Origin: Cyanodermella asteris | Lineage: Eukaryota > Ascomycota > Lecanoromycetes > Ostropales > Stictidaceae | NCBI GenBank assembly: GCA_900618795.1 | Contig: UYJD01000014.1 | Coordinates: forward strand, 356,559-420,558 | Length of the DNA: 64,000 bases | Direction: 5' to 3' | Part shown: in pieces, positions 1 to 64,000 of the stretch | How positions within the stretch are numbered: the stretch's first letter is position 1 | Layout of the letters: every line of letters begins with the position of its first letter | Program-made: the position numbers and the translations under genes | Notes under the pieces: generated by a model | What the model was told of the DNA's origin: nothing | The model's input: only the letters and a program-made list of their open reading frames with translations | The model's database searches: none

Positions 1-44
1 TCACTGGTCGCCTACACAGTCAACCAACCCGTGCCCGCGTTACA
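1..44. mobile_element. 3' end of an LTR (retrotransposon remnant)
   Basis: Bases 23-44 are identical over 22 bp to the sequence just right of the N gap at 26571-26592, and both copies end in gcgttaca. Outside the shared block the two loci differ at once, so the shared block ends at a real element boundary. Ending in CA fits an LTR terminus, and the second copy has a matching 5-bp target duplication. The element body lies left of this window. Family cannot be assigned. If this copy also made a 5-bp duplication, it should be gtcgg (45-49). Confidence 0.7.
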
Positions 45-1646
45 GTCGGATAGAGGGCGAGTTCCTCGGAGGTCCGCGGTCGAACATCCGATCGTTCAAC
101 TCAATGTGCGACTGGCTATCTACAGGCTATTACCAGGTATGTGCTTCTGGAATACTAGCTCGACCTGCCATTCACTGACGCATTCCAGTATTCGAAGAAG
201 GGTAAATCATACAATATTCCAGACGTCTCTGGCCGCTCAGAGGTATGCTAGAGGCTCGGCTTGACAGAAGCGCGTTTATTTTGACAAACAACGCAGGTAA
301 TCATTCCGAATACAAAACTCCGTTGGCTGCTCAGCTACCCAGATAGCGTCTCAAGCGTCGAACAAGCTCACTACGATACCCTCCAAGGCGACTATAGCTT
401 CACGCACCCTGCGATACTTGGCACCGTCTTCCACGAACATGTCGTTCACAAGAGTTTGGCACGCAATGTCTCGGCCATCATACCCTGGGTCCAAGATGAG
501 CTTGAAGCAGCGTTGGATGATACCTGGGGTATGGACACGGAGAACTACAAAGACATCCCCGTCGTATCCAACATGATGGAGGTGATTGCTCGAGCTTCCA
601 ACCGCATGTTCGTCGGTAAGCCCCTCTGCCGCAACCCAGAATACACCAAAATCATGGGCGGCTTCGTCAACGCCGTGATCACGGGGATATCCATCATTCC
701 ACTCTTTCCTTCCTTCCTGCATCCCATCGTCGGACCCATCGTGACCCTCCCGAATAAATACTGGTGGTGGCGCGCAACAAAGTATACCATCCCTCTCATC
801 AAAGAACGGAAAGCAAACCTGGCACGGAAAGCCGCAGACCCATCCTTCAAATGGGAAACTCCCAACGACTACATTACCTGGCACATCAGCCTCGCAATCG
901 CAGAACAAAAGACGCTCGAACTCGACACGACCATGATCTCACGCTTTCTGATGCCAATCAACTTTGCCGCCATTCATACCACCGTCTTCACGATCACGAA
1001 CACCCTCTTCGACATCCTGGGTTCGGACCCGTCCAAGAAGGTCCTCGAAGGCATCCGCGAGGAAATCGAGCGCGTCTTCGCCGAAACAGACGGAACCTGG
1101 TCCAAGGCGTCCCTTTCCAAACTCCATCGTACCGACAGCGCGATCCGCGAGTCGCTGCGCTTTTCCGGCTTCGCGACTCGAGGTCTGATGCGCAAGATCA
1201 TCGCGCCTCAGGGCATCACCGATCCCGAAGAAGGTTTCACGGTCCCGTATGGCGGCTACGTCTCCACGGACGTGCGCTCTCTGCACTACGACCCGGAAAT
1301 CTACCCCAACCCGAACGAATTCGATGCCTTCCGCTTTTCGCGGCCCATCGAGGAGGCGGAACGGAAGACGAAAGCGGGAATCGCGCTCAGCGAAGGCGAA
1401 GCGTTGAAACTCAAGCAGCTGAGCCTGGTCGCGACGAGCGAGACGTTCTTGCCTTTTGGACACGGGAAACATGCTTGCCCGGGACGGTTCTTCATTAGTC
1501 ACGAGTTGAAGATTCTGATTGCGCACATGGTTTTGAATTATGATGTCGAGTATATGGAGCGACCGGCTAATAAGTGGTTCGGAAGTATGGTCATTCCGGA
1601 GGCCAAGGCGGCGATTCGCGTGAAGAGGAAGGCACAGAAGAACTAA
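45..1646 (+). CDS. Cytochrome P450, CYP503/ent-kaurene-oxidase-like (5' incomplete)
   Basis: Haem-thiolate monooxygenase, probably of secondary metabolism; substrate unknown. Exons 45-136, 189-242 and 297-1646 read through in one frame (intron 137-188 gtatgt...ccag; intron 243-296 gtatgc...gcag). The spliced product runs through GYYQYSKKGKSYNIP, then WLLSYPDS. The I-helix is the NFAAIHTT type, the K-helix ExxR is ESLR (about 1150), and the haem-binding loop is FGHGKHACPGRFF (about 1456-1495), with Cys as axial ligand. These variants are typical of the fungal CYP503-like clade. The catalytic part is complete to the stop. Missing are the N-terminal membrane anchor and proline hinge, roughly the first 40-60 residues, because the readable frame meets the LTR end at position 44. 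Either the LTR element inserted in the gene's first exon, making it a pseudogene, or a start has been moved. No ATG-started replacement exon is visible in the 44 bases available. Confidence 0.85.
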
Positions 1647-2681
1647 TGATGCACGAATGAACTTACCACGGAGCGGTCTACGTTGGAGATACCCAAGAAG
1701 AACCGGTTTCTGATAGTGTCGATTCTGATTTCGGCGAGGTGTTCTCAATCTACAAGCCCACGACGAAATGAAATTGTAAGTTCTAGTCGAATGCTGTGAC
1801 GACGGATACATATCCTGGCCTTGAGAGCTCTCTAATAATGTCCGATATGTCAATTCGTTCATTGTACGAGTTGATGTTGTGTCAAAACAGTGTTATTAGT
1901 GTCCGATCACAGATGGCCGAGAAGCAGATTTGCCCTACACACGAAAACGGCTGCTGAATGGAATGTCGTGCTCGACTTTGTGCTGCACACTTGACCAGAT
2001 ACCTTGACTTGGCCGTTCGTGTCATGGAGTAAGTAGCCAAACAAGTATCTTAGACTGTTGAAAGGAAGCCTAGGCCATCCAGAATGTCTATGACCAATGC
2101 AGCAAAGGTGGCCAGGACCTACCCAGCCACAGGCAGGTGGATATATGCAAGACAGACCAGCCGTAGCCTTCCTCAATCAATCAATCAATCAAGTCATGCA
2201 TAATATTGCACTACTAGACAAACACCCAGGAAAGTACAAAGACAAGTACCTAGACGAGTACCCATACCAGATACTGAGAAAAGTGACCAGATGAGTAATC
2301 AGAAAGGCCCCCCGAACAAGCACATGGACCGGTATGGAGAGGATGAGCCGGTTAAACACAAAATCGATCAATGACTCGGACCATGAGTCTAGCACATCCC
2401 GCAGCTTTTGATGAGTCGCTTGGAATACTAACAAGAAAACTGTCTCCGCAACAGCCGTTCCGTACAATGATTTGCAGCACACTGGCAACGCTCATACACC
2501 GATGAAGACGTCCACGCCTACGGAGTTCACCAGCCCATGCGAAGATGTTGAATAATAGAAAAAGAAATCCAATTCGTGAGACGCCTGCTCCATGCCGTAA
2601 AAAAAACTAAAAAAAACTATATACATCTAGAATGTAACGCCACCACGTTCAGCCAACACTGCTGGACCCTTTGAAGGGCCC
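1647..2681. other. Intergenic, convergent 3' ends
   Basis: Lies between the 3' end of the P450 and the 3' end of the GH64 gene, which is on the other strand. No convincing coding region seen. It holds a short tetranucleotide repeat, (TCAA)n, at about 2173-2192. The A-rich stretch at about 2600-2625 probably belongs to the GH64 3' untranslated end. Confidence 0.6.
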
Positions 2682-3986
2682 TTATGAGGGACCACCAACG
2701 GTGATCTCCAAGACGCTCGGGTCCGGAGCAGAAACGACGCCGCTAGCGTTCTCGGTACCATCGGCGTTGACATCGTCGTAGCTGAAAGCGTACCCCTTGC
2801 CGTCGACCTCGTACTCGTGCACGATGCGGCTGTACTGGTTGCTCGGGCTGGTGGTGTAGCTCAGGTCGGCGGCCGGGCCGGGCTGGACGCTGCCGCCGCT
2901 GACGAAGAAGGTGCCGCGGTTGAAGGCGGCGCAGAGGCGCGGCACGACGGCGTAGTGCACGGCGTTGTCGCCAGCCTCGATGGCAAAGGGCCCGCCGTTG
3001 CAGCCGAAGATGTCGCTGGCGGACGGCTTGGCGTAGCCGCGGTTGTCGCCGGCGCAGGTGAGCTCGTCGCCCTGGACTTTGCAGGCGACGTTGCCGGCGG
3101 CGGCCTGGGTGTTGATGGTGAGGGTGTTGGACGAGTAGTAGCTCCAGACCTGGTCGACGTAGCTGGACCAGTAGGAGCTAAAGGCCTGGTTGTTGATTGA
3201 GAGATAGTCGGTCGGGTTCAGGACGCGCAGGTTCTGGCCGCTGGTCGACTTGACGCAGAGGTCCGACCATGGCTGGCCGTCGGAGCCGGTCTGGCTGTTG
3301 AGGTCGTTGCAGATGGAGTCGACGGCGGTCGAGGTCAGGCCCTTTGCGGACTGGCTGCCACCGGAGGAGGTGTACATGGTAATACCCAGGGGCAGGCCAA
3401 CGAAGTCGACGTACGAGATGTTGGCGTACAGGCCGCCATTTTGGGTGTTTGTAAGCTCGACGAATCCCCAGTTGACGTTTGCAGAGGGATCGGATGGGTT
3501 CACAGCAGACGGTTCAACAAGGGACGGAGCGCCGTTGGCGCCAGCGACGACGAAGAACTGCAGCTCACCCTCGGCGAACCAGACACGGGCGGCGGAGATG
3601 TAGCCCGGGATGGTGATCTTAGTGGTCTGCTGATAGCCGGCCATTGGGATGGCAATGGGAGCATTGATGGGCTGAGGAGTGCTGGCGGTGGTGGTGGGCT
3701 TGCAGAAGCTGCCGTCGGACTGGAGAATGACAAGCTCATTGTTGGCATCGAGACCGGTGACATAGCAGTTGACTTGGCCGCCGTTCAGGTTGTTGACCAG
3801 AGAAAGGGGGAGCTGGCCTGCGGAAGCAACAGGGCCGTTGGAAGCTGGCTGGGTAGCGTTGATGGTGTTGTTCGCGGTAATGACCACATTCTCGACACCC
3901 CCAGGGTGGACATTGAGAGGAGCAGCAGAAGCAGTGCCGATGAGGGCTGCCGTGGCGGCAAGGGCAAGCTTGGAAAAGAAATGCAT
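2682..3986 (-). CDS. Secreted glycoside hydrolase family 64 (endo-beta-1,3-glucanase)
   Basis: Predicted extracellular enzyme that cuts beta-1,3-glucan, acting on the fungus's own wall or on other fungi. Product is 434 residues, one exon. The only ATG fitting the frame is at 3986; eight further upstream codons are open but begin with TTG. From this ATG the protein opens with a clean signal peptide (MHFFSKLALAATAALIGTASA, cleavage near AAP). The GH64 thaumatin-like fold is recognised from GYISAARVWFAEGELQFFV, then LVEPSAVNPSDPSANVNWGF, then NISYVDFVGLPLGI, and a C-terminal SRIVHEYEVDGKGYAFSYDD strand set. These blocks match the order in fungal GH64 proteins. Several cysteines suggest disulfides. 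Family assignment is by recalled motif; catalytic residues were not mapped individually. No GPI signal at the C-terminus. Confidence 0.85.
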   Translation of the reverse strand: MHFFSKLALAATAALIGTASAAPLNVHPGGVENVVITANNTINATQPASNGPVASAGQLPLSLVNNLNGGQVNCYVTGLDANNELVILQSDGSFCKPTTTASTPQPINAPIAIPMAGYQQTTKITIPGYISAARVWFAEGELQFFVVAGANGAPSLVEPSAVNPSDPSANVNWGFVELTNTQNGGLYANISYVDFVGLPLGITMYTSSGGSQSAKGLTSTAVDSICNDLNSQTGSDGQPWSDLCVKSTSGQNLRVLNPTDYLSINNQAFSSYWSSYVDQVWSYYSSNTLTINTQAAAGNVACKVQGDELTCAGDNRGYAKPSASDIFGCNGGPFAIEAGDNAVHYAVVPRLCAAFNRGTFFVSGGSVQPGPAADLSYTTSPSNQYSRIVHEYEVDGKGYAFSYDDVNADGTENASGVVSAPDPSVLEITVGGPS

Positions 3987-6501
3987 GATGCTGATGCTGA
4001 AGAAATGCAAAGGCTTGGAGCAAATTGGCTCTTTTTATGTGGATTTCGTCTCAATCCACGGTACACAGGTGACAGAAGTCAGAGTATAAGAAGCTCACAC
4101 GAACTGTCGATCAAAGGAATGACTGAAAAGGAACGTACTGTCGACGACGGCTGACCAGACGGAGGCAGGAATGGATTGGGGAAGAGCAGGTCCGAAGTCA
4201 GTGGCTCATGTGCAGACCTATATGTCTTGAACGCCCGTGCGGAAGGCATCTCATCCGTCAAATGAAAGGACTAGTGAAGGTAGTAAGGCCATGGACCTCC
4301 CTAGACGGACGACAAGGAGAGCCAACATCGGAGAGAAGCATACGGACAGGGAGCATGGACTGCAGATCTGCCAACACCGCTCACCAGAACATGCCAAACA
4401 CCGGCCGGCGGCGACCACGAACCATTCATTAGGTGAAGCATGGGCCGGAGATCGGCAAAAGGCTGCATGAGATCTGAGCATGAGAGCTGAGATGATCGAC
4501 AGGCTCGGCCGGTAGAGGGCGATGCGAGAAGACGAGGAACATTCTTCGTTGGGCGTCGGCAAAGACGTATCGATTGGCTGACCCAAGGATCAGATTCGGA
4601 GGTTTGACAAGAAGAAGCTTAGTGTCAGGAACTTAAGCGCCACTTCCATGCAGACAAGGCGATGCATGTTTTCGGTCTGCCTTCCCCATATAGAGTGTGA
4701 GGTCGGACCCAGGGTAAGGCCATCGCCAGGAACAGGCGAAGAGAGAACGAACGTGGCATGTCGCACGACCAGGTACGCCGTGCGGTCGACCAGCATGATA
4801 CTGCAATGTTCTCATGACAGGGGGAGGCCGCCGGCGATAACGTTGCGTAAGAAGATGGCGGCGGGGATGGTAGCATTTCTGTACCTACAGCGACTTTCCA
4901 ACGTTCATGCAAGGCGACGAGGGTTGTATACAGTAGTTCTGACGGTCGTCGATCAGTCTGAAATCGCAATATCCGAGCGCTTGCGTATTGCTCGGGGAGA
5001 GACGCCTATTGGCAGGTGACCTGCTTGGTCAGGGGTTGCGTGAGGCCAACGCTAGTTTCGACTTGCGAACTTTCAATCAGGTCAGCCTTGCCGTTGGGTC
5101 GCACCACGATAGGCTGCGCTTTAGTCATCCAAAGATGCGTCGTTCCAAATTGCTTCTCGTTTAGACACAGCAATTCTGTATTTCGCCCGCAAGGTGTGCT
5201 TGTTTAGAGGCCTCGGGTGGACCGAAAAGTTGCGAGACACAAACAGATCGGGGCAATATGATGACGCAGCAGCGCATGCAATTTGTCAATGAACATCCTT
5301 GGGAGGATGATGAATACGGTACATGTGGCCGTGGACACGTTAGCATTATTGGTCGTCTCGTGACGCTTGTGGCTGAGGACGTCCTTCAACCTCCAACCAC
5401 GAACGAACCACTCGGGCTCGGCATGCGACAAGCTATAGGAAGCGCAGGGAGCAAGAGATGGCCGTGACCTGCCAAAACAAGCATAAAGGCGCCATCCGTC
5501 GGTGGCTTGCTTATGTTGGAGGAGAGTGGCAGCTGAGGATGAACGATGACAGATGAAACATATCAAGTGGCGCTGCTAGTTTGCGACGTGATCTGATCGC
5601 AGGTGAGCGCTGCCCAGGCAATCTAGACGGCCGAGCGAATCATGTTGCTACGATGGCAGGTTCTGGGGATAGATGTGGGGAAGGATGAGAGACGGTGGAT
5701 GGTCTCGAGCACGGCACGAAAGGAGGTCGAGTCCGACTGCGACTCGAATTTGCGCTGCCATTGGCTGCCACTCTGTGAGCTACAATCTTGCGACTCCGCC
5801 AACGAGACTTCTTGGCTGCTCCCTACTGCTGAGTATCGAGTAACGTCTCTTACTACACAGATATTGTCACTGCCATGCGCGACCGTACTACGGAAATTCG
5901 GCATGTATCGACTGTCCTTGATGGTTGGCTGCTACCTTTGTCGTCTGGACATTTGTTGTATTCTGAGACAACACGCGCCCTCTCGTTCCACATTGCGAGG
6001 ACTCATCTCCAATTGCGCCAATTGTGTTTGATTTTTTCGCTGCAAGATCTTCCATCGTTGGCTCGTTCTGTCTTCCTCCTCAATTTATGCTGAATTTGTG
6101 AAAATGTGCGAGCAGCGTGGGAAGCGCTTCTCGCAGGCCGTGCCACCCAGCAGCGGCCTACTTTGAGATGCATCACATTACTTACCTGGAAAGTATTTGA
6201 TTGTCTACTTGTAAGGCGTGATTCCAATTCCTGCTGTAGCCTCCCCAAAGGCTCAAAAGCAAGCCGAGATGTTCTCAGAACTACCTTGACATAATTTGCT
6301 ACGACTTGGGTGCCAGTGCCCGGTTTGCCAACAAATCTCTGCGACCTTTCGAGATCATACTTTACTCGGGATAAGCCATGCCTATTCGCGCGGGATTCCG
6401 CTCGTCGCGCTTATGAAACCTTACGGTCATCGGCATTCCACTTTGCCAGTTCGGATGGGTTGTTGATGCCGCATTCAAAGTGGTAACGAACGATTCTTTG
6501 A
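3987..6501. other. Long gene-free stretch (2.5 kb)
   Basis: Separates the GH64 promoter side from the 3' end of the cysteine-rich orphan. Open frames here are all under about 130 codons, overlap on both strands and show no recognisable motif or good splice partners. The first 300 bp should hold the GH64 promoter, but I see no convincing TATA box. No repeat structure stood out. Confidence 0.5.
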
Positions 6502-7110
6502 CTACAAGGCTTGCTCGTCAGCTCCGTCAACAGATTTAGTTTCGACACTGGAAGCATTGTTGCTGATCCCAAAGCTGCCAAAGAGGTCTGTCACATCTGC
6601 AATCGCGTTTCCATCCAGACACATACCGCGCATGGCATCTATCGCGATCTCCACGTCGGGTTGCTTGGCGCAGCGCTTACAGCCAACTCCACTAACAATC
6701 ACTGCCAGCTCCTCGATGTCTTCCACATCCTCATAAAACTCGGGACTCCATTTCGAGTACTCTTCGGGCTGACTACTCGCAAGAAGGCAGCCACATGGAA
6801 GGTACAGTTTGCTGGTGCCCACCAAGCACGGCTCCAGCGAATGCAAGTCATCTTTGGGGACGTCCTTGAGAGGTTTCTTACAGCTGCACGTGATGGTCTT
6901 GATGGATACCTTTATGATGCGATGCGTTTCGATGAGGCCGCAGACGGTGTCATCAGTGATCTCGAGGCCCTCGAGGATGTTTGTGTGGATTCGCCAGGCG
7001 TCGACGAGGGTCGAGAGGCCGAGTGCGGTCCGGTCTGTGCCATTGCATGGAGTGTGTTTGTTCACGAGGATATGCCCACAGGCGCATGTCTTGCATTGCA
7101 GATGACACAT
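6502..7110 (-). CDS. Small cysteine-rich orphan protein (N-terminal CxxCxCGH)
   Basis: Function unknown. Product is 202 residues from the ATG at 7110; three more upstream codons are open but start with TTG. The N-terminus reads MCHLQCKTCACGHILVNKHT, with closely spaced Cys and His. This resembles the MC...CGH start of many uncharacterised small ascomycete proteins, which may bind zinc. Further cysteine pairs occur at ITCSCKKP, LPCGCLL and GVGCKRCAKQ, so four Cys-rich knots are spread over the chain. The middle is acidic (EFYEDVEDIEELAV). No signal peptide or membrane segment, so a cytosolic or nuclear location is likely. Supported by a single uninterrupted frame with regular cysteine spacing. 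Metal binding is inference. Confidence 0.6.
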   Translation of the reverse strand: MCHLQCKTCACGHILVNKHTPCNGTDRTALGLSTLVDAWRIHTNILEGLEITDDTVCGLIETHRIIKVSIKTITCSCKKPLKDVPKDDLHSLEPCLVGTSKLYLPCGCLLASSQPEEYSKWSPEFYEDVEDIEELAVIVSGVGCKRCAKQPDVEIAIDAMRGMCLDGNAIADVTDLFGSFGISNNASSVETKSVDGADEQAL

Positions 7111-7660
7111 TGCGAACAAAGTTCGTGCGTTTCGGCGAATGTTTGAATCCGCGAAGGTATGATCCTGGTGGGGATGGCGAAGGGCCCTTATAGTTCATGT
7201 TTTATTATTCTTGCACCATGCCTTTGTTTTGGAGAATTGTCGTTACGCATGGGCGTAACAAAAGCTATCGAAAAATGACGGTGTATTATCGTGACTCGAG
7301 CTTTGTCTCAAAGTCACATCCTCGGGCTTCATTCACCTGACAAACTTGCGAGCAGAACAGGCACGACAGGTTACTCCACTGCGTGCAGACTTATTTCCGC
7401 GAACCGTGTCCTCAGCTAGCAATGACTAACCCAAGGCTCGTATGGCAGCTACTGATCATATCACTAGTCGTATGAGCTCTCTGTATCTAAGCAACCATTG
7501 CAGTTACTCAAAAGTCGCTAAGCAGTCTAAAGATGAGCGATTCCTAGCCAAGCTATTTCAAACACTGACAGAGATCAGCAACATGCTCTTCCGCAAGCAG
7601 GATTCCATGGGACAAAATCGCCTGTGAGATCACTGCGTTCGGGCCGTGGTGGGGAATCTC
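7111..7660. other. Intergenic spacer
   Basis: Between the start of the cysteine-rich orphan and the stop of AIP1, both on the minus strand. Nothing coding seen. It should contain the orphan's promoter and the AIP1 terminator, but no clear TATA or polyadenylation signal was found. Confidence 0.5.
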
Positions 7661-9541
7661 CTAAGCATCCACAGACAGTCCAGCGACCTCCCAGAGCTTC
7701 ACAGCACCATCGGCACCCGTGCTGGCTAGTCGCCTCTTTGTGCCAGATTCCTCAATCCAGGCCACACCGGTGGCACTTTCCTTGTGCGCGGCCATAGTGC
7801 CGATACGCCTGCCGGGCTCCCTAAAACTCCAAATTCTCACGCTGCAGTCGAGACTGCTGCTGGCCGCAAATTCACCGTCCTTTGTCCATGCAATCGCAGT
7901 GACTCTGGCAGTGTGGCTACTCCAGCGTGTAATCTTGACCTGCCACGCAGTGTCAAATACTGTGATTTTGCCCTTGGCAAACCCAGCCGCTAGGAATTCC
8001 CCATTCGGAGAAAACGACAGCGTTGAGACTTGGGACGCTTGTTGACTCAAAGTCTCCTTCTTGCTAAGCTTCTCGCCTGATAACGAAAAAATATGCAGAG
8101 CTGAATCGTCGCCGCCAACTGCAACAATGTCTTTGGTCGCCGCGATGCAGGTGGCTGAGAAGAGTGTTGGAAAGTGTGAAATATGCCGATCGCCCTTGAA
8201 CACCGAGAGACCCTTGTGTGTGGCCACTACCACATACATCCCAGCTTGTGCAACCCCTTGTGGTGAGCCTTCTGTGGATGCGCTACCGATGAATGTCGCA
8301 GCGCCAGTATCAACGAGTCTCAGTTTATCATCCCAACTCACAGCCGCAACACGACTGTCCAGCTTGACCAGCCCAGCCACCTTGTTTTGCGGCTGCTGTC
8401 CGTCTATCTCTTTGGCCTGGCCAGCTGCGGTCCACTGGCAAACCCTACCATCATTGCTTCCAGTCCAGAATGTAGAAGCATCCTGCGGAGGGGTGATTGC
8501 GTTGATACCCTTGGCATGTCCCTGGACAATTCTTGTCGGCTCTGCTGACCCCTCTGCAAGGTAGTTGAGATCTCCTGATAGCGACAAGGAGATTACAAGG
8601 CCATCGGACCGGGCTGGCCAAACCACGCCAACTTGATGGTGCGGCACTGAGACAACGCCCTCTTCACCTAGTCGCCATGTCTGCACGCTCTTGCCAACTT
8701 CGGCATCCCATATCTTGACCGTCTGATCAGCGCTCGAGGTTACAAAGCGCTTGGAATCCTTCGACCACGATACGGAGAAGATGCTGCCCTTGTGCTCATC
8801 GGCCCCAATCTGCGATTTAGCCTCCCCGGTCTTTCCGTCATACAGCCAGATCTTTTTGTCCGCACCAACGGTGACCAATGTGTTTCCATCCGGGCTGAAC
8901 TGTGCACCGTAGATGTAGCGATCATGCTGTCCTCGTAGACTCGTGTTGAATTTGTATGGAGCACCATGATAAAAGGCCGTTGTAGTGTCATCGCTTCCGG
9001 TGGCTGCTCTGAAAGGTCGTTGCAGTCTGACAGCGACGCAATTCAGCTGAGCCGTTTGCCCGGTAATTTCTCCAACGCTATTCCCAGAATCTGCCGTGAT
9101 GCAAGCTCCGAAGCGCTCTTTGCCATCACCGACGGCTATAATTCTCTGACTATCTCCATCCCAACCTAGGTCATTGATCGACCGGCAGACTTGGTATGAT
9201 CCTTTTGTGCTTCCTTCCCCGACGCAATCCCAGACCTTCACCGTCCCGCTCGAATCTCCCGAAGCGACATAGTACCCCGAAGGCGAGAATCGGGCGACAG
9301 TGGTGGCCGCAACGTGCTCTGTATATTGTCTGCTGATTTCGGGCGTGTCGATTTCCCGGATGAAGATTGACTTGTTTGAAGCATATGCCAGACGCTTGCC
9401 ATCAGCGGAAGTGGACAACTGAGTTGGCTTGCCTCGCTCGGTGGTCGGGGCTGCTGCCCATATCGCCTCTATGCCAGTCAGCGGGTGCCTGCAGACAACA
9501 CTGTGCTATGCCAAATCTCACGTACCCAGCCTGATTGACAT
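7661..9541 (-). CDS. aip1: Actin-interacting protein 1 (WD-repeat, cofilin cofactor)
   Basis: WD40 protein that binds actin filaments with cofilin and speeds their disassembly, mainly at cortical actin patches and tips. Two exons: 9526-9541 encodes only MSIRL plus one base, and 7661-9468 encodes the rest, giving 607 residues. The intron (9469-9525, gtacgtgag...catag) joins G to AG to make Glu, producing the family N-terminus MSIRLEAIWAAAPTTERGKP, which matches the usual WAxSPTTxRGxPTQL opening. Without the small exon the frame has no ATG until far downstream. Repeated WD-type blocks run the whole length (for example GTVKVWD, KKIWLYDGKTGE, QTVKIWDAEVGKS, CSVRIWSF, GAVKLWEVAG at the end), as expected for the two seven-bladed propellers of AIP1. 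Length agrees with the family (about 600). Transcribed divergently from the BRE4-like gene. Confidence 0.93.
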
Positions 9542-10167
9542 TTTGTTGCTATGGGGGGGAGAACGAAGATGCTTGGCGGGGCTGCTTCATGAATTCGGTG
9601 GGGCCTACCAGCAGCGATGATGAAAGTCAACACGGCAAGCGGGACCCAAGGCGGGCAATCGAAGGTCGTTACGCAAGCCCTGGAACATCTACTTACACTG
9701 CTACCTCCATCTTTACTTCGATCACCACTACTATAGGTTTCTGTAGAAGTATAGGCTAGCGCACTTCATGAGTTACTACTAGGGATTGATATTTAAGTAT
9801 TGAATACAGGACATGAAGGAGTGTTCTCGACCGTACGTGCGCCACGACGTTCGACTACCCGCCTGAGACCCGAAACTGAAACGACGGGGAAGCTGGAAGG
9901 CTCGAGCGGCGCGGCAGCTGATCCGACCAGCCAAGATCAGCCTCATGATCATCTCTCCACGTAAGTACCGAGAGCTTTAGCACGAATGCCCAGCATGCGG
10001 CATGTGGCGTCTTCAGTGTGCGCGACATGCATCGCCTGTCACCTTCTTGCTAGCGACATTGATATTCCAGCTTCAACATGCTTGGCCACAAAGACCGATA
10101 TTAACAAAGTTGCTCCTCACAGATGACTACGCTTTGACCTACATTGCCAGCCAAACAATGTACAACC
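9542..10167. other. Divergent promoter region (aip1 / BRE4-like gene)
   Basis: 626 bp between two divergent ATGs. No coding region supported. A pyrimidine-rich part (about 9690-9735) and several T/A-rich patches are present, but no definite TATA box or binding site can be named. Confidence 0.5.
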
Positions 10168-13100
10168 ATGTCCTCGTCGAAGCAGAAATCTTACGGCACC
10201 TATGTCCGCCCTGCCCTTCGTTCGGCCACGTTGATTCTCCCCAGGACTGGCGAGCGTGTCAAGCGGGTTGTCACGCTTCTACCCACGTCTCAAGCTGAGA
10301 ACGACGGGCCTCAGCCGCAAGAGCAGGATGAAGGGGACGGCGATGACTTAGAACAGCCTACTGTACACACGAATGGTTACGACAATTCCGTCACGGCCAG
10401 AACGCCCTTACTCGGTAGTTCACCAAAATCTCGACATGGCTCCAGCCTTCGTGGTCGACTGCAAGCTTGGCAAGAGGAATGTTGGCTCATTCTCAAACAA
10501 TGGGCACGTTTTTGGACAACTCGGACTGGGCAAGGCATCCTCAAATGCAGCCTGGCATATCTGCTTGGCAGCATGGGCACATTCCTCCCCTTCCTCGCCG
10601 ATTTCTTGGGCCACCAAGATGGCAAGCACATTATGGCTACAGTAACGGTATACTTTCATCCAGCCAGAAGCCAAGGCAACATGTTCGAAGCGCTCGTCTG
10701 TGCTGCTGCCGCTTTCCTCTATGCTGCATTTGTATCCCTTGCCAGTATGGGTGTGACAGTTCTATTTGACGACGTCCTCCATAAGATCATCCTCGGTCAT
10801 ATCATTGTGCTGATTGTGTTCTGTGGTGGTGGACTCGGCTTAGTTGGCTGGACGAAACAGCGACTCAGCAATCCGCTGGTCAATGTCGGCTGTTCCCTGA
10901 CTTGTCTTGCTATCATCACGGTCCTCACCAAAGAAGGCTCCATCCAAGCTGGCGAGTTCAGCATCGCAAAGGTGGTTCAAGTTCTGAAAATGGTCGTACT
11001 GGGGTGCTGCAGCAGTTTTCTGGTTTGCTGTTTGGTTCAGCCCGTCTCATCCCGCAAGGACCTGAAGCAGAACCTGATCGACGTCACCGACAGTCTCGGC
11101 GATTCACTCACTTGCATTGCACGTGCCTTTCTCCACGGCTCGGAAGAAGATCTGGAAAATGATTCGTTCCGAGAAATCTCCGCCCTCCATTCGAAGCGCA
11201 GCCAGGCTCTCACCAAAAGTCTGCGTGAAGCAAGGTGGGAGCATTACGTGTACGGAACCGAAGCTGAGTACAAGTTGGAGGCTCGCCTCGTGCAATCTAT
11301 ACAAACACTTGCACAAAATATTGGAGGTCTAAGATCAGCTGCGAGATCGCAATTCAGCCTGCTCAAACAGACAGCAAGCGGATATGGGGGCACCACTCCG
11401 TCTCTATCGAGAAGTGGCACCACGTTCTTTGGACGCGAGCCAATGAGCCCGCCCATGATTGAGCACACGTTTTCGGGACTGGAGGCAATCGCCGAGACAG
11501 ACCAGGTGGAACGCAACTTTGACCTGCCCAACAGCGACGATGAGTCTGTAGACATGAGTACTTTACCAAGTGTTAGGTCGCCGAGAGAGATCTTTGACAG
11601 ATTTGTGGACTCACTAGGCCCTTCGATCCGATCTCTAGCTTTCACCCTCAAGCAAATACTCGACGAGCTACCTTACGGCCCGTCTCCTGATTTTCCCATC
11701 ACTCTACACCCTCGCTTCAGAGAGAGTCTTCATGAAGCTATCGAGCTTTACAGCCACGCTCGCCAGGAATCGCTCGCGAGCTTATACAGAAGCCGAGACA
11801 TGCACGTCTCTCAGCCAAGGGCACTGGCAGCAGATTTCGAAGAAGTTGCAGCAAGCTGCGGTTACTTTTCCTACTCGTTGCAAGACTTTGCTGAGGAGTT
11901 GCGGACATATCTCGAAGTCCTAGATGAACTCCAAGCCTACCAAGAATCCGGTAGTCCCAGATCGTGGTCATGGCTACGATTCTGGAACCGCAGAAAGAGG
12001 ACTTCACATGCAACTGATAGAAGAGCTCAGAGCTCAGACAGCGACGAGCCTTTCCTGGTAGTCCCACATCGCGCAGAGGGAAATCACGATGATCATGCCG
12101 AGCTCAATCTCACCACTAAACCACACCACTGGAAGAGCACAACGCCTTTACAGACGCCCATGCGACGCCGTCTGTGGAAAGCCGCACATGTCATGCGCAG
12201 AGAAGACATCAAATTTGCGGTCAAAGTAGGAGTCGGTGCCACCATATACGCGCTTCCTTCTTTCATTCCCGCCAGTAGACCACTCTACGGCACCTTTCGA
12301 GGGGAATGGGGTCTTCTTTCTTACATGTTGGTTTGTTCGATGACCATCGGCAGCTCCAACACGACTGGGTTTGCAAGAGGTTGGGGAACTTGTGTTGGTG
12401 CCGTTGCGGCTATAGTTTCATGGCTTGTGTCGCGCGGAAACGTCTTTGTGCTCGTCTTCTTCGGCTGGATCATGTCCACAGGGACCTTCTACATCACTGT
12501 CGCCAAAGGCAATGGTCCGCTCGGGCGCTTTATTATGTTGACGTATAACCTTTCTTGTCTGTACGCATACTCGCTGTCGGTCAAAGATGACGATCATGAC
12601 GACGACGAAGGAGGCATCGACCCTGACATACTCGAGATCGCGTTCCATCGAGTAACGGCGGTGCTTGCAGGCTGCTTGTGAGGCATAATTATTACGCGAT
12701 TGATCTGGCCAATCTCAGCACGATCAAAATTTCATGATGGCCTAGGCGTGTTGTTACTTCGCATGTCGCTTATATGGCGGCGCGATCCGCTGAACACGCT
12801 CATCGAGGGCTCTGCACCCCATCCTTATATGGATCTGACTGAAGAGCTCCAACTGCAACAATACCTCTCCCACCTCCGCAGTCTGAAAATGAACGCGGCA
12901 GCTGAATATGAGCTTAGAGGGCCCTTTCCAGATGCCGAATTCGGCAGAATCTTGGCTGGCGTGGAAAGGATGCTCGAGTCGTTTCACGCGATGAACGTAA
13001 TCATCATCAAAGACATGCGTGCATCGCCCGGCGAATCAGAGATACTCAAATTTACCAAAGACGAGCGAGCCTATCTATCGACTCGAATCAGCCACTTGTT

Positions 13101-13368
13101 TCAAGTTCTAGCTTCGTCTTTGCGGCTACAATTTCCATTGAATGACGCGCTACCGAGCACGGAAAATGCGCGAGACAGGCTGTTGGCGAAAATCTTTCGT
13201 TTCCGGCGCGACAAGGTCCGATCGAGGAGCGTCACGGACAGTGACTACAGCATTCTGTACGCATACACATTGGTGACATTGCAGCTATCGAGAGAGATCG
13301 AGGTGGTCGGGCAGGAGCTGCAGAACTTGTACGGAGTTCTTGACGAGGACAGGTTAAAGCTGAATTAG
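10168..13368 (+). CDS. BRE4/FUSC-like multipass membrane protein with one in-frame TGA
   Basis: Related to yeast Bre4 and fungal fusaric-acid-resistance/aromatic-acid-exporter-like proteins (ArAE_2_N plus DUF2421 architecture); probable membrane transporter, substrate unknown. Starts at ATG 10168 (MSSSKQKSYGTYVRPALRSA). The N-terminal membrane block covers about residues 110-300 (FLPFLADFLGHQDGKHIMAT, then helices). A soluble middle follows. The second membrane block has KFAVKVGVGATIYALPSF, YGTFRGEWGLLSYMLVCSMT and GWIMSTGTFYITVAKGNGPL. At 12679-12681 a TGA sits between AVLAGCL and GIIITRLIWPISAR, exactly where relatives have Trp in a WG pair. The same frame then continues without lesion for 228 codons to the stop at 13368, including LIWRRDPLNTLIEG. 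The total of about 1066 codons is normal for the family. Skipping the stop by a 41-bp GT-AG intron would shift the frame, so splicing does not solve it. It may be a recent nonsense mutation, a sequencing error or readthrough. Confidence 0.85.
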
Positions 13369-14008
13369 GCACGGTCTATGTATCACAATCAATTTTGTCA
13401 CGCTCAAGAGCTGACTGGAGCTGACAACGCTTTTTGATTTACTTGGACGATGCATCAAAGACACGTTCAGTTCCAGCAAGTGACATCCATCAGCCGATAG
13501 GTACTTATTGGCGCGGTAATTAGGTACCTTCGAGCAAATGAAGAGGCCATTCACGTTGAACTTTGCGGCCTCAAATAATCATAGACGCCTTGAAATGACC
13601 AATGTACTGCGAGTGAACACGTTTGTTCGAGATTGCTCGAACGTCGGTGCCAGCGCACAACAGATATGTAGTTTGTGTCGGCTTGTGTCTCTTCGTACTC
13701 GTGGCGTGAACTTCTATCAGCGGATCGAGTCGCTGGAGAGCTTGCCGAATCAGGCAATCCAGCACCACGGCTCGCGACCAGCAGCCCAAGTGACCGCCAA
13801 AAGTCATCGCGGAGCAGCGCACCATCACTACAACATACCTTAGACTCATCGCATACCATCGCCTTGCCTTGTCGAACGCCCAGATCCCGCCGAAGTCATC
13901 TGCGACGACCGTCTTAGCCGCGCGCAAGCCCGACACAGTACCGTCCCCGCGACCGAAACCTCGACAAGGTCACTTGCCCGGGATGCTGCGCGTTACTCGG
14001 CGAGGATC
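13369..14008. other. Intergenic spacer (tandem genes)
   Basis: Between the BRE4-like stop and the Hfi1 ATG. No coding region supported. The last 150 bp are C-rich on the plus strand and likely form the Hfi1 promoter and leader. Confidence 0.5.
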
Positions 14009-15434
14009 ATGACCACCTCCCTCGATCCCTCGACCCTCTTCGCCGCACCTCCTCCGCCTTCGTCCCTTGCCAGCCGAGCCAATGGAGCGGTTTCGGCGTC
14101 TCCGGCTACGAAGGCTACCTCCAAACAGCCCACGGCCGCGCCACGCGTGGACATTGAGCCCCTGTATACGGCGCTCAAGGGCGCAATATCAGAGTTCTGG
14201 GCCGAATACAAGGAAGCGGTAGCTCTTTTCGTGCTGGGTGCGTTTGGACTAGTACAACACTTGTGTCGTTCCTGACTAACGCGTCTCCGCAGGCAAACTG
14301 AATCTCAGCGAACTTGCGCTTCGGACCGACCACTTTCTAGTCGGAGATGCACACGTGGAACACCTACACAATAGACTCATCGCTGGTCTTCTAGCGAATG
14401 TTGGACGGGAAGCGCCGGAGGGCGGGGTTGCACCATGGGTTTCTGCCAACGACAAGCCCACGGCGGGCCTCAGCAAGTCGACAGCGGGCAATGAGGCGGA
14501 GCGGCGGTTGAAGACGGAGGTGATGCAGTTACCAGCTAAAGAGCGGCGAAGACTGAAAGATATCAACGAGCCCGAGATCAGGAACCCATTGCCCAAGACC
14601 GTTCTTGCATACCACCAGGCGAAACAGCTCAAGCCTCCGTCAGACATACCACCACCTGGCGCGGGTGGTTTGAACAGAACAAATTGGGAGCCCGAAATTC
14701 GAAAAAGGTACAATCAGCCGTTAGCCTCCGAGACGGGTGAGTTTCCGGATGCCGATGCGATACACGCTAGGATGGTACCTATATGCTATGAGGAGGCGTT
14801 ACCGAGCGGGGCGAATGCGACCTGCGGGCCATTTCTTGCGACTGCGGCGGAATTCTACATCAAAGAAGTTCTCAGTAACATGTACCTGAAGACAAGGGTG
14901 AATATGCCCGGCGGCAGCGTCACGGGCGCCATGGGCCACCGCTTCAAGAACCAATTCGCAAGCGAAGAAGACGCGGCTCTGCGTGGAGAGATTGGCCGCG
15001 TAGGCGGACCAGGCGGTCTTTTGCCAATCGAAGCAAGAGAAGCCGCATTTCGTCGGCCTATGAGTCTAGGTGACGTGAAGCTAGCTATCCGTACTGGTGA
15101 ATCCAGCATGGGCCAGTTCGCGTTTGTACAGAGCGCCATTGAAGAGAGTCGACCTGACGGAGAGTACGAAGAATACATTGACAGGCGACGGGAGATCGAG
15201 AGGGAACTTCGAGAGCAGGAGGCTGTGGAGTCCAGGAGACGGAAACTCATGGTCTCTGCTGACAAGGATACGGTGATGAATGGTGTGGAGGAGGTGAATG
15301 GCTACCACGACACTAACGCTACCAATGGCACGTTTGGGCATTACGAGGATGACGACGACTTGGGTTGGAGTGGTGGCAGCAAGAACAGCCGCAAGGCTTT
15401 GGCGTCAGCTCTTGACGAAGTGTTGAATTTTTGA
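14009..15434 (+). CDS. hfi1: SAGA complex subunit Hfi1/Ada1 (SAGA-Tad1 family)
   Basis: Structural subunit of the SAGA histone acetyltransferase coactivator, nuclear; in yeast it pairs through a histone fold with Taf12. Exons 14009-14237 and 14293-15434; the 55-bp intron (gtgcgt...gactaac...ccgcag) has a good branch point and restores LFVLGKLNLSELALRTDHFL across the junction. The product is about 456 residues. Recognised features: an Ala/Pro-rich start, then VDIEPLYTALKGAISEFWAEY, the GKLNxSEL helix typical of this family, the basic block LPAKERRRLKDI, and the C-terminal histone-fold-like part (FLATAAEFYIKEVLSNMYLK) followed by RRPMSLGDVKLAI. The acidic end (GHYEDDDDLGW) is also usual. The ATG at 14009 is followed directly by family-like sequence. 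Confidence 0.88.
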
Positions 15435-16613
15435 GCACCGAGCATGCCAATCACCATCTCTGACCTACAGCGCAAGCGCCAAAAGTCGACGCCAGAGCAG
15501 AAAATCACGAGTAGGGAAACACTTATCCCTCGTACATGCATGTTTGTTGGCGTTTTGGAGCATATACCGGTGGGAAAAGATACCCTCTCAACTGTCATGG
15601 TTGCGGACATGGCCCCCGAGAAACAGGATATGGTCGGCGGGGATACTGCTTTCTCACTTATGAGTGCGTGTATAGTACAGTGGCAGGTTGTACTCAATTC
15701 TTATTGCATCTGCTATTCGGGCTTTCGGGGAAACCCTTTTACGGCGAACAATGTGTGAACAAACATAGAGTGGATTTTTGAACATCATCTTATCCGAGAG
15801 ACGTGTGCGACAGCTTTTCTCCCTTTCTGTAAACCATGCTAAGATTTTGACTATTACTGAGTAAATCAATCAATTCATCAGAGCCTTGGATTAAACTTTG
15901 AATGGGCTGAGTGAGAGTACCAGTGTTTGCATCTTGTAGGTCATTTCAGGCTGGTCGTGTCACGATCGAGCATCAACTGCAAAGTAAAGAAACAATGAAC
16001 AAGGTTTCCCGGGAAAGGTTGAGATTCTCGTCAGAGGAACTCGCGTGAGCATTTCGCGGTCCAGGGATGGACGTCGGCGACGCCAAGCCCTTCGACCTAA
16101 GCAGGCTGAACCGTACCTGGGTGGGTGTGACAGCGCTTCTCACATCGTGAGTTGCGCAAAAGTCCTTCCGTCTGACTTCGCTGGTTAGATCCCGTGCTTT
16201 ATGGGCTCATGATTTGCCTATGGCAGCATATACAAGTGCAATATTGTGTTGGCATACAGCTGCTTGTAGGCTCAGATGAAGCAGGACCTACGCCACGACC
16301 TTTTGTCAACCGGCCTTGCCACACTGCGGCTTCGTGAAGGACTGCAGTATTTATCATGTCTACACGTATCATGGTCTCACAAGTATGACTGGATTGCTGT
16401 TTGAGCATTTTGCAGGAGGGTGATTTATTCTGCGGGTATCAAAAGGCTACGTAAGTTCTCGACTTTGCTCAACTATCATGTGCGGGCATTGAGCGACTTT
16501 CGTCCACTCCCTCCATTCGAACTAGGCACAGACTGCACTCCGTGCTCATCGCGCTGATGAATCGTGAGGCAAGCGACCTAATCATCGAGGAGCACGACAT
16601 GCTGCAACAGGGT
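15435..16613. other. Gene-free spacer (1.2 kb)
   Basis: Between the 3' end of hfi1 and the 3' end of the broken F-box-like gene on the other strand. Short frames only, none over about 105 codons, and none with recognisable motifs. Nothing else seen. Confidence 0.5.
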
Positions 16614-17471
16614 TTATTCGCATGCGGTCATAGATCTCAACGGGAGCCCGCGTCTGTTCTGAATGAGATCGCTCACTAAACAGTCCACGGCTTTGTCAAA
16701 GGTTTCGACCGACTCCACAGTGCGCATACAAGGAGCGATCACAGATGCGCCACTATTCGATTGGGTAAACAGGCTTTTCCCAAAATGTGCCCAGTCCCTT
16801 TGAATGTGTACCGACCTCAGTTTGGGATCCATTATCACCAGACTCTGGAGCAAGCTAATCATTGCCCGAACGGAGCGTTTAAGCTCTCTCCGACTCCGCA
16901 TTGCCTCAAACCACCTGCAGCCCAGCCATATTCGAACCAGCTGCCCTCAGACCAGGCGTTGTCGCAAGGATTTGGAAAAGCCTTGGGAAGCCAGGCCGGG
17001 GGCGTTCGGATTGTGATCATCTGTAATGAATTGAATTGGGCGAGGTTCGGTTGAAACCGCTGACCAAGCACGTCTGCGTTGATCTGGAGATGATTCAGCG
17101 TTATGCTGGCTTTGTTCGCCGTGTATGCGGAGATGCTCATATGATGCACCTCGCTCTGGTTCAGGAAGCTTCGACGGGGTCGGCATGCCATGTCGAGCAT
17201 CCAATTCCATCCGGACTGCCAGGGTCGATTGTCAAGTACGAAAGTTGCATGCTTCCGATACTGCTTCGTGGCATCTTGATACAAAGATTTGTTGGCTCGA
17301 GCCAATTGCAGGCGGTTGATTCTTGGTCTGCGATGGCTTGTTTTGTCTGGGTGCCATGTCTCTGCATCTTTGACATCTTGAAGCACAACTTCAAAGACAA
17401 TCATGGAAACGATTTCGTCCGGACAGTCCAGGAACGTGAATTCTTGTTTTTGATGCCTTGAGAAGGGTCAT
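16614..17471 (-). pseudogene. F-box-like orphan gene, frames not continuous
   Basis: Function unknown. Minus-strand pieces read like the short F-box-type proteins common in ascomycetes. The first is EFTFLDCPDEIVSMIVFEVV, followed by RINRLQLARANKSLYQDATK, FVLDNRPW and LNHLQINADVLGQRF. The second is RRELKRSVRAMISLLQSLVI, then MDPKLRSVHIQRDW, ending at a stop at 16614. The only ATG with a good context (17471, MTLLKASK) is one base out of frame with EFTFLDCP, the frame change falling near a run of five A at about 17447-17451. The second join, near 16905-16970, can be made by a short 43-bp intron (gtctga...ctgcag) giving NAWWFEAMRSRRELK, but its donor is poor. Either the gene is disrupted at the A run, or translation starts lower at ATG 17404 and loses part of the F-box. 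Confidence 0.5.
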
Positions 17472-17969
17472 CTTTGTTTGTGCTCTTGTTGTGTGTGCGA
17501 GATGCGCTGTCGACCTCAGGAGCAGGCTGCATGATTGCGTTGGTTGCAGCTGGCCGAAGTTGCACTCTTCTGAATTGTGAACATCCATTTGCCCTGCTTC
17601 AGAGCACCACTGATGCGAAGGGTTTGAGAGCGGCTCAACAAGTTTTCAATACTTGGCGCCGGGAAGCTGCAGCGGGTGCGAACGCGGCGATCAGTGAGGA
17701 CAATAGGAAATGTGAAGGGGCGCAGTGCGAGTTCTCTTGTTCACGAGACTGAGAAACGTTCTGATCACTCTGCGCTGAAAGTGAAGAGCTTCTCACCCCA
17801 GCCACCCTCACAAGCTCTCGCTCAAAACCTTTCTCTCACTCCGAAATCTTTCAAAACTCTCATCTTCTCTACCAAATCGATCCTCCCTACTGAACACCCA
17901 TCAAGCTTGGTACCAGTATCCTGAACCATCTGCACCCTCAATTCGTCATTATCCATACCATCAGCTACA
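17472..17969. promoter_or_regulatory. Divergent intergenic region
   Basis: 498 bp between the ATG of the F-box-like gene and the ATG of the first membrane/coiled-coil orphan. The right half (about 17800-17960) is a CT-rich plus-strand tract (ccctcacaagctctcgctc and similar) typical of fungal core promoters and leaders. No TATA box seen. Confidence 0.4.
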
Positions 17970-19574
17970 ATGCTGGGGACATTCGGCGCCACAGACGCAC
18001 TTGTCCTTTGTGGCCTTCCGTTCGCTCACAAGTCTGGGTACCGTCTCCAGTGGTTATTTTCTAATATCGCGGTCCCTCTGCTTACAGGACACACAATCTA
18101 CAATATCATTTCCCTGATCTGGTTGAGCTCTGGCTTGAACCCGTACGAAATCGCCGCGCTCGTGTGGATTCTAGCGCAGTGCCTCATCACAGTGTACTGT
18201 GCCGTGCCGAGCATACTTGCGAAATGGCAGTCGGCAAAACTCCTCGCCATCATCGTCTGGAACCGCTGTATCAGCGCCTGGATGTTCTGCTCCTCGTCAG
18301 TACAACATACCGCACTCACCTGCACCGCCACCGCAAAGTGCTTGTCCCTGCCCAGCCGCAAGACCACCAGCGACTGCGACGAGCCGGCTCCCACACAGAG
18401 CGAGCCAAGCAAGCCCCCTGAACAAACCCTGGACATCGACACGGAACAGATCGCAGCGGACCGGCAACAGGCAGAGGCGGCCAGACAAGCCCACATCAGA
18501 GACAAAATGATCAAACATTACAACAATTGCATGCAACAGGTAAAAGAGGAGGCAGCAGAAGCGCGCGAAGAGGCTCTGCGCAAGTCTCTCCAGTCACCAG
18601 CTCCAACACCAGTCCCTGCTTCCAAGATCAGAAGATATCTGCCGGACACAGTCCCCATTAGCGACCCTAGACTTCACACCCCGAGGATTCGCGAAGCCAG
18701 GCGGAAACACTGCGTTAACTGCTACCCTGATCCGGAGCTGGCAGAGTGGATTTTGGACCACGATCTTCCAATCGAGTCCTACGAGCACTACGCAAGAGGC
18801 AAAGCCGCGCGGCTTCAGGCAGAGCTGACAGCAACCGCACTAGCTATGGCTGCTGATGAGCAAGACAAGGTTGTACAATCTCCAATCGTACAGGTCTCGG
18901 AGGTCTCGGTACCTGAGATCAAGGTCACGCCCCCTGTGCTGGCACTGTCAACCGCTCCCAGCTCCGCGCCATCTCCCAACCATGCCAAGTCAACCGTAAA
19001 GGTCAAGTCCTGGGAGCAAATGCTGAAGCGAGCCGGTTCGGCCATCAACGTTCTGTCGCCGGATGAGGCCCTGCGCCAGAGCAAGGTGGCCAAGTCTCAG
19101 ATCATGGTCACGCCTCTTGTCATTACTCCTCCACAGAGCCCTTCGCTTGTCACCAAATCGGCCGTCAAGCCCAAGACCTGGGAGCATATGCTGGCATCAG
19201 CTGGCTCGGCTATCAACATCATCTCACCAGGTGAAGCTTTGCGCAAAAGCAAGATCATTATACCTGAAACTGAGGTCGCCGGCCCCGACCCGGATTTCTC
19301 AGCCAGCATCTTCGATGAGCCGATCTCTGAGACTGTGACATTTCCCACCCTTGTTCCGACCAACGGGTCGGCCCCATCACTTGCGTCTCCCGCAAGTGCC
19401 TCGCTTTCAGCCACCATCACCTCGACTCCTGCTCCGGCCGTTCCCTCAACTCCGTCTCCCGCCATTGTCTCGCCTCCATCTTCGGTCAACAACACGAAGG
19501 AGAAGAAGCAACAGGGTGCTGAGATTCAGAAGGCGCTTCGGGCAATGCGTGCGAAGAAGAGGTCGAAGAAGTGA
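17970..19574 (+). CDS. Orphan protein: N-terminal membrane segments, coiled coil, tandem WExML repeat
   Basis: No known family recognised; 534 residues, single exon, ATG at 17970. Residues about 28-85 contain two or three hydrophobic segments (LLTGHTIYNIISLIWL; PYEIAALVWILAQCLITVYC). A charged helical region follows (ADRQQAEAARQAHIRDKMIK and EEAAEAREEALRKSL). A CVNCYPDPELAEWILDHDLP patch comes next, then two copies of a roughly 60-residue repeat ending in a Ser/Pro/Thr-rich tail and a very basic C-terminus (RAMRAKKRSKK). The product is probably anchored in a membrane with a long cytosolic tail. First of three same-strand genes with this kind of layout; the next starts 528 bp downstream. No splice signal is needed and codon use is even, so it looks like an intact gene. 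Confidence 0.7.
   Translation: MLGTFGATDALVLCGLPFAHKSGYRLQWLFSNIAVPLLTGHTIYNIISLIWLSSGLNPYEIAALVWILAQCLITVYCAVPSILAKWQSAKLLAIIVWNRCISAWMFCSSSVQHTALTCTATAKCLSLPSRKTTSDCDEPAPTQSEPSKPPEQTLDIDTEQIAADRQQAEAARQAHIRDKMIKHYNNCMQQVKEEAAEAREEALRKSLQSPAPTPVPASKIRRYLPDTVPISDPRLHTPRIREARRKHCVNCYPDPELAEWILDHDLPIESYEHYARGKAARLQAELTATALAMAADEQDKVVQSPIVQVSEVSVPEIKVTPPVLALSTAPSSAPSPNHAKSTVKVKSWEQMLKRAGSAINVLSPDEALRQSKVAKSQIMVTPLVITPPQSPSLVTKSAVKPKTWEHMLASAGSAINIISPGEALRKSKIIIPETEVAGPDPDFSASIFDEPISETVTFPTLVPTNGSAPSLASPASASLSATITSTPAPAVPSTPSPAIVSPPSSVNNTKEKKQQGAEIQKALRAMRAKKRSKK
18918..19266 (+). repeat. Internal tandem duplication in the first orphan gene
   Basis: Two coding units, about 18918-19100 and 19101-19266. 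Both begin I(K/M)VTP, pass through a Pro/Ser stretch, and end in a conserved core: KSWEQMLKRAGSAINVLSPD in unit 1 and KTWEHMLASAGSAINIISPG in unit 2, each followed by EALR(Q/K)SK. The core is more conserved than the linker, which suggests selection on the motif and not a very recent duplication. Confidence 0.8.
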
Positions 19575-20102
19575 TCAGTCCAAGGAGTCGATGAGGACCC
19601 AATAGGTTCTGCAACAGCTTCAGAGCAAGCTTGAATTCTACATCTGGGTATCCTGCTAGACTACAAAGTCACGCAGAGTATCTGGTGTCTGTTTATAGCG
19701 ATGTATTTACTTATTGGTCATGCTGAAGGAATGAACGGGAATGAGGCCCCCTATGTTTCCTCATTCTGAATCTGAGGCATTAGCTAGAATAATCAATGAC
19801 GTGCCTTATGAGAATCTTGAATTATGAACCTATGCCGATGTCGACGTGGGTTGGATGACGTAGATTTGAAAAGTCCAGCGGTCGAGTGAAGCAGCTTGCA
19901 TGCCCGCCTGCCGCCCGAGCCCACTTGGTGACAATGAGTAGGCCCAGCCGCTCACTGAGTCATGCTAGCACAATCTTTATTTAGAGATTTCTCGCGAGAT
20001 TTTCATCAACACGCTCTCAACACACTTGCGTACAGCTCCGTTGACGATAAACCAATCCTCATCAAGCTTCAACTACACACAACTTCAGTTATTATCGACA
20101 AT
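19575..20102. other. Intergenic spacer (tandem genes)
   Basis: Between the first and second membrane/coiled-coil orphans. The stretch 19962-20102 is open in frame with the next gene from an upstream ATG at 19962, but reads like a leader. I treat it as 5' untranslated. Confidence 0.4.
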
Positions 20103-21621
20103 ATGTCTCCAATTGACTATTCTGAATCAGTCCTTTCGCATCAGGAGGAATCATTGAGCATTTTCCTCAAGCCCACATCACCACCATGGGCGATTTGCAC
20201 TCGTCAAGTCTGCGCGGACCTCCTCCAAGCATTCCTCATGATCATCGCTATCGCGATTGTTCCTGTGCTGATTCTCGCTTTTGGCACCTCTGATGGACTT
20301 CAGATGAGTGACTCAGCTGCCAAAATCATCGTCTTCATGTTCAGCTACAACGGACTCCCCGCGCGCCTGTCGCTACGCTCCTATGGCTCCTTCTCTGCCA
20401 ATTTGCGTACCTGAAAGCTGCGCCTCGTCATCATCAGGAGGCAAAAGAATTCGTCAAATTTATCTCGGATTTCTTCTTCGGCACAACGAGCCCCCTGGCT
20501 GTTATGCAACCTGCGATGAAATGGCTCGTGCTTCCAAGTATCTGGGCCCACGGACAGTTCATTGACTTCATTGAGCACGAATTGCCGGCGCTATTCGACC
20601 AAATTTTCCTCGCAAAGGCGAAAAAGGTCTCTCCTGCCACTCCAGCGAGAGTCAGGCTGACTGGCGCGAGCATCACAATCAACGGCCATGCCGTACACCT
20701 TTCCAGCTCAAACAAGCCTCCCACACATTCCCCAAACAAAGGCCAGGCCACGAACTGTGAGACAATGCCATTGTCCCCCGAACTCCTGAACTTACCGAAA
20801 TTTCCGGTTGAGGACCGAAAGACACCTCTTCGCCAAACCAAGTCCTACATCTTCTCAGTCACTCGTCCCCGAGCCAACCTGCCAGAAACGGAAAAATCGT
20901 TGACCAACAATGGTCCCGATGCAGCCTCGCATCCCGGGGCACCGGCATGCAATGACCCGGCAGTTGAGGACGCCGAGGACGAATACAGTCCTCCAGAACC
21001 TGACCCTGTTCCGACCATCCAGCCGACGGAAGAAGATGTAACCTCAGTCACTCACGAGGTCGAGATTGAACAGCCACAGCAACGTGTCATCGGGGCCCTG
21101 AATGAGGAGTCTGTCCCCGTGAGCAATGAGAATCGCTTACCGTTGGGCGATCTCGTAACAGTCTCGCGCGCCCAACTGGAGCAGGCCAAGGCTCAGTGGA
21201 AACATCGCGCTGAGGCTGAGATGCACCAAGGCATAGCGCAGGCAAGGAGCCACTTCGAAGCTGAGGCCAAGAAGCACGTGAGCCAATGTGCAGAGGTGTT
21301 CGCCAAGAGTCTCGTAGCGGTAGAGGAAAGGGAGGCGAAGTGGCGGCAAAATGACGAAGCCCAGAAGGACCTTCTGAGGCAGCTCAGTAGCGCCCTCGTT
21401 GAGCAGCGCACTCAGGCTGCACTTGCAAGAGAATGCGGAGTCGTTGCGTTTGGCCAAAACCAGCAGCTGGTTTTGGAGCGGGATTTTCTTCGGGAAGAAA
21501 TCGAGATGGCTCGTCCCATCATCGAGGCGTACCAAATGGCACAAGTGCAAGGTATGTCAAATCAAGTTGAGGTAGAAAGTCAGGTATCCAAATGGACTAA
21601 CGTTTTACAGGACGCTTGTAG
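20103..21621 (+). CDS. Orphan protein: N-terminal membrane segment and C-terminal coiled coil
   Basis: No family recognised. ATG 20103 (gacaatATG) gives MSPIDYSESVLSHQEE, then a strong membrane segment (LLQAFLMIIAIAIVPVLILA) and a second hydrophobic part (AKIIVFMFSYNG). The frame then has to change near 20308-20417. The downstream frame reads QFAYLKAAPRHHQEAKEFVK, then IWAHGQFIDFIEHELPALFD, an acidic/proline-rich middle, and a coiled coil (VSRAQLEQAKAQWKHRAEAE to LERDFLREEIEMARPIIEAY). The change needs either an intron or a one- or two-base indel; the only frame-preserving GT-AG pair I found (20308-20417, gtgact...gaaag) is weak. The last intron is clear: 21552-21610, gtatgt...ggactaac...tttacag, giving the C-terminus VQGRL and a stop at 21621. 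An upstream in-frame ATG at 19962 is less likely. Second of the three tandem orphans. Confidence 0.6.
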
Positions 21622-22403
21622 GCCAATGGCACCCAAATTTATAGGCTGCTTGACATGACCGGTAGCTAAGCATCGAGTTTCCGCTGGAGGCGAGATCTGA
21701 ATCGAATCTTTTGGAAGAGCTGGGATAAAGTTGCTCACAAGGAATCACGACATTGAAGGAGAGCAACATGGAAAATATACGATCTTTTGCAATTAATAAC
21801 CAGTATCCTATGACGCAAGCTACACCTTACATATGCTGCAGTCAAGGAAGTCATTTCTCTACACAGTGAAAGTAGCCAGATGCGGGTCGTGACCTCAGCA
21901 CTTCATATTTCACGTTTCAAAATGTATCTGAAACCACATTGCTGTGGACTACAGCTCATGATCTGCTCATGTGGATGCCTTCACGGTCCCTTAAGCCATC
22001 AATTTAACTGTCCCAGTAGCCGCAATATGGCAGTTTCGGCAGACCCGAAGCAATCTAGGTGACGACCTGTACGCACGGTAGGTCACGCAGCGTGCCAAGC
22101 ATGAGTTTCGGATTGGGAAATATGTGAGTGAAGCTGAGCTCTTCGCACCGCGTGACTCAGGTCAATGAGAACTAAAAAGGGGCAAGGTAAAACAGCCCGC
22201 CATTCATCGGCGTAACGCGAGAAACAATGGCGCTGGAGACTTGTTTCGCCCGCACAAAATATTTCTTGCTGTTTGCTTGCCTTGAATGCTCAACAAAGCT
22301 TTTCCTCAGTTGCAGCTATATCTCCACCTCCACTTACGCCTCAGTCTACGATCACGCATTGCCTCTCACACGCTTTCGCATGCTTTTCAAGCGCTAGTCG
22401 CTT
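21622..22403. other. Intergenic spacer (tandem genes)
   Basis: 782 bp between the second and third membrane/coiled-coil orphans. Only frames of 60 codons or fewer. The last 100 bp are CT-rich on the plus strand, like the leaders of the two preceding genes. Confidence 0.5.
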
Positions 22404-25121
22404 ATGCAACCACTGCTTGAGATCAACATGATATCCTTGATAAGCGCACTTGCTAATAGCCTGCCGCAAGATCCTGGCCTGGGAATGGCACTAGGCTCGG
22501 AAAGTAGGCCGTCGAAACAGGGATTTTTTGAGGTTGAGTTTGAGTATGGAAGCTTCGCCTTCTCTGGTTGGACAGCTGTATGGTCTCTCGTCTACTATTG
22601 CAGCCACCGGCGGATTGAGGAAGAGCTAGACGACGAAGTCAGGTGCTGGCAGAGTGTTGCTCTCATCTTAGCTTGGGCCATTGTCAACTTGATCGCGGAG
22701 CACTACTCGAATACCTGGCACAGATGCGATGGCTTGTCCGACCGATTATGCCGTCGCCTTGCGCCAATCTCTTGCGGCCCGCAGCCTGACGATGCTCCTG
22801 AACGTCCCTCGCACAGACTGTCGCGGCACGTGTGGAGATTCTTCGTGCTACCAATTTTTCTCGCATTCGGATTGCTCTTCCATGGATTCTGGCTGTCATT
22901 GGGACCTACAGGCCAAAGCATTTGCGAGGCTTGGAGCTCTTTCAGCAATGTCAGCAACGATGACCACTGTGAGCAGCCTCTTGAGGTAGGCGACGTTGGA
23001 GATCTGGCCCCCGAAATCCCCTCGACAATTGTCAACCAAGTCCCAGAAGATCCGCCAGAGCCAATAATCGCTGGTAAGCATCAAATCATCGGCAGCGGAA
23101 AGAAAGATTTTGGAGAAGCAAACACGCCTGTCGACAATGTTCACAGTGTGCAGCAAGGACTTGCTCAAAAGACCACTGCGGAACCTCTCGTTCCTGAACA
23201 GAAGGACAGCGCGTACAACGAGCGTACCCGGGAAGAGACAGGATTTGAGCAACCTTTGGTGATGTCACAAGGGTCGGATATGGATAAAATTCATGATGAG
23301 CTATTGAAGATGGCTCTTGCAGAGATTGAGGCTCAAAATGCCGGGCTCCAATCACAGCTGAAGGATGCCACGAAAGAGAGGGACAATCTGAGCATGTATT
23401 TGAAAGATCAAGCCACTCGGGCTAAAAACAAGGTTGAGGCTTTGGAGCTCGAGAATCAACTACTCCAGAACAGGACTAAGAAAGCGCAGAGCGAGCTGGA
23501 GTCAAACATCAAGTCCAAAGACATTTGTGCCTCGCAGCTGGAATTAGTGAACCAGGAACGGGACGATCTCAGGGCGAAGCTCAACTCTCAAGGCCCTCAA
23601 GCAACAGAACTTGCGGCTCTACAGCATATGGCGGGACTCGCGAAGTCCCTCGAGGCCGAACGAAGTACCGTAAATCAGCTAAGAACGGAGCTCCAGGACC
23701 AGATCAACAGGACTGCCAGGGCCGCCGATGAGGCTAGCCAAGCGATAAACCTCCTCAACACCGAGAGAAGTGCCACAATTCAGCTCAGAGGTGAGCTTCA
23801 GAACCAATTCAACAGGGCTGAGAAGGCCACCTCCGAGGCTGAAGAAGCCAAGTCCACCTGCCATATCAGCATCAATACAATCATGAACGTGAGCGCTGAA
23901 AATGCAAGGCTCCACAAACAACTCGAATTCACTCAAGAGAGTCACAGACTTTTCGTTGAGCAGGCCAAGAATGAGCTGGGCTCGAAAGAGGATATAATCA
24001 AAGGCAAGTCACGGAGAGTCGAGGAGCTGCGATCTGCCGAACAAAGATTGGAAGAGCTAGAAATCCTCCACGAAGACGACGAGGCTCAGATTAAGGCGCT
24101 GGAGAGTGAGAACAAGAAGCTCAAGGCTAAAGCTGCGAGAGCCGCCGACTCAAGACCTCAGTTGAGACCCTCTACAAGAAAGGTAGCTCAAGAAACGCCT
24201 CTTGAAGCTGGTGTCAGCGCTGCAGAGTCTCAACAGGCACAAGCTGCCAGTCAGACGCCTTCTCAAGCTCAGTCCCAGGTTCACTCGCAAGCTCCTGAGC
24301 AACCTGTACCCAAAAGTCCTTTCTGGCCTCGTCCGCCTCCCACACAAGATCTTTTCAAGGCTACTCCCCAGATTGGTCCGCAAGCTCATCCTGTTGCATA
24401 CCGAGTCCCTCCCGCTGCTCCCCAACCTCCGCCTGTTATAACACCAGCTCCACCTTACAACCCGTGGGCGACTTCTGTTCGGCCAGCGAACGTGCCTCAA
24501 CAGCCACTCATGGCACCTCACCCATACGGACCCAATTATGGACCGGGCAAAGTGCCAGCTCCACGAAGCCCAAATAATCATCAACCAAGCGCTAACGATC
24601 TTCGCACGTCTGGAGTGCCCTGGTTGTTCGGTCCACCCAAGTCAACTCCAGCGGCTGCGACCTCCAACCCAACTGGTATACAGACAGCTAGCCAAGCGCA
24701 TGGTATCAACAGCGGCTCGACCAGATACCCGACCGGATTTGGAGGCCTTGTGCCGCCCCAATCAGTATGGGCGGCTGATTCCAGCAACCCTAAGCCGTCA
24801 CTTTTCAGCATACAATTAGCAGGGGCCGCCAAACTAGCAATAACATTGTCAAACTCGCTGGCAAGCAATACCAACAGCGACGCATCTTCACTCTTCAGCA
24901 GCCCAAAGGCGGCACCCACCAAGTCAGATACAACTGCCAAACCAGCGGCCACACCGATGAACACACAGGCAAGCGGTGCAGACGGGGCGAAGACCGCTGC
25001 GGCTGACGACGCAGGAGATGATGATGATGATGACAGCGATGGATATTCTGCAATCAGGAAGGCACAGTTGGAGGAGGATGAAAGCTTGAAGGCTTATGGT
25101 CGTGGGAAAAAGAGATGGTAG
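22404..25121 (+). CDS. Orphan protein: membrane segments, long coiled coil, Pro/Gln-rich tail
   Basis: 905 residues, single exon, ATG 22404; no named family recognised. Hydrophobic segments lie at about residues 50-66 (FSGWTAVWSLVYYC), 80-95 (SVALILAWAIVNLIAEH) and 138-165 (FFVLPIFLAFGLLFHGFWLS). A linker follows, then a continuous coiled coil from about residue 290 to 590 (for example LKMALAEIEAQNAGLQSQLK and LEILHEDDEAQIKALESENK). A Pro/Gln/Ala-rich region spans about 600-800. The end is acidic and basic (DDAGDDDDDDSDGYSAI, then KAYGRGKKRW). The layout fits a membrane-anchored tether or scaffold; that is inference. It contains a perfect-length 35-residue tandem duplication. Largest and last of the three same-strand orphans, and closest to the LTR-containing gap. 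Confidence 0.72.
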   Translation: MQPLLEINMISLISALANSLPQDPGLGMALGSESRPSKQGFFEVEFEYGSFAFSGWTAVWSLVYYCSHRRIEEELDDEVRCWQSVALILAWAIVNLIAEHYSNTWHRCDGLSDRLCRRLAPISCGPQPDDAPERPSHRLSRHVWRFFVLPIFLAFGLLFHGFWLSLGPTGQSICEAWSSFSNVSNDDHCEQPLEVGDVGDLAPEIPSTIVNQVPEDPPEPIIAGKHQIIGSGKKDFGEANTPVDNVHSVQQGLAQKTTAEPLVPEQKDSAYNERTREETGFEQPLVMSQGSDMDKIHDELLKMALAEIEAQNAGLQSQLKDATKERDNLSMYLKDQATRAKNKVEALELENQLLQNRTKKAQSELESNIKSKDICASQLELVNQERDDLRAKLNSQGPQATELAALQHMAGLAKSLEAERSTVNQLRTELQDQINRTARAADEASQAINLLNTERSATIQLRGELQNQFNRAEKATSEAEEAKSTCHISINTIMNVSAENARLHKQLEFTQESHRLFVEQAKNELGSKEDIIKGKSRRVEELRSAEQRLEELEILHEDDEAQIKALESENKKLKAKAARAADSRPQLRPSTRKVAQETPLEAGVSAAESQQAQAASQTPSQAQSQVHSQAPEQPVPKSPFWPRPPPTQDLFKATPQIGPQAHPVAYRVPPAAPQPPPVITPAPPYNPWATSVRPANVPQQPLMAPHPYGPNYGPGKVPAPRSPNNHQPSANDLRTSGVPWLFGPPKSTPAAATSNPTGIQTASQAHGINSGSTRYPTGFGGLVPPQSVWAADSSNPKPSLFSIQLAGAAKLAITLSNSLASNTNSDASSLFSSPKAAPTKSDTTAKPAATPMNTQASGADGAKTAAADDAGDDDDDDSDGYSAIRKAQLEEDESLKAYGRGKKRW
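23646..23855 (+). repeat. 35-codon tandem duplication inside the coiled coil
   Basis: Two adjacent units of exactly 105 bp, 23646-23750 and 23751-23855. Unit 1 starts SLEAERSTVNQLRTELQDQI, unit 2 starts LLNTERSATIQLRGELQNQF; both continue NR and an Ala/Glu-rich helix. Thirty-five residues is five heptads, so the duplication keeps the coiled-coil register. Confidence 0.8.
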
Positions 25122-25862
25122 ATATCGAGGAAGCTGGTTGTTGATCCGGAGTCGGGGCGTTTTTATAGAGACTGGGGCTTTCAGCGGATAAAGATTGGAT
25201 CAGGGGCGAGCATTCCTTGGTGTGATTGCGGATCGAGACAGTTCGGAGCATTTGCTGCTGGCTTGCTAAGAGCCAGCGGCGCTTGCTGTCGGGCATTTGT
25301 CACACTATCCAAAATCTGCCAGTAAGCCTTGCTCTTGAGTTCGAAACTTCCGTTCTGTGAGCCGCACGGCGGTCCTGAAACTCAGACGTTTGCGTAACAA
25401 CTAGAATTCAATACTCCACATTGATGATCATCAGCTTTTTCATGAGGAATGCGGGGACGTTGGTCGAGCTCGTTGCTTTGCCATCTTGCGAATATTGTGT
25501 CTCCTCGTGTCCGGCATTGAATGGAGCACGTCGTGCTGCTCAAGCTTCAGCACCTTAGTCCATGTATTCGCAGTCCGAATTCCAATGAGAGGCAGGCGAA
25601 GGGCAGGAAGCTGGACCATCGAATCACTCAACCAGTGAAGGACCGCTTCTCTCGCAAATAGCTTGCGAGTCCATGATATCGCAGATAACCGCGATCTCGA
25701 TGAGCGCGTTCTTAACCTGCTCAACGAATGCAGTAGCTCATGCAGAGTATGCTTGCTACAACAATCAAGTTCGCAAGGGCCGCTGGACGCGGTTGAGCAT
25801 GATAGTATACGCGAAGTGCCGGAGAAGCATGCAAGCTTTTTTAGACTTTACGCATTACGCGC
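25122..25862. other. Spacer left of the assembly gap
   Basis: No gene supported between the third orphan's stop and the LTR target site. Frames seen here on either strand are under 100 codons or run into the N gap. Nothing else noted. Confidence 0.5.
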
Positions 25863-26597
25863 TTCTATGNNNNNNNNNNNNNNNNNNNNNNNNNNNNNNN
25901 NNNNNNNNNNNNNNNNNNNNNNNNNNNNNNNNNNNNNNNNNNNNNNNNNNNNNNNNNNNNNNNNNNNNNNNNNNNNNNNNNNNNNNNNNNNNNNNNNNNN
26001 NNNNNNNNNNNNNNNNNNNNNNNNNNNNNNNNNNNNNNNNNNNNNNNNNNNNNNNNNNNNNNNNNNNNNNNNNNNNNNNNNNNNNNNNNNNNNNNNNNNN
26101 NNNNNNNNNNNNNNNNNNNNNNNNNNNNNNNNNNNNNNNNNNNNNNNNNNNNNNNNNNNNNNNNNNNNNNNNNNNNNNNNNNNNNNNNNNNNNNNNNNNN
26201 NNNNNNNNNNNNNNNNNNNNNNNNNNNNNNNNNNNNNNNNNNNNNNNNNNNNNNNNNNNNNNNNNNNNNNNNNNNNNNNNNNNNNNNNNNNNNNNNNNNN
26301 NNNNNNNNNNNNNNNNNNNNNNNNNNNNNNNNNNNNNNNNNNNNNNNNNNNNNNNNNNNNNNNNNNNNNNNNNNNNNNNNNNNNNNNNNNNNNNNNNNNN
26401 NNNNNNNNNNNNNNNNNNNNNNNNNNNNNNNNNNNNNNNNNNNNNNNNNNNNNNNNNNNNNNNNNNNNNNNNNNNNNNNNNNNNNNNNNNNNNNNNNNNN
26501 NNNNNNNNNNNNNNNNNNNNNNNNNNNNNNNNNNNNNNNNNNNNNNNNNNNNNNNNNNNNNNNNNNNNNNACCAACCCGTGCCCGCGTTACATTCTA
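25863..26597. mobile_element. LTR element or solo LTR largely hidden by the N gap, with 5-bp target duplication
   Basis: The five bases ttcta occur at 25863-25867 and again at 26593-26597. Just inside the left copy is TG (25868-25869), then the run of N (25870-26570), then 22 bp ending in CA (26571-26592). TG...CA ends with a 5-bp target duplication are the hallmark of LTR retrotransposon insertion, and the 22-bp end is identical to that at window positions 23-44. The gap is 701 N and may be a nominal size, so whether this is a solo LTR or a full element cannot be judged. Superfamily and completeness unknown. Identity of the two visible ends suggests a fairly young family. Confidence 0.8.
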
Positions 26598-27732
26598 ATC
26601 GCAGCACGGATGCGCGCGAGGCGCGCTAGAATTTCCATCTAACTTGTCCTACTTATTTTGTACCAAAGAACCAGAATATTATCAACCGCAACGATTCGTC
26701 TCAGAAGGCACTAAACTTGAGTCGTGACGGTTGTCGCGCTCTTCACCCTGCTGCTAGCCCGGAGCCATGCATTTGGCGTAGGTTGGAAACTGTAGAAATT
26801 AGGTGCATAACTTAATTGGTTGAGGAAGAGCATGGACTACAGGTGAGGTATATATATCCTGTATCAGGTAGCTGGGTAGAATCTAGCCACCGATCCACTT
26901 GGTCACCTGGCTGACTTGCTGGATACCCAGCATTCAACAGAGACATGCAAATGTCACAAACACGCCTAGCATCTTTTTTGATGCACCGTCTACGATAACA
27001 GATGCCATGTCGGAAAATGGGTCTTCTTTTCGGAGACGATCGTACTCGATCGCCCTGAGTACATGATGAAGCTGACTGGAAGGTTTGTCCACTCATCGTG
27101 CTGATCGAGTTTGTGTTTCACAGCGTCCTCAAGGCGAATTGAGCAAGCTGAGAGCAACGGCCTGACGCTCACTACCCCATCCGATCGTCTGCAGGTCAAG
27201 AGTCTACATCGCTTGCCAGAAACTTGTCGAAGCCGGCACTCGTTCCAGAACAGCGTCGAATGGTCTGAGCGACAGCCAACGTTGTTGTAGGCATATCGGG
27301 CGTAAAGGCAGGTCGCTCGGTCCAAAGCCGATGTGCAGGCATCGCCTTCACTCTCAGGGCTCTCAGCATCTTGAGAGCGAGCTTCGTTCTTCGCCAAGTC
27401 TATGGCGAACTACAAAGCACGTCTTGATGTAAATGTAAGTGACGTGCCATACAATGAATCGAAATCTTGCAGACCCTGGCTCAGGACTGCACTTCACAGC
27501 CCGACACAGCAATAAATGGCTCGGACAGTGAATTTGCCGCAGTGAAGTCTCTATATGCGTGTACGTTGTTGCGGGTGTATATAATGGTTGATAAAGGAAC
27601 TCCACCTGCTCGCAAGGGTGGGTATGTTTTACACCGCAACAACGTCCACTTCATGACCTGACGGGCTACACCCGAATTCACAATGTCCCATCCGTGAAGG
27701 TCGTTCTCCAGCGGTAATTTCTGCGGACAGGC
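26598..27732. other. Gene-free spacer right of the gap
   Basis: 1.1 kb without a supportable gene; frames up to 135 codons are overlapping and motif-free. A TA-rich patch (gtatatatatcc, about 26849) and another TATA-like patch at about 27575 are present, with no gene placed to use them clearly. Confidence 0.45.
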
Positions 27733-27763
27733 CACGTGCCGACAGGGCCTGCACTTATATAAT
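27733..27763 (+). promoter_or_regulatory. Candidate core promoter: CACGTG box and TATA box
   Basis: CACGTG at 27733-27738 and TATATAAT at 27756-27763 lie 85-115 bp upstream of the ATG at 27848. Spacing fits a fungal TATA promoter. CACGTG is the core for bHLH factors in fungi, but which factor binds is unknown. Confidence 0.5.
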
Positions 27764-27847
27764 AGTTCATCAACTCCCGCAATGTGATTCTCTTCTACAT
27801 CCCTCGACTTAGCTCCAGACATCAGTCCAGACCGCCGATCACCCATC

Positions 27848-29599
27848 ATGCCAGCCACTGAAGAGACCTACTGCTATCTCGCCTGCAAAGAGTTCGAATG
27901 CTATCTCGATTTCTACAAGCCCTTCTGTATGTATTTTATGGAAGTAATCAAGTTGCCATGCGGTTGGTGGCTGATGGTACTTGGAATTCCGTTGGCTTTC
28001 CTACTGTGCGTGGAACTGGCAATGTGGCTGCCGGCTCTGATAAAGCTGACAAAGCGTTACGACAATCGAAAACTCTACGCCTTCTTGCTACGTCTTAGCC
28101 AAATGAACGATTATGAGGGTAGACTCACGCTACAGGTCGTTTGCTTGGTTATGATGTGCCGTGGAACTAGGACTCGCGATGTTCTCTTCACGGTACTGTG
28201 TCTGATAACGATGGCGTTGGCTGGAATGATATCAATGAAGCAGAACGACAATCTCGGGCACTACGATCACTTTTTAAGCCTCTGTCGACACGTGTTTACC
28301 TCGCTTGGGCTTCTCTACGCAACTTTCGCAATCGGACTGCACATCGATCGAGTGAATCGGAAGCTCGAGGTCAAGCACAGCATCAAGGGTCTGTTCTCTC
28401 GTCTCTCCCGGATCCTGCATGATGGCGCAAGATCTGACCAGCCGTCCGGGGCTATCGGCCAACGAGACAAGCGCCAACTCCGTGAGATTCATGATCGGCT
28501 CTCGTACGAGTCATGGGAGGAACGGTTGAGGGCTCTCTCAAATGCCTTCTGGAAGGCAATAGGGGATGAACGCGCCAGGATACCAACGGGTCCAGAACGA
28601 TTAATGCGCTTGTTTGATCTACCTCAAGAGATAATAGACTTGATTGCAGACGAGGTCATCGCGGAAGACTTGCACGAGGATTCTCAACAGCTTTCATGGC
28701 TCAACCTGGCAAAGACCTGCAAGACGCTGTACGAGCCGGTGAATCGCGCTGCCTTGAAGGTCACTCCAGTCGCACTACCAGCAGATGCCAGATTGGCGCA
28801 CATGGACTCGCTCGGTTGGTCGTACGAAAGGTTGCCTATTTCACTCAGCCCCAGGACCAGAGCCGCCCGCCAAATTACAAATTTACAGCCACATGATCGA
28901 CGAATGCAGTATTTTGGACTGCCGAGGTCAGATTGGTTGGTGTCTTTGGTATTGCATCTCCAGCATGTCGATGGAATGTATTATCACATTCTCTTCAATC
29001 GCCACTGCAGTCGCGAGCAAGGGATCGCTGCCTTCAAGTTCCCAAATCTCAAAAGTCTGCAGATTTTTGAGGGCACCAAAGCTGATTTGGCTGCTGAAAT
29101 CAGCATCAGTGACTGGTCCTGGGCCCGGAACTGTCGCTTGTCTGCATCGGACACTGGCCTACTTTACAAGGCCGATGTTCGACGCAATCAGGATCCTGGC
29201 ATGAGAGCGACACTACTTTTAGACGATAACTTTGATTCAATGACGACCTATCAATTCGATGGATTTTCTTTCCGAGAGGGTATCAAGCTGCTGGAGGAGG
29301 TACTCGCGACAATGCCGTCCTTGACAGCCTTTCTGATGCCATCAGAACGGTACGAGAGACTCATAGCTGATAGTTTGCAATACTTCTCACGCTGCATACA
29401 CACGGCGGAATACCTCGACCATGAGTCCCCAAGGATCCGACTGAAACGATTTCAATTCCTTCAAAACGATATCCGCAAGCACGCATCGAGAATCATGGCA
29501 GAGATGGCAGCGAACGGGGGTAGCTTCGCGCGGCTAACCAAGGAAGAGCTGCAACTCGAGGGCGATACTCACTTGGCGGCAATCATGGAGATCATCTGA
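27848..29599 (+). CDS. Membrane protein with F-box-like segment (orphan)
   Basis: 583 residues, single exon; ATG 27848 in a strong context (catcATGcc). The N-terminal third is a membrane domain with hydrophobic segments at about residues 40-64 (WWLMVLGIPLAFLLCVELAM), 94-104, 111-130 (DVLFTVLCLITMALAGMISM) and 149-166 (VFTSLGLLYATFAIGLHI). Residues about 254-300 look like an F-box: MRLFDLPQEIIDLIADEVI, then WLNLAKTCKTLYEPVNRAAL. The C-terminal half has scattered leucine-rich stretches (FKFPNLKSLQIF; GIKLLEEVLATMPSLTAFLM), as in many fungal F-box orphans that recognise substrates. If the F-box binds Skp1, this would be a membrane-tethered SCF substrate adaptor; that is inference. Alternatively the F-box is relic sequence. 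No frameshift or odd codon use. Confidence 0.7.
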   Translation: MPATEETYCYLACKEFECYLDFYKPFCMYFMEVIKLPCGWWLMVLGIPLAFLLCVELAMWLPALIKLTKRYDNRKLYAFLLRLSQMNDYEGRLTLQVVCLVMMCRGTRTRDVLFTVLCLITMALAGMISMKQNDNLGHYDHFLSLCRHVFTSLGLLYATFAIGLHIDRVNRKLEVKHSIKGLFSRLSRILHDGARSDQPSGAIGQRDKRQLREIHDRLSYESWEERLRALSNAFWKAIGDERARIPTGPERLMRLFDLPQEIIDLIADEVIAEDLHEDSQQLSWLNLAKTCKTLYEPVNRAALKVTPVALPADARLAHMDSLGWSYERLPISLSPRTRAARQITNLQPHDRRMQYFGLPRSDWLVSLVLHLQHVDGMYYHILFNRHCSREQGIAAFKFPNLKSLQIFEGTKADLAAEISISDWSWARNCRLSASDTGLLYKADVRRNQDPGMRATLLLDDNFDSMTTYQFDGFSFREGIKLLEEVLATMPSLTAFLMPSERYERLIADSLQYFSRCIHTAEYLDHESPRIRLKRFQFLQNDIRKHASRIMAEMAANGGSFARLTKEELQLEGDTHLAAIMEII

Positions 29600-30168
29600 A
29601 TGGTAGTACGCCAGTCTGTAAAGGAACAGGTCTGCTATTGGAAGTACAACTTTGGCCTTTCGCAGGTCAAGAGGGCATCTGGACGGATCCGTATCACAAG
29701 GCGCGGAGCTAGGTTTTGTCGGAATGCTTCAAGAGAAGACTTGGCAACTGTATTCAGATAGTCAGCTCAAATTCAATGCTCTGTTCTATGAAGAAACGCG
29801 GAGATTTACTCAGGCGGTTGGACAGGTGCCATTGTGCATACCCTTAATCACTTACTTAACCACAAGAGTCCCGAAACACATACTTATAAGACTACATGCG
29901 CATGTTCGCACAAGTCCCTGCCTGTGTTACCTGAGCAGGATGCCATGAAATCGGCAGCAAGTTTGGCACGGCAATAATAACAATCAGCTCTCTTTGTCAC
30001 GCATTTCGCAGATTGGTAGCATTTCTTTTCCAGCCGATTACCCGTACTTGCCGTCGTTAGCGGTCAACGAGCTCTGAGACGTAAGTTATGAACGTGATTT
30101 TTGCCTTCGATTGTCGGATCTAAACTAGTACGCACGTCTTACAAGATGCTGACGTGGAGCTTACTCAC
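29600..30168. other. Intergenic, convergent 3' ends
   Basis: Between the stops of the F-box-like membrane protein and lysyl-tRNA synthetase. No gene supported; one 98-codon frame at 29652-29948 is unconvincing. Confidence 0.5.
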
Positions 30169-32062
30169 TCATTGTGCGCCGTCTTGCCTAACGTGTCGTT
30201 CCGAAATTGAAGTAACGACCTCCTCATTCAACGGTTCGACACCCGTCACCTCTGCAGCCGTCTTCTTCTCGGCCTTGTCGTCCTTCATGAAGGGGAACGC
30301 GAGAACCTCCTTGATGCTGTAGTTGTCCGTCAAGAACATGACCAAGCGATCAATACCCATTCCCCAGCCACCGGTGGGTGGCAGACCGTATTCTAAGCTG
30401 GTACAGAAGTTCTCGTCAATCATCTGTGCCTCGTCGTCTCCCTGATCCTTCTGGCGGGCCTGCTCTTCGAAACGCAGACGCTGGTCAAAGGGATCGTTCA
30501 ACTCGGTGTAGGCGTTAACAATCTCCTTCTTGCAGACGAAGGCTTCAAAGCGCTCGCAAAGACCCTTGTTCTCGCGATCGTACTTGGCCAGAGGTGACAT
30601 CATCTGTGGGTGGCCGGTGATGAAGGTTGGGTTGATGCATGTCTCCTCGATGAACTCTCCAACCAGCTTATCAAGCATGCGAGCATTTGTCTGGGGTGGT
30701 GAGCAATCGACCTTCATCTTCTTGAGGATATCCTTGAGAAATTGATTCGTCTCAGCAGTGTGCAGCTCCTCGCCAGGAGGGAACTTGACGCCGCAAGCTT
30801 CCTCTAAGGCAGGAATCATCTCAACTCGCTTCCATGGCGCTGCCCACTCCACTGTGTAGACCTCTCCGTCCTTGGTTGTGAACTGTGTCTTAGTGCCTCC
30901 TGTAAGCTTCTGGACCAAGCCTGAGACCAGCTTCTCGGTGAGATCCATGACGTCGTAAACGTCAGCGTATGCCCAATAAAACTCGCAAGTGGTGAACTCG
31001 GGATTATGCGTCAGGTCGATACCCTCGTTCCTGAACTGCTTTCCGATTTCATAGACGCGCTCGAGACCACCAACTATCAGCATCTTGAGATACAGTTCCG
31101 GAGCAATTCGCATGAACAAGTCCATATCGTGCTCGTTGTGGTGTGTGACGAATGGCTGAGCCGTCGCGCCACCTGCGATGGCGTTCATCATCGGCGTCTC
31201 GACCTCGATGAAGTCCCGCTCGTCAAAGAAACGGCGAATGTAGCTGACAATCTTCGACCTTGTCACGAACACTTCTCGGGACTTTTCGTTCATGATCAGG
31301 TCCAGGTATCGCTGTCTGTAACGCTGCTCTTTGTCCTGGAATCCATAATGCTCCGAGGGAATCTGGTGCAGGCATGGTGTGAGGAGGATGACTTGCTGAG
31401 CAAAGATCGACAGCTCGCCATTCTCTTTCTTGCCGGCCTTAGTCCGTCCAGGGTAGCCAATGATACCGATAATATCACCCCTCCTGAGATGCTCATGCTG
31501 CTCTTCGAAAGAAACATTACCGGTCACCTCCTGTGCTTGACACATGATTTGAACCTTGACACCTTCAGCGCGCACATCGTAGAATAGTAACTTGTTTCCC
31601 GATGCGCGCTTGCTGTAAACCCGGGCTCCGATTCGGATCGGGACGTCCTTCAGCACTTCGCCAGCCTTCAAGGAGTCGTCCGACTCGTACTTCTTGAGGA
31701 ATTCACGAAGGTCGGTATTGACGTGGAACTTGTGAGGATAGGGGTTGGGGTTCTGGCCATCCTTCAGCTTCTTGATCCTGGCGGATCTGATCTCGAAGTA
31801 CTGGTTGGGCGTCAAATTGTTTTCCTCCTCTTCGGCGGACTTCTTCTTTGGGGCGGCCGTTCCAGCTGCCGCAGCCTGGGCCGCCTTTTCCGCTTTCTTC
31901 TTCTCAACCTCTCGGGCCTTGTTACGCCTCTTGAGCTCGGTCTTGCTGTAATTCTGTTTCAGCTTAATGCAGGAATCATAAGTGGTAAACATACCTGACC
32001 TGCTCACCTGTCACCTCGTCAAGGAGCAAATTGGCCGTCGCTTCAGTTACTTGGTCAGTCAT
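30169..32062 (-). CDS. KRS1: Lysyl-tRNA synthetase, cytosolic (class II)
   Basis: Charges tRNA-Lys with lysine using ATP. Exon 1 is 31995-32062 (ATG 32062, [20 protein letters not shown]), exon 2 is 30169-31945. The intron 31946-31994 (gtatgt...attacag) joins codon AG+C and restores [20 protein letters not shown]; the total of 614 residues is normal. The N-terminal lysine-rich helix binds tRNA. The OB-fold anticodon domain follows ([20 protein letters not shown]). The catalytic domain shows motif 1 ([20 protein letters not shown]), motif 2 ([20 protein letters not shown]) and motif 3 ([15 protein letters not shown]). A short acidic/basic C-terminal tail follows [10 protein letters not shown]. 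No mitochondrial targeting peptide is apparent in exon 1. Housekeeping gene placed between two orphan-rich stretches. Confidence 0.96.
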
Positions 32063-32700
32063 GATGGCGTTGCAACAGACACAGGAAAGCGTCGGCGCTG
32101 GCTAGGTACTGAATTTGTTCGATGAATGAGTCACCCGTAGGGCTGCAATTTCTGTCGAACCTCGTTCAATTGACGCACAACTGCAGCTGCTCGCTCGGCA
32201 CGCCGGATCGGTAATCAAGAGTGTCGGCCACAAACCGATCAGTCAATCGCATCAGTGGTGATAGGTCGCGTGTATACCACTCATGCGGCATAATATCCCC
32301 CACTAAACTTTTTGTATGTGGGGTGACGGACGCCAACTCCGTAAAGGATGAAGCTTCGAACTTGGTTCCTGGCCTGATCGACCTATAATAGGGCAGCGAT
32401 GCTGCCAAGAGTATTGCCTATTCTTACGATTTAGGATTGACCGTTGTCTTCGGTACATAGAATTCGGTATCTATCTGGGAGTTCTCCAGACTTGTCTCCA
32501 TAAAAAAACAGACCCAAATGTGGTCATCTTCAAAGAAAAGCCGTAGTGGCAGAACTAAAAATCCCACTATCCTTCAGTGCAGTTGAACGCTCATCAAATG
32601 GTATCTTATCTTGGTCGTGACCGGCCTGTGCCCCCAAATATCCGTGCGCCTAAAAATTCGACATGTCGTCCAAGAACCACCACAGCCTTGTATGTGTTGA
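32063..32700. other. Intergenic spacer
   Basis: Upstream of KRS1 and downstream of the Kch1-like gene (both minus strand). No coding region supported. The KRS1 promoter should lie in the left part; no defined site seen. Confidence 0.5.
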
Positions 32701-34749
32701 TCACCATCGGGGGCCAGGACCAGCCGGTGGCCTCGGAGCATTCGACCTGTTACCTTGGTAGGGCTGATATGATTGCTGTGGCGTATCGTCTGTGTAATCA
32801 TCGAGGATCGAATCACCGTACGTGGGCTCCGTATGCTGCATTTGGGGGGGCCCTAGACGAGGTATAGTTGGTTGTGCTAGTAGCGGCTTTTCACTTGCGG
32901 TTGGCGTCGCTGGAGACTGCGTATCGGAGCGGTAAGCCTGATAGCCGCCTGTTGTTGGAGGTGTTTGACGCGTTTGTGGTTGCATTTCGTACTCCTGAAC
33001 TGGTGTCTCTCGTCCCGGCCCTCGTGAGCCGTACGGGTTCGGCCGACTAAACGAGGCCGGAGACTGTCTGCCTTGGGGACCATAGGGACTTGCGGTATTC
33101 AATCTAGGTGGCTGTGGCCCTAAAGGAGTTGATCTGCCGGATTGAGGCGCACCCAGCCCAGGGTTAGATCTCGGCCCGGGCCCAGGGCCTAGCGGACCAG
33201 GCGTTAGCTGCCGCGATTGTCCTGGCGCGGGAGAAGGACGGCCTCCGGTTGAAAAGTCAGAAAGACCTATGCCTTGACGAATTGGGCCAGGAGGACGGCC
33301 TCCGGATGCAAAAGGCGGAGGGCCTGCCGGCGTGTAAGATCGTTGTGGGCCATTGCCACTCATTGGCCCCCTTTGCATGCCAGCACCTGGTGTCGTTGAT
33401 CGTTGCGTGCCTGGTGTTCCTGAGCGATCAAGTGGCAGTTCTCCCGTCGGAGTAAATGGCCGTTGCAGTGGCGCAGGCGATGCTGAGCGTCCATGTGCAG
33501 GAGAATATGATCGGAATGGCGCTCCACCTGGACCAGGAGAATATGGTCGACCAGGTTCTCCGTAACCAACATCTGCCGCTCCTTCCAGTAACGGAGCATC
33601 TGGGCCGTGGCTCAAAATCGAAGTGCCCGTGCCGGCCCTACCTGGTATACCTGGGCGTGTAGAAATTGATTGAGTGTCTGGTAAGGTGGGCTCGCGATCG
33701 AGCATGGATGGTGTTCCGGCTCTGGCTCCGTATGGCGGTAGCATGGCAGACTCTTCATCTCCGAGTACAGGCACCGTCGGCTGGCGCTTCAGATCGGCTG
33801 GGCGGTCGGTCAAAGCTCCCTTCTTCCTGCCCTCTTTCTTAAGTCCTTGTTCTTCCTTTTCTAGCGCCTTTTTGATCTTTGCACTGACAATTCGCTCGAC
33901 GCTTTTGTCGACCTTGCGCTTACAATAACCACGAAGCCCTCCGTCCTGTCTGGGAATGTGGTGCCAGAGGAACATGATCCAAAGTATGGCGGCCACGCAC
34001 AAGCCGATGAAAGCGATGACCCAGATGACGATGGTGAAAACCATACCAATGAAGACAGCTGCTCTGAACTTGTTCTCGTTGGCTTGTTGCTGCGCTGCGG
34101 CCCAAAACTTTTGAATGGCGCTGTCGTGGGGATTTTGGTCGACCGATGTTTTGTCGTTCGTCCAGCTTTCAACCAAGTGATAGATCGTATAAGCGTTGAT
34201 CGCATTTCGAGGGGCTTCCGCAAAGAGGATGCGCAACCACGCTTCGAATGCAAAGTACACGAATAGCGCAACGTACTCGGTGCCATGCTTACTCTTTGTC
34301 AGCTCTGCAAAGACCAAGAATCGTCGATATCCCCGTCCTCGTTTTCCAGGTCGAATACTCTGAATCCGGGCTGCTAGGGGGTCAAGATAGCTTTTCGCGA
34401 CGCCACCTGATCTCATTGCACGGATGGCTCTCCACCAGCGGTACACCAAAAGAACATATGACAAAATAATACAGCCCGTGAACACCCATCTCGGAATTGC
34501 ATCCGAGCCGAAGATCTCTGGTGGTGGAAAACTATTGCCTCCCTGGGTTCCCCACACAATCAAGTTGATCATGGTTGAAAAGTCGGCAATGTAACAGGCG
34601 AGGGAGACACCCAACATTATCCAAAGGATAGCGTACGATATCCATGTCATGCACGAGGAGGACCTGAAGTCGTTCAGATTTATGTAGTCCCATTTCTGCG
34701 TGGCCTTGACCTCCCCCTCTTTGTACCGTCCCCCGCCAAAACAGGCCAT
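32701..34749 (-). CDS. Kch1/Prm6-type fungal potassium channel
   Basis: 682 residues, one exon, ATG 34749 (MACFGGGRYKEGEVKATQKW). The family's yeast members Kch1 and Prm6/Kch2 are plasma-membrane proteins needed for low-affinity K+ influx and for Ca2+ uptake during pheromone response. Membrane segments at about residues 36-66 (WISYAILWIMLGVSLACYIA), 88-105 (WVFTGCIILSYVLLVYRWW), 159-176 (YVALFVYFAFEAWLRILF) and 229-262 (FIGMVFTIVIWVIAFIGLC). WDYINLNDFRS and the RWWRAIRAMRSGGVAKSYLDP loop are characteristic. The C-terminal ~400 residues are Pro/Gly/Ser/Arg-rich and disordered, with many RS/TPG repeats, probably phosphorylated. The tail ends in GPGPRW. Conserved N-terminal half makes the call firm; transport activity is from the family only. 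Confidence 0.88.
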   Translation of the reverse strand: MACFGGGRYKEGEVKATQKWDYINLNDFRSSSCMTWISYAILWIMLGVSLACYIADFSTMINLIVWGTQGGNSFPPPEIFGSDAIPRWVFTGCIILSYVLLVYRWWRAIRAMRSGGVAKSYLDPLAARIQSIRPGKRGRGYRRFLVFAELTKSKHGTEYVALFVYFAFEAWLRILFAEAPRNAINAYTIYHLVESWTNDKTSVDQNPHDSAIQKFWAAAQQQANENKFRAAVFIGMVFTIVIWVIAFIGLCVAAILWIMFLWHHIPRQDGGLRGYCKRKVDKSVERIVSAKIKKALEKEEQGLKKEGRKKGALTDRPADLKRQPTVPVLGDEESAMLPPYGARAGTPSMLDREPTLPDTQSISTRPGIPGRAGTGTSILSHGPDAPLLEGAADVGYGEPGRPYSPGPGGAPFRSYSPAHGRSASPAPLQRPFTPTGELPLDRSGTPGTQRSTTPGAGMQRGPMSGNGPQRSYTPAGPPPFASGGRPPGPIRQGIGLSDFSTGGRPSPAPGQSRQLTPGPLGPGPGPRSNPGLGAPQSGRSTPLGPQPPRLNTASPYGPQGRQSPASFSRPNPYGSRGPGRETPVQEYEMQPQTRQTPPTTGGYQAYRSDTQSPATPTASEKPLLAQPTIPRLGPPQMQHTEPTYGDSILDDYTDDTPQQSYQPYQGNRSNAPRPPAGPGPRW

Positions 34750-35845
34750 CGTATCCGGCGTCCGAGAGTAGAAGAGATCTAACTACGACAGCTAGAACCC
34801 ATGAGGTCGACCTTAATGCTGTGGACTGCTATGAAATGCTGGGTATCGCGAAAGAGTGCCGAACCGAGCCGAATCGAGCCGAAGACGCTCGACTCTCCGA
34901 AAAAGAGTGTGTAGAGTTGCAAAAGAGCGCAAGGTCGGTGAGACGAGCAAGAGAGTAAAGCGAAGCTGGCGTTCGTCCAGCAGCTGGAGTGGCTCGTGGT
35001 CTTGTGTCTTGCGACCGTGTCGCAGGGGAGTCGTATCGGGCCTGCTGACCGTACCAGCGGCTGCAGAGGCGGTCGCGATCGATATAGCAACTTTTCGGTC
35101 TGGAAAGAGAGGACGCGGTGAGGCTGATAATGAATGTGCTGATATGAGAGAGTGTGGGAGACGTGAGATGGTGAGACGGGCGACTTGCTTGACTTCGCTT
35201 CTCGATCCTTGCCGATGCTGTCGCAGATGTTGTCTCACGTTACAGCTGAGGCCGAATGAGCGGCGCAACCTACGAATGTGGCTAGCCAGGGGGGCGATCT
35301 CCACTCATTGACAACGTCTCCCTGGCCGCAACAACAGCCAATCAACGGTTTTATTCACAACCAGGTACTGAAGATTCACGAAACCCATTCATTGACGCTG
35401 TGTCTGTTCTACCAAGATTTCGCACTTTCCTATCATTGTCTGTCCGCCGATGCATTGCCACGACTCATTCGGAAGTCATGCCTGCCGGCCCACCCCCATG
35501 CCTCACTTGTAACTCCAACGTTGACGGCTGCGTCGACGATTGTGGGGCCTGAAAATGCAAGAGTCATTGAAGATATCAGTCTTTGTACAGTTGTCGAGGC
35601 AACCTCGAAATACCTTCATGGCACTGCGGCAGCTTCCAAAGGGGTGCTTCTTTAGGCACTGAGGTCCTCATGGGATCCAGTTCCGTAGGAGCCAATTTCC
35701 CAATCAAACATGCGCATAGCCTTTCAGCTCGCACGTTGGCATATCTGTTATCTGATTCGAAGCTTTTATAATCGAACTTTCAGGATCGCGAAGGAGCCGC
35801 AACTGAAACAGCAGCTGGCCTTCCGGCGATTGTGAGTCCTGCGCA
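34750..35845. other. Gene-free spacer (1.1 kb)
   Basis: Upstream of the Kch1-like gene. On the minus strand about 34850-35130 is CT-rich, a likely promoter/leader. A frame at 34856-35311 (+, 151 codons) is Arg/Cys-rich antisense reading of that tract and is not supported. Confidence 0.5.
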
Positions 35846-37165
35846 TCAGTTCGGCAAGTTTTTGTCAATGATTGATTGCGACAGGATCTTGCTGAATTCA
35901 AGCACCCTTGCTGCAGCGGCTGCGGCTTCTGAAACCTCAGTCATGGGTGGTTTCGGAGCTTGTTGATCAACCATCAAGGTGATTGCTGTTCTTGGAGGCT
36001 CTACCATCATCAGATCGATCGCGCTGGATGCTTCGCTCCTTTTGGTCAACTCGTGCTGCGTCGATTGGTATGACTGCGTGAGCTCATCTCTCTCGTGCTC
36101 AAGCTTGCGCATTTTGGCGTAGACTGATGCGAATTCTTCTTGGTAGTTCTCGATGGAAGCCCGGCACACCTTGAGATCGGCAATGGCTGGTTCGAGCTCA
36201 CTTCTCAATCCTGCAATTCTCCTTTGAGCAGCCTCCAACTCATGAGCGGATGCTGACATTGCAGCTTTCACGACATTTAGCTCTTCGTTACGACTTGTTA
36301 ACTGCCTGGAGAGATTGCTGCTATAACGAAGCAAGACAGTAATGTCGTCGCAGCCGGCTGGCAACTCGTCCAGGAGCCCTTGTTCGATGTCCAAGCACAC
36401 AGCTTCTCGGAGTAGATCACGCTCCTTGCGAAGACCGTCAGCATTGGCCAGGGCCATAGAGAGCTTTGTTTGAATGATGTCGATCTCAGGTACCCTGTCG
36501 TCGCCGAACATCAGCCCTCGCTGGAAAGTGCTGCTGTCCAATATCGCTTGAAGGCGACTCACTTCCTTCCGTGCGCCATCTAGTCGTAGTTCCAAGCTCT
36601 TATTCCTAGCCAGCAGGCTCTGAGCACCGGGAAGCTCAATTTGAGCAGTTTCCAGCAATGCAACCTCTGTTCCGGCTAAACCATGCTTTTTTACCGTCTC
36701 GAACTCTTCCTCTGCAATCATCTGCCAAGGATCGGATTGTTTAATCACTCCCTCGGAATTGGGCGTGTTGTTCTTATGAGCCCGCCCGTCTTCAGACTGA
36801 GGGCCAATATTGCAATCTGTCTGGAGCTCGCCCTTGTCATTCGTCGGGGCCTCGCTTTCTTGCCCCTTGAGCGTTTCCACGTCCTTGTGCAGCAGCTCCA
36901 TCTTCACCAGGTCAATTTCCGACTGGAGACGTACGTTCTCTTTTCGAAAGTGGTGACATATTCTGAGAAGGATTGAAATGATCCAAACAGCGAGAGCCTC
37001 CGGCTGACGGCTCGAAAACATGGAGAGAAGCAATGCGGCGGGATCTGGTAAATGCTTTTTCCAAGATTTCATGGGATGACGCTCGTCGGTCCACTGGTCG
37101 TCGACACCAGTCGTTGGACTGGCACCCATATTTAAAGCCCCGAGTTGAGTGGGGGAATCCATCAT
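35846..37165 (-). CDS. Orphan protein: one membrane segment and long coiled coil
   Basis: 439 residues, single exon, ATG 37165 (MMDSPTQLGALNMG; a second Met follows directly). A hydrophobic segment lies at about residues 55-72 (EALAVWIISILLRICHHF). It is followed by charged helical sequence with heptad spacing: ENVRLQSEIDLVKMELLHKD, LARNKSLELRLDGARKEVSR, YSSNLSRQLTSRNEELNVVK and YAKMRKLEHERDELTQSYQS. A conserved-looking EEEFETVKKHGL patch lies at about 156. The Ala-rich helix near the end (VSEAAAAAARVLEFSK) finishes the chain. No family recognised. Layout resembles the three orphans at 17970-25121, 10 kb away on the other strand, but I see no direct sequence match to them. Confidence 0.65.
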   Translation of the reverse strand: MMDSPTQLGALNMGASPTTGVDDQWTDERHPMKSWKKHLPDPAALLLSMFSSRQPEALAVWIISILLRICHHFRKENVRLQSEIDLVKMELLHKDVETLKGQESEAPTNDKGELQTDCNIGPQSEDGRAHKNNTPNSEGVIKQSDPWQMIAEEEFETVKKHGLAGTEVALLETAQIELPGAQSLLARNKSLELRLDGARKEVSRLQAILDSSTFQRGLMFGDDRVPEIDIIQTKLSMALANADGLRKERDLLREAVCLDIEQGLLDELPAGCDDITVLLRYSSNLSRQLTSRNEELNVVKAAMSASAHELEAAQRRIAGLRSELEPAIADLKVCRASIENYQEEFASVYAKMRKLEHERDELTQSYQSTQHELTKRSEASSAIDLMMVEPPRTAITLMVDQQAPKPPMTEVSEAAAAAARVLEFSKILSQSIIDKNLPN

Positions 37166-38260
37166 ATTTGACTTGACGCGAATTAATAGAGACGATCGTG
37201 GGACCGGGAGGTGATCGTAACAGGAGGTACCGTCGAAAGGTTCTGTGCACGGCGTGGAGTCAAGAATCGTGCAATTGTCTGGGGGCTTTATGCGCGCGAA
37301 ATTGTCAAATAAACGGTATTGGTTGAAGAAGCTCTCCTGTTTCCGTCCCCGAGATTCCTGCCATTCATGTCAATTGAAGTACGACATCACAGGTATGTTG
37401 CAGTGAGCGCTGTAGTAAAGTGGGCTGCCCAATGGTCTGCTGCAGGTGAAGCTCACGAACAAAGCGAAGACAAACTTGGGAGCCAGCGAAAGTTTTCTCA
37501 AACTGTCACTCGGCCTTTTGCCAAGCTCGCGAGCCTCGATGCTCTGTCACAATTGGGTCTGGATGTTTAGCAAATTCAATTGGCGTTGGCCAAGCCTCTG
37601 TTTGTTGATAATTCCCAGTCAGCGACATCGATGCCAGACAATGACTCCCACAACCCACTAGGAAGTGACGGAACCCGTGGCGACGGAGCCACTGTGTTTC
37701 GACACCAAAGTCGTCCTATTCATCAAGGGGTGCTAATGGCACTTATTTGTAATTCACGCTCGTAGAGTGATGACAAGGACGCTGTGCTGCTGTGCCATCG
37801 CCAGCTCTGTCGATCATCTGTCAATAGGGCCCCGAGCAGACGGCAGATTCACTCTGGTCACCTGCGCGAAACCATCGTGGACAATAGGATGGAGAAGCAG
37901 CACTCAGTCGGTGGACTCACAAGCGAGTCGAACGCCAGCCAGCTCATCTGGTGGGTGTCAAGGCGCGTCAGGCGACAACTCCCCAGGCCCCGCAACAGCG
38001 CATTGGCTGCTGTATTATTTTGGCACACCAAAGTACTTGTGAAGTCGTGCTTCGTTGCATTCTGTCACTCCTCCTCTTTCCTTGGAGCGTGATCTCGACG
38101 CCAATTGACCTTTCCACTGGCTACCGCGCCGCTTCCGATCCTTCTCTTCTGAAATTTGTACCGTCTGAGGCAAGAAGAAGCATCCGTCTCGATCAGCGAG
38201 ACATCATCGACGACCACAAGCACTTCAGCATCAACGAGCACTTCGATCATTCGCGGCAAA
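37166..38260. other. Divergent promoter region
   Basis: 1.1 kb between the minus-strand coiled-coil orphan and the plus-strand zinc-binding orphan. Small frames only. The right edge (38156-38260) is open in frame with the next gene but has no ATG, and reads as a Ser/Thr-rich leader. Confidence 0.5.
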
Positions 38261-39544
38261 ATGGATCTTGGAGCCATCCACACCGATTTCACAGCTCTCA
38301 GAAGACCGACTGCGAAGTGTGATAAGTGCGACAGAAAGGGCCATCCACTCATCAATAAATGCCTGATTTGTGTTCAACACTTGTGCAGCCAATGCCTTGA
38401 CAGCGGAGCCAGTCCCAACCACACGCGCAGCGCTGAGGCCGCTGCACAGGCTGCAGCCGAGGAGGTCGAGATCCAAAATGCAGTGCCAAAGCGAAAGACA
38501 AAGAAGACCAGGTCCGAGTCACCGATGCCAGACGAGCAGAACGAGATCAAGTCTCCTGCGGCGAAGAGGACTAGGGGACCAAAGATAGGCACATTCGCAC
38601 CCTCACCAACCAAGCATATAAATGAAAGCCCAGCTATCCCGATTACTGTATTGGAAAGCCAGCAGCGACGGCCTCAGAAGAAGCCAATACATGTTCGCAT
38701 CAGCCATAGCCACTCCGGAGAACCGAGCGAGACGGAACATGGAGACATTCTTCTGAGAGCTTGGAACATGCCAGCGGGTGCCAAAATAGAAGGAGGGAGC
38801 TACATAGCAGACGCAGGATCCGATTCCGATTGTGCTCGAACCATAGACGACAACACGGATATCGAGCAGGACAAAGGACAGGATGGCACGGAGTCTTCGG
38901 CCACAGATGATTCCTTTGCCGCTCACGAGCAATTGACTCCATCAGATGTCCAGCATCAAACACAACCAGGCGCAGGCCGTTTTCCCTTGAGATTCGACAA
39001 GGGTGGCGTGCTTACCATTTCTGGATTGAAGCCACGGATCGGGCCACGCAAACCAGAAATCACGACAGCTGCCAATACCTTGAGGAGCCTCGCCGTCAAG
39101 CCGACCAGAAAAGCTGCAGTTGCTTTTCCTGAACAGGCCGCCGAAACACATGCGCCAAACAAGCGCAAGAAGCTGACAGTGGTAGCTTCGGCGACCGCTG
39201 GACGTAAGATTGCTGAGCATCCGCCGTTGGCGCCGAAGAGAGGTGAGACCACCGTGGATTTACAAGACGACTTGCTGATTAAGTCAGGGCAATACTGGGA
39301 CCCAGTAAGAGATGCATCTCCAGCACAGACTGTCGAAACGCCAATGTCTGAGGTTGGCGCGCAGCCGCAAGGCCTTTCCGATATACATGAGCATACCACG
39401 CAAACGAGCGAGAAAGCACCACCCGGCTCCAGCGAGATGACTCGGTATCTATATTCTTCGGGGAGCAGATACAAAGACGACGGCTATGGCATAGATCTGT
39501 TGCTCGCCGCAGCCGATCATTTGGCCAATGCCAAGGGTGCTTGA
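38261..39544 (+). CDS. Zinc-binding orphan protein with long disordered tail
   Basis: 427 residues from the ATG at 38261 (gcaaaATGgat); the frame is open further upstream but without ATG. Residues about 17-45 form a compact Cys/His cluster: KCDKCDRKGHPLINKCLIC, then QHLCSQCLDSG. The spacing CxxC...H...CxxC...CxxC suggests a B-box- or zinc-ribbon-like finger binding one or two Zn ions. The rest is disordered and charged, with basic patches that look like nuclear localisation signals (PKRKTKKTRS; AAKRTRGPK; NKRKKL). Near the end is SRYKDDGYGIDLLLAAADHL, a likely short conserved helix. Possibly a nuclear regulatory protein; no family or partner can be named. Divergent from the coiled-coil orphan. 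Confidence 0.65.
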   Translation: MDLGAIHTDFTALRRPTAKCDKCDRKGHPLINKCLICVQHLCSQCLDSGASPNHTRSAEAAAQAAAEEVEIQNAVPKRKTKKTRSESPMPDEQNEIKSPAAKRTRGPKIGTFAPSPTKHINESPAIPITVLESQQRRPQKKPIHVRISHSHSGEPSETEHGDILLRAWNMPAGAKIEGGSYIADAGSDSDCARTIDDNTDIEQDKGQDGTESSATDDSFAAHEQLTPSDVQHQTQPGAGRFPLRFDKGGVLTISGLKPRIGPRKPEITTAANTLRSLAVKPTRKAAVAFPEQAAETHAPNKRKKLTVVASATAGRKIAEHPPLAPKRGETTVDLQDDLLIKSGQYWDPVRDASPAQTVETPMSEVGAQPQGLSDIHEHTTQTSEKAPPGSSEMTRYLYSSGSRYKDDGYGIDLLLAAADHLANAKGA

Positions 39545-40167
39545 GGCAGGCAAAGGCCGGTCAAATCCTCGGTGGAAATGTGGTCAAATTCGACGGGCAG
39601 AAAGGCACCCTGCGGCGTCTGAATGGAGCTGACAAGCGTCAAGAATTATCTATTGAGCCAACAGCGCTTGGCGTTTGCGCAAGAACACCTTTTACAATGA
39701 TATATTCTTATTTTTTTTCCTGACTTGTTTGCAGTAGAGAAAGGGTCATCACCTGATGCATGAAACGTGCCCGCATGATTTTGTCTTTGCGATCGCCAGC
39801 TTGACCCGCATGGTGCCCAGCTTTTGAAGTATGAGGAAAATCTGCAGCATTATGGCGCGCTACTAAGAAGAGCATTGTTCGTAGAGACTGACCGTGTCGA
39901 GTGGAAGAAATTGTAGTGCATGCTTCCACGTGAGCTCAGCCAAGATCCAGTAGGAAGACGAGTCGGTGAGCGTGGGGCTGTTTTGGCCCTTGCAGATCGC
40001 CAGCGTAACAGGCGGCGCTTCTGCCATGCGCGGCACTCAAGACCATTATTGCTGAGCATTTTGTACTCCTCCCTCGAATTGATACCCCTCCTTGACCAGT
40101 CTTCTCGTAGCGCGTGTATCTGCTTGATTGTACTCTCGGTCGATCTCTTCATCCCTCCCCAGACACC
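39545..40167. other. Intergenic spacer (tandem genes)
   Basis: Between the zinc-binding orphan and the GMPPA-like gene. No coding region supported; includes a T-run at about 39712-39719. Confidence 0.5.
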
Positions 40168-41655
40168 ATGGCTACTCTAAACGTGCCCACGCGGGGTAAG
40201 CCTGGCAGCGAAGGTGGAAAGGCCACAAAAGCCGTCATTTTGGTAAGATTGCCACAATCAATCTTCAGAACTGGCTGACAGTCTTTCGTATAGGTCGGTG
40301 GCCCAGCCAGAGGTACCCGTTTCCGTCCTCTCTCCCTGGATGTCCCAAAGGTCGGTCTCCCCGGTCAATGAGCGGCCACGTTCCAAGCTGATGCTCGACT
40401 AGCCGCTTTTCGATGTTGCCGGCCACCCGATCATCTGGCATTGTCTGAAGGCCGTTGCCAAAGTCCCGGGCCTGAAAGAGGTTGCGTTGATTGGATACTA
40501 TGAGGAATCGGTCTTCAAGGATTTCATCAGAGACATCAACCGCGAAATTCCCCAGCTAAAGGTCACTTACCTGCGCGAGTACCAGGCTCTGGGCACTGCT
40601 GGTGGTCTCTACCATTTCCGTGATGCCATTCTCAAGGGCAACCCAGACCGCTTCTTCGTCCTAAACGCCGATGTTTGCTGCAGCTTCCCCTTAAACGAGA
40701 TGTTAAAGATGTTCGATGACAAGGACGCTGAGGCAATCATCTTGGGCACCCGAGTCAGCAAGGAGGCCGCAAACAACTTTGGTTGCATCGTTAGTGACGA
40801 TCACAGCAAGCGAGTGTTGCATTACGTCGAGAAGCCCGAGGGACACATCAGCAATTTGATCAACTGCGGTATCTATTTGTTCTCGACAGAGGCCATCTTC
40901 CCGTCCATTCGCAGCGCGATGAAGCGCCGTGCAGACCGACCGCGATTGTACAGCTATCCCAGCAGCGACAACCTCGAGTCAAGCTACAGTCAGACTCAGA
41001 CACACGACGAGTCGGAACCTAACGAGGTCCTCCGTCTCGAGCAGGATCTCTTGTCGGACTTGGCAGACAGCAAGGCCTTCTTCGTGTACGAGACCAAGGA
41101 CTTCTGGCGCCAGATCAAGACTGCCGGATCAGCTGTCCCCGCGTCAGCTCTCTACTTGCAGAAGGCATGGCAGAACCAGAGCGAGGAGCTCGCGAAGCCC
41201 TCGGCAAACATCATTCCTCCTGTTTACATTCACCCATCTGCGGAGGTCGACCCCACGGCAAAGATCGGCCCGAACGTCGCCATTGGCCCTGACGCCGTCA
41301 TTGGTGCTGGTGTCCGCGTTAAGGAGAGCATCATCTTGGAGGATGTTGAGATTAAGCACGATGCATGTGTGCTGTACAGCATTGTTGGATGGAACTCCAG
41401 GGTCGGTGCCTGGGCTCGTGTCGAGGGCACCCCGGTTCCTGTCGGCAGCCACGCCGAAAGCATTGTCAAGAATGGTGTCAAGGTGCAGAGCATCACCATT
41501 CTTGGCAAGGACTGTGGTGTCGCGGACGAGGTGCGCGTACAGAACTGTGTCTGCTTGCCAAACAAGGAGTTGAAGAGAGTAAGTGTCGCCCTCGAACTGG
41601 TTTCGGATCTCAGCTTACCATCTTTCAGGATGTCACGAATGAAGTCATTATGTGA
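40168..41655 (+). CDS. GDP-mannose pyrophosphorylase, alpha-type (GMPPA-like)
   Basis: Nucleotidyltransferase-family protein of GDP-mannose metabolism, which feeds N-/O-glycans, GPI anchors and wall mannan. In animals the alpha subunit senses GDP-mannose and restrains the beta catalytic subunit; whether the fungal one is catalytic or regulatory is not settled by the sequence. Four exons: 40168-40242, 40294-40350, 40403-41578, 41629-41655 (444 residues). Introns of 50-52 bp all keep frame. The joined start reads KAVILVGGPARGTRFRPLSL then DVPKPLFDVAGHP, the NTP-transferase signature in its GMPPA form (GGxARGTRFRPLS, not GGYGTRLRPLT). FVLNADVCCSFPL marks the sugar-nucleotide site. From VYIHPSAEVDPTAKIGPNVA onward is the left-handed beta-helix of hexapeptide repeats. 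The last exon encodes only DVTNEVIM. S. pombe mpg2 is the probable equivalent. Confidence 0.93.
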
Positions 41656-43727
41656 AGAATCTTTGGAGCGGCATGCGCGAGTCAGTAAAAGCGTCTGCTA
41701 CGCCGAATGTGTTGCATTTGAGCAATGTGTCACCAAGTATACCAGACATTTCGGGTGCCAAAAATGCGTAGTACATCTAGACAAATGCCTTGCGTCCAGC
41801 TGGGATGAATTTGTTGAGATATCAATCAGTCCTGCACTGCGTTTTATTGCTATAATGCATTGCGATAATACGTCGCTATTGTCAGTGGCCAGGAAGCCAC
41901 GATCAGTTTCACGGCTAACGTGAATGTCGGACAGACGGCCGCCGTAGGTTTTGGGAATAGATCTGAGCATGGGAGGTTGCGATCACAGGCCCAGCCCTCA
42001 AAAATACGGAATACGCAACCCACTCTATGCCGTTCCAGGCGTCGTCCAGCTATTGATGTGTGCTGCTGCACCCGGATCAACGTGTCTTCGTTCATGCTGC
42101 GATATCGTATTTTCAGAAAACAATCGACAACAACCCGACACAACCCGATGGAGAGTTCATCATGGGTCCTTGACGGTAGATGTTTGGACAGCAATTGTCG
42201 ACAACGCAATTTACATCCGGCAGCGGTTTCCTGCCGACGAAGACGATGTCTTGAAGCTCATCCTTCTCGCCGATGAGCCGGCAAGGCTGGTCAGAGCGGG
42301 CGAACAAGACGCCGGATCGCTGAGTCAGGCCGGATCCACTCCAGAGAAACTCTTCATGTCTTTGGGCGCCATTTTCCGGGCACAACAATTTTCGAGAGCC
42401 GAGGAGCTTGCGAGTATTGTTTCGGCGCTTATTATTGATCTTCTTGATGTGTACTTTTTCCAGCTCTAGTACTGTCTCATGCGCGTTCGTGTCTTACGCA
42501 GGGCTTCTTGCCGTCTGACTACATGGTTTGTTCTTCACGTTGCGCAACTGACCGTCGGATGGCGGGCAGCCTCGACAAGCATTCGCCTGTTAGCGCCATC
42601 CAGGGTTCGAGATCGCCACCATCTGCGCCTTTTCTTTGGATCGACGAATGGACCTTGGCTACTTGGTGCGCCCGTTTGGTCGAGATCGTCCTTTGCCTTG
42701 CTCGCTCGATGCAGAGAGTAAGAAGGCGTCACATCAGACTCTCTTGGCGAGATGAACTGTTCGGAATTTGACTGGGCCAAAGAGTCTCAAGATACAATCT
42801 ATCACAATCCACTCTGCTCCAGATGGTCCAGGATCAACCACGATTCGGCCTTGCTTCTCACTGAACGCTGCGCTAGACGAGACACCTTTATCCATGCTCC
42901 CCTGCGGACGTTGGGAGCCGGGATCATGACTTTGGTAACCAGAGATTCACATCGGACATCGACGACCGCCTGGTCTGTAAATTGGTGAGGAATAGTCGGC
43001 GGATACCTTGATTACATCGTGTTTATCAGAACACCTTGGCAGCGTGCCCGAGCCGCGCGCATCGTCGGCCCTCGTTCCAATTGCCATGTGTTTATGGTAG
43101 CATTGCTCGAAAACCTTACCGCCGGTCGCGCAAGGCTGAACTGAACAGCATCGTACTCGCCGACCCAGGCTTCTGGCCTCACCTCTCGGCCGCTCGCAAG
43201 CTGTTCCCTGCGTCCCCACTTCTCAGCACTAGAGCTTTGGGGCCACACCAGGTTCACCCGCAGCGGCCAGACTGGATAGCTGTCTCTCTTCTCCGCTTTT
43301 ACCTTTGTTAGTGCTGCTTCCTGCTGTTGCCTTTGCACCCATCAGGTAAGTGCCCCGTCATAACCCGAGTCTGGGCGATGGCAGCGCAGATTTGCTCACT
43401 TGCTCAAAGAAGCTATGACATTCAAGAGCTCGTCCTTGCGGCCCTCAGCTCTGCGATCAGCACCGGCTATTCCCTCTTCACCACGGGCTGACGGCGTGGC
43501 GTGCCACTACACAACCTTGGAGGCCTGCAAAGTCCGGTCCGGACCTGAGCTCGAGGCTCTGTACCCTGGCGCCATAAGAAACAGGCGGGCACAGCTGTTT
43601 CTCTGCCCAGGTACCCTTCGCCTTCGTTTACCCTCGTCCAGCAGGTCCGTTCGTTCGATACCTCGTGGGCATCAAGGAACCTCAGTCGACACTCGTGTTC
43701 AAGTCAACTCGTGTACACTCCGACACA
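41656..43727. other. Gene-free stretch with one doubtful frame
   Basis: 2.1 kb between the GMPPA-like gene and the GPI-type protein. A plus-strand frame ending at 42469 (best ATG about 42056, roughly 137 codons) contains a protein-like part (TVDVWTAIVDNAIYIRQRFP; EELASIVSALIIDLLDVYFF) and could be a small gene or a gene fragment, but no family or splice support was found. 43350-43727 is CT-rich and probably the promoter/leader of the next gene. Confidence 0.35.
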
Positions 43728-44768
43728 ATGGTGAAGTCAGTCTTTACTACCACGGCCTTGCTGTCGCTGGCCGTCTCTGCACTTGCGGACGTCGCCCGCA
43801 TCGCAAGACAGGAGCCCCAAGTGAACAACACTGCACCAGCTGTGGCGGCCGCAGTCTCCTCAGCAGTCGTCCAGCTCGCTCCTCAGATTCTGGCCGCTTC
43901 CGAGAGCCAGTCTGTTCAGCAATCCGAGCAGAGTGCAGCGGCGTCATCTCAGGCCTCAGTACAGTCATCAGTCGCCGCTTCGCAGTCGGCTGTCGACTCT
44001 TCGATCCTCTCGTCCCAAGTCGCAGTGCAGTCTTCGCAAGCTGTCCAGATAGCTGCAGCAGCTGCGGACTCGACTACTAGTGCGGTCTCTGCTTCGGCTA
44101 CTCCAGCGCAGAATGACGCCACGGACAGCGACAGCAGCACAGCAACAACAACTTCCTCTGCGGCGGCGGCGGTGAGTACTTCTTCGGATGCAACAACTGA
44201 GCCGATGACCATTGCGCCTTTGACCGGTCAAGACCCTAGCGAGACGACTAGCGTTGTGGTTCTCGTCACGCCGACTGTCGTTATTGTCAATCCGCCTTCA
44301 ACAACGACGACCACCAGCGTGTCCGTGTTAACACCCGCTCCAGCGACAGAAGTCACCGATAGTGCTTCCCCAAGCCCAAGCACTCTCTCGAGCATCGGGG
44401 CCGCTGCTCCCACCACAAGTTCGAGCTCAGCCACCTCATCAACTTCCAGCTCCAGCGCATCTAGCAACACTGCGGTGCAGGCGGCAACCGGTCCCCAGAC
44501 ACTTTCGACTGTCACTCCATCAGTGATCGTTTTGACGTCGACTGCCGCACCGGTAACTTCTTTGGTTGTGTCAGTCTCCACTGCTCAGAGATCTACGGTT
44601 GCTGTTGCCGGAACTGGCGGTGTTGTCCCCACGGGCGGTATTGTCTTGCAGCCCACTACTGGCAGAATCCCTGGAATTTCGCAAGGTGCTGCCTCGCGGG
44701 AGACTGGTGCAGTTGGCAAGGTTTTGGTTGCTGGTCTGTTTGCGGCTGTCCCGGTCTTTGGCTTCTAA
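43728..44768 (+). CDS. GPI-type Ser/Thr-rich cell-wall or surface protein
   Basis: 346 residues, single exon. ATG 43728 (gacacaATGgtg) gives a clear signal peptide, MVKSVFTTTALLSLAVSALA; the longer open frame upstream starts with GTG. After a dibasic-like ARIARQ site, residues about 35-120 are rich in Ala/Ser/Gln/Val with near-heptad spacing (AAVSSAVVQLAPQILAASES). The middle is Ser/Thr/Ala/Pro-rich and probably heavily O-mannosylated, with TTTSVSVLTPAPATEV-type tracts. The C-terminus is a short hydrophobic tail (GKVLVAGLFAAVPVFGF) preceded by small residues, as in GPI-attachment signals. Likely located in the wall or plasma membrane. No enzymatic domain or named family. GDP-mannose for its glycans would depend on the pathway of the neighbouring gene, but that is not evidence of linkage. 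Confidence 0.75.
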   Translation: MVKSVFTTTALLSLAVSALADVARIARQEPQVNNTAPAVAAAVSSAVVQLAPQILAASESQSVQQSEQSAAASSQASVQSSVAASQSAVDSSILSSQVAVQSSQAVQIAAAAADSTTSAVSASATPAQNDATDSDSSTATTTSSAAAAVSTSSDATTEPMTIAPLTGQDPSETTSVVVLVTPTVVIVNPPSTTTTTSVSVLTPAPATEVTDSASPSPSTLSSIGAAAPTTSSSSATSSTSSSSASSNTAVQAATGPQTLSTVTPSVIVLTSTAAPVTSLVVSVSTAQRSTVAVAGTGGVVPTGGIVLQPTTGRIPGISQGAASRETGAVGKVLVAGLFAAVPVFGF

Positions 44769-45579
44769 TCTGACAAAGAGATCAAGATGATCCAAGAGCC
44801 GTGGAAGGTGAATACAGAGTGGAAGTAATGCATCTACGAAACGACATGTCATAATAACGTCACTGAATATACCCTCACTCGATTGACCTTGGATGAACAG
44901 AGTAGCAGTTGAAGACGCACTACATGCAGCCTGAGTTATGTCTGACGACTTGATTTCGTTCTGTGCCCGGGGCAATACTGAAGCCTATTATGATTTCACA
45001 CGTTGTCACGGCGAGGTGCGGATCAATGCATAGTAAACTGATTTGGGTCACATTTTTCACCCACAACGTCTACAATTGTGCTCTCCTGTAAGCCGTGAAA
45101 TGAGTTATCCAATTGATTCTGCTATCCAACTGCGAGGAACGGTACTGGTGTTCAACAGGACCTATCGCCACCGTCAAACTAAGTGCTGGGCATGCCACGA
45201 AATTGCCACATGTTCAACATGCTGTTCTTCGGTCATCCGGCGGTACGATGATTCTCACGTAATTGGAGCGACTTTTCCCTCATCAGGAGGATATGCCGCG
45301 TATGCGTAAACCGGGTGTCGATCGTCAGAGATCCCACCTTCTCTGCTTAGAGACGCTGACAAGCCTGACGTGCCTAGTACGACAGTGTTACAAGTACAAA
45401 GAGTACTGACTCTGACAGTTGCGAGGTCACCGCGGCTGGCTCGCTCGTTGCATCTTGTGACCATGTATCTACTTAGCGTCACCACTTTTGAGCTTCCGAA
45501 ATCACCTCGAGTCGCATGTGTAGGTAGATCTCTAGAATTCGTCCACATCGGCCTTGATCGTTCACCCGCATCGCTTTTG
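44769..45579. other. Intergenic spacer left of the MITE
   Basis: No gene supported. Short frames on both strands, none with motifs. Confidence 0.5.
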
Positions 45580-45981
45580 GCAGCAAATGCGGTAAAAAAG
45601 ACTTCAGACCCCTGCGAAGTCGAGAAAAAGACTTCGGGCCCGCAAAAAGCTTTCGGACCTCTCGCCGTGGTCAATCAGCCGAGCGTAGCGAGCGTTAGGG
45701 GAGGTTAGTTAACGAGCGTTAGCGAGTGATTAGAGGGTTAGGTGGTTAGTATTAGGTGATAGGGTTCGGGTTATTTGGAGTGTCTTTAGCGCGAAGCGCC
45801 TTAGTTAGGAGGTTAGTATTGTTACTTAGAATTACTTAAATTAGTTGACTCTTTTAGTTGACAGCTCTAGGTGGCTAATAGGTGAGTATTAGCTGACCTC
45901 CAGGTGCTACTCGCGGGCTTGGGGTCCGAAGTCTTCTATTTGACTTCGCAGGGGTTTGAAGTCTTTTGCCGGCAGCAAATG
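45580..45981. mobile_element. MULE-like MITE with long inverted repeats and 10-bp target duplication
   Basis: The decamer gcagcaaatg occurs at 45580-45589 and 45972-45981. Between them is a 382-bp element (45590-45971) whose ends are inverted repeats of about 50-55 bp. The left end starts cggtaaaaaagacttcag; the right end, read on the other strand, starts cggcaaaagacttcaa. Both continue with acccctgcgaagtc and a second agacttcgg block, with a few substitutions and small indels. There is no coding capacity. Inverted repeats with a 9-11 bp target duplication are typical of Mutator-like elements, so this is a non-autonomous MULE-type MITE by inference. The core is rich in TTAG/GGTTAG words. It sits 0.36 kb upstream of the next gene's ATG. 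Confidence 0.85.
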
Positions 45982-46343
45982 ACATGGTCACGGCAAGGCT
46001 GATGTGACCGTGAGAGTGTGAGACTTCTGCTGGCGGCCCCACTCGCACACCCATTCGGTCAGCCACCTCTCAGCTTTAACCACAATTCGAGCAAGCTTCC
46101 GGTTCCAAGGGCTCGAGGCCACGCGAACTCAAGCCGACCACCGCAGAGGCGTTTTACTGCTGACCATCCGCCATGGCTCCTCCGCGCACGCCCCAAGTCA
46201 TGGCTGGCGTGCCTCCTTCGTCGTTGATAATTCCCTGACCGTCTGCTCCTCGAACATCTTTGCCCTCCGCTTCGCACTCTCTGCTTGTTTTACAGGCCCT
46301 TCCCCTGGGCTCTGTTCGAGATTGGACCGAGCTTGCGCCCCAC
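45982..46343. other. Promoter/leader of the type I membrane protein
   Basis: C-rich plus-strand tract between the MITE and the ATG at 46344. The frame is open to 46260 but lacks an ATG there. No defined regulatory site seen. Confidence 0.4.
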
Positions 46344-47183
46344 ATGACTTGCATCCTGTGGCGGTTGGCTACGCTTGGCCTGGCGTTTGCTGGGCTGGCT
46401 TCGTCCCTTCCGCGCGACGCTGCCGAAGCGCACGCCGTTCGCCATCCATACCACGAAGCCATTCAGAATTATGGACGAGCGGTTGTGAGCTCCACCTCGG
46501 TCCAAACCTTGCTTGCCTCGATAGATCCCAGCGGCAACACTATAATTATTAGCACTCAGGTGCCTGCCACTGCCCCAGTCTCGACTACCTCAGCAGCTCC
46601 AAGTTCAAGTGCATCGCAGACAAGTTCCCGATCAGCAGCACCATCGAGCGCGAGCGCAAGCCCAAGTCCTACCAGCACCTCCGGATCGCTACCAACCTCG
46701 ACGCCATCCTCGACAACCTCTTCGAATCAGCAAAACAATAGCGGCGGAGGAGGAGGAGGTCTCAGCGGCGGTGCAATCGCCGGCATCGTCATCGGCGTCG
46801 TCGCCGCCCTCGCCATCGCCGCAGTCATAGGCTTCCTCCTCGCCAAACGCAGAAAAGCCAACAACCGCGACGCCAGCACGAACAACCCGAACAGACCGAA
46901 CCAGGAGCCGAACTTCTACTCGCCGCCCGCTCCCAAGCAGCCGCACGACGGCGCGCCCTACGCCGGTCCCTCGGGCGGCAGCAACGTCTACACGAGCGTG
47001 ACGGCCGGATACCAGCCGCATCCCCAGCAACAGGCCGGGCCGCAACCGCTGACCAGCCACGACCCTCAACATCCGACCATGAGCGAGTTGCCGGCGGAAA
47101 GCAGACCGGCGCAATCGCCCGCGCCGTGGGCGACTGCGAACCCGGCGCCGGATTCGCCGCAAGGGAGACACGAGGTGGAGTAA
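46344..47183 (+). CDS. Type I single-pass membrane protein, Mid2/Wsc-like layout
   Basis: 279 residues, single exon, ATG 46344. Signal peptide MTCILWRLATLGLAFAGLAS. A short N-terminal part (HAVRHPYHEAIQNYGRAVVS) is followed by a Ser/Thr/Pro-rich stalk (about residues 75-145). Then comes a Gly-rich hinge and one transmembrane helix (GGAIAGIVIGVVAALAIAAV, then IGFLL) with a basic stop-transfer AKRRKANNR. The cytosolic tail (about 85 residues) is Pro/Gln/Asn-rich and disordered. This order is that of fungal wall-stress sensors of the Mid2/Wsc group, but no WSC cysteine domain is present, so the sensor role is only an analogy. A MULE-like MITE lies in its upstream region. Confidence 0.72.
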   Translation: MTCILWRLATLGLAFAGLASSLPRDAAEAHAVRHPYHEAIQNYGRAVVSSTSVQTLLASIDPSGNTIIISTQVPATAPVSTTSAAPSSSASQTSSRSAAPSSASASPSPTSTSGSLPTSTPSSTTSSNQQNNSGGGGGGLSGGAIAGIVIGVVAALAIAAVIGFLLAKRRKANNRDASTNNPNRPNQEPNFYSPPAPKQPHDGAPYAGPSGGSNVYTSVTAGYQPHPQQQAGPQPLTSHDPQHPTMSELPAESRPAQSPAPWATANPAPDSPQGRHEVE

Positions 47184-48274
47184 GGGGGCGGTGAATCATG
47201 GAAGGAAGGAAGGAAGGTGGACATTGACGAGTTCCCGTCACGATGATAAGGAGACGAGGAAAGTGAAAAATGGCGTTGCACGTTCTACGTCTTTGATATC
47301 CGCATCTGATGAGCTCATTTACGACAAAATCCCGAAAATATGCCCAATTATTTCTTCGTCTTTCTCGAATGCTTTATTATCAAGATACTGACATGACCGC
47401 AACACGGCTTGAGATAAGATTCGAGAATTTACTGCTTACTCAAGGTTAAACATGCATGCTCACATTTGAAAGCGCCATTGACTGCAATTCCATACAATGC
47501 ACCTTCACGAGATCTTCTTTCGAGCTTTTCCGAGACTGGGAAAGACCATGGGGTCATTAGCACATTGTGCAACGCTCACCGCCTGAAAAACACAACATGG
47601 TTTTCTTCTGCGTGGGAGTATTCACCGTCACTGTCGTGAAGTAGTGGTACTGATGTCAAACACAAAGACGAGTGACTTCCACAGACGACCAAGTACCACA
47701 TATGAGCACAGTTGATGGGATCTGCAGACGCTGTGGATAACAACGCATGTCTGGGATAGGTACGTCTCGCCACGGTCTTTACTTGTCTTCATGGAAACAC
47801 GTTGACTCGCAAAACCCATGAACGAGCAGTCACACATGATATCTTTCACCCCCTCAGAACTCCAGAGGTATGGCTGGTGTCTTGTTTGCGTCTTGTCATT
47901 CTGTGGGTGGTTCCTGGCAAGCACAGCGAATATTCAATGCAATTCAAAGCAAGTACACACGGACATCTTATGAGCAACAACTGTCATTGTGTGAAAATGT
48001 GAGAATCGCTTCTCATTTGTTCTTCCTTGAAATACTTCTTTGGATCCTCGATCATATAATCGTATCTCATCGTCGTCATAAAGTGGTATCAAAACAAGCT
48101 TCAAAGAAAATGCACAAGCAGAATCTTTAAGCGGCGTCCCTAAAAACGAGGTTGTTGTCCAAATCCTTCCAAGCGCCACGCTAGCAAAATAATGAAGCCG
48201 TCAACTTCCCAATCGTGTCCAAAAGTCGTTTATGTAGAAATGCTCCTTCCAAAAATCCCCCTGTCCTCGTGTAC
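47184..48274. other. Intergenic, convergent 3' ends
   Basis: 1.1 kb between the membrane protein and the MBL-fold gene. Holds a short (GGAA)n run at about 47200-47217. No coding region supported. Confidence 0.5.
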
Positions 48275-49891
48275 TCATACATTCAACATCATCTCTTCAC
48301 CACACTCCAACTCCCGGATCTCACAGCCAGGTCGCTTGCTTGCGGCAGTCGTGGCTCCTGATGCGCCCTCAGCTAGCATCTCTTGGACTTCGGCGACCGT
48401 CCAGCGACCCTTCTTGATCATCTTCAGGCCGAAGCCATGTTCCTCCTTTTCCTCGTCGTGCGTCTTTACCCAGTGCTTGCCCATCAGCCGGCGTACGATC
48501 TCGACTCCACCAGGTACACCTGCGCTGATGTTACCGCCAAGCCACCAGGGGTTGTCGATGCGATCGAATGGGTGCATTACAAGCGTCAAGGGTAGCGCAG
48601 CGGTGTGCACCAAATGACTCGTCGCGTATGGCTTGACAGACGCGTAATTGATACCATGTGGCGCATAAAGAACAGATATAGTCTTCGCAGAACCAAGAAA
48701 AGAGGCGGTCGTTCGAGAAGTGCTCGGCGTTGTGGCAAGCGTATTTGGCTTGGGGCTGTTCATTGGAGATGTAGCATATTGGTATTGTAGCGAAGCTGGA
48801 GAGAGCGGCGCACTGTCGGGTAGAGGGGGGAGGGGCACGGTCGGTGGTGGCGCTGGGGGTGACGTGAATCCACTTGAGGTTCTCGGTCGCTGCGTCAGGC
48901 CGAGACCAACATTCGTGCTTGAGGCTCTTTTCTCGTATCCATCGCTAACGGACGATGCAGGAGTAATGGTTGACAGCGTCTTTGTGGTAGCATCCGAGTT
49001 TCCGCGGCTGCGCTGGCGGTACGACGGAGTATCACTAGGATTCCGTAGATGGAAGTTCTTCTTCGCCGGTGTTGCAGTCTGGGGTCTGACGGGAGAACGT
49101 GGTCGTTCGTGTGGGTCTTGTTCAGACTCTGGTGGTGTCTCTGGCGGGGTGAGGGGGGGATTGGGAAAAGGTTGCTGGTAGGTATTCTGATCCTGCTTCA
49201 ATGCTGGACTGGAAAGCATGCTGCGGAGTTGGTAGGTCATGGGCTGTGAAGGCTCGGCGAGGTTGGGCTGTGACCGCATGGAGTGTAAGGATGGTATCGT
49301 GGTGACAGCGGGGGATTTGGGCGATAACACGAGACTTCCATCGGTCGGCGGCCGGTATGTGATGGCAATTGCATTATGCAGCTTGGTCATATCCCGCGGC
49401 TGCCTGATCAGAGTAACAGTTGCCTCGCCTGCAGTCGCACCGGGCGTCTTTGAAGGAATGGAGAAACGGATCACGGTATTGTGATTCTTATCTGAATAGC
49501 ATGGTAGTGTATGTACCCTGGAAGGCTTGAAGTATCTCCAACTCCGTATTTTCTTTGCTGCGTCGGGATGGGCGAGAATGGTGGTATGAGGGAGGTCAGC
49601 AGGCAACTGGCGCAGTGTCTCTTCGTGACAGTGATCCGTGTTCACCTGCGATATGACAACCACATCTGGCGGGTCTATCTGAGAGAGATGGCTGATATGT
49701 GCCGGGATCTTGCGAGCTGCGAAAGCGAACTTGGGATGGTACTGCGGCGCGCCTGACTCGGCCAGCCAGGGATCGGTGAGAACGGTGAAGAGGCCATCCG
49801 AGGGTGATCCTGGTGTTCCCGGAGACGAAGAGGTGGAAAAGGTCAGGAGAAAGGTCGAGTCGGCGTTCAGGTGCTTGACGTGGACCGACAT
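48275..49891 (-). CDS. Metallo-beta-lactamase-fold protein with degenerate metal motif and long insert
   Basis: 538 residues, single exon, ATG 49891. The start resembles MBL-fold proteins: MSVHVKHLNADSTFLLTF, TVLTDPWLAESG (residues 36-47), then DVVVISQVNTDHCHEETLRQ at about 76-95. In the usual HxHxDH motif the first two His are replaced here (Q-V-N-T-D-H), with Asp and the last His kept and a further Cys-His after. Residues about 195-395 are a disordered Ser/Pro/Thr-rich insert that splits the fold. The domain resumes with SAKTISVLYAPHGINYASVK and HPFDRIDNPWWLGGNISAGV. The layout recurs in filamentous fungi as far as I recall, with no assigned substrate. Hydrolase activity is doubtful given the altered ligands. 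Regulation by phosphorylation of the insert is possible but not shown. Confidence 0.72.
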   Translation of the reverse strand: MSVHVKHLNADSTFLLTFSTSSSPGTPGSPSDGLFTVLTDPWLAESGAPQYHPKFAFAARKIPAHISHLSQIDPPDVVVISQVNTDHCHEETLRQLPADLPHTTILAHPDAAKKIRSWRYFKPSRVHTLPCYSDKNHNTVIRFSIPSKTPGATAGEATVTLIRQPRDMTKLHNAIAITYRPPTDGSLVLSPKSPAVTTIPSLHSMRSQPNLAEPSQPMTYQLRSMLSSPALKQDQNTYQQPFPNPPLTPPETPPESEQDPHERPRSPVRPQTATPAKKNFHLRNPSDTPSYRQRSRGNSDATTKTLSTITPASSVSDGYEKRASSTNVGLGLTQRPRTSSGFTSPPAPPPTVPLPPLPDSAPLSPASLQYQYATSPMNSPKPNTLATTPSTSRTTASFLGSAKTISVLYAPHGINYASVKPYATSHLVHTAALPLTLVMHPFDRIDNPWWLGGNISAGVPGGVEIVRRLMGKHWVKTHDEEKEEHGFGLKMIKKGRWTVAEVQEMLAEGASGATTAASKRPGCEIRELECGEEMMLNV

Positions 49892-52800
49892 GATGAGCGG
49901 GTTCCAGACCCAGGTGGAGGACAGAAGTCAAGATGCCTTTCCAGGTGACTGAGGAGGGCAGTTGTTATACAGACATGCCTCGGAAGCAGGCAGCCTCAGT
50001 GCGGCTGCGAGACAGCGCGATGAAACGTTTCAGCTGTGAGCTGTAGAGTGGAGCGGCGATTGTTTCGAGACGCCTTACGATGCAGCTGAGGGACCGTGCC
50101 GTGTCTGACAGCGGGATGAGGCGAAACGGAGAAGTGAAAGCGCAGATGGGAGGAGTCGGTGGAGAATAAAGTGGAAGCAAGGGAAGGTATTGTAATGGGG
50201 AGTTTGGTTCTGGAGTCGTAGGATGGGCTGAAGACGGCAGGATCAAGAGAAGCCCCGAGTCTTGGCGATGCGCGAGTCTCTGGGCGCCGGCCAGCCGGGT
50301 CCAACGACTCGGCAGAGACTTCCTCCAACTTCACTCCCACACAGCCGAAGCCGGCGTCGCAAATTGTTGCCAGCTGCGTCGAGACTCGAGAGACGTGGTC
50401 GGCACCTTCAGACAGGTAGGAACAAACTTTGCATTCAAACAAGACTCTCTCATATCTATTTCAGTCTATCTTGTCTGACTACGTCTCTATACCATGTATC
50501 TCAATATCCCCCCTCCCCATGTACAAGACATGTCACTGTCTAGCAGGATCGGGACTTGCGTAACAGCTGGACACTCAACACTCATCTCGATGACTCGATC
50601 CCGGCGCCTCGGGAAACTCCATCGATCAAGATGAATCCCAAGCCTGGGCCCCTGCCGCAGCGCAGCCACCACAACCCTGACCGAGAGTCTCGTCCGACCT
50701 CGACGCCTCAAGACCACAAGCATTTTCTGGTTCCTGTGTCGCATCTAATAATGCCTTTCTCCAAATCATAGCCGTGCGAGAAACATGCGAATCAAATTAA
50801 AATCACCTCGATAAAGGCCAGTCGTGCGGATGCAGTGAACTCGCAATGCCATGACCGCGACAGCTCCCCCGCAGGCATCGTTTCGTCTCGTCGGGCCTTG
50901 ATTTCCTCTCGCCGTCATTCGTCAGTGAGAATCCTGCATGCAGCACAGTGCAGGGTATACATCACCCGGACAGTTGACGAACAAGAAAGAGCGCATTGCC
51001 TCCCCCCTGAGTCCCGTGTGCGCACTTTGTGCTTGAAAAGTGTTTCTTCTCGTGTAACTGCCGTTCCCGAACGAGAAAGGAACAAAGCAGGTCCCGATAG
51101 TTTTCGTGTCGCTGCTGTCCTGCACGACGTCACGAGCATTGCGGCGAAACCTTCGGGTTCCTGAATTGGCTCCCGAATCGTATGAGGTAGTACGCGAGCC
51201 GCGAGCTTCCGACCCTGTTTTTTTGTCCTTGTCGCTGAAGCGGCACGGTTGAGAGCTGGTCTGACTTCACAAAGTGATCAATATTGGCCATGCCGACTCC
51301 AACTACTGCAGTACCTCGAGTGCGACATCTAATCGACCTCAATCGAGCTGGAACTTGCAGGCATTTCAGCTCTAGAACTCGGATTCAACCCCAGCGCGCA
51401 ACCCGACGCTGATGCGTCCTCCATCCCCCATGCCTACCATTCTACCAACTCGTGCCCATGTTCGTCGTAAATAACAATTGACAACGATTGGAGTGTAACA
51501 GATAGCATCTCCCATACCAAAGTCGTAGAGAACGTCGCAGGTCGTCTTCCCCCTCGAATTACATCAACCTGACGACAATTATCCGGCTCCAATTGCTTAT
51601 TTCCCTCGTGCTCCTCGCGTGCGCCGCCCCAAGGAAGCGCCCCCATCTTCCTCTAACCAAAGAACGGGCACGGCACCCGCCCTTTTCCACGCTCCTTCGA
51701 ACGAAGCCACCGGACGGACATGATGCCCACTGACCTGGTTGTCGAAAATCTCACGCGGGGAACTAACTAACTATCTGACTAACTAACTAAACAGCCGCGG
51801 GCCAAATCATGGAGACGCTGGGCCCGTAGATTTACTGGCATTTTTCCAAAAAGTCCCTCTGCAACTCGATCGTGGATGTCGCGATTGCCAAATCAATGGT
51901 AAGGGGGTCTGTCGGTCCTTGTCATCAGCAGGAAGTTCTTCGAGGATACCCTATAGGATCACGTGGGGGGGTCAGTTACCAGGTAATGAAGGCGAGGAAA
52001 CCCGTGGCACGGGCCGTGTCGGTCGTACCATATCTGGGAACTATGCTTCGCTTCGAGAGATGCCGATGACGGGCCAGGGTAGGGTATGAGAAACGAGTCC
52101 GAGGATTCACACGATACGCCTCGAACCGTTCAGGCCCACCCTCACGAAGTGAGTCTCGAGCACCTGGAACGAGTGCTTGATAGGCAGACGATCAGAGGAC
52201 GGCAAGTAGATCATGAAGATCATGTGGGTACGAATGGTACATGCACGCTGTACGGCGTCGATCCTTGACTGCTTCAATGTCAGAGGCGAGCAGAACTACG
52301 CCCAAGTCTCACAGGCGACTCCAGTCTCGTGAATGTTGTGTGGAATTCGTTTCTGCCTGCGGCTGCGCAAGCCTCTCGCGTATTTGTACGACTGCCTGAT
52401 CAGTCAATCATCCACCTCACTCTTCACCATGTGTTATTTCGAAGCCTTTGGTCGATCAAAGGCTCGACTTACTAGCGTAGTAGGACCATTGTTCAATCCA
52501 TCCATCATCAAGTATGGTCACCCGGCGTTGCATGCCGAAGGTGTTGTCCCTGCCAAGACCCGTCTTCCGCCAATACCCATATTTCAACACCGTCGACAGT
52601 AGAAAGGAAAAGCAAACTCCGTCCAACTCCATGCCCTGCAAACAAAATTTCGACGTTGTTCTCAGGATCTGGTAAGTCTCAGAGATGACCCAAATTCCCT
52701 TGTCGTGTATGCACTATCCCATTCCAGTTCCGAACCATGACGCCCCGCCTGATATCCTGTATGCATAGAAGAACAGATGATTGTCGAGAGTAGGATGCTA

Positions 52801-52993
52801 GGAAATACAATTGATGATGTCTGTCAGATGATTGCTGATGTCGTAGGCTTCAAGTGCTGTCGATGAATGACTTCTTGTGCTCCAGCTGGGCGGTAAAGTA
52901 AATCACGCCTCTGAACTGTAGATTCCTTGGCCATACGATTTGCAGGTCAACACTGACGCAAAGACCGTGGACGAAGTCAAACTTTGCCTAGGT
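49892..52993. other. Long gene-free stretch (3.1 kb)
   Basis: From the MBL-fold gene's ATG to the STE20 stop. Frames of 60-150 codons occur on both strands but show no motif or consistent splicing. Contains a (CTAA)n-type run at about 51762-51791. The first 500 bp (49892-50400) should hold the MBL-fold promoter. No tRNA was recognised. Confidence 0.5.
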
Positions 52994-55591
52994 TTAGTTC
53001 TTCTTCCTCCTGTTCTCCATTTCGCGAGCACCTCTAGCCGCTTCGACCAAAGGAGCCAAATGCGCCAATGGTTCAGCAACTTGCATGAAGGGGTGCTAAA
53101 GCTGTGTCAGCATTTTGGAACACATGGAAAGTCAAACGTGGTTAGGACTCACCTGTAAAAGATCGTGAGCGCTGAATCGCTTGTCGGGATCCACCTTCAG
53201 AGCGCATTGCAAAAATTCCTTAAAGACAGTGCTGCTCTGCTCTGGTTCCTTGAGCTGAGGTGTTCCGTTCGTTGCAATCAGATAGAGCGCCCTCAAGGGT
53301 GTTTCGGTCAGATATGGCGGTTCACCCTCGACCATCTCGATTGCCATGATTCCCAGCGACCAGATATCGACTTTTCTGCCATACTCTTTGCGGCCGACAA
53401 CCTCCGGCGCCATCCAATAGGGCGTTCCGACCATGGTATTCCTCTTATTCTTACCGTCCGTGTCACTCAACTGTGCGCAGAAGCCGAAATCCGTCAATTT
53501 GATGTCACCTGTTCTACTCAGCAGGATGTTGTCGCTCTTGATGTCACGATGGATAACACCTTTGCTGTGCAAATGCTGCAGACCGTTGAGTGTTTCACGG
53601 CACACTGCGGCAATGCAGCCCTCGGACATCATGTTGAACGTGACGACGTCTGTCAAAGAACCACCCTCCATGTATTCCATCACGACCCATAGATCGCCCT
53701 TTACGAGGTAGCTGTCCAGGAAGTTGACAATGTTGCGGTGACGACTCTCTCGCATGACGATGATCTCGTTGATGATCAGATCCTTCTTAGGTTGCTTTTC
53801 CAGCTCCATCTGCTTGATTGCCACCAGTCGATTGCTGCCGCTCTCATGCGCAGTGAAGACGGCGCCCGAAGCACCCTTTCCAATTTCGTTCAAGTTGCGG
53901 TACTTGCGGTTGGGATCGCCCGGAGTACAAATTGCGGTAAGTCGCGCAACAATATCTTGCGATGTCGAAGCACGGTTCTTTGGTCGAGGTCGGGCCGCGG
54001 GAGGCCCGCCAGCACCTGGCACTTGATTCTTGTTCTGACCCGGTAGTGCTGCATTCATGTCAACGGAGGTTGCAACGTAGTGGGCGGGGACTTGAGCAGT
54101 AAACTCTTTGGTCGTACCGATGGGGGCGGGCGCAGGAGCCGGGGGCTTCAGACTGAGCTTCCTCTGCAATTCCGCATGCTGCTCGTTCAGAGCGGTTTTC
54201 GCCTGTGCCATAGTAGCCGTCTGTTTGTTTGCGTAGGCTGCTGCCGCCGCGCTTGCCGCCGCACTTGTCTGCTGCGCGGTAGAGGACTTGCGCGGCAAGC
54301 CGTTGCTCTTCTGCTCCTGGTACCGTGAATCTGGTTCGTTACCGCGAGATCCCTGCTCGAATTGTTGCTTCTGTGGGGGCGGTGAGCGAACAGGACTGGC
54401 ATCAAGCTCGGCTCTGATGGTGTCATCTCTTGTATCTTTCGCTGGAGCAGATGGTGCCTCTCTGGCCGAATTGATTGGGAATCTGAGCTCATCTGGGACT
54501 TTGGGTGGCTTCGGAGCCGCTCGAACGGGTATGAGATTGCTCGGTGTCCTGCCTGGGATAGGAGGAGGGGCGCGGGGATTCATGAAGCTGTTTTCCGCCG
54601 ACTGAACGTACGGGAAGCGTGCAGGACTCAGAGGCGGGCTCACTTGCGAAGGGTGTGGGTTGTACATGGTCGACGGGCCTGTCAGAATCGACAAATCGGC
54701 GGCTGGCGGAGGTGATTTCTGCGGGGCGAATGCGCCATCGAACTTGTGATAAATTTGCTGATCATCTTGTCCATGCGTGTCCTTCCAATAATTGACCACG
54801 TCTACCACTGCTTGCGGATTGTTCTTGCGGTCGTCTTGCGTGATACCCTGGTCATCGAGAATGTGTTCCCATTCGGGCGGCAGATCCTAAAGCAGTCAGA
54901 ACGAGCGTCTCCCCAACCACACACGTTTATGCCTCCAGAATGGCAGGATAAAGTTTACGAATAGAGAAGATTTGCACAAGTAGTCTTGGAAGCTTACGGT
55001 GAATTTGCCGGTCTTGTTGTCGTAGCCGACATGATGTACATGAACCGGGTCCTGGGGAGAGGAGATCTTCATGCGTGGTGAAGAAGTCCCAGAGCTGAAG
55101 ACGCTCTGCAGACTGCTAGCCAAGCTTGAGAGCCCGCGCTTGCGCAGAGCGCCCTGCTTTTTTCCTTCGCCGGAGTATCGTTTGAATCTGTCAAAAGAGC
55201 TGTCCAGAGGCGACGTGAGGCCGGACCGTGACATGTTTGAGCCCTGGCCTGCAGTAAAGCTCGAAGACGATCGCAGACTGGGCGTCAAAGTGGTTGCGCT
55301 CGGGGTGGAATATGCTGGCTGAGGCAGACCCGGTCGTCGGGGTGCAGCCAAGTGCTCTGCAAGGGTCGTCGCGCTGGATGTCGGAGCTGTGCGGTAGTTA
55401 GTACCAGTATGACCCAGCTCTTTCGGTGCGAACTCACTGTCATTCGCGGAATCGAATTCGCCGCTGGAGAGGCTCGGGGAAAGTGAGGCATGCGAGCTGT
55501 TATTGTTGAAGGAGTGGCCGCGCTGGTGGGCCGCTGCGACAGGCGAGCGCTGGCGCATGATATCGTCGAAGGTCTGACCTGGAAAGGCCAT
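52994..55591 (-). CDS. STE20: p21-activated protein kinase Ste20 (CRIB + kinase)
   Basis: Cdc42/Rac-activated Ser/Thr kinase of polarity, mating and filamentation MAPK signalling. Three exons: 54998-55591, 53153-54886, 52994-53095 (809 residues); introns of 111 and 57 bp, both frame-keeping. Start ATG 55591, [17 protein letters not shown]. The CRIB domain spans the first intron: [20 protein letters not shown], then TGKFT joined to [17 protein letters not shown] Pro-rich linker follows with SH3-ligand-like PPPIPGRTP. Kinase domain about 526-785: glycine loop [16 protein letters not shown] Lys about 556, HRDIKSDN Asp about 646, DFG Asp about 664, [12 protein letters not shown] activation segment. 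The last exon adds [20 protein letters not shown]. No PH domain, and [16 protein letters not shown] is Ste20-like, so this is Ste20, not Cla4. Divergent from SCP160. Confidence 0.95.
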
Positions 55592-58500
55592 GGTCGATGG
55601 CAAGATTCGAGACACTCGAGACACTGCAGCAGCTGCCAGATCGGGGCAGAGAAGTGGACGTTCGATGTGCCAGGGTCAATGCGCCTGGAGCCCAATGCTC
55701 TCGGGGGGTCGCCGGCAGTGTCTCAGGCTTTCACCGCCCGATGGCCTGCGAAATAGCAGGTCGGCGGAGAAGCAGCTTGCGCGATGGGTATCCAGGGCGA
55801 AGGTAGATATCAATGGCGATGTCGAAGAGGTGCTGAAGCGTGGAGGGCAAGAGTCGCAGCAGCAGGGCTTGTGGTCTGGATGTCAACGGGCGTCCCCGCA
55901 ATTCGTGCAGGCTGATGGGCCAGTACGACGGGACGGCCAGGTACTACCGGCTGTGCTGCTGCAACGGCGCTGGCGGCTTTGTGATGGATGGCGATGGACG
56001 CTGGGACTGTGGTCGCAGGGTTGACGGACCGGTGGGACAGGAAACAAGGTGGATGAAGATGGCGATGGCGGCGGAGAAGAGAAAGTGAGAGAGAGATACG
56101 TAGGCAGGATATCAGCGAGAATCACGGCAGCCCAAAGCTGGCCCGCGAACAGCTAAAAGCCGTGAAAAAGGCAGAAGCCGGTTTGCTTCTTCCGCCCGTG
56201 CTGTGCATACAAGTCGACGTTATCGATTGCTTTCTCGTCCCTCTCGCCTTGCTGCTTCCTGCTTGTCGCGCTCAGATGTATTATTTGACGCGCCGGCTCC
56301 ACTTCCCACTCGCTCTGCCGCCCGAGCTTTCGACTTCTCCTCGTCCGGGATAAGAATTCCTGGCGGCCAATGACTCTCTATGCATCCGCCAAAGCTTCGT
56401 TCAGCATCTCTACACTTGCAGCTACGAGGGGTACTACACCTCTCGTTTCGAAAATCTTATCAGCTGACTGACACACTAACGGCGGCGTACAGTATGTACA
56501 CCTGCGATAGTCGCCTTGGTCCGTCGCCAGCCGCGCATTTGCTTCATACAGTAGCCATCCTAGCCCTGTCAAAGTCTGGTTGCAGACACGTCCACGCTAC
56601 ATGAGCTACCGGCAGCGGCAGCGGCAGCAAGAGCCGCCAAACCAGCCATCACGAAGCCAGCACAACACAGCACAGCACATCAGCTAGTGCACCACCATGC
56701 TATCCCGCATCGTCGCCCGCACGACAATGTAGATGTGATTCACCAGGTCCAAGCAGCCTCGCGGAATGCAAGCTTCCGCCCACTATCTATCAAAGTCGGA
56801 AAGCAGGCGTATCCCGGCCGATCCTGGACATGCAGCTGTTTGCCAGCCTTCACGCAGGTGGCGTTTAGTTCCAACAGTCGTCGCCCACTAGAGCTTGCAG
56901 CTGGCATTTGTGCTGATACGCTTCCACACCCTGGGCCCTGCAATCGCTGCTGTCCTTACTGCGGATACGGCTCTCCGTCGCGTCAAAGCTGGTTGCGCAA
57001 GGGCTGGCCAAATTGTCATCTCCTTACACTTCAGCAACCTGGACGCCAGCTACAGCATCAGGTCCCGGCAGAGCGGTCCATAGTCCCCGTACACCGTGTC
57101 CATCACGGTAAATCGTGCAGATCGCCCGACGTTCGCGGCCATTTGTTGGAGCTCAGCACCACGTGAAAAGCAGAAGGCTGAGCGGTGCCTTGGATCCTGG
57201 GAAGTTTGGGAATCGGGAGGGCCGGCGGGGCGCGAATGGCCGGCTCGGTAGATAGATATGGTAAGCTTTCAATTCCCCGCCCACTGCAAGTAGCTTCGGT
57301 ATGCCGTTTCTGGCTTGCGTCCTGCGCCGGTGCGGCGAGCTATCGTCAAGATCGCCAACTGTCTTGAAGCACCGGCCGACGCGTCAAGAGCTGCTGCATG
57401 TCCCAGGTCGGCAAGCAAACGGCCGAGTTAGTGGTATGCGCTGCCTTGTCTCGAACCAACAAAGAGCAAAGGTCAAGCCTGCTGTTTCCGGCAAACGCTG
57501 ATGTGCAGGCTATCGTCCAAGTCTGCACATCTGACATTGGAATTCATGTCCGTTGCTGAACAGATCGTCCCCAACGAGCTACACCAAGTGACACTGTAAT
57601 GCACCACGTTCTGCCTACGTCCCCTTAGCAGCGTCTAAGACACGATGCAGTGCCTCGACCCACCACCCAGCAGGCATACTTGCAAAACAGGATGATGGCG
57701 TTCGATGGCTACTTAGCCAAATATTCTGCAGGCCAGGCGTGTAGTTCGTCGGATAGCCATCCGTGACGTGGGACCAAAAGGCTCTCAAAAGATCTCTGAT
57801 GGATCATCTTTACAAAAGGAAGAGAGAACAAAAAAACACCAAGAATCATAGTACAAAGACTTCCCCTACTACAAGACGATGACGATATAAAGCACCACGA
57901 AGGGCGATCATACGGCTAGAATCAAAGTAAGATTGTAGATAGAGGTAATGCTTATCTTGCACAAAGCAGCAAGCATTAAGCATCACGCGTAAGTCCAGCT
58001 GTTTGGAAAAAGACCCAGTGTCATTGCGCACCGGGCGGGGCACCAAGATGATTTGCTCAACTGTTTTTTTTTAGTTTTTTTTTATATTTCTTATGTTTTT
58101 TTATACTTTTTATTTTTGATTCATGTGTAGTATATATACACATATGCGGTAGCGACTGAAGACTGCTTAGGGTTTTCTATGACCAACATGGCTCGCCAGC
58201 CCATTAAGAACATTGAGCCCGAGTGGTCTCTGGTCATGATCAACAGCTTCCCCTACAATGATTCGTCTCCTTGCTATTGGCTGCAAAACGAACAAAGAGA
58301 GGGTCAACCAGTCTGGGGAAGGCCATGGTGGGCACTGGCCGAAGCGCATCCACTAATACGAAGAGCCCACCTTGCTGGTAGCGTGCCGCCAAGCCCTGAC
58401 GGAGCTCGGTGCTGCCACTCGTCAGCGAAACTCGAGGATGCTCCCAGAATTTGACGCTGACATTCGACTCTTGTGTCCACCACCTGTTTGTCACATCGCT

Positions 58501-58812
58501 CTCGTCTCTCAGTGCTGTCCGCTTCGCTCATAGACTCCTAGACAGTCGTCGTTGCCACTAAGCACACGGATTTCAAACCAGCCCAGGTGCAGCATGAGCC
58601 TCTGAGCCCACAACAGCTATTTTAGTGAACACCCGACGGTAAGCTGCAGCCCTCGCCGACATCCCAACAACCACCATATTCACCTCCTGCGGTCCCTAAC
58701 CTTTTCCTCTAGACTATCCCGTACGGTCCTCTCTTCGGCTACCGGCATCATTCGCGCTTCAAGCACCCTTCCTTCCTCTTGATCATCAGTGTACACCGTC
58801 TGGCAACTCGAC
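55592..58812. other. Long divergent intergenic region (3.2 kb) between STE20 and SCP160
   Basis: No gene supported; frames are short and overlapping. Features seen: a (GGCAGC)n run at about 56611-56630, a CA/GCACA-rich run at about 56655-56680, a T-rich tract with several poly-T runs at about 58061-58118, and a palindromic gtatatatacac near 58130. An unusual length for a divergent promoter region in this window; long 5' leaders or a non-coding transcript are possible but unproved. Confidence 0.5.
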
Positions 58813-61800
58813 ATGGCCTCAAACGGAACCTCCACCGCCAATGGCGAGAACATCGCCGAACAGATGCAGCGTCTGCATACTGAAGGCGCTTCCCACAACC
58901 CCAGTGTTGAAGAAGTTGTTGACGAGGAGGACATTGAGCACCCCCCACCATCTGCTACTGCTGCTGCCGCCGCCGAGCCTGCTCCATCTGCAAGGGCCAA
59001 AGGCAAGCAACCTGAAGCCAGATCCGCCACCCCCAAAATTGATACCACCAACGAAGAGGCATTCCCAGCCCTCGGTGGCGGCCCGAAGAAGGCTGCTGCT
59101 GGTGCTTGGGGAGGTGGTAAGCCAAACACTGTGGCGGGCGCCGCCAATGGCTCCGCTCGTGGCTCTCCGTCAGCCGTCCCAGCTTACCGTACGTCTGCTG
59201 CCCGTCCTGGTACTGGCCTGAACCTCCCTGGCAAGCAGCAGCAGACTGTGGAGCTGAAGAGCTCCCAAATGCTGTCTCCTGGCGAGCGCAAGAAACCAAT
59301 CGAGCGAGTTCTTACGGATATTGAGAAAAGGGCTGGCGTCAAGCTGGACCAAAGGCCAACTGCCAATGGTCTTCAATTTACGGCTACTGGACGTGTTGAG
59401 AAGTTGCAGCCAGCTCTCCAGATGATCGCCAAGGAACTTGGAGCTCGTCTCACCACCTCGGTCCCCGTCCCGGTCCCCGTGAAACCGCACCTCATCGGTA
59501 AAGGTGGTGCTAACATCAAGCAAATTCAAGAGAAGACGGGCGCACGCATCCAGGTACCCAAGGCTGATCCATCTGCACTTCCTCTTGGCGATGACGATGA
59601 TGCCACCATCGACGTCCTCATCGAGGGTGATGCTGTGGCTGCTGAACAGGCAAGACAGCTGGTCGAGAAGATCATCAACGAACGCACCTCCACCCTTGGC
59701 ACTCGTCTTCGTGAGATTCCACCTGAGTTGTTTCCTTTCCTTGCTGGACCTCGAAACGCCAACATTCCGGGTCTTCTGAATGGCAGAAATGTCGATATCA
59801 AAATTCCTCAATACAGCACGAGGCACGCAGCAGCACCACAGCTTGTGTCGGGACAGCCAATGTTGTTTGCTCCTCACCCTCATAGTCACATCCAGATCAA
59901 CGGAGATCGTCAAGAGGTTCAGCAAACTCGTGCCGACTTGGAGCGCCAGGCAGCCACACTCCGCCGTCAACTAGCTTTCGAGGAATTTCCCGTGCCCCAA
60001 GGGCTGCACAGGCTCATCTTCGGCGACGAGGATGTTCAGCATGATCTACTCGAGCAGACCGGATGCGCTGTGATCCTTCCACCCGACCATGAGGATACCG
60101 AGATTCTGCATGTCATTGGTCCCGCAGATCGCCTTGAGGCTGGCAAGGAAAAGATCGACGAGCTTGCTGGCACCATGTCGTCGCAGTTTGTTGACCTTGC
60201 TCGTGCTCACCCTGGTGCTTCTGACGAGTACCGCCGCAATCTCGCCCGCTACCTACAGCAACGCAGTGCATTGCGCGAGTTCGAGAACAGGCACAACTCC
60301 AAGGTTGCCTTGCCCCGCGACAACAGCAGCGCATGGGACATCTATGCTAGAAACAACAAGGACCTGATGAACGCTCGAAGGGAGCTGGCCGGTATCATCG
60401 ATGCTCACCCGCCTCAGCGTTTCCTGCCGGTCCAGTTGGACCCATTCTTCCTCGAGCATCTGCGTGAACAGCACGCGCAGCGTGTGCGACACGACCATGG
60501 TGTGCACCTTCTTTTCCCGGACGAGCCGTCCGAGCAGCTCGTCTTGGTGTTCGAGCAGCCTGGCAGCCCGCCGTCAGAGTTCGTCGCCCCTCGCCAGAAG
60601 CCAGCTGCTACCGAGCTCCAGGCTTTCCAGAAGGCTCTGCAGGAGGTGCAGAAAGAGCTTCTTGGCCTCACACAGCAACACGGCGCCATTGAATCTCGTG
60701 GTATTGACGTTCCCTCCAAATTTCACGACAAGGTTCGCAAGTTTGTCACTCGTCAGCAGCAGGATCTGCCGCAAGGATCTCTGCCTCTACAATTCGTACC
60801 CCAGCCTCAGGTGCCTCAACAAGTCTTTGTTCGCGGTCCTTCTCAACGTCTCGATCCCATTACTGCCGCTATTCTGGAATTCGTCGAGCAGGAGAAGCGC
60901 GACGAGCAGGAGAGAGGCCACACACAAAACTTTGACTTCCCGCAAAAGTTCGCCAATCACTTGATCGGCCGCGGCGGTGAAGGCATCAACAAGCTCCGTG
61001 ACGAGTTTGACGTGGAAATCCAAGTTCGCGACGGTAAGGTCGAGCTAAAGGGCCCTCAGGCCAAGTGCGGCGCCGCCCAGCAGCGCATCCTCAATATTGC
61101 CAAGCGACTCGAGGACGAGACCACTCACGTTATCAAGGTTCCACGCAGTTATCACCCCGAGCTCATCGGTGCCAAGGGCAGTCAGGTCAACAGATTGCAA
61201 GACCGGTACAAGGTCCGCGTTCAGTTCCCCAGGACTGGAGGTGGCCGTGACGACGAATCTGTTGCCGAGAGCGAGCCCCGAGCTCGTACCAACCAAGCTG
61301 CTGACGAGATTCACATTCGCGGTCCGCGCAGGGGTGCCGACGACGCCCGTGATGAGCTTCTTAGTCTTTTCCAGTACATCAAAGACAACTCGCATTCGGC
61401 GACCGTCTCGGTTGCCAAGGCTCAATTGCCATCTATAATCGGAGCTGGCGGCCGTGAGATTGAGAAGATCCGCCAGCAGACTGGCGCCAAGGTTGACGTC
61501 CCCAACAAGGATGATGTTACCTCCGATGGCCGTGTTGAGATCCAGCTAAAGGGCACAAAGAAGGGTGTCGAGGATGCCAAAAAACTTTTGAGCGAACGTG
61601 CCAGAGATTTCGACGACCGCATCAGCCAGATTGTCAACGTTCCAAAGAAATATCTGCAGGGACTTATTGGTTCGGGAGGTGAGCTTCGATGTCCTTTACC
61701 GCTGACGCGAATAATGTGCTAATCATTCCTCAGGCAACAACATCCGCGGTATCATGATTGCTGCCGGCGTGCCAGATGATCGTCAAGAGCTTGCTCGTGC

Positions 61801-62719
61801 TGTGCGCTTCCCTGACGCTCAGTCTGAGTCCACCGAAGTAAAGGTCGAACAGAAGAAGAGTGTTGCCGAGAAAATCATTCGTGCCATCAACGATTATGTT
61901 CAGGTTCGCGAGAACCAAGTCACAGACACGCTTGACGTACCAACCAGCCAGCACAAGGTTCTCATCGGCCAGCAAGGCCAGACACGTCGCGCTCTCGAGG
62001 AGCAATTCAAAGTGCAGATCGACATTCCCCGACAAGGCTCCGGTTCCACCGCCGTCAAGATCGCTGGTCTACCAGAGAACGTTGCTAAAGCCAAGGAGCA
62101 TATTGCTGGCAAGGTCAAGCAAGAGGAAGGCGTGGAGATTGCTGTCCCTCGCCATCTGCACCATGTCATCGCCGACAATGGTAGATTCTTTGGACGCCTT
62201 CGCAACAATCATCAAGTGAGGGTTGACCACGGCCGAGCGCCACCCAAGCCAGAGTCTGCCAAACCCAAGGGCCGCGGTGCCGCTGGAGGTGCTATGCCTT
62301 TGATTACGGATGACGCACCCGACGACGCTGCGGGAGCAGGTCACAGCTGGGAAATTGTTGATGCATTCCCAGCCCCTGAGGCCGAACCAGCCCATATCGG
62401 CTGGGTGTTGCGTGGCAAGAAAGAAGATGTCGCCAAGGCCCATGAACTGATCAAGAACGCCATTGCTGCTGCGGAAGAACAAGACTCGGCTGGTTATCTT
62501 GTCCTTGCAGATCCGAGCTTGCACAAGCTTGTCATCGGTCAAGGCGGTGCCACCATCAACAACATTCGCAACGACACTGGTTGTAAGATCACTGTCCCGA
62601 AGAGCGGCGGGAATGACGAGGCCATTGAAATTCTTGGTCGCAAGGAGGGAGTCGAGGAAGCGAAGAACAGAATCCTCGAAGCCATAGCCAAGGGTGGTCG
62701 CGGACGACGTGGAGATTAG
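58813..62719 (+). CDS. SCP160: Multi-KH RNA-binding protein Scp160/vigilin
   Basis: RNA-binding protein associated with polysomes and the ER, affecting mRNA localisation and translation (yeast Scp160, animal vigilin). Exons 58813-61678 and 61734-62719; the 55-bp intron (gtgagc...tgctaatc...cctcag) lies in a KH GxxG loop (LIGSGG|NNIRGI) and keeps frame. 1283 residues; ATG 58813, MASNGTSTANGENIAEQMQR. KH GxxG-type loops at about residues 227 (LIGKGGANIKQIQ), 717 (LIGRGGEGINKL), 784 (LIGAKGSQVNRLQ), 875 (IIGAGGREIEKI), 951 (LIGSGGNNIRGI), 1032 (LIGQQGQTRRAL) and 1222 (VIGQGGATINNI). Degenerate ones occur at about 315, 400 and 1100 (VIADNGRFFGRL). Ends with a small RGG-like GGRGRRGD. Architecture with diverged middle KH domains matches Scp160. 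Confidence 0.95.
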
Positions 62720-63470
62720 GAGTCTCGAAACGCGTCTTTGTCACCCCGTCGAGCTAGAAGAGCTCCATGGCCTGAAATTTGCGAGCCACGAGATATATGG
62801 TAAATGCTAACGACTGATGCCCCGATAGAATTCTCGAAGTTGAGGTTGTTAGACTAAAAGGCGACCTATTTTGAGGCGCCTTTGTGCACACGGTTAACCC
62901 AGCGGTTGTATCATAAGATCAGTATTTTGATGCCTGAAAAGGCAAGGGTATCAAAAGTCTGTCACTTCTACCAGAACCCGTTCAAACGTCAACATCTGCT
63001 GAGATTAATCTGTCTGTCTGCCTTCGACTCGCCACCTTTCCCCTCAGTGCCCTTCCACACATGCTCGTCTATCTTCACATTCGAAACCGCAATTTCGCTC
63101 TCCTGCTATTCAGGCATTTTCGGGAGCTCCTTTCGCTGCTGAAGATTGATTAGTCTCGCAGAGCATGGAAATAGTGCAGTCGCTGAAGCAAGAGATTGAT
63201 AGTTGATGGCCGTTTAGGCGGAAGTGCCTCCACCACTCACATCCTCAAAGCCCGGTTCAATCATGCTCGCCTCGCACTGTTGAGTAGATTTGAGCACGGA
63301 GCACCGCTTTTGGACAATTCGGTCAAGAACTCGAGCTCGAAAGCGTCGCTGACGCGGGTTTACCCATGCCCACTTCGAAGCCCTGGGCCGTCAGGCATCT
63401 TTTCCATTCTATAATCATGGAGCATGTTGGCCGAATCCTGGGAAAGCATTCGAGTCGCTGCTTGGTCTTT
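62720..63470. other. Downstream spacer
   Basis: SCP160 3' region to the edge of the last gap. No gene supported; frames up to 86 codons only. Confidence 0.5.
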
Positions 63471-64000
63471 GGGGGGGGGGGGGGGGNNNNNNNNNNNNNN
63501 NNNNNNNNNNNNNNNNNNNNNNNNNNNNNNNNNNNNNNNNNNNNNNNNNNNNNNNNNNNNNNNNNNNNNNNNNNNNNNNNNNNNNNNNNNNNNNNNNNNN
63601 NNNNNNNNNNNNNNNNNNNNNNNNNNNNNNNNNNNNNNNNNNNNNNNNNNNNNNNNNNNNNNNNNNNNNNNNNNNNNNNNNNNNNNNNNNNNNNNNNNNN
63701 NNNNNNNNNNNNNNNNNNNNNNNNNNNNNNNNNNNNNNNNNNNNNNNNNNNNNNNNNNNNNNNNNNNNNNNNNNNNNNNNNNNNNNNNNNNNNNNNNNNN
63801 NNNNNNNNNNNNNNNNNNNNNNNNNNNNNNNNNNNNNNNNNNNNNNNNNNNNNNNNNNNNNNNNNNNNNNNNNNNNNNNNNNNNNNNNNNNNNNNNNNNN
63901 NNNNNNNNNNNNNNNNNNNNNNNNNNNNNNNNNNNNNNNNNNNNNNNNNNNNNNNNNNNNNNNNNNNNNNNNNNNNNNNNNNNNNNNNNNNNNNNNNNNN
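63471..64000. other. Poly-G run followed by an assembly gap
   Basis: Sixteen G in a row (63471-63486), then N to the end of the window. The homopolymer probably stopped the assembly. Nothing can be said about what lies in the gap. Confidence 0.9.

Follow-up and report, generated by a model that had tools for sequence, protein, structure and literature searches.

Membrane-anchored coiled-coil tethers, such as the golgin-like and mitofilin-like proteins, are a generic class with which the proteins described here can be compared. Like such tethers, the product of gene C combines hydrophobic helices with a long coiled coil and ends in a flexible tail, but no domain of these families reaches its cut-off in C.

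The second comparison is with fungal orphan genes. Pyronema is reported to have 5,737 orphan genes (PMC3778014), and in Zymoseptoria tritici orphan genes account for 10.9% of the genes on the core chromosomes (PMC4502367). The orphan genes of Z. tritici are described as clustering beyond chance, showing decay, being shorter, and more often lacking Pfam domains (PMC5082898). The tendency of orphan proteins to be shorter appears in both PMC3778014 and PMC5082898, and PMC12684174 describes synteny as the test of gene origin. Among the matches listed from the literature on orphan genes, no title concerned a comparable gene trio.

The locus described here, with its three genes A, B and C, resembles the orphan regions of Z. 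tritici in being a series of consecutive domain-less genes amid conserved ones, one of which, B, has an interrupted frame. It differs in that the Z. tritici regions represent intraspecific presence or absence between two assemblies, whereas A, B and C are seen here in one genome, and in that the Z. tritici orphan proteins are short, whereas A and C are long (PMC5082898). We consider, with a probability of roughly two in three, that A, B and C form a small cluster in which the genes are unrelated to one another, lack characterisation and are probably poorly conserved, and which lies between conserved genes of a fungal chromosome.

Locus and coding potential

The window (the whole stretch of 64,000 nucleotides analysed here) is part of a genome of 28.5 Mb in 25 contigs. 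Neighbouring ORFs carry the Pfam domains P450, GH64 glucanase, WD40, FUSC, SAGA-Tad1 and class II tRNA synthetase, and on the basis of its conserved domains we take the window to be part of a fungal chromosome that carries conserved genes. It also contains an ORF with a KCH ('Fungal potassium channel') domain, a protein kinase ORF followed by an ORF that carries a p21-Rho-binding domain, and KH-domain ORFs that we take to be vigilin-like. Runs of N are present at 25870-26570 (701 bases) and 63487-64000 (514 bases), each of them an assembly gap or withheld sequence.

A first-pass annotation of the window had described three consecutive genes on one strand. All three are present, as consecutive coding regions on the + strand (A, 17970-19574; B, about 20103-21621; C, 22404 or 22428 to 25121; Table 1). 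A profile of codon log-odds, for which nine of the window's conserved ORFs served as the training set, gives the top score to the genes' own frame in most of the intervals scored, with a rival frame equal or higher in a few. The signal supports frame 0 for A and for C, and is weak (about -0.07 to 0.03) across part of the hydrophobic region of each, at 17,940-18,300 in A and 22,620-22,980 in C. For C, the ATG at 22428 (ATCAACATG) has a better start context than that at 22404.

Table 1 Features of the locus, in window coordinates.
Feature	Position	Strand	Description or basis
Gene A, single ORF, 534 aa	17970..19574	+	Hydrophobic N-terminus, charged helix, Ser/Pro/Ala-rich tail
A, predicted helices, aa 24-52, 58-78, 87-125	18039..18344	+	Single-sequence AlphaFold2, block pLDDT 35-67; hydropathy
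A, charged helix, aa 158-207	18441..18590	+	AlphaFold2 blocks aa 161-210, pLDDT 80-88
A, internal repeat, two copies, 101 nt, 72% identical	18985..19253	+	Signature SWEQML..AGSAIN..SP.EALR.SK
B first frame (B1), 103 aa from ATG 20103	20103..20414	+	Strong hydrophobic segment, aa 43-61
B second frame (B2), body ORF	20312..21621	+	End 21621 if 3' intron spliced, 21658 if unspliced
B 3' intron, canonical fungal type, 59 nt	21552..21610	+	GTATGT ... CTAAC ... ACAG
Gene C, 905 aa (897 aa from ATG 22428)	22404..25121	+	Hydrophobic N-terminus, coiled coil, Pro/Ala/Ser-rich tail
C, predicted N-terminal helices, aa 42-60, 67-94, 133-172 (from 22428)	22551..22943	+	Single-sequence AlphaFold2
C, coiled coil, three strong stretches, 236 residues in total	23286..24167	+	Coiled-coil scoring, shuffles
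Gene D, 583 aa	27848..29599	+	Two N-terminal hydrophobic segments; extends family-less run

Gene B had been treated as one gene. Its coding region stands, but not as a single open frame: the coding signal starts in frame 0 at about 20,010 and shifts to frame 2 at about 20,370. The ORF of B1 is open from an earlier ATG, at 19962. A canonical intron bridging the B1 and B2 frames was rejected, there being a GTRNGY donor in none of the 117 frame-compatible candidates (donors at 20150-20419, lengths 20-249 nt, boundaries GT-AG, GC-AG or AT-AC). Decay of the gene, an intron of unusual type or an error in the assembly would account for the frame break.

Downstream of C lies gene D. With it, A, the B body and C make up an uninterrupted run of four ORFs, each 350 aa or longer and lacking a Pfam match above cut-off, between the SAGA-Tad1 and class II tRNA synthetase genes. 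Gene D matches nothing in Pfam at E up to 1, contains no coiled coil and is present as a single copy in its own genome. On the other side of the trio, a short ORF at 16859-17467 on the - strand resembles an F-box below threshold (E 0.067, 13.6 versus 21.6 bits), and is single copy in its own genome at E up to 0.01.

Family searches and clustering of orphans

Neither Pfam nor NCBIfam gave a match above the curated cut-off for A, B or C, and no PDB sequence matched A, B2 or C with an E-value below 0.3. In the search of their own genome, which scored only the best candidates from a first pass, A (E up to 0.001) and B2 and C (E up to 0.1) match themselves only. When matches with E up to 10 were admitted, C and B1 again matched only themselves with their N-termini, and the N-terminus of A had one extra match (E 0.31), which contains two stops and was judged to be chance. 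Viral contigs were scanned separately with A, with B2 and with an N-terminal portion of C, and prokaryote genomes with A; no relative was found in either. The view that the genes belong to no known family is thus borne out against Pfam, NCBIfam, PDB sequences and their own genome, and we infer that they may be restricted to a lineage.

The strongest of the other matches are sub-threshold. The coiled coil of C matches ASRP (E 0.0017, 17 versus 300 bits) and Rod_CreS (E 0.002, 17.7 versus 100 bits), and C scores 8 versus 729.4 bits with SMC_prok_A; as all three are below cut-off, C was rejected as a crescentin rod or SMC-type coiled coil. The hydrophobic stretch of B1 matches PrgI (E 0.0039, 18.1 versus 27 bits) and, at E 0.0079, a model for a symporter (15 versus 515.5 bits). 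We read these matches on C and B1 as compositional.

A background sample was taken from 18 stretches of the genome, each of 10 kb, and consists of the 59 ORFs that are 200 aa or longer and have a positive coding score; these are ORFs at the level of exons, without intron modelling, and include some that are open at the end of a stretch. For the rate of Pfam matches the sample was 53 closed ORFs, and all 20 of them with a length of 350 aa or more were scanned. Of these, 4 have no Pfam match at E 1e-5, as against 7 of the 15 ORFs of at least 350 aa in the window. The seven are A, the B body, C, D and the ORFs at 35846, 38261 and 48275, the last of which has a Pfam match (E 1.3e-05) above its own curated cut-off. 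In simulations with p=0.2, the frequency of the sample, a run of four among 15 ORFs arises in 1.6% of cases; the figure rises to 8% with the pooled frequency of 11/35 and to 30% with that of the window. The observed run amounts to no more than a mild cluster, and since it is unremarkable at the pooled or window frequency, clustering is weak evidence.

The codon signal, the failure to match any family, the single copy, the absence of mutual similarity (see below) and the run of four all argue for a cluster of unrelated and probably poorly conserved genes. Against it, the lengths of A and C are unlike those of typical orphans, and the window is itself rich in family-less ORFs. In a rival reading, A, B and C would be fungal proteins that are conserved but have escaped curation, with everyday functions in the cell such as tethering the ER or organelles, and their orphan appearance would be a limit of the libraries. 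Such a reading is favoured by the long ORFs with codon signal (534 and 897-905 aa), when set beside the shorter orphan proteins of the published reports (PMC3778014, PMC5082898), and by the further long family-less ORFs in the window; it is disfavoured by the best family signals, those to ASRP, Rod_CreS and PrgI, all being below cut-off. We regard it as possible, though rather unlikely, and rate A, B and C as an ordinary cluster of uncharacterised fungal genes.

Membrane segments and coiled coils

Hydropathy was calculated on the Kyte-Doolittle scale with a 19-residue window, and coiled coils were scored using an MTK-like matrix with a 28-residue window and score distributions. Protein A has one hydrophobic segment at a threshold of 1.6 (aa 61-79) and three further segments at 1.2 (1-19, 33-51 and 91-109). 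When its own N-terminus is shuffled, 191 of 1000 shuffles reach its hydrophobic peak, which is thus not above shuffles. B1 has one segment at 1.6 (43-61), with a peak reached by only 1 of 1000 shuffles, and the B body has a single segment, 18-36, at 1.2. Protein C has two segments at 1.6 (79-97 and 146-164, numbered from 22404) and none is added at 1.2; here the peak is above shuffles of its own N-terminus, 24 of 1000 reaching its value. The N-terminal hydrophobic segments of the first-pass annotation are therefore found as hydropathy peaks in A, B1 and C, with the reservation already made for A.

The charged or coiled-coil tails attributed to the three proteins fared less evenly with regard to the coiled coil. 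The coiled coil of C is strong, with no match to it in 300 shuffles, and the same result when the segment alone is shuffled. That of A is marginal, at 31 residues (aa 178-208), being reached by 2 of 300 shuffles of the whole protein and by 21 of 300 local shuffles of the segment. No coiled coil above 0.5 was found in the B body.

Single-sequence AlphaFold2 models, weak in both cases, were made for A and C, and each contains shorter helices besides its three longer N-terminal ones. In the model of A (mean pLDDT 56.5) the charged helix is the only locally confident part. In that of C (mean pLDDT 53.1) parts of the first helices are locally confident, with blocks up to 83; hydropathy backs the last two of its three predicted N-terminal helices, but not the first (42-60).

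A common plan of anchor and tail is consequently seen in outline only for A and C, whose tails are both rich in Ser, Pro and Ala, and is not seen in B as assembled. In the background sample, 15 of the 59 ORFs have an N-terminal hydrophobic segment and 10 have a coiled coil, but none has both, whereas both occur in 2 of 22 ORFs in the window, these being A and C. To find the combination in two of three adjacent genes is unusual compared with the sample, bearing in mind that the region was chosen for that trait and that the coiled coil of A is marginal. Its presence in both A and C weakly favours a shared plan.

Relationship among the three genes

Mutual similarity among A, B1, B2 and C was assessed using Smith-Waterman alignment against 200 composition shuffles, together with single-sequence hhalign. 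The scores of full-length pairs are reached by 22 to 155 of the 200 shuffles, the closest pair being B2 and C, and those of N-terminal pairs of A, B1 and C by 73 to 135. The hhalign comparison, in line with a check suggested in the first-pass annotation, gives probabilities below 1% throughout, and so no evidence of duplication.

These results bear directly on the suggestion that the genes are old tandem duplicates, diverged past sequence recognition but keeping a membrane-helix anchor and a tail. The tandem arrangement on the + strand is in keeping with it, as are the models of A and C, both of which are predicted to have three longer N-terminal helices, and the rarity of membrane segment plus coiled coil in the sample (0/59). 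However, the pLDDT values of these models are too low for fold comparison, the first helix of C has no support from hydropathy, and B has a 3' intron whereas an intron pattern scan found none in A or C. Because no alignment is above shuffles and hhalign stays below 1%, old duplication was rejected as the origin of the genes, and we hold it to be improbable. At the level of sequence, no sign of mutual descent among A, B and C is detectable. A hydrophobic start followed by a charged tail is insufficient ground for calling genes related.

Alternatively, neighbouring genes could here encode membrane tethers that interact and function as a set. The genes are indeed adjacent, and the coiled coil of C is strong; however, gene neighbourhood is in fungi a weak sign of joint function, the frame of B is interrupted and its coiled-coil score stays at or below 0.5, and the coiled coil of A is marginal, which makes such a set very unlikely. 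The same low standing is given to the combined proposal that A, B and C are lineage-specific membrane tethers that co-assemble through their tails and derive from one ancestral anchor gene, diverged past recognition.

Possible roles of A, B and C

A and C are most likely endomembrane proteins, in which two or three N-terminal membrane helices would anchor a long cytosolic tail. In A this tail would be disordered, while in C a self-associating coiled coil would keep the flexible Pro/Ala-rich tail off the membrane. Gene B probably encodes, or once encoded, a membrane segment like those of A and C, followed by a low-complexity body, its frame being broken in the assembly. The membrane location, topology and oligomerisation are inferred. 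The locus is compact, and the origin of these long uncharacterised membrane proteins would be traceable by synteny if sister genomes were compared.

Two further similarities at the locus were considered. A 25-nt match between 15767-15791 and 18743-18767 was rejected as a shared motif and taken as chance, because a six-frame reading of 15500-17000 shows only a short stretch around the match. The similarity between C and the coiled-coil gene at 35846-37165 is above most shuffles (4 of 200 reach the score), and probably reflects common coiled-coil composition. This gene, on the - strand, encodes a protein of 439 aa and has a sub-threshold match to ATG16 (23.1 versus 33.7 bits).
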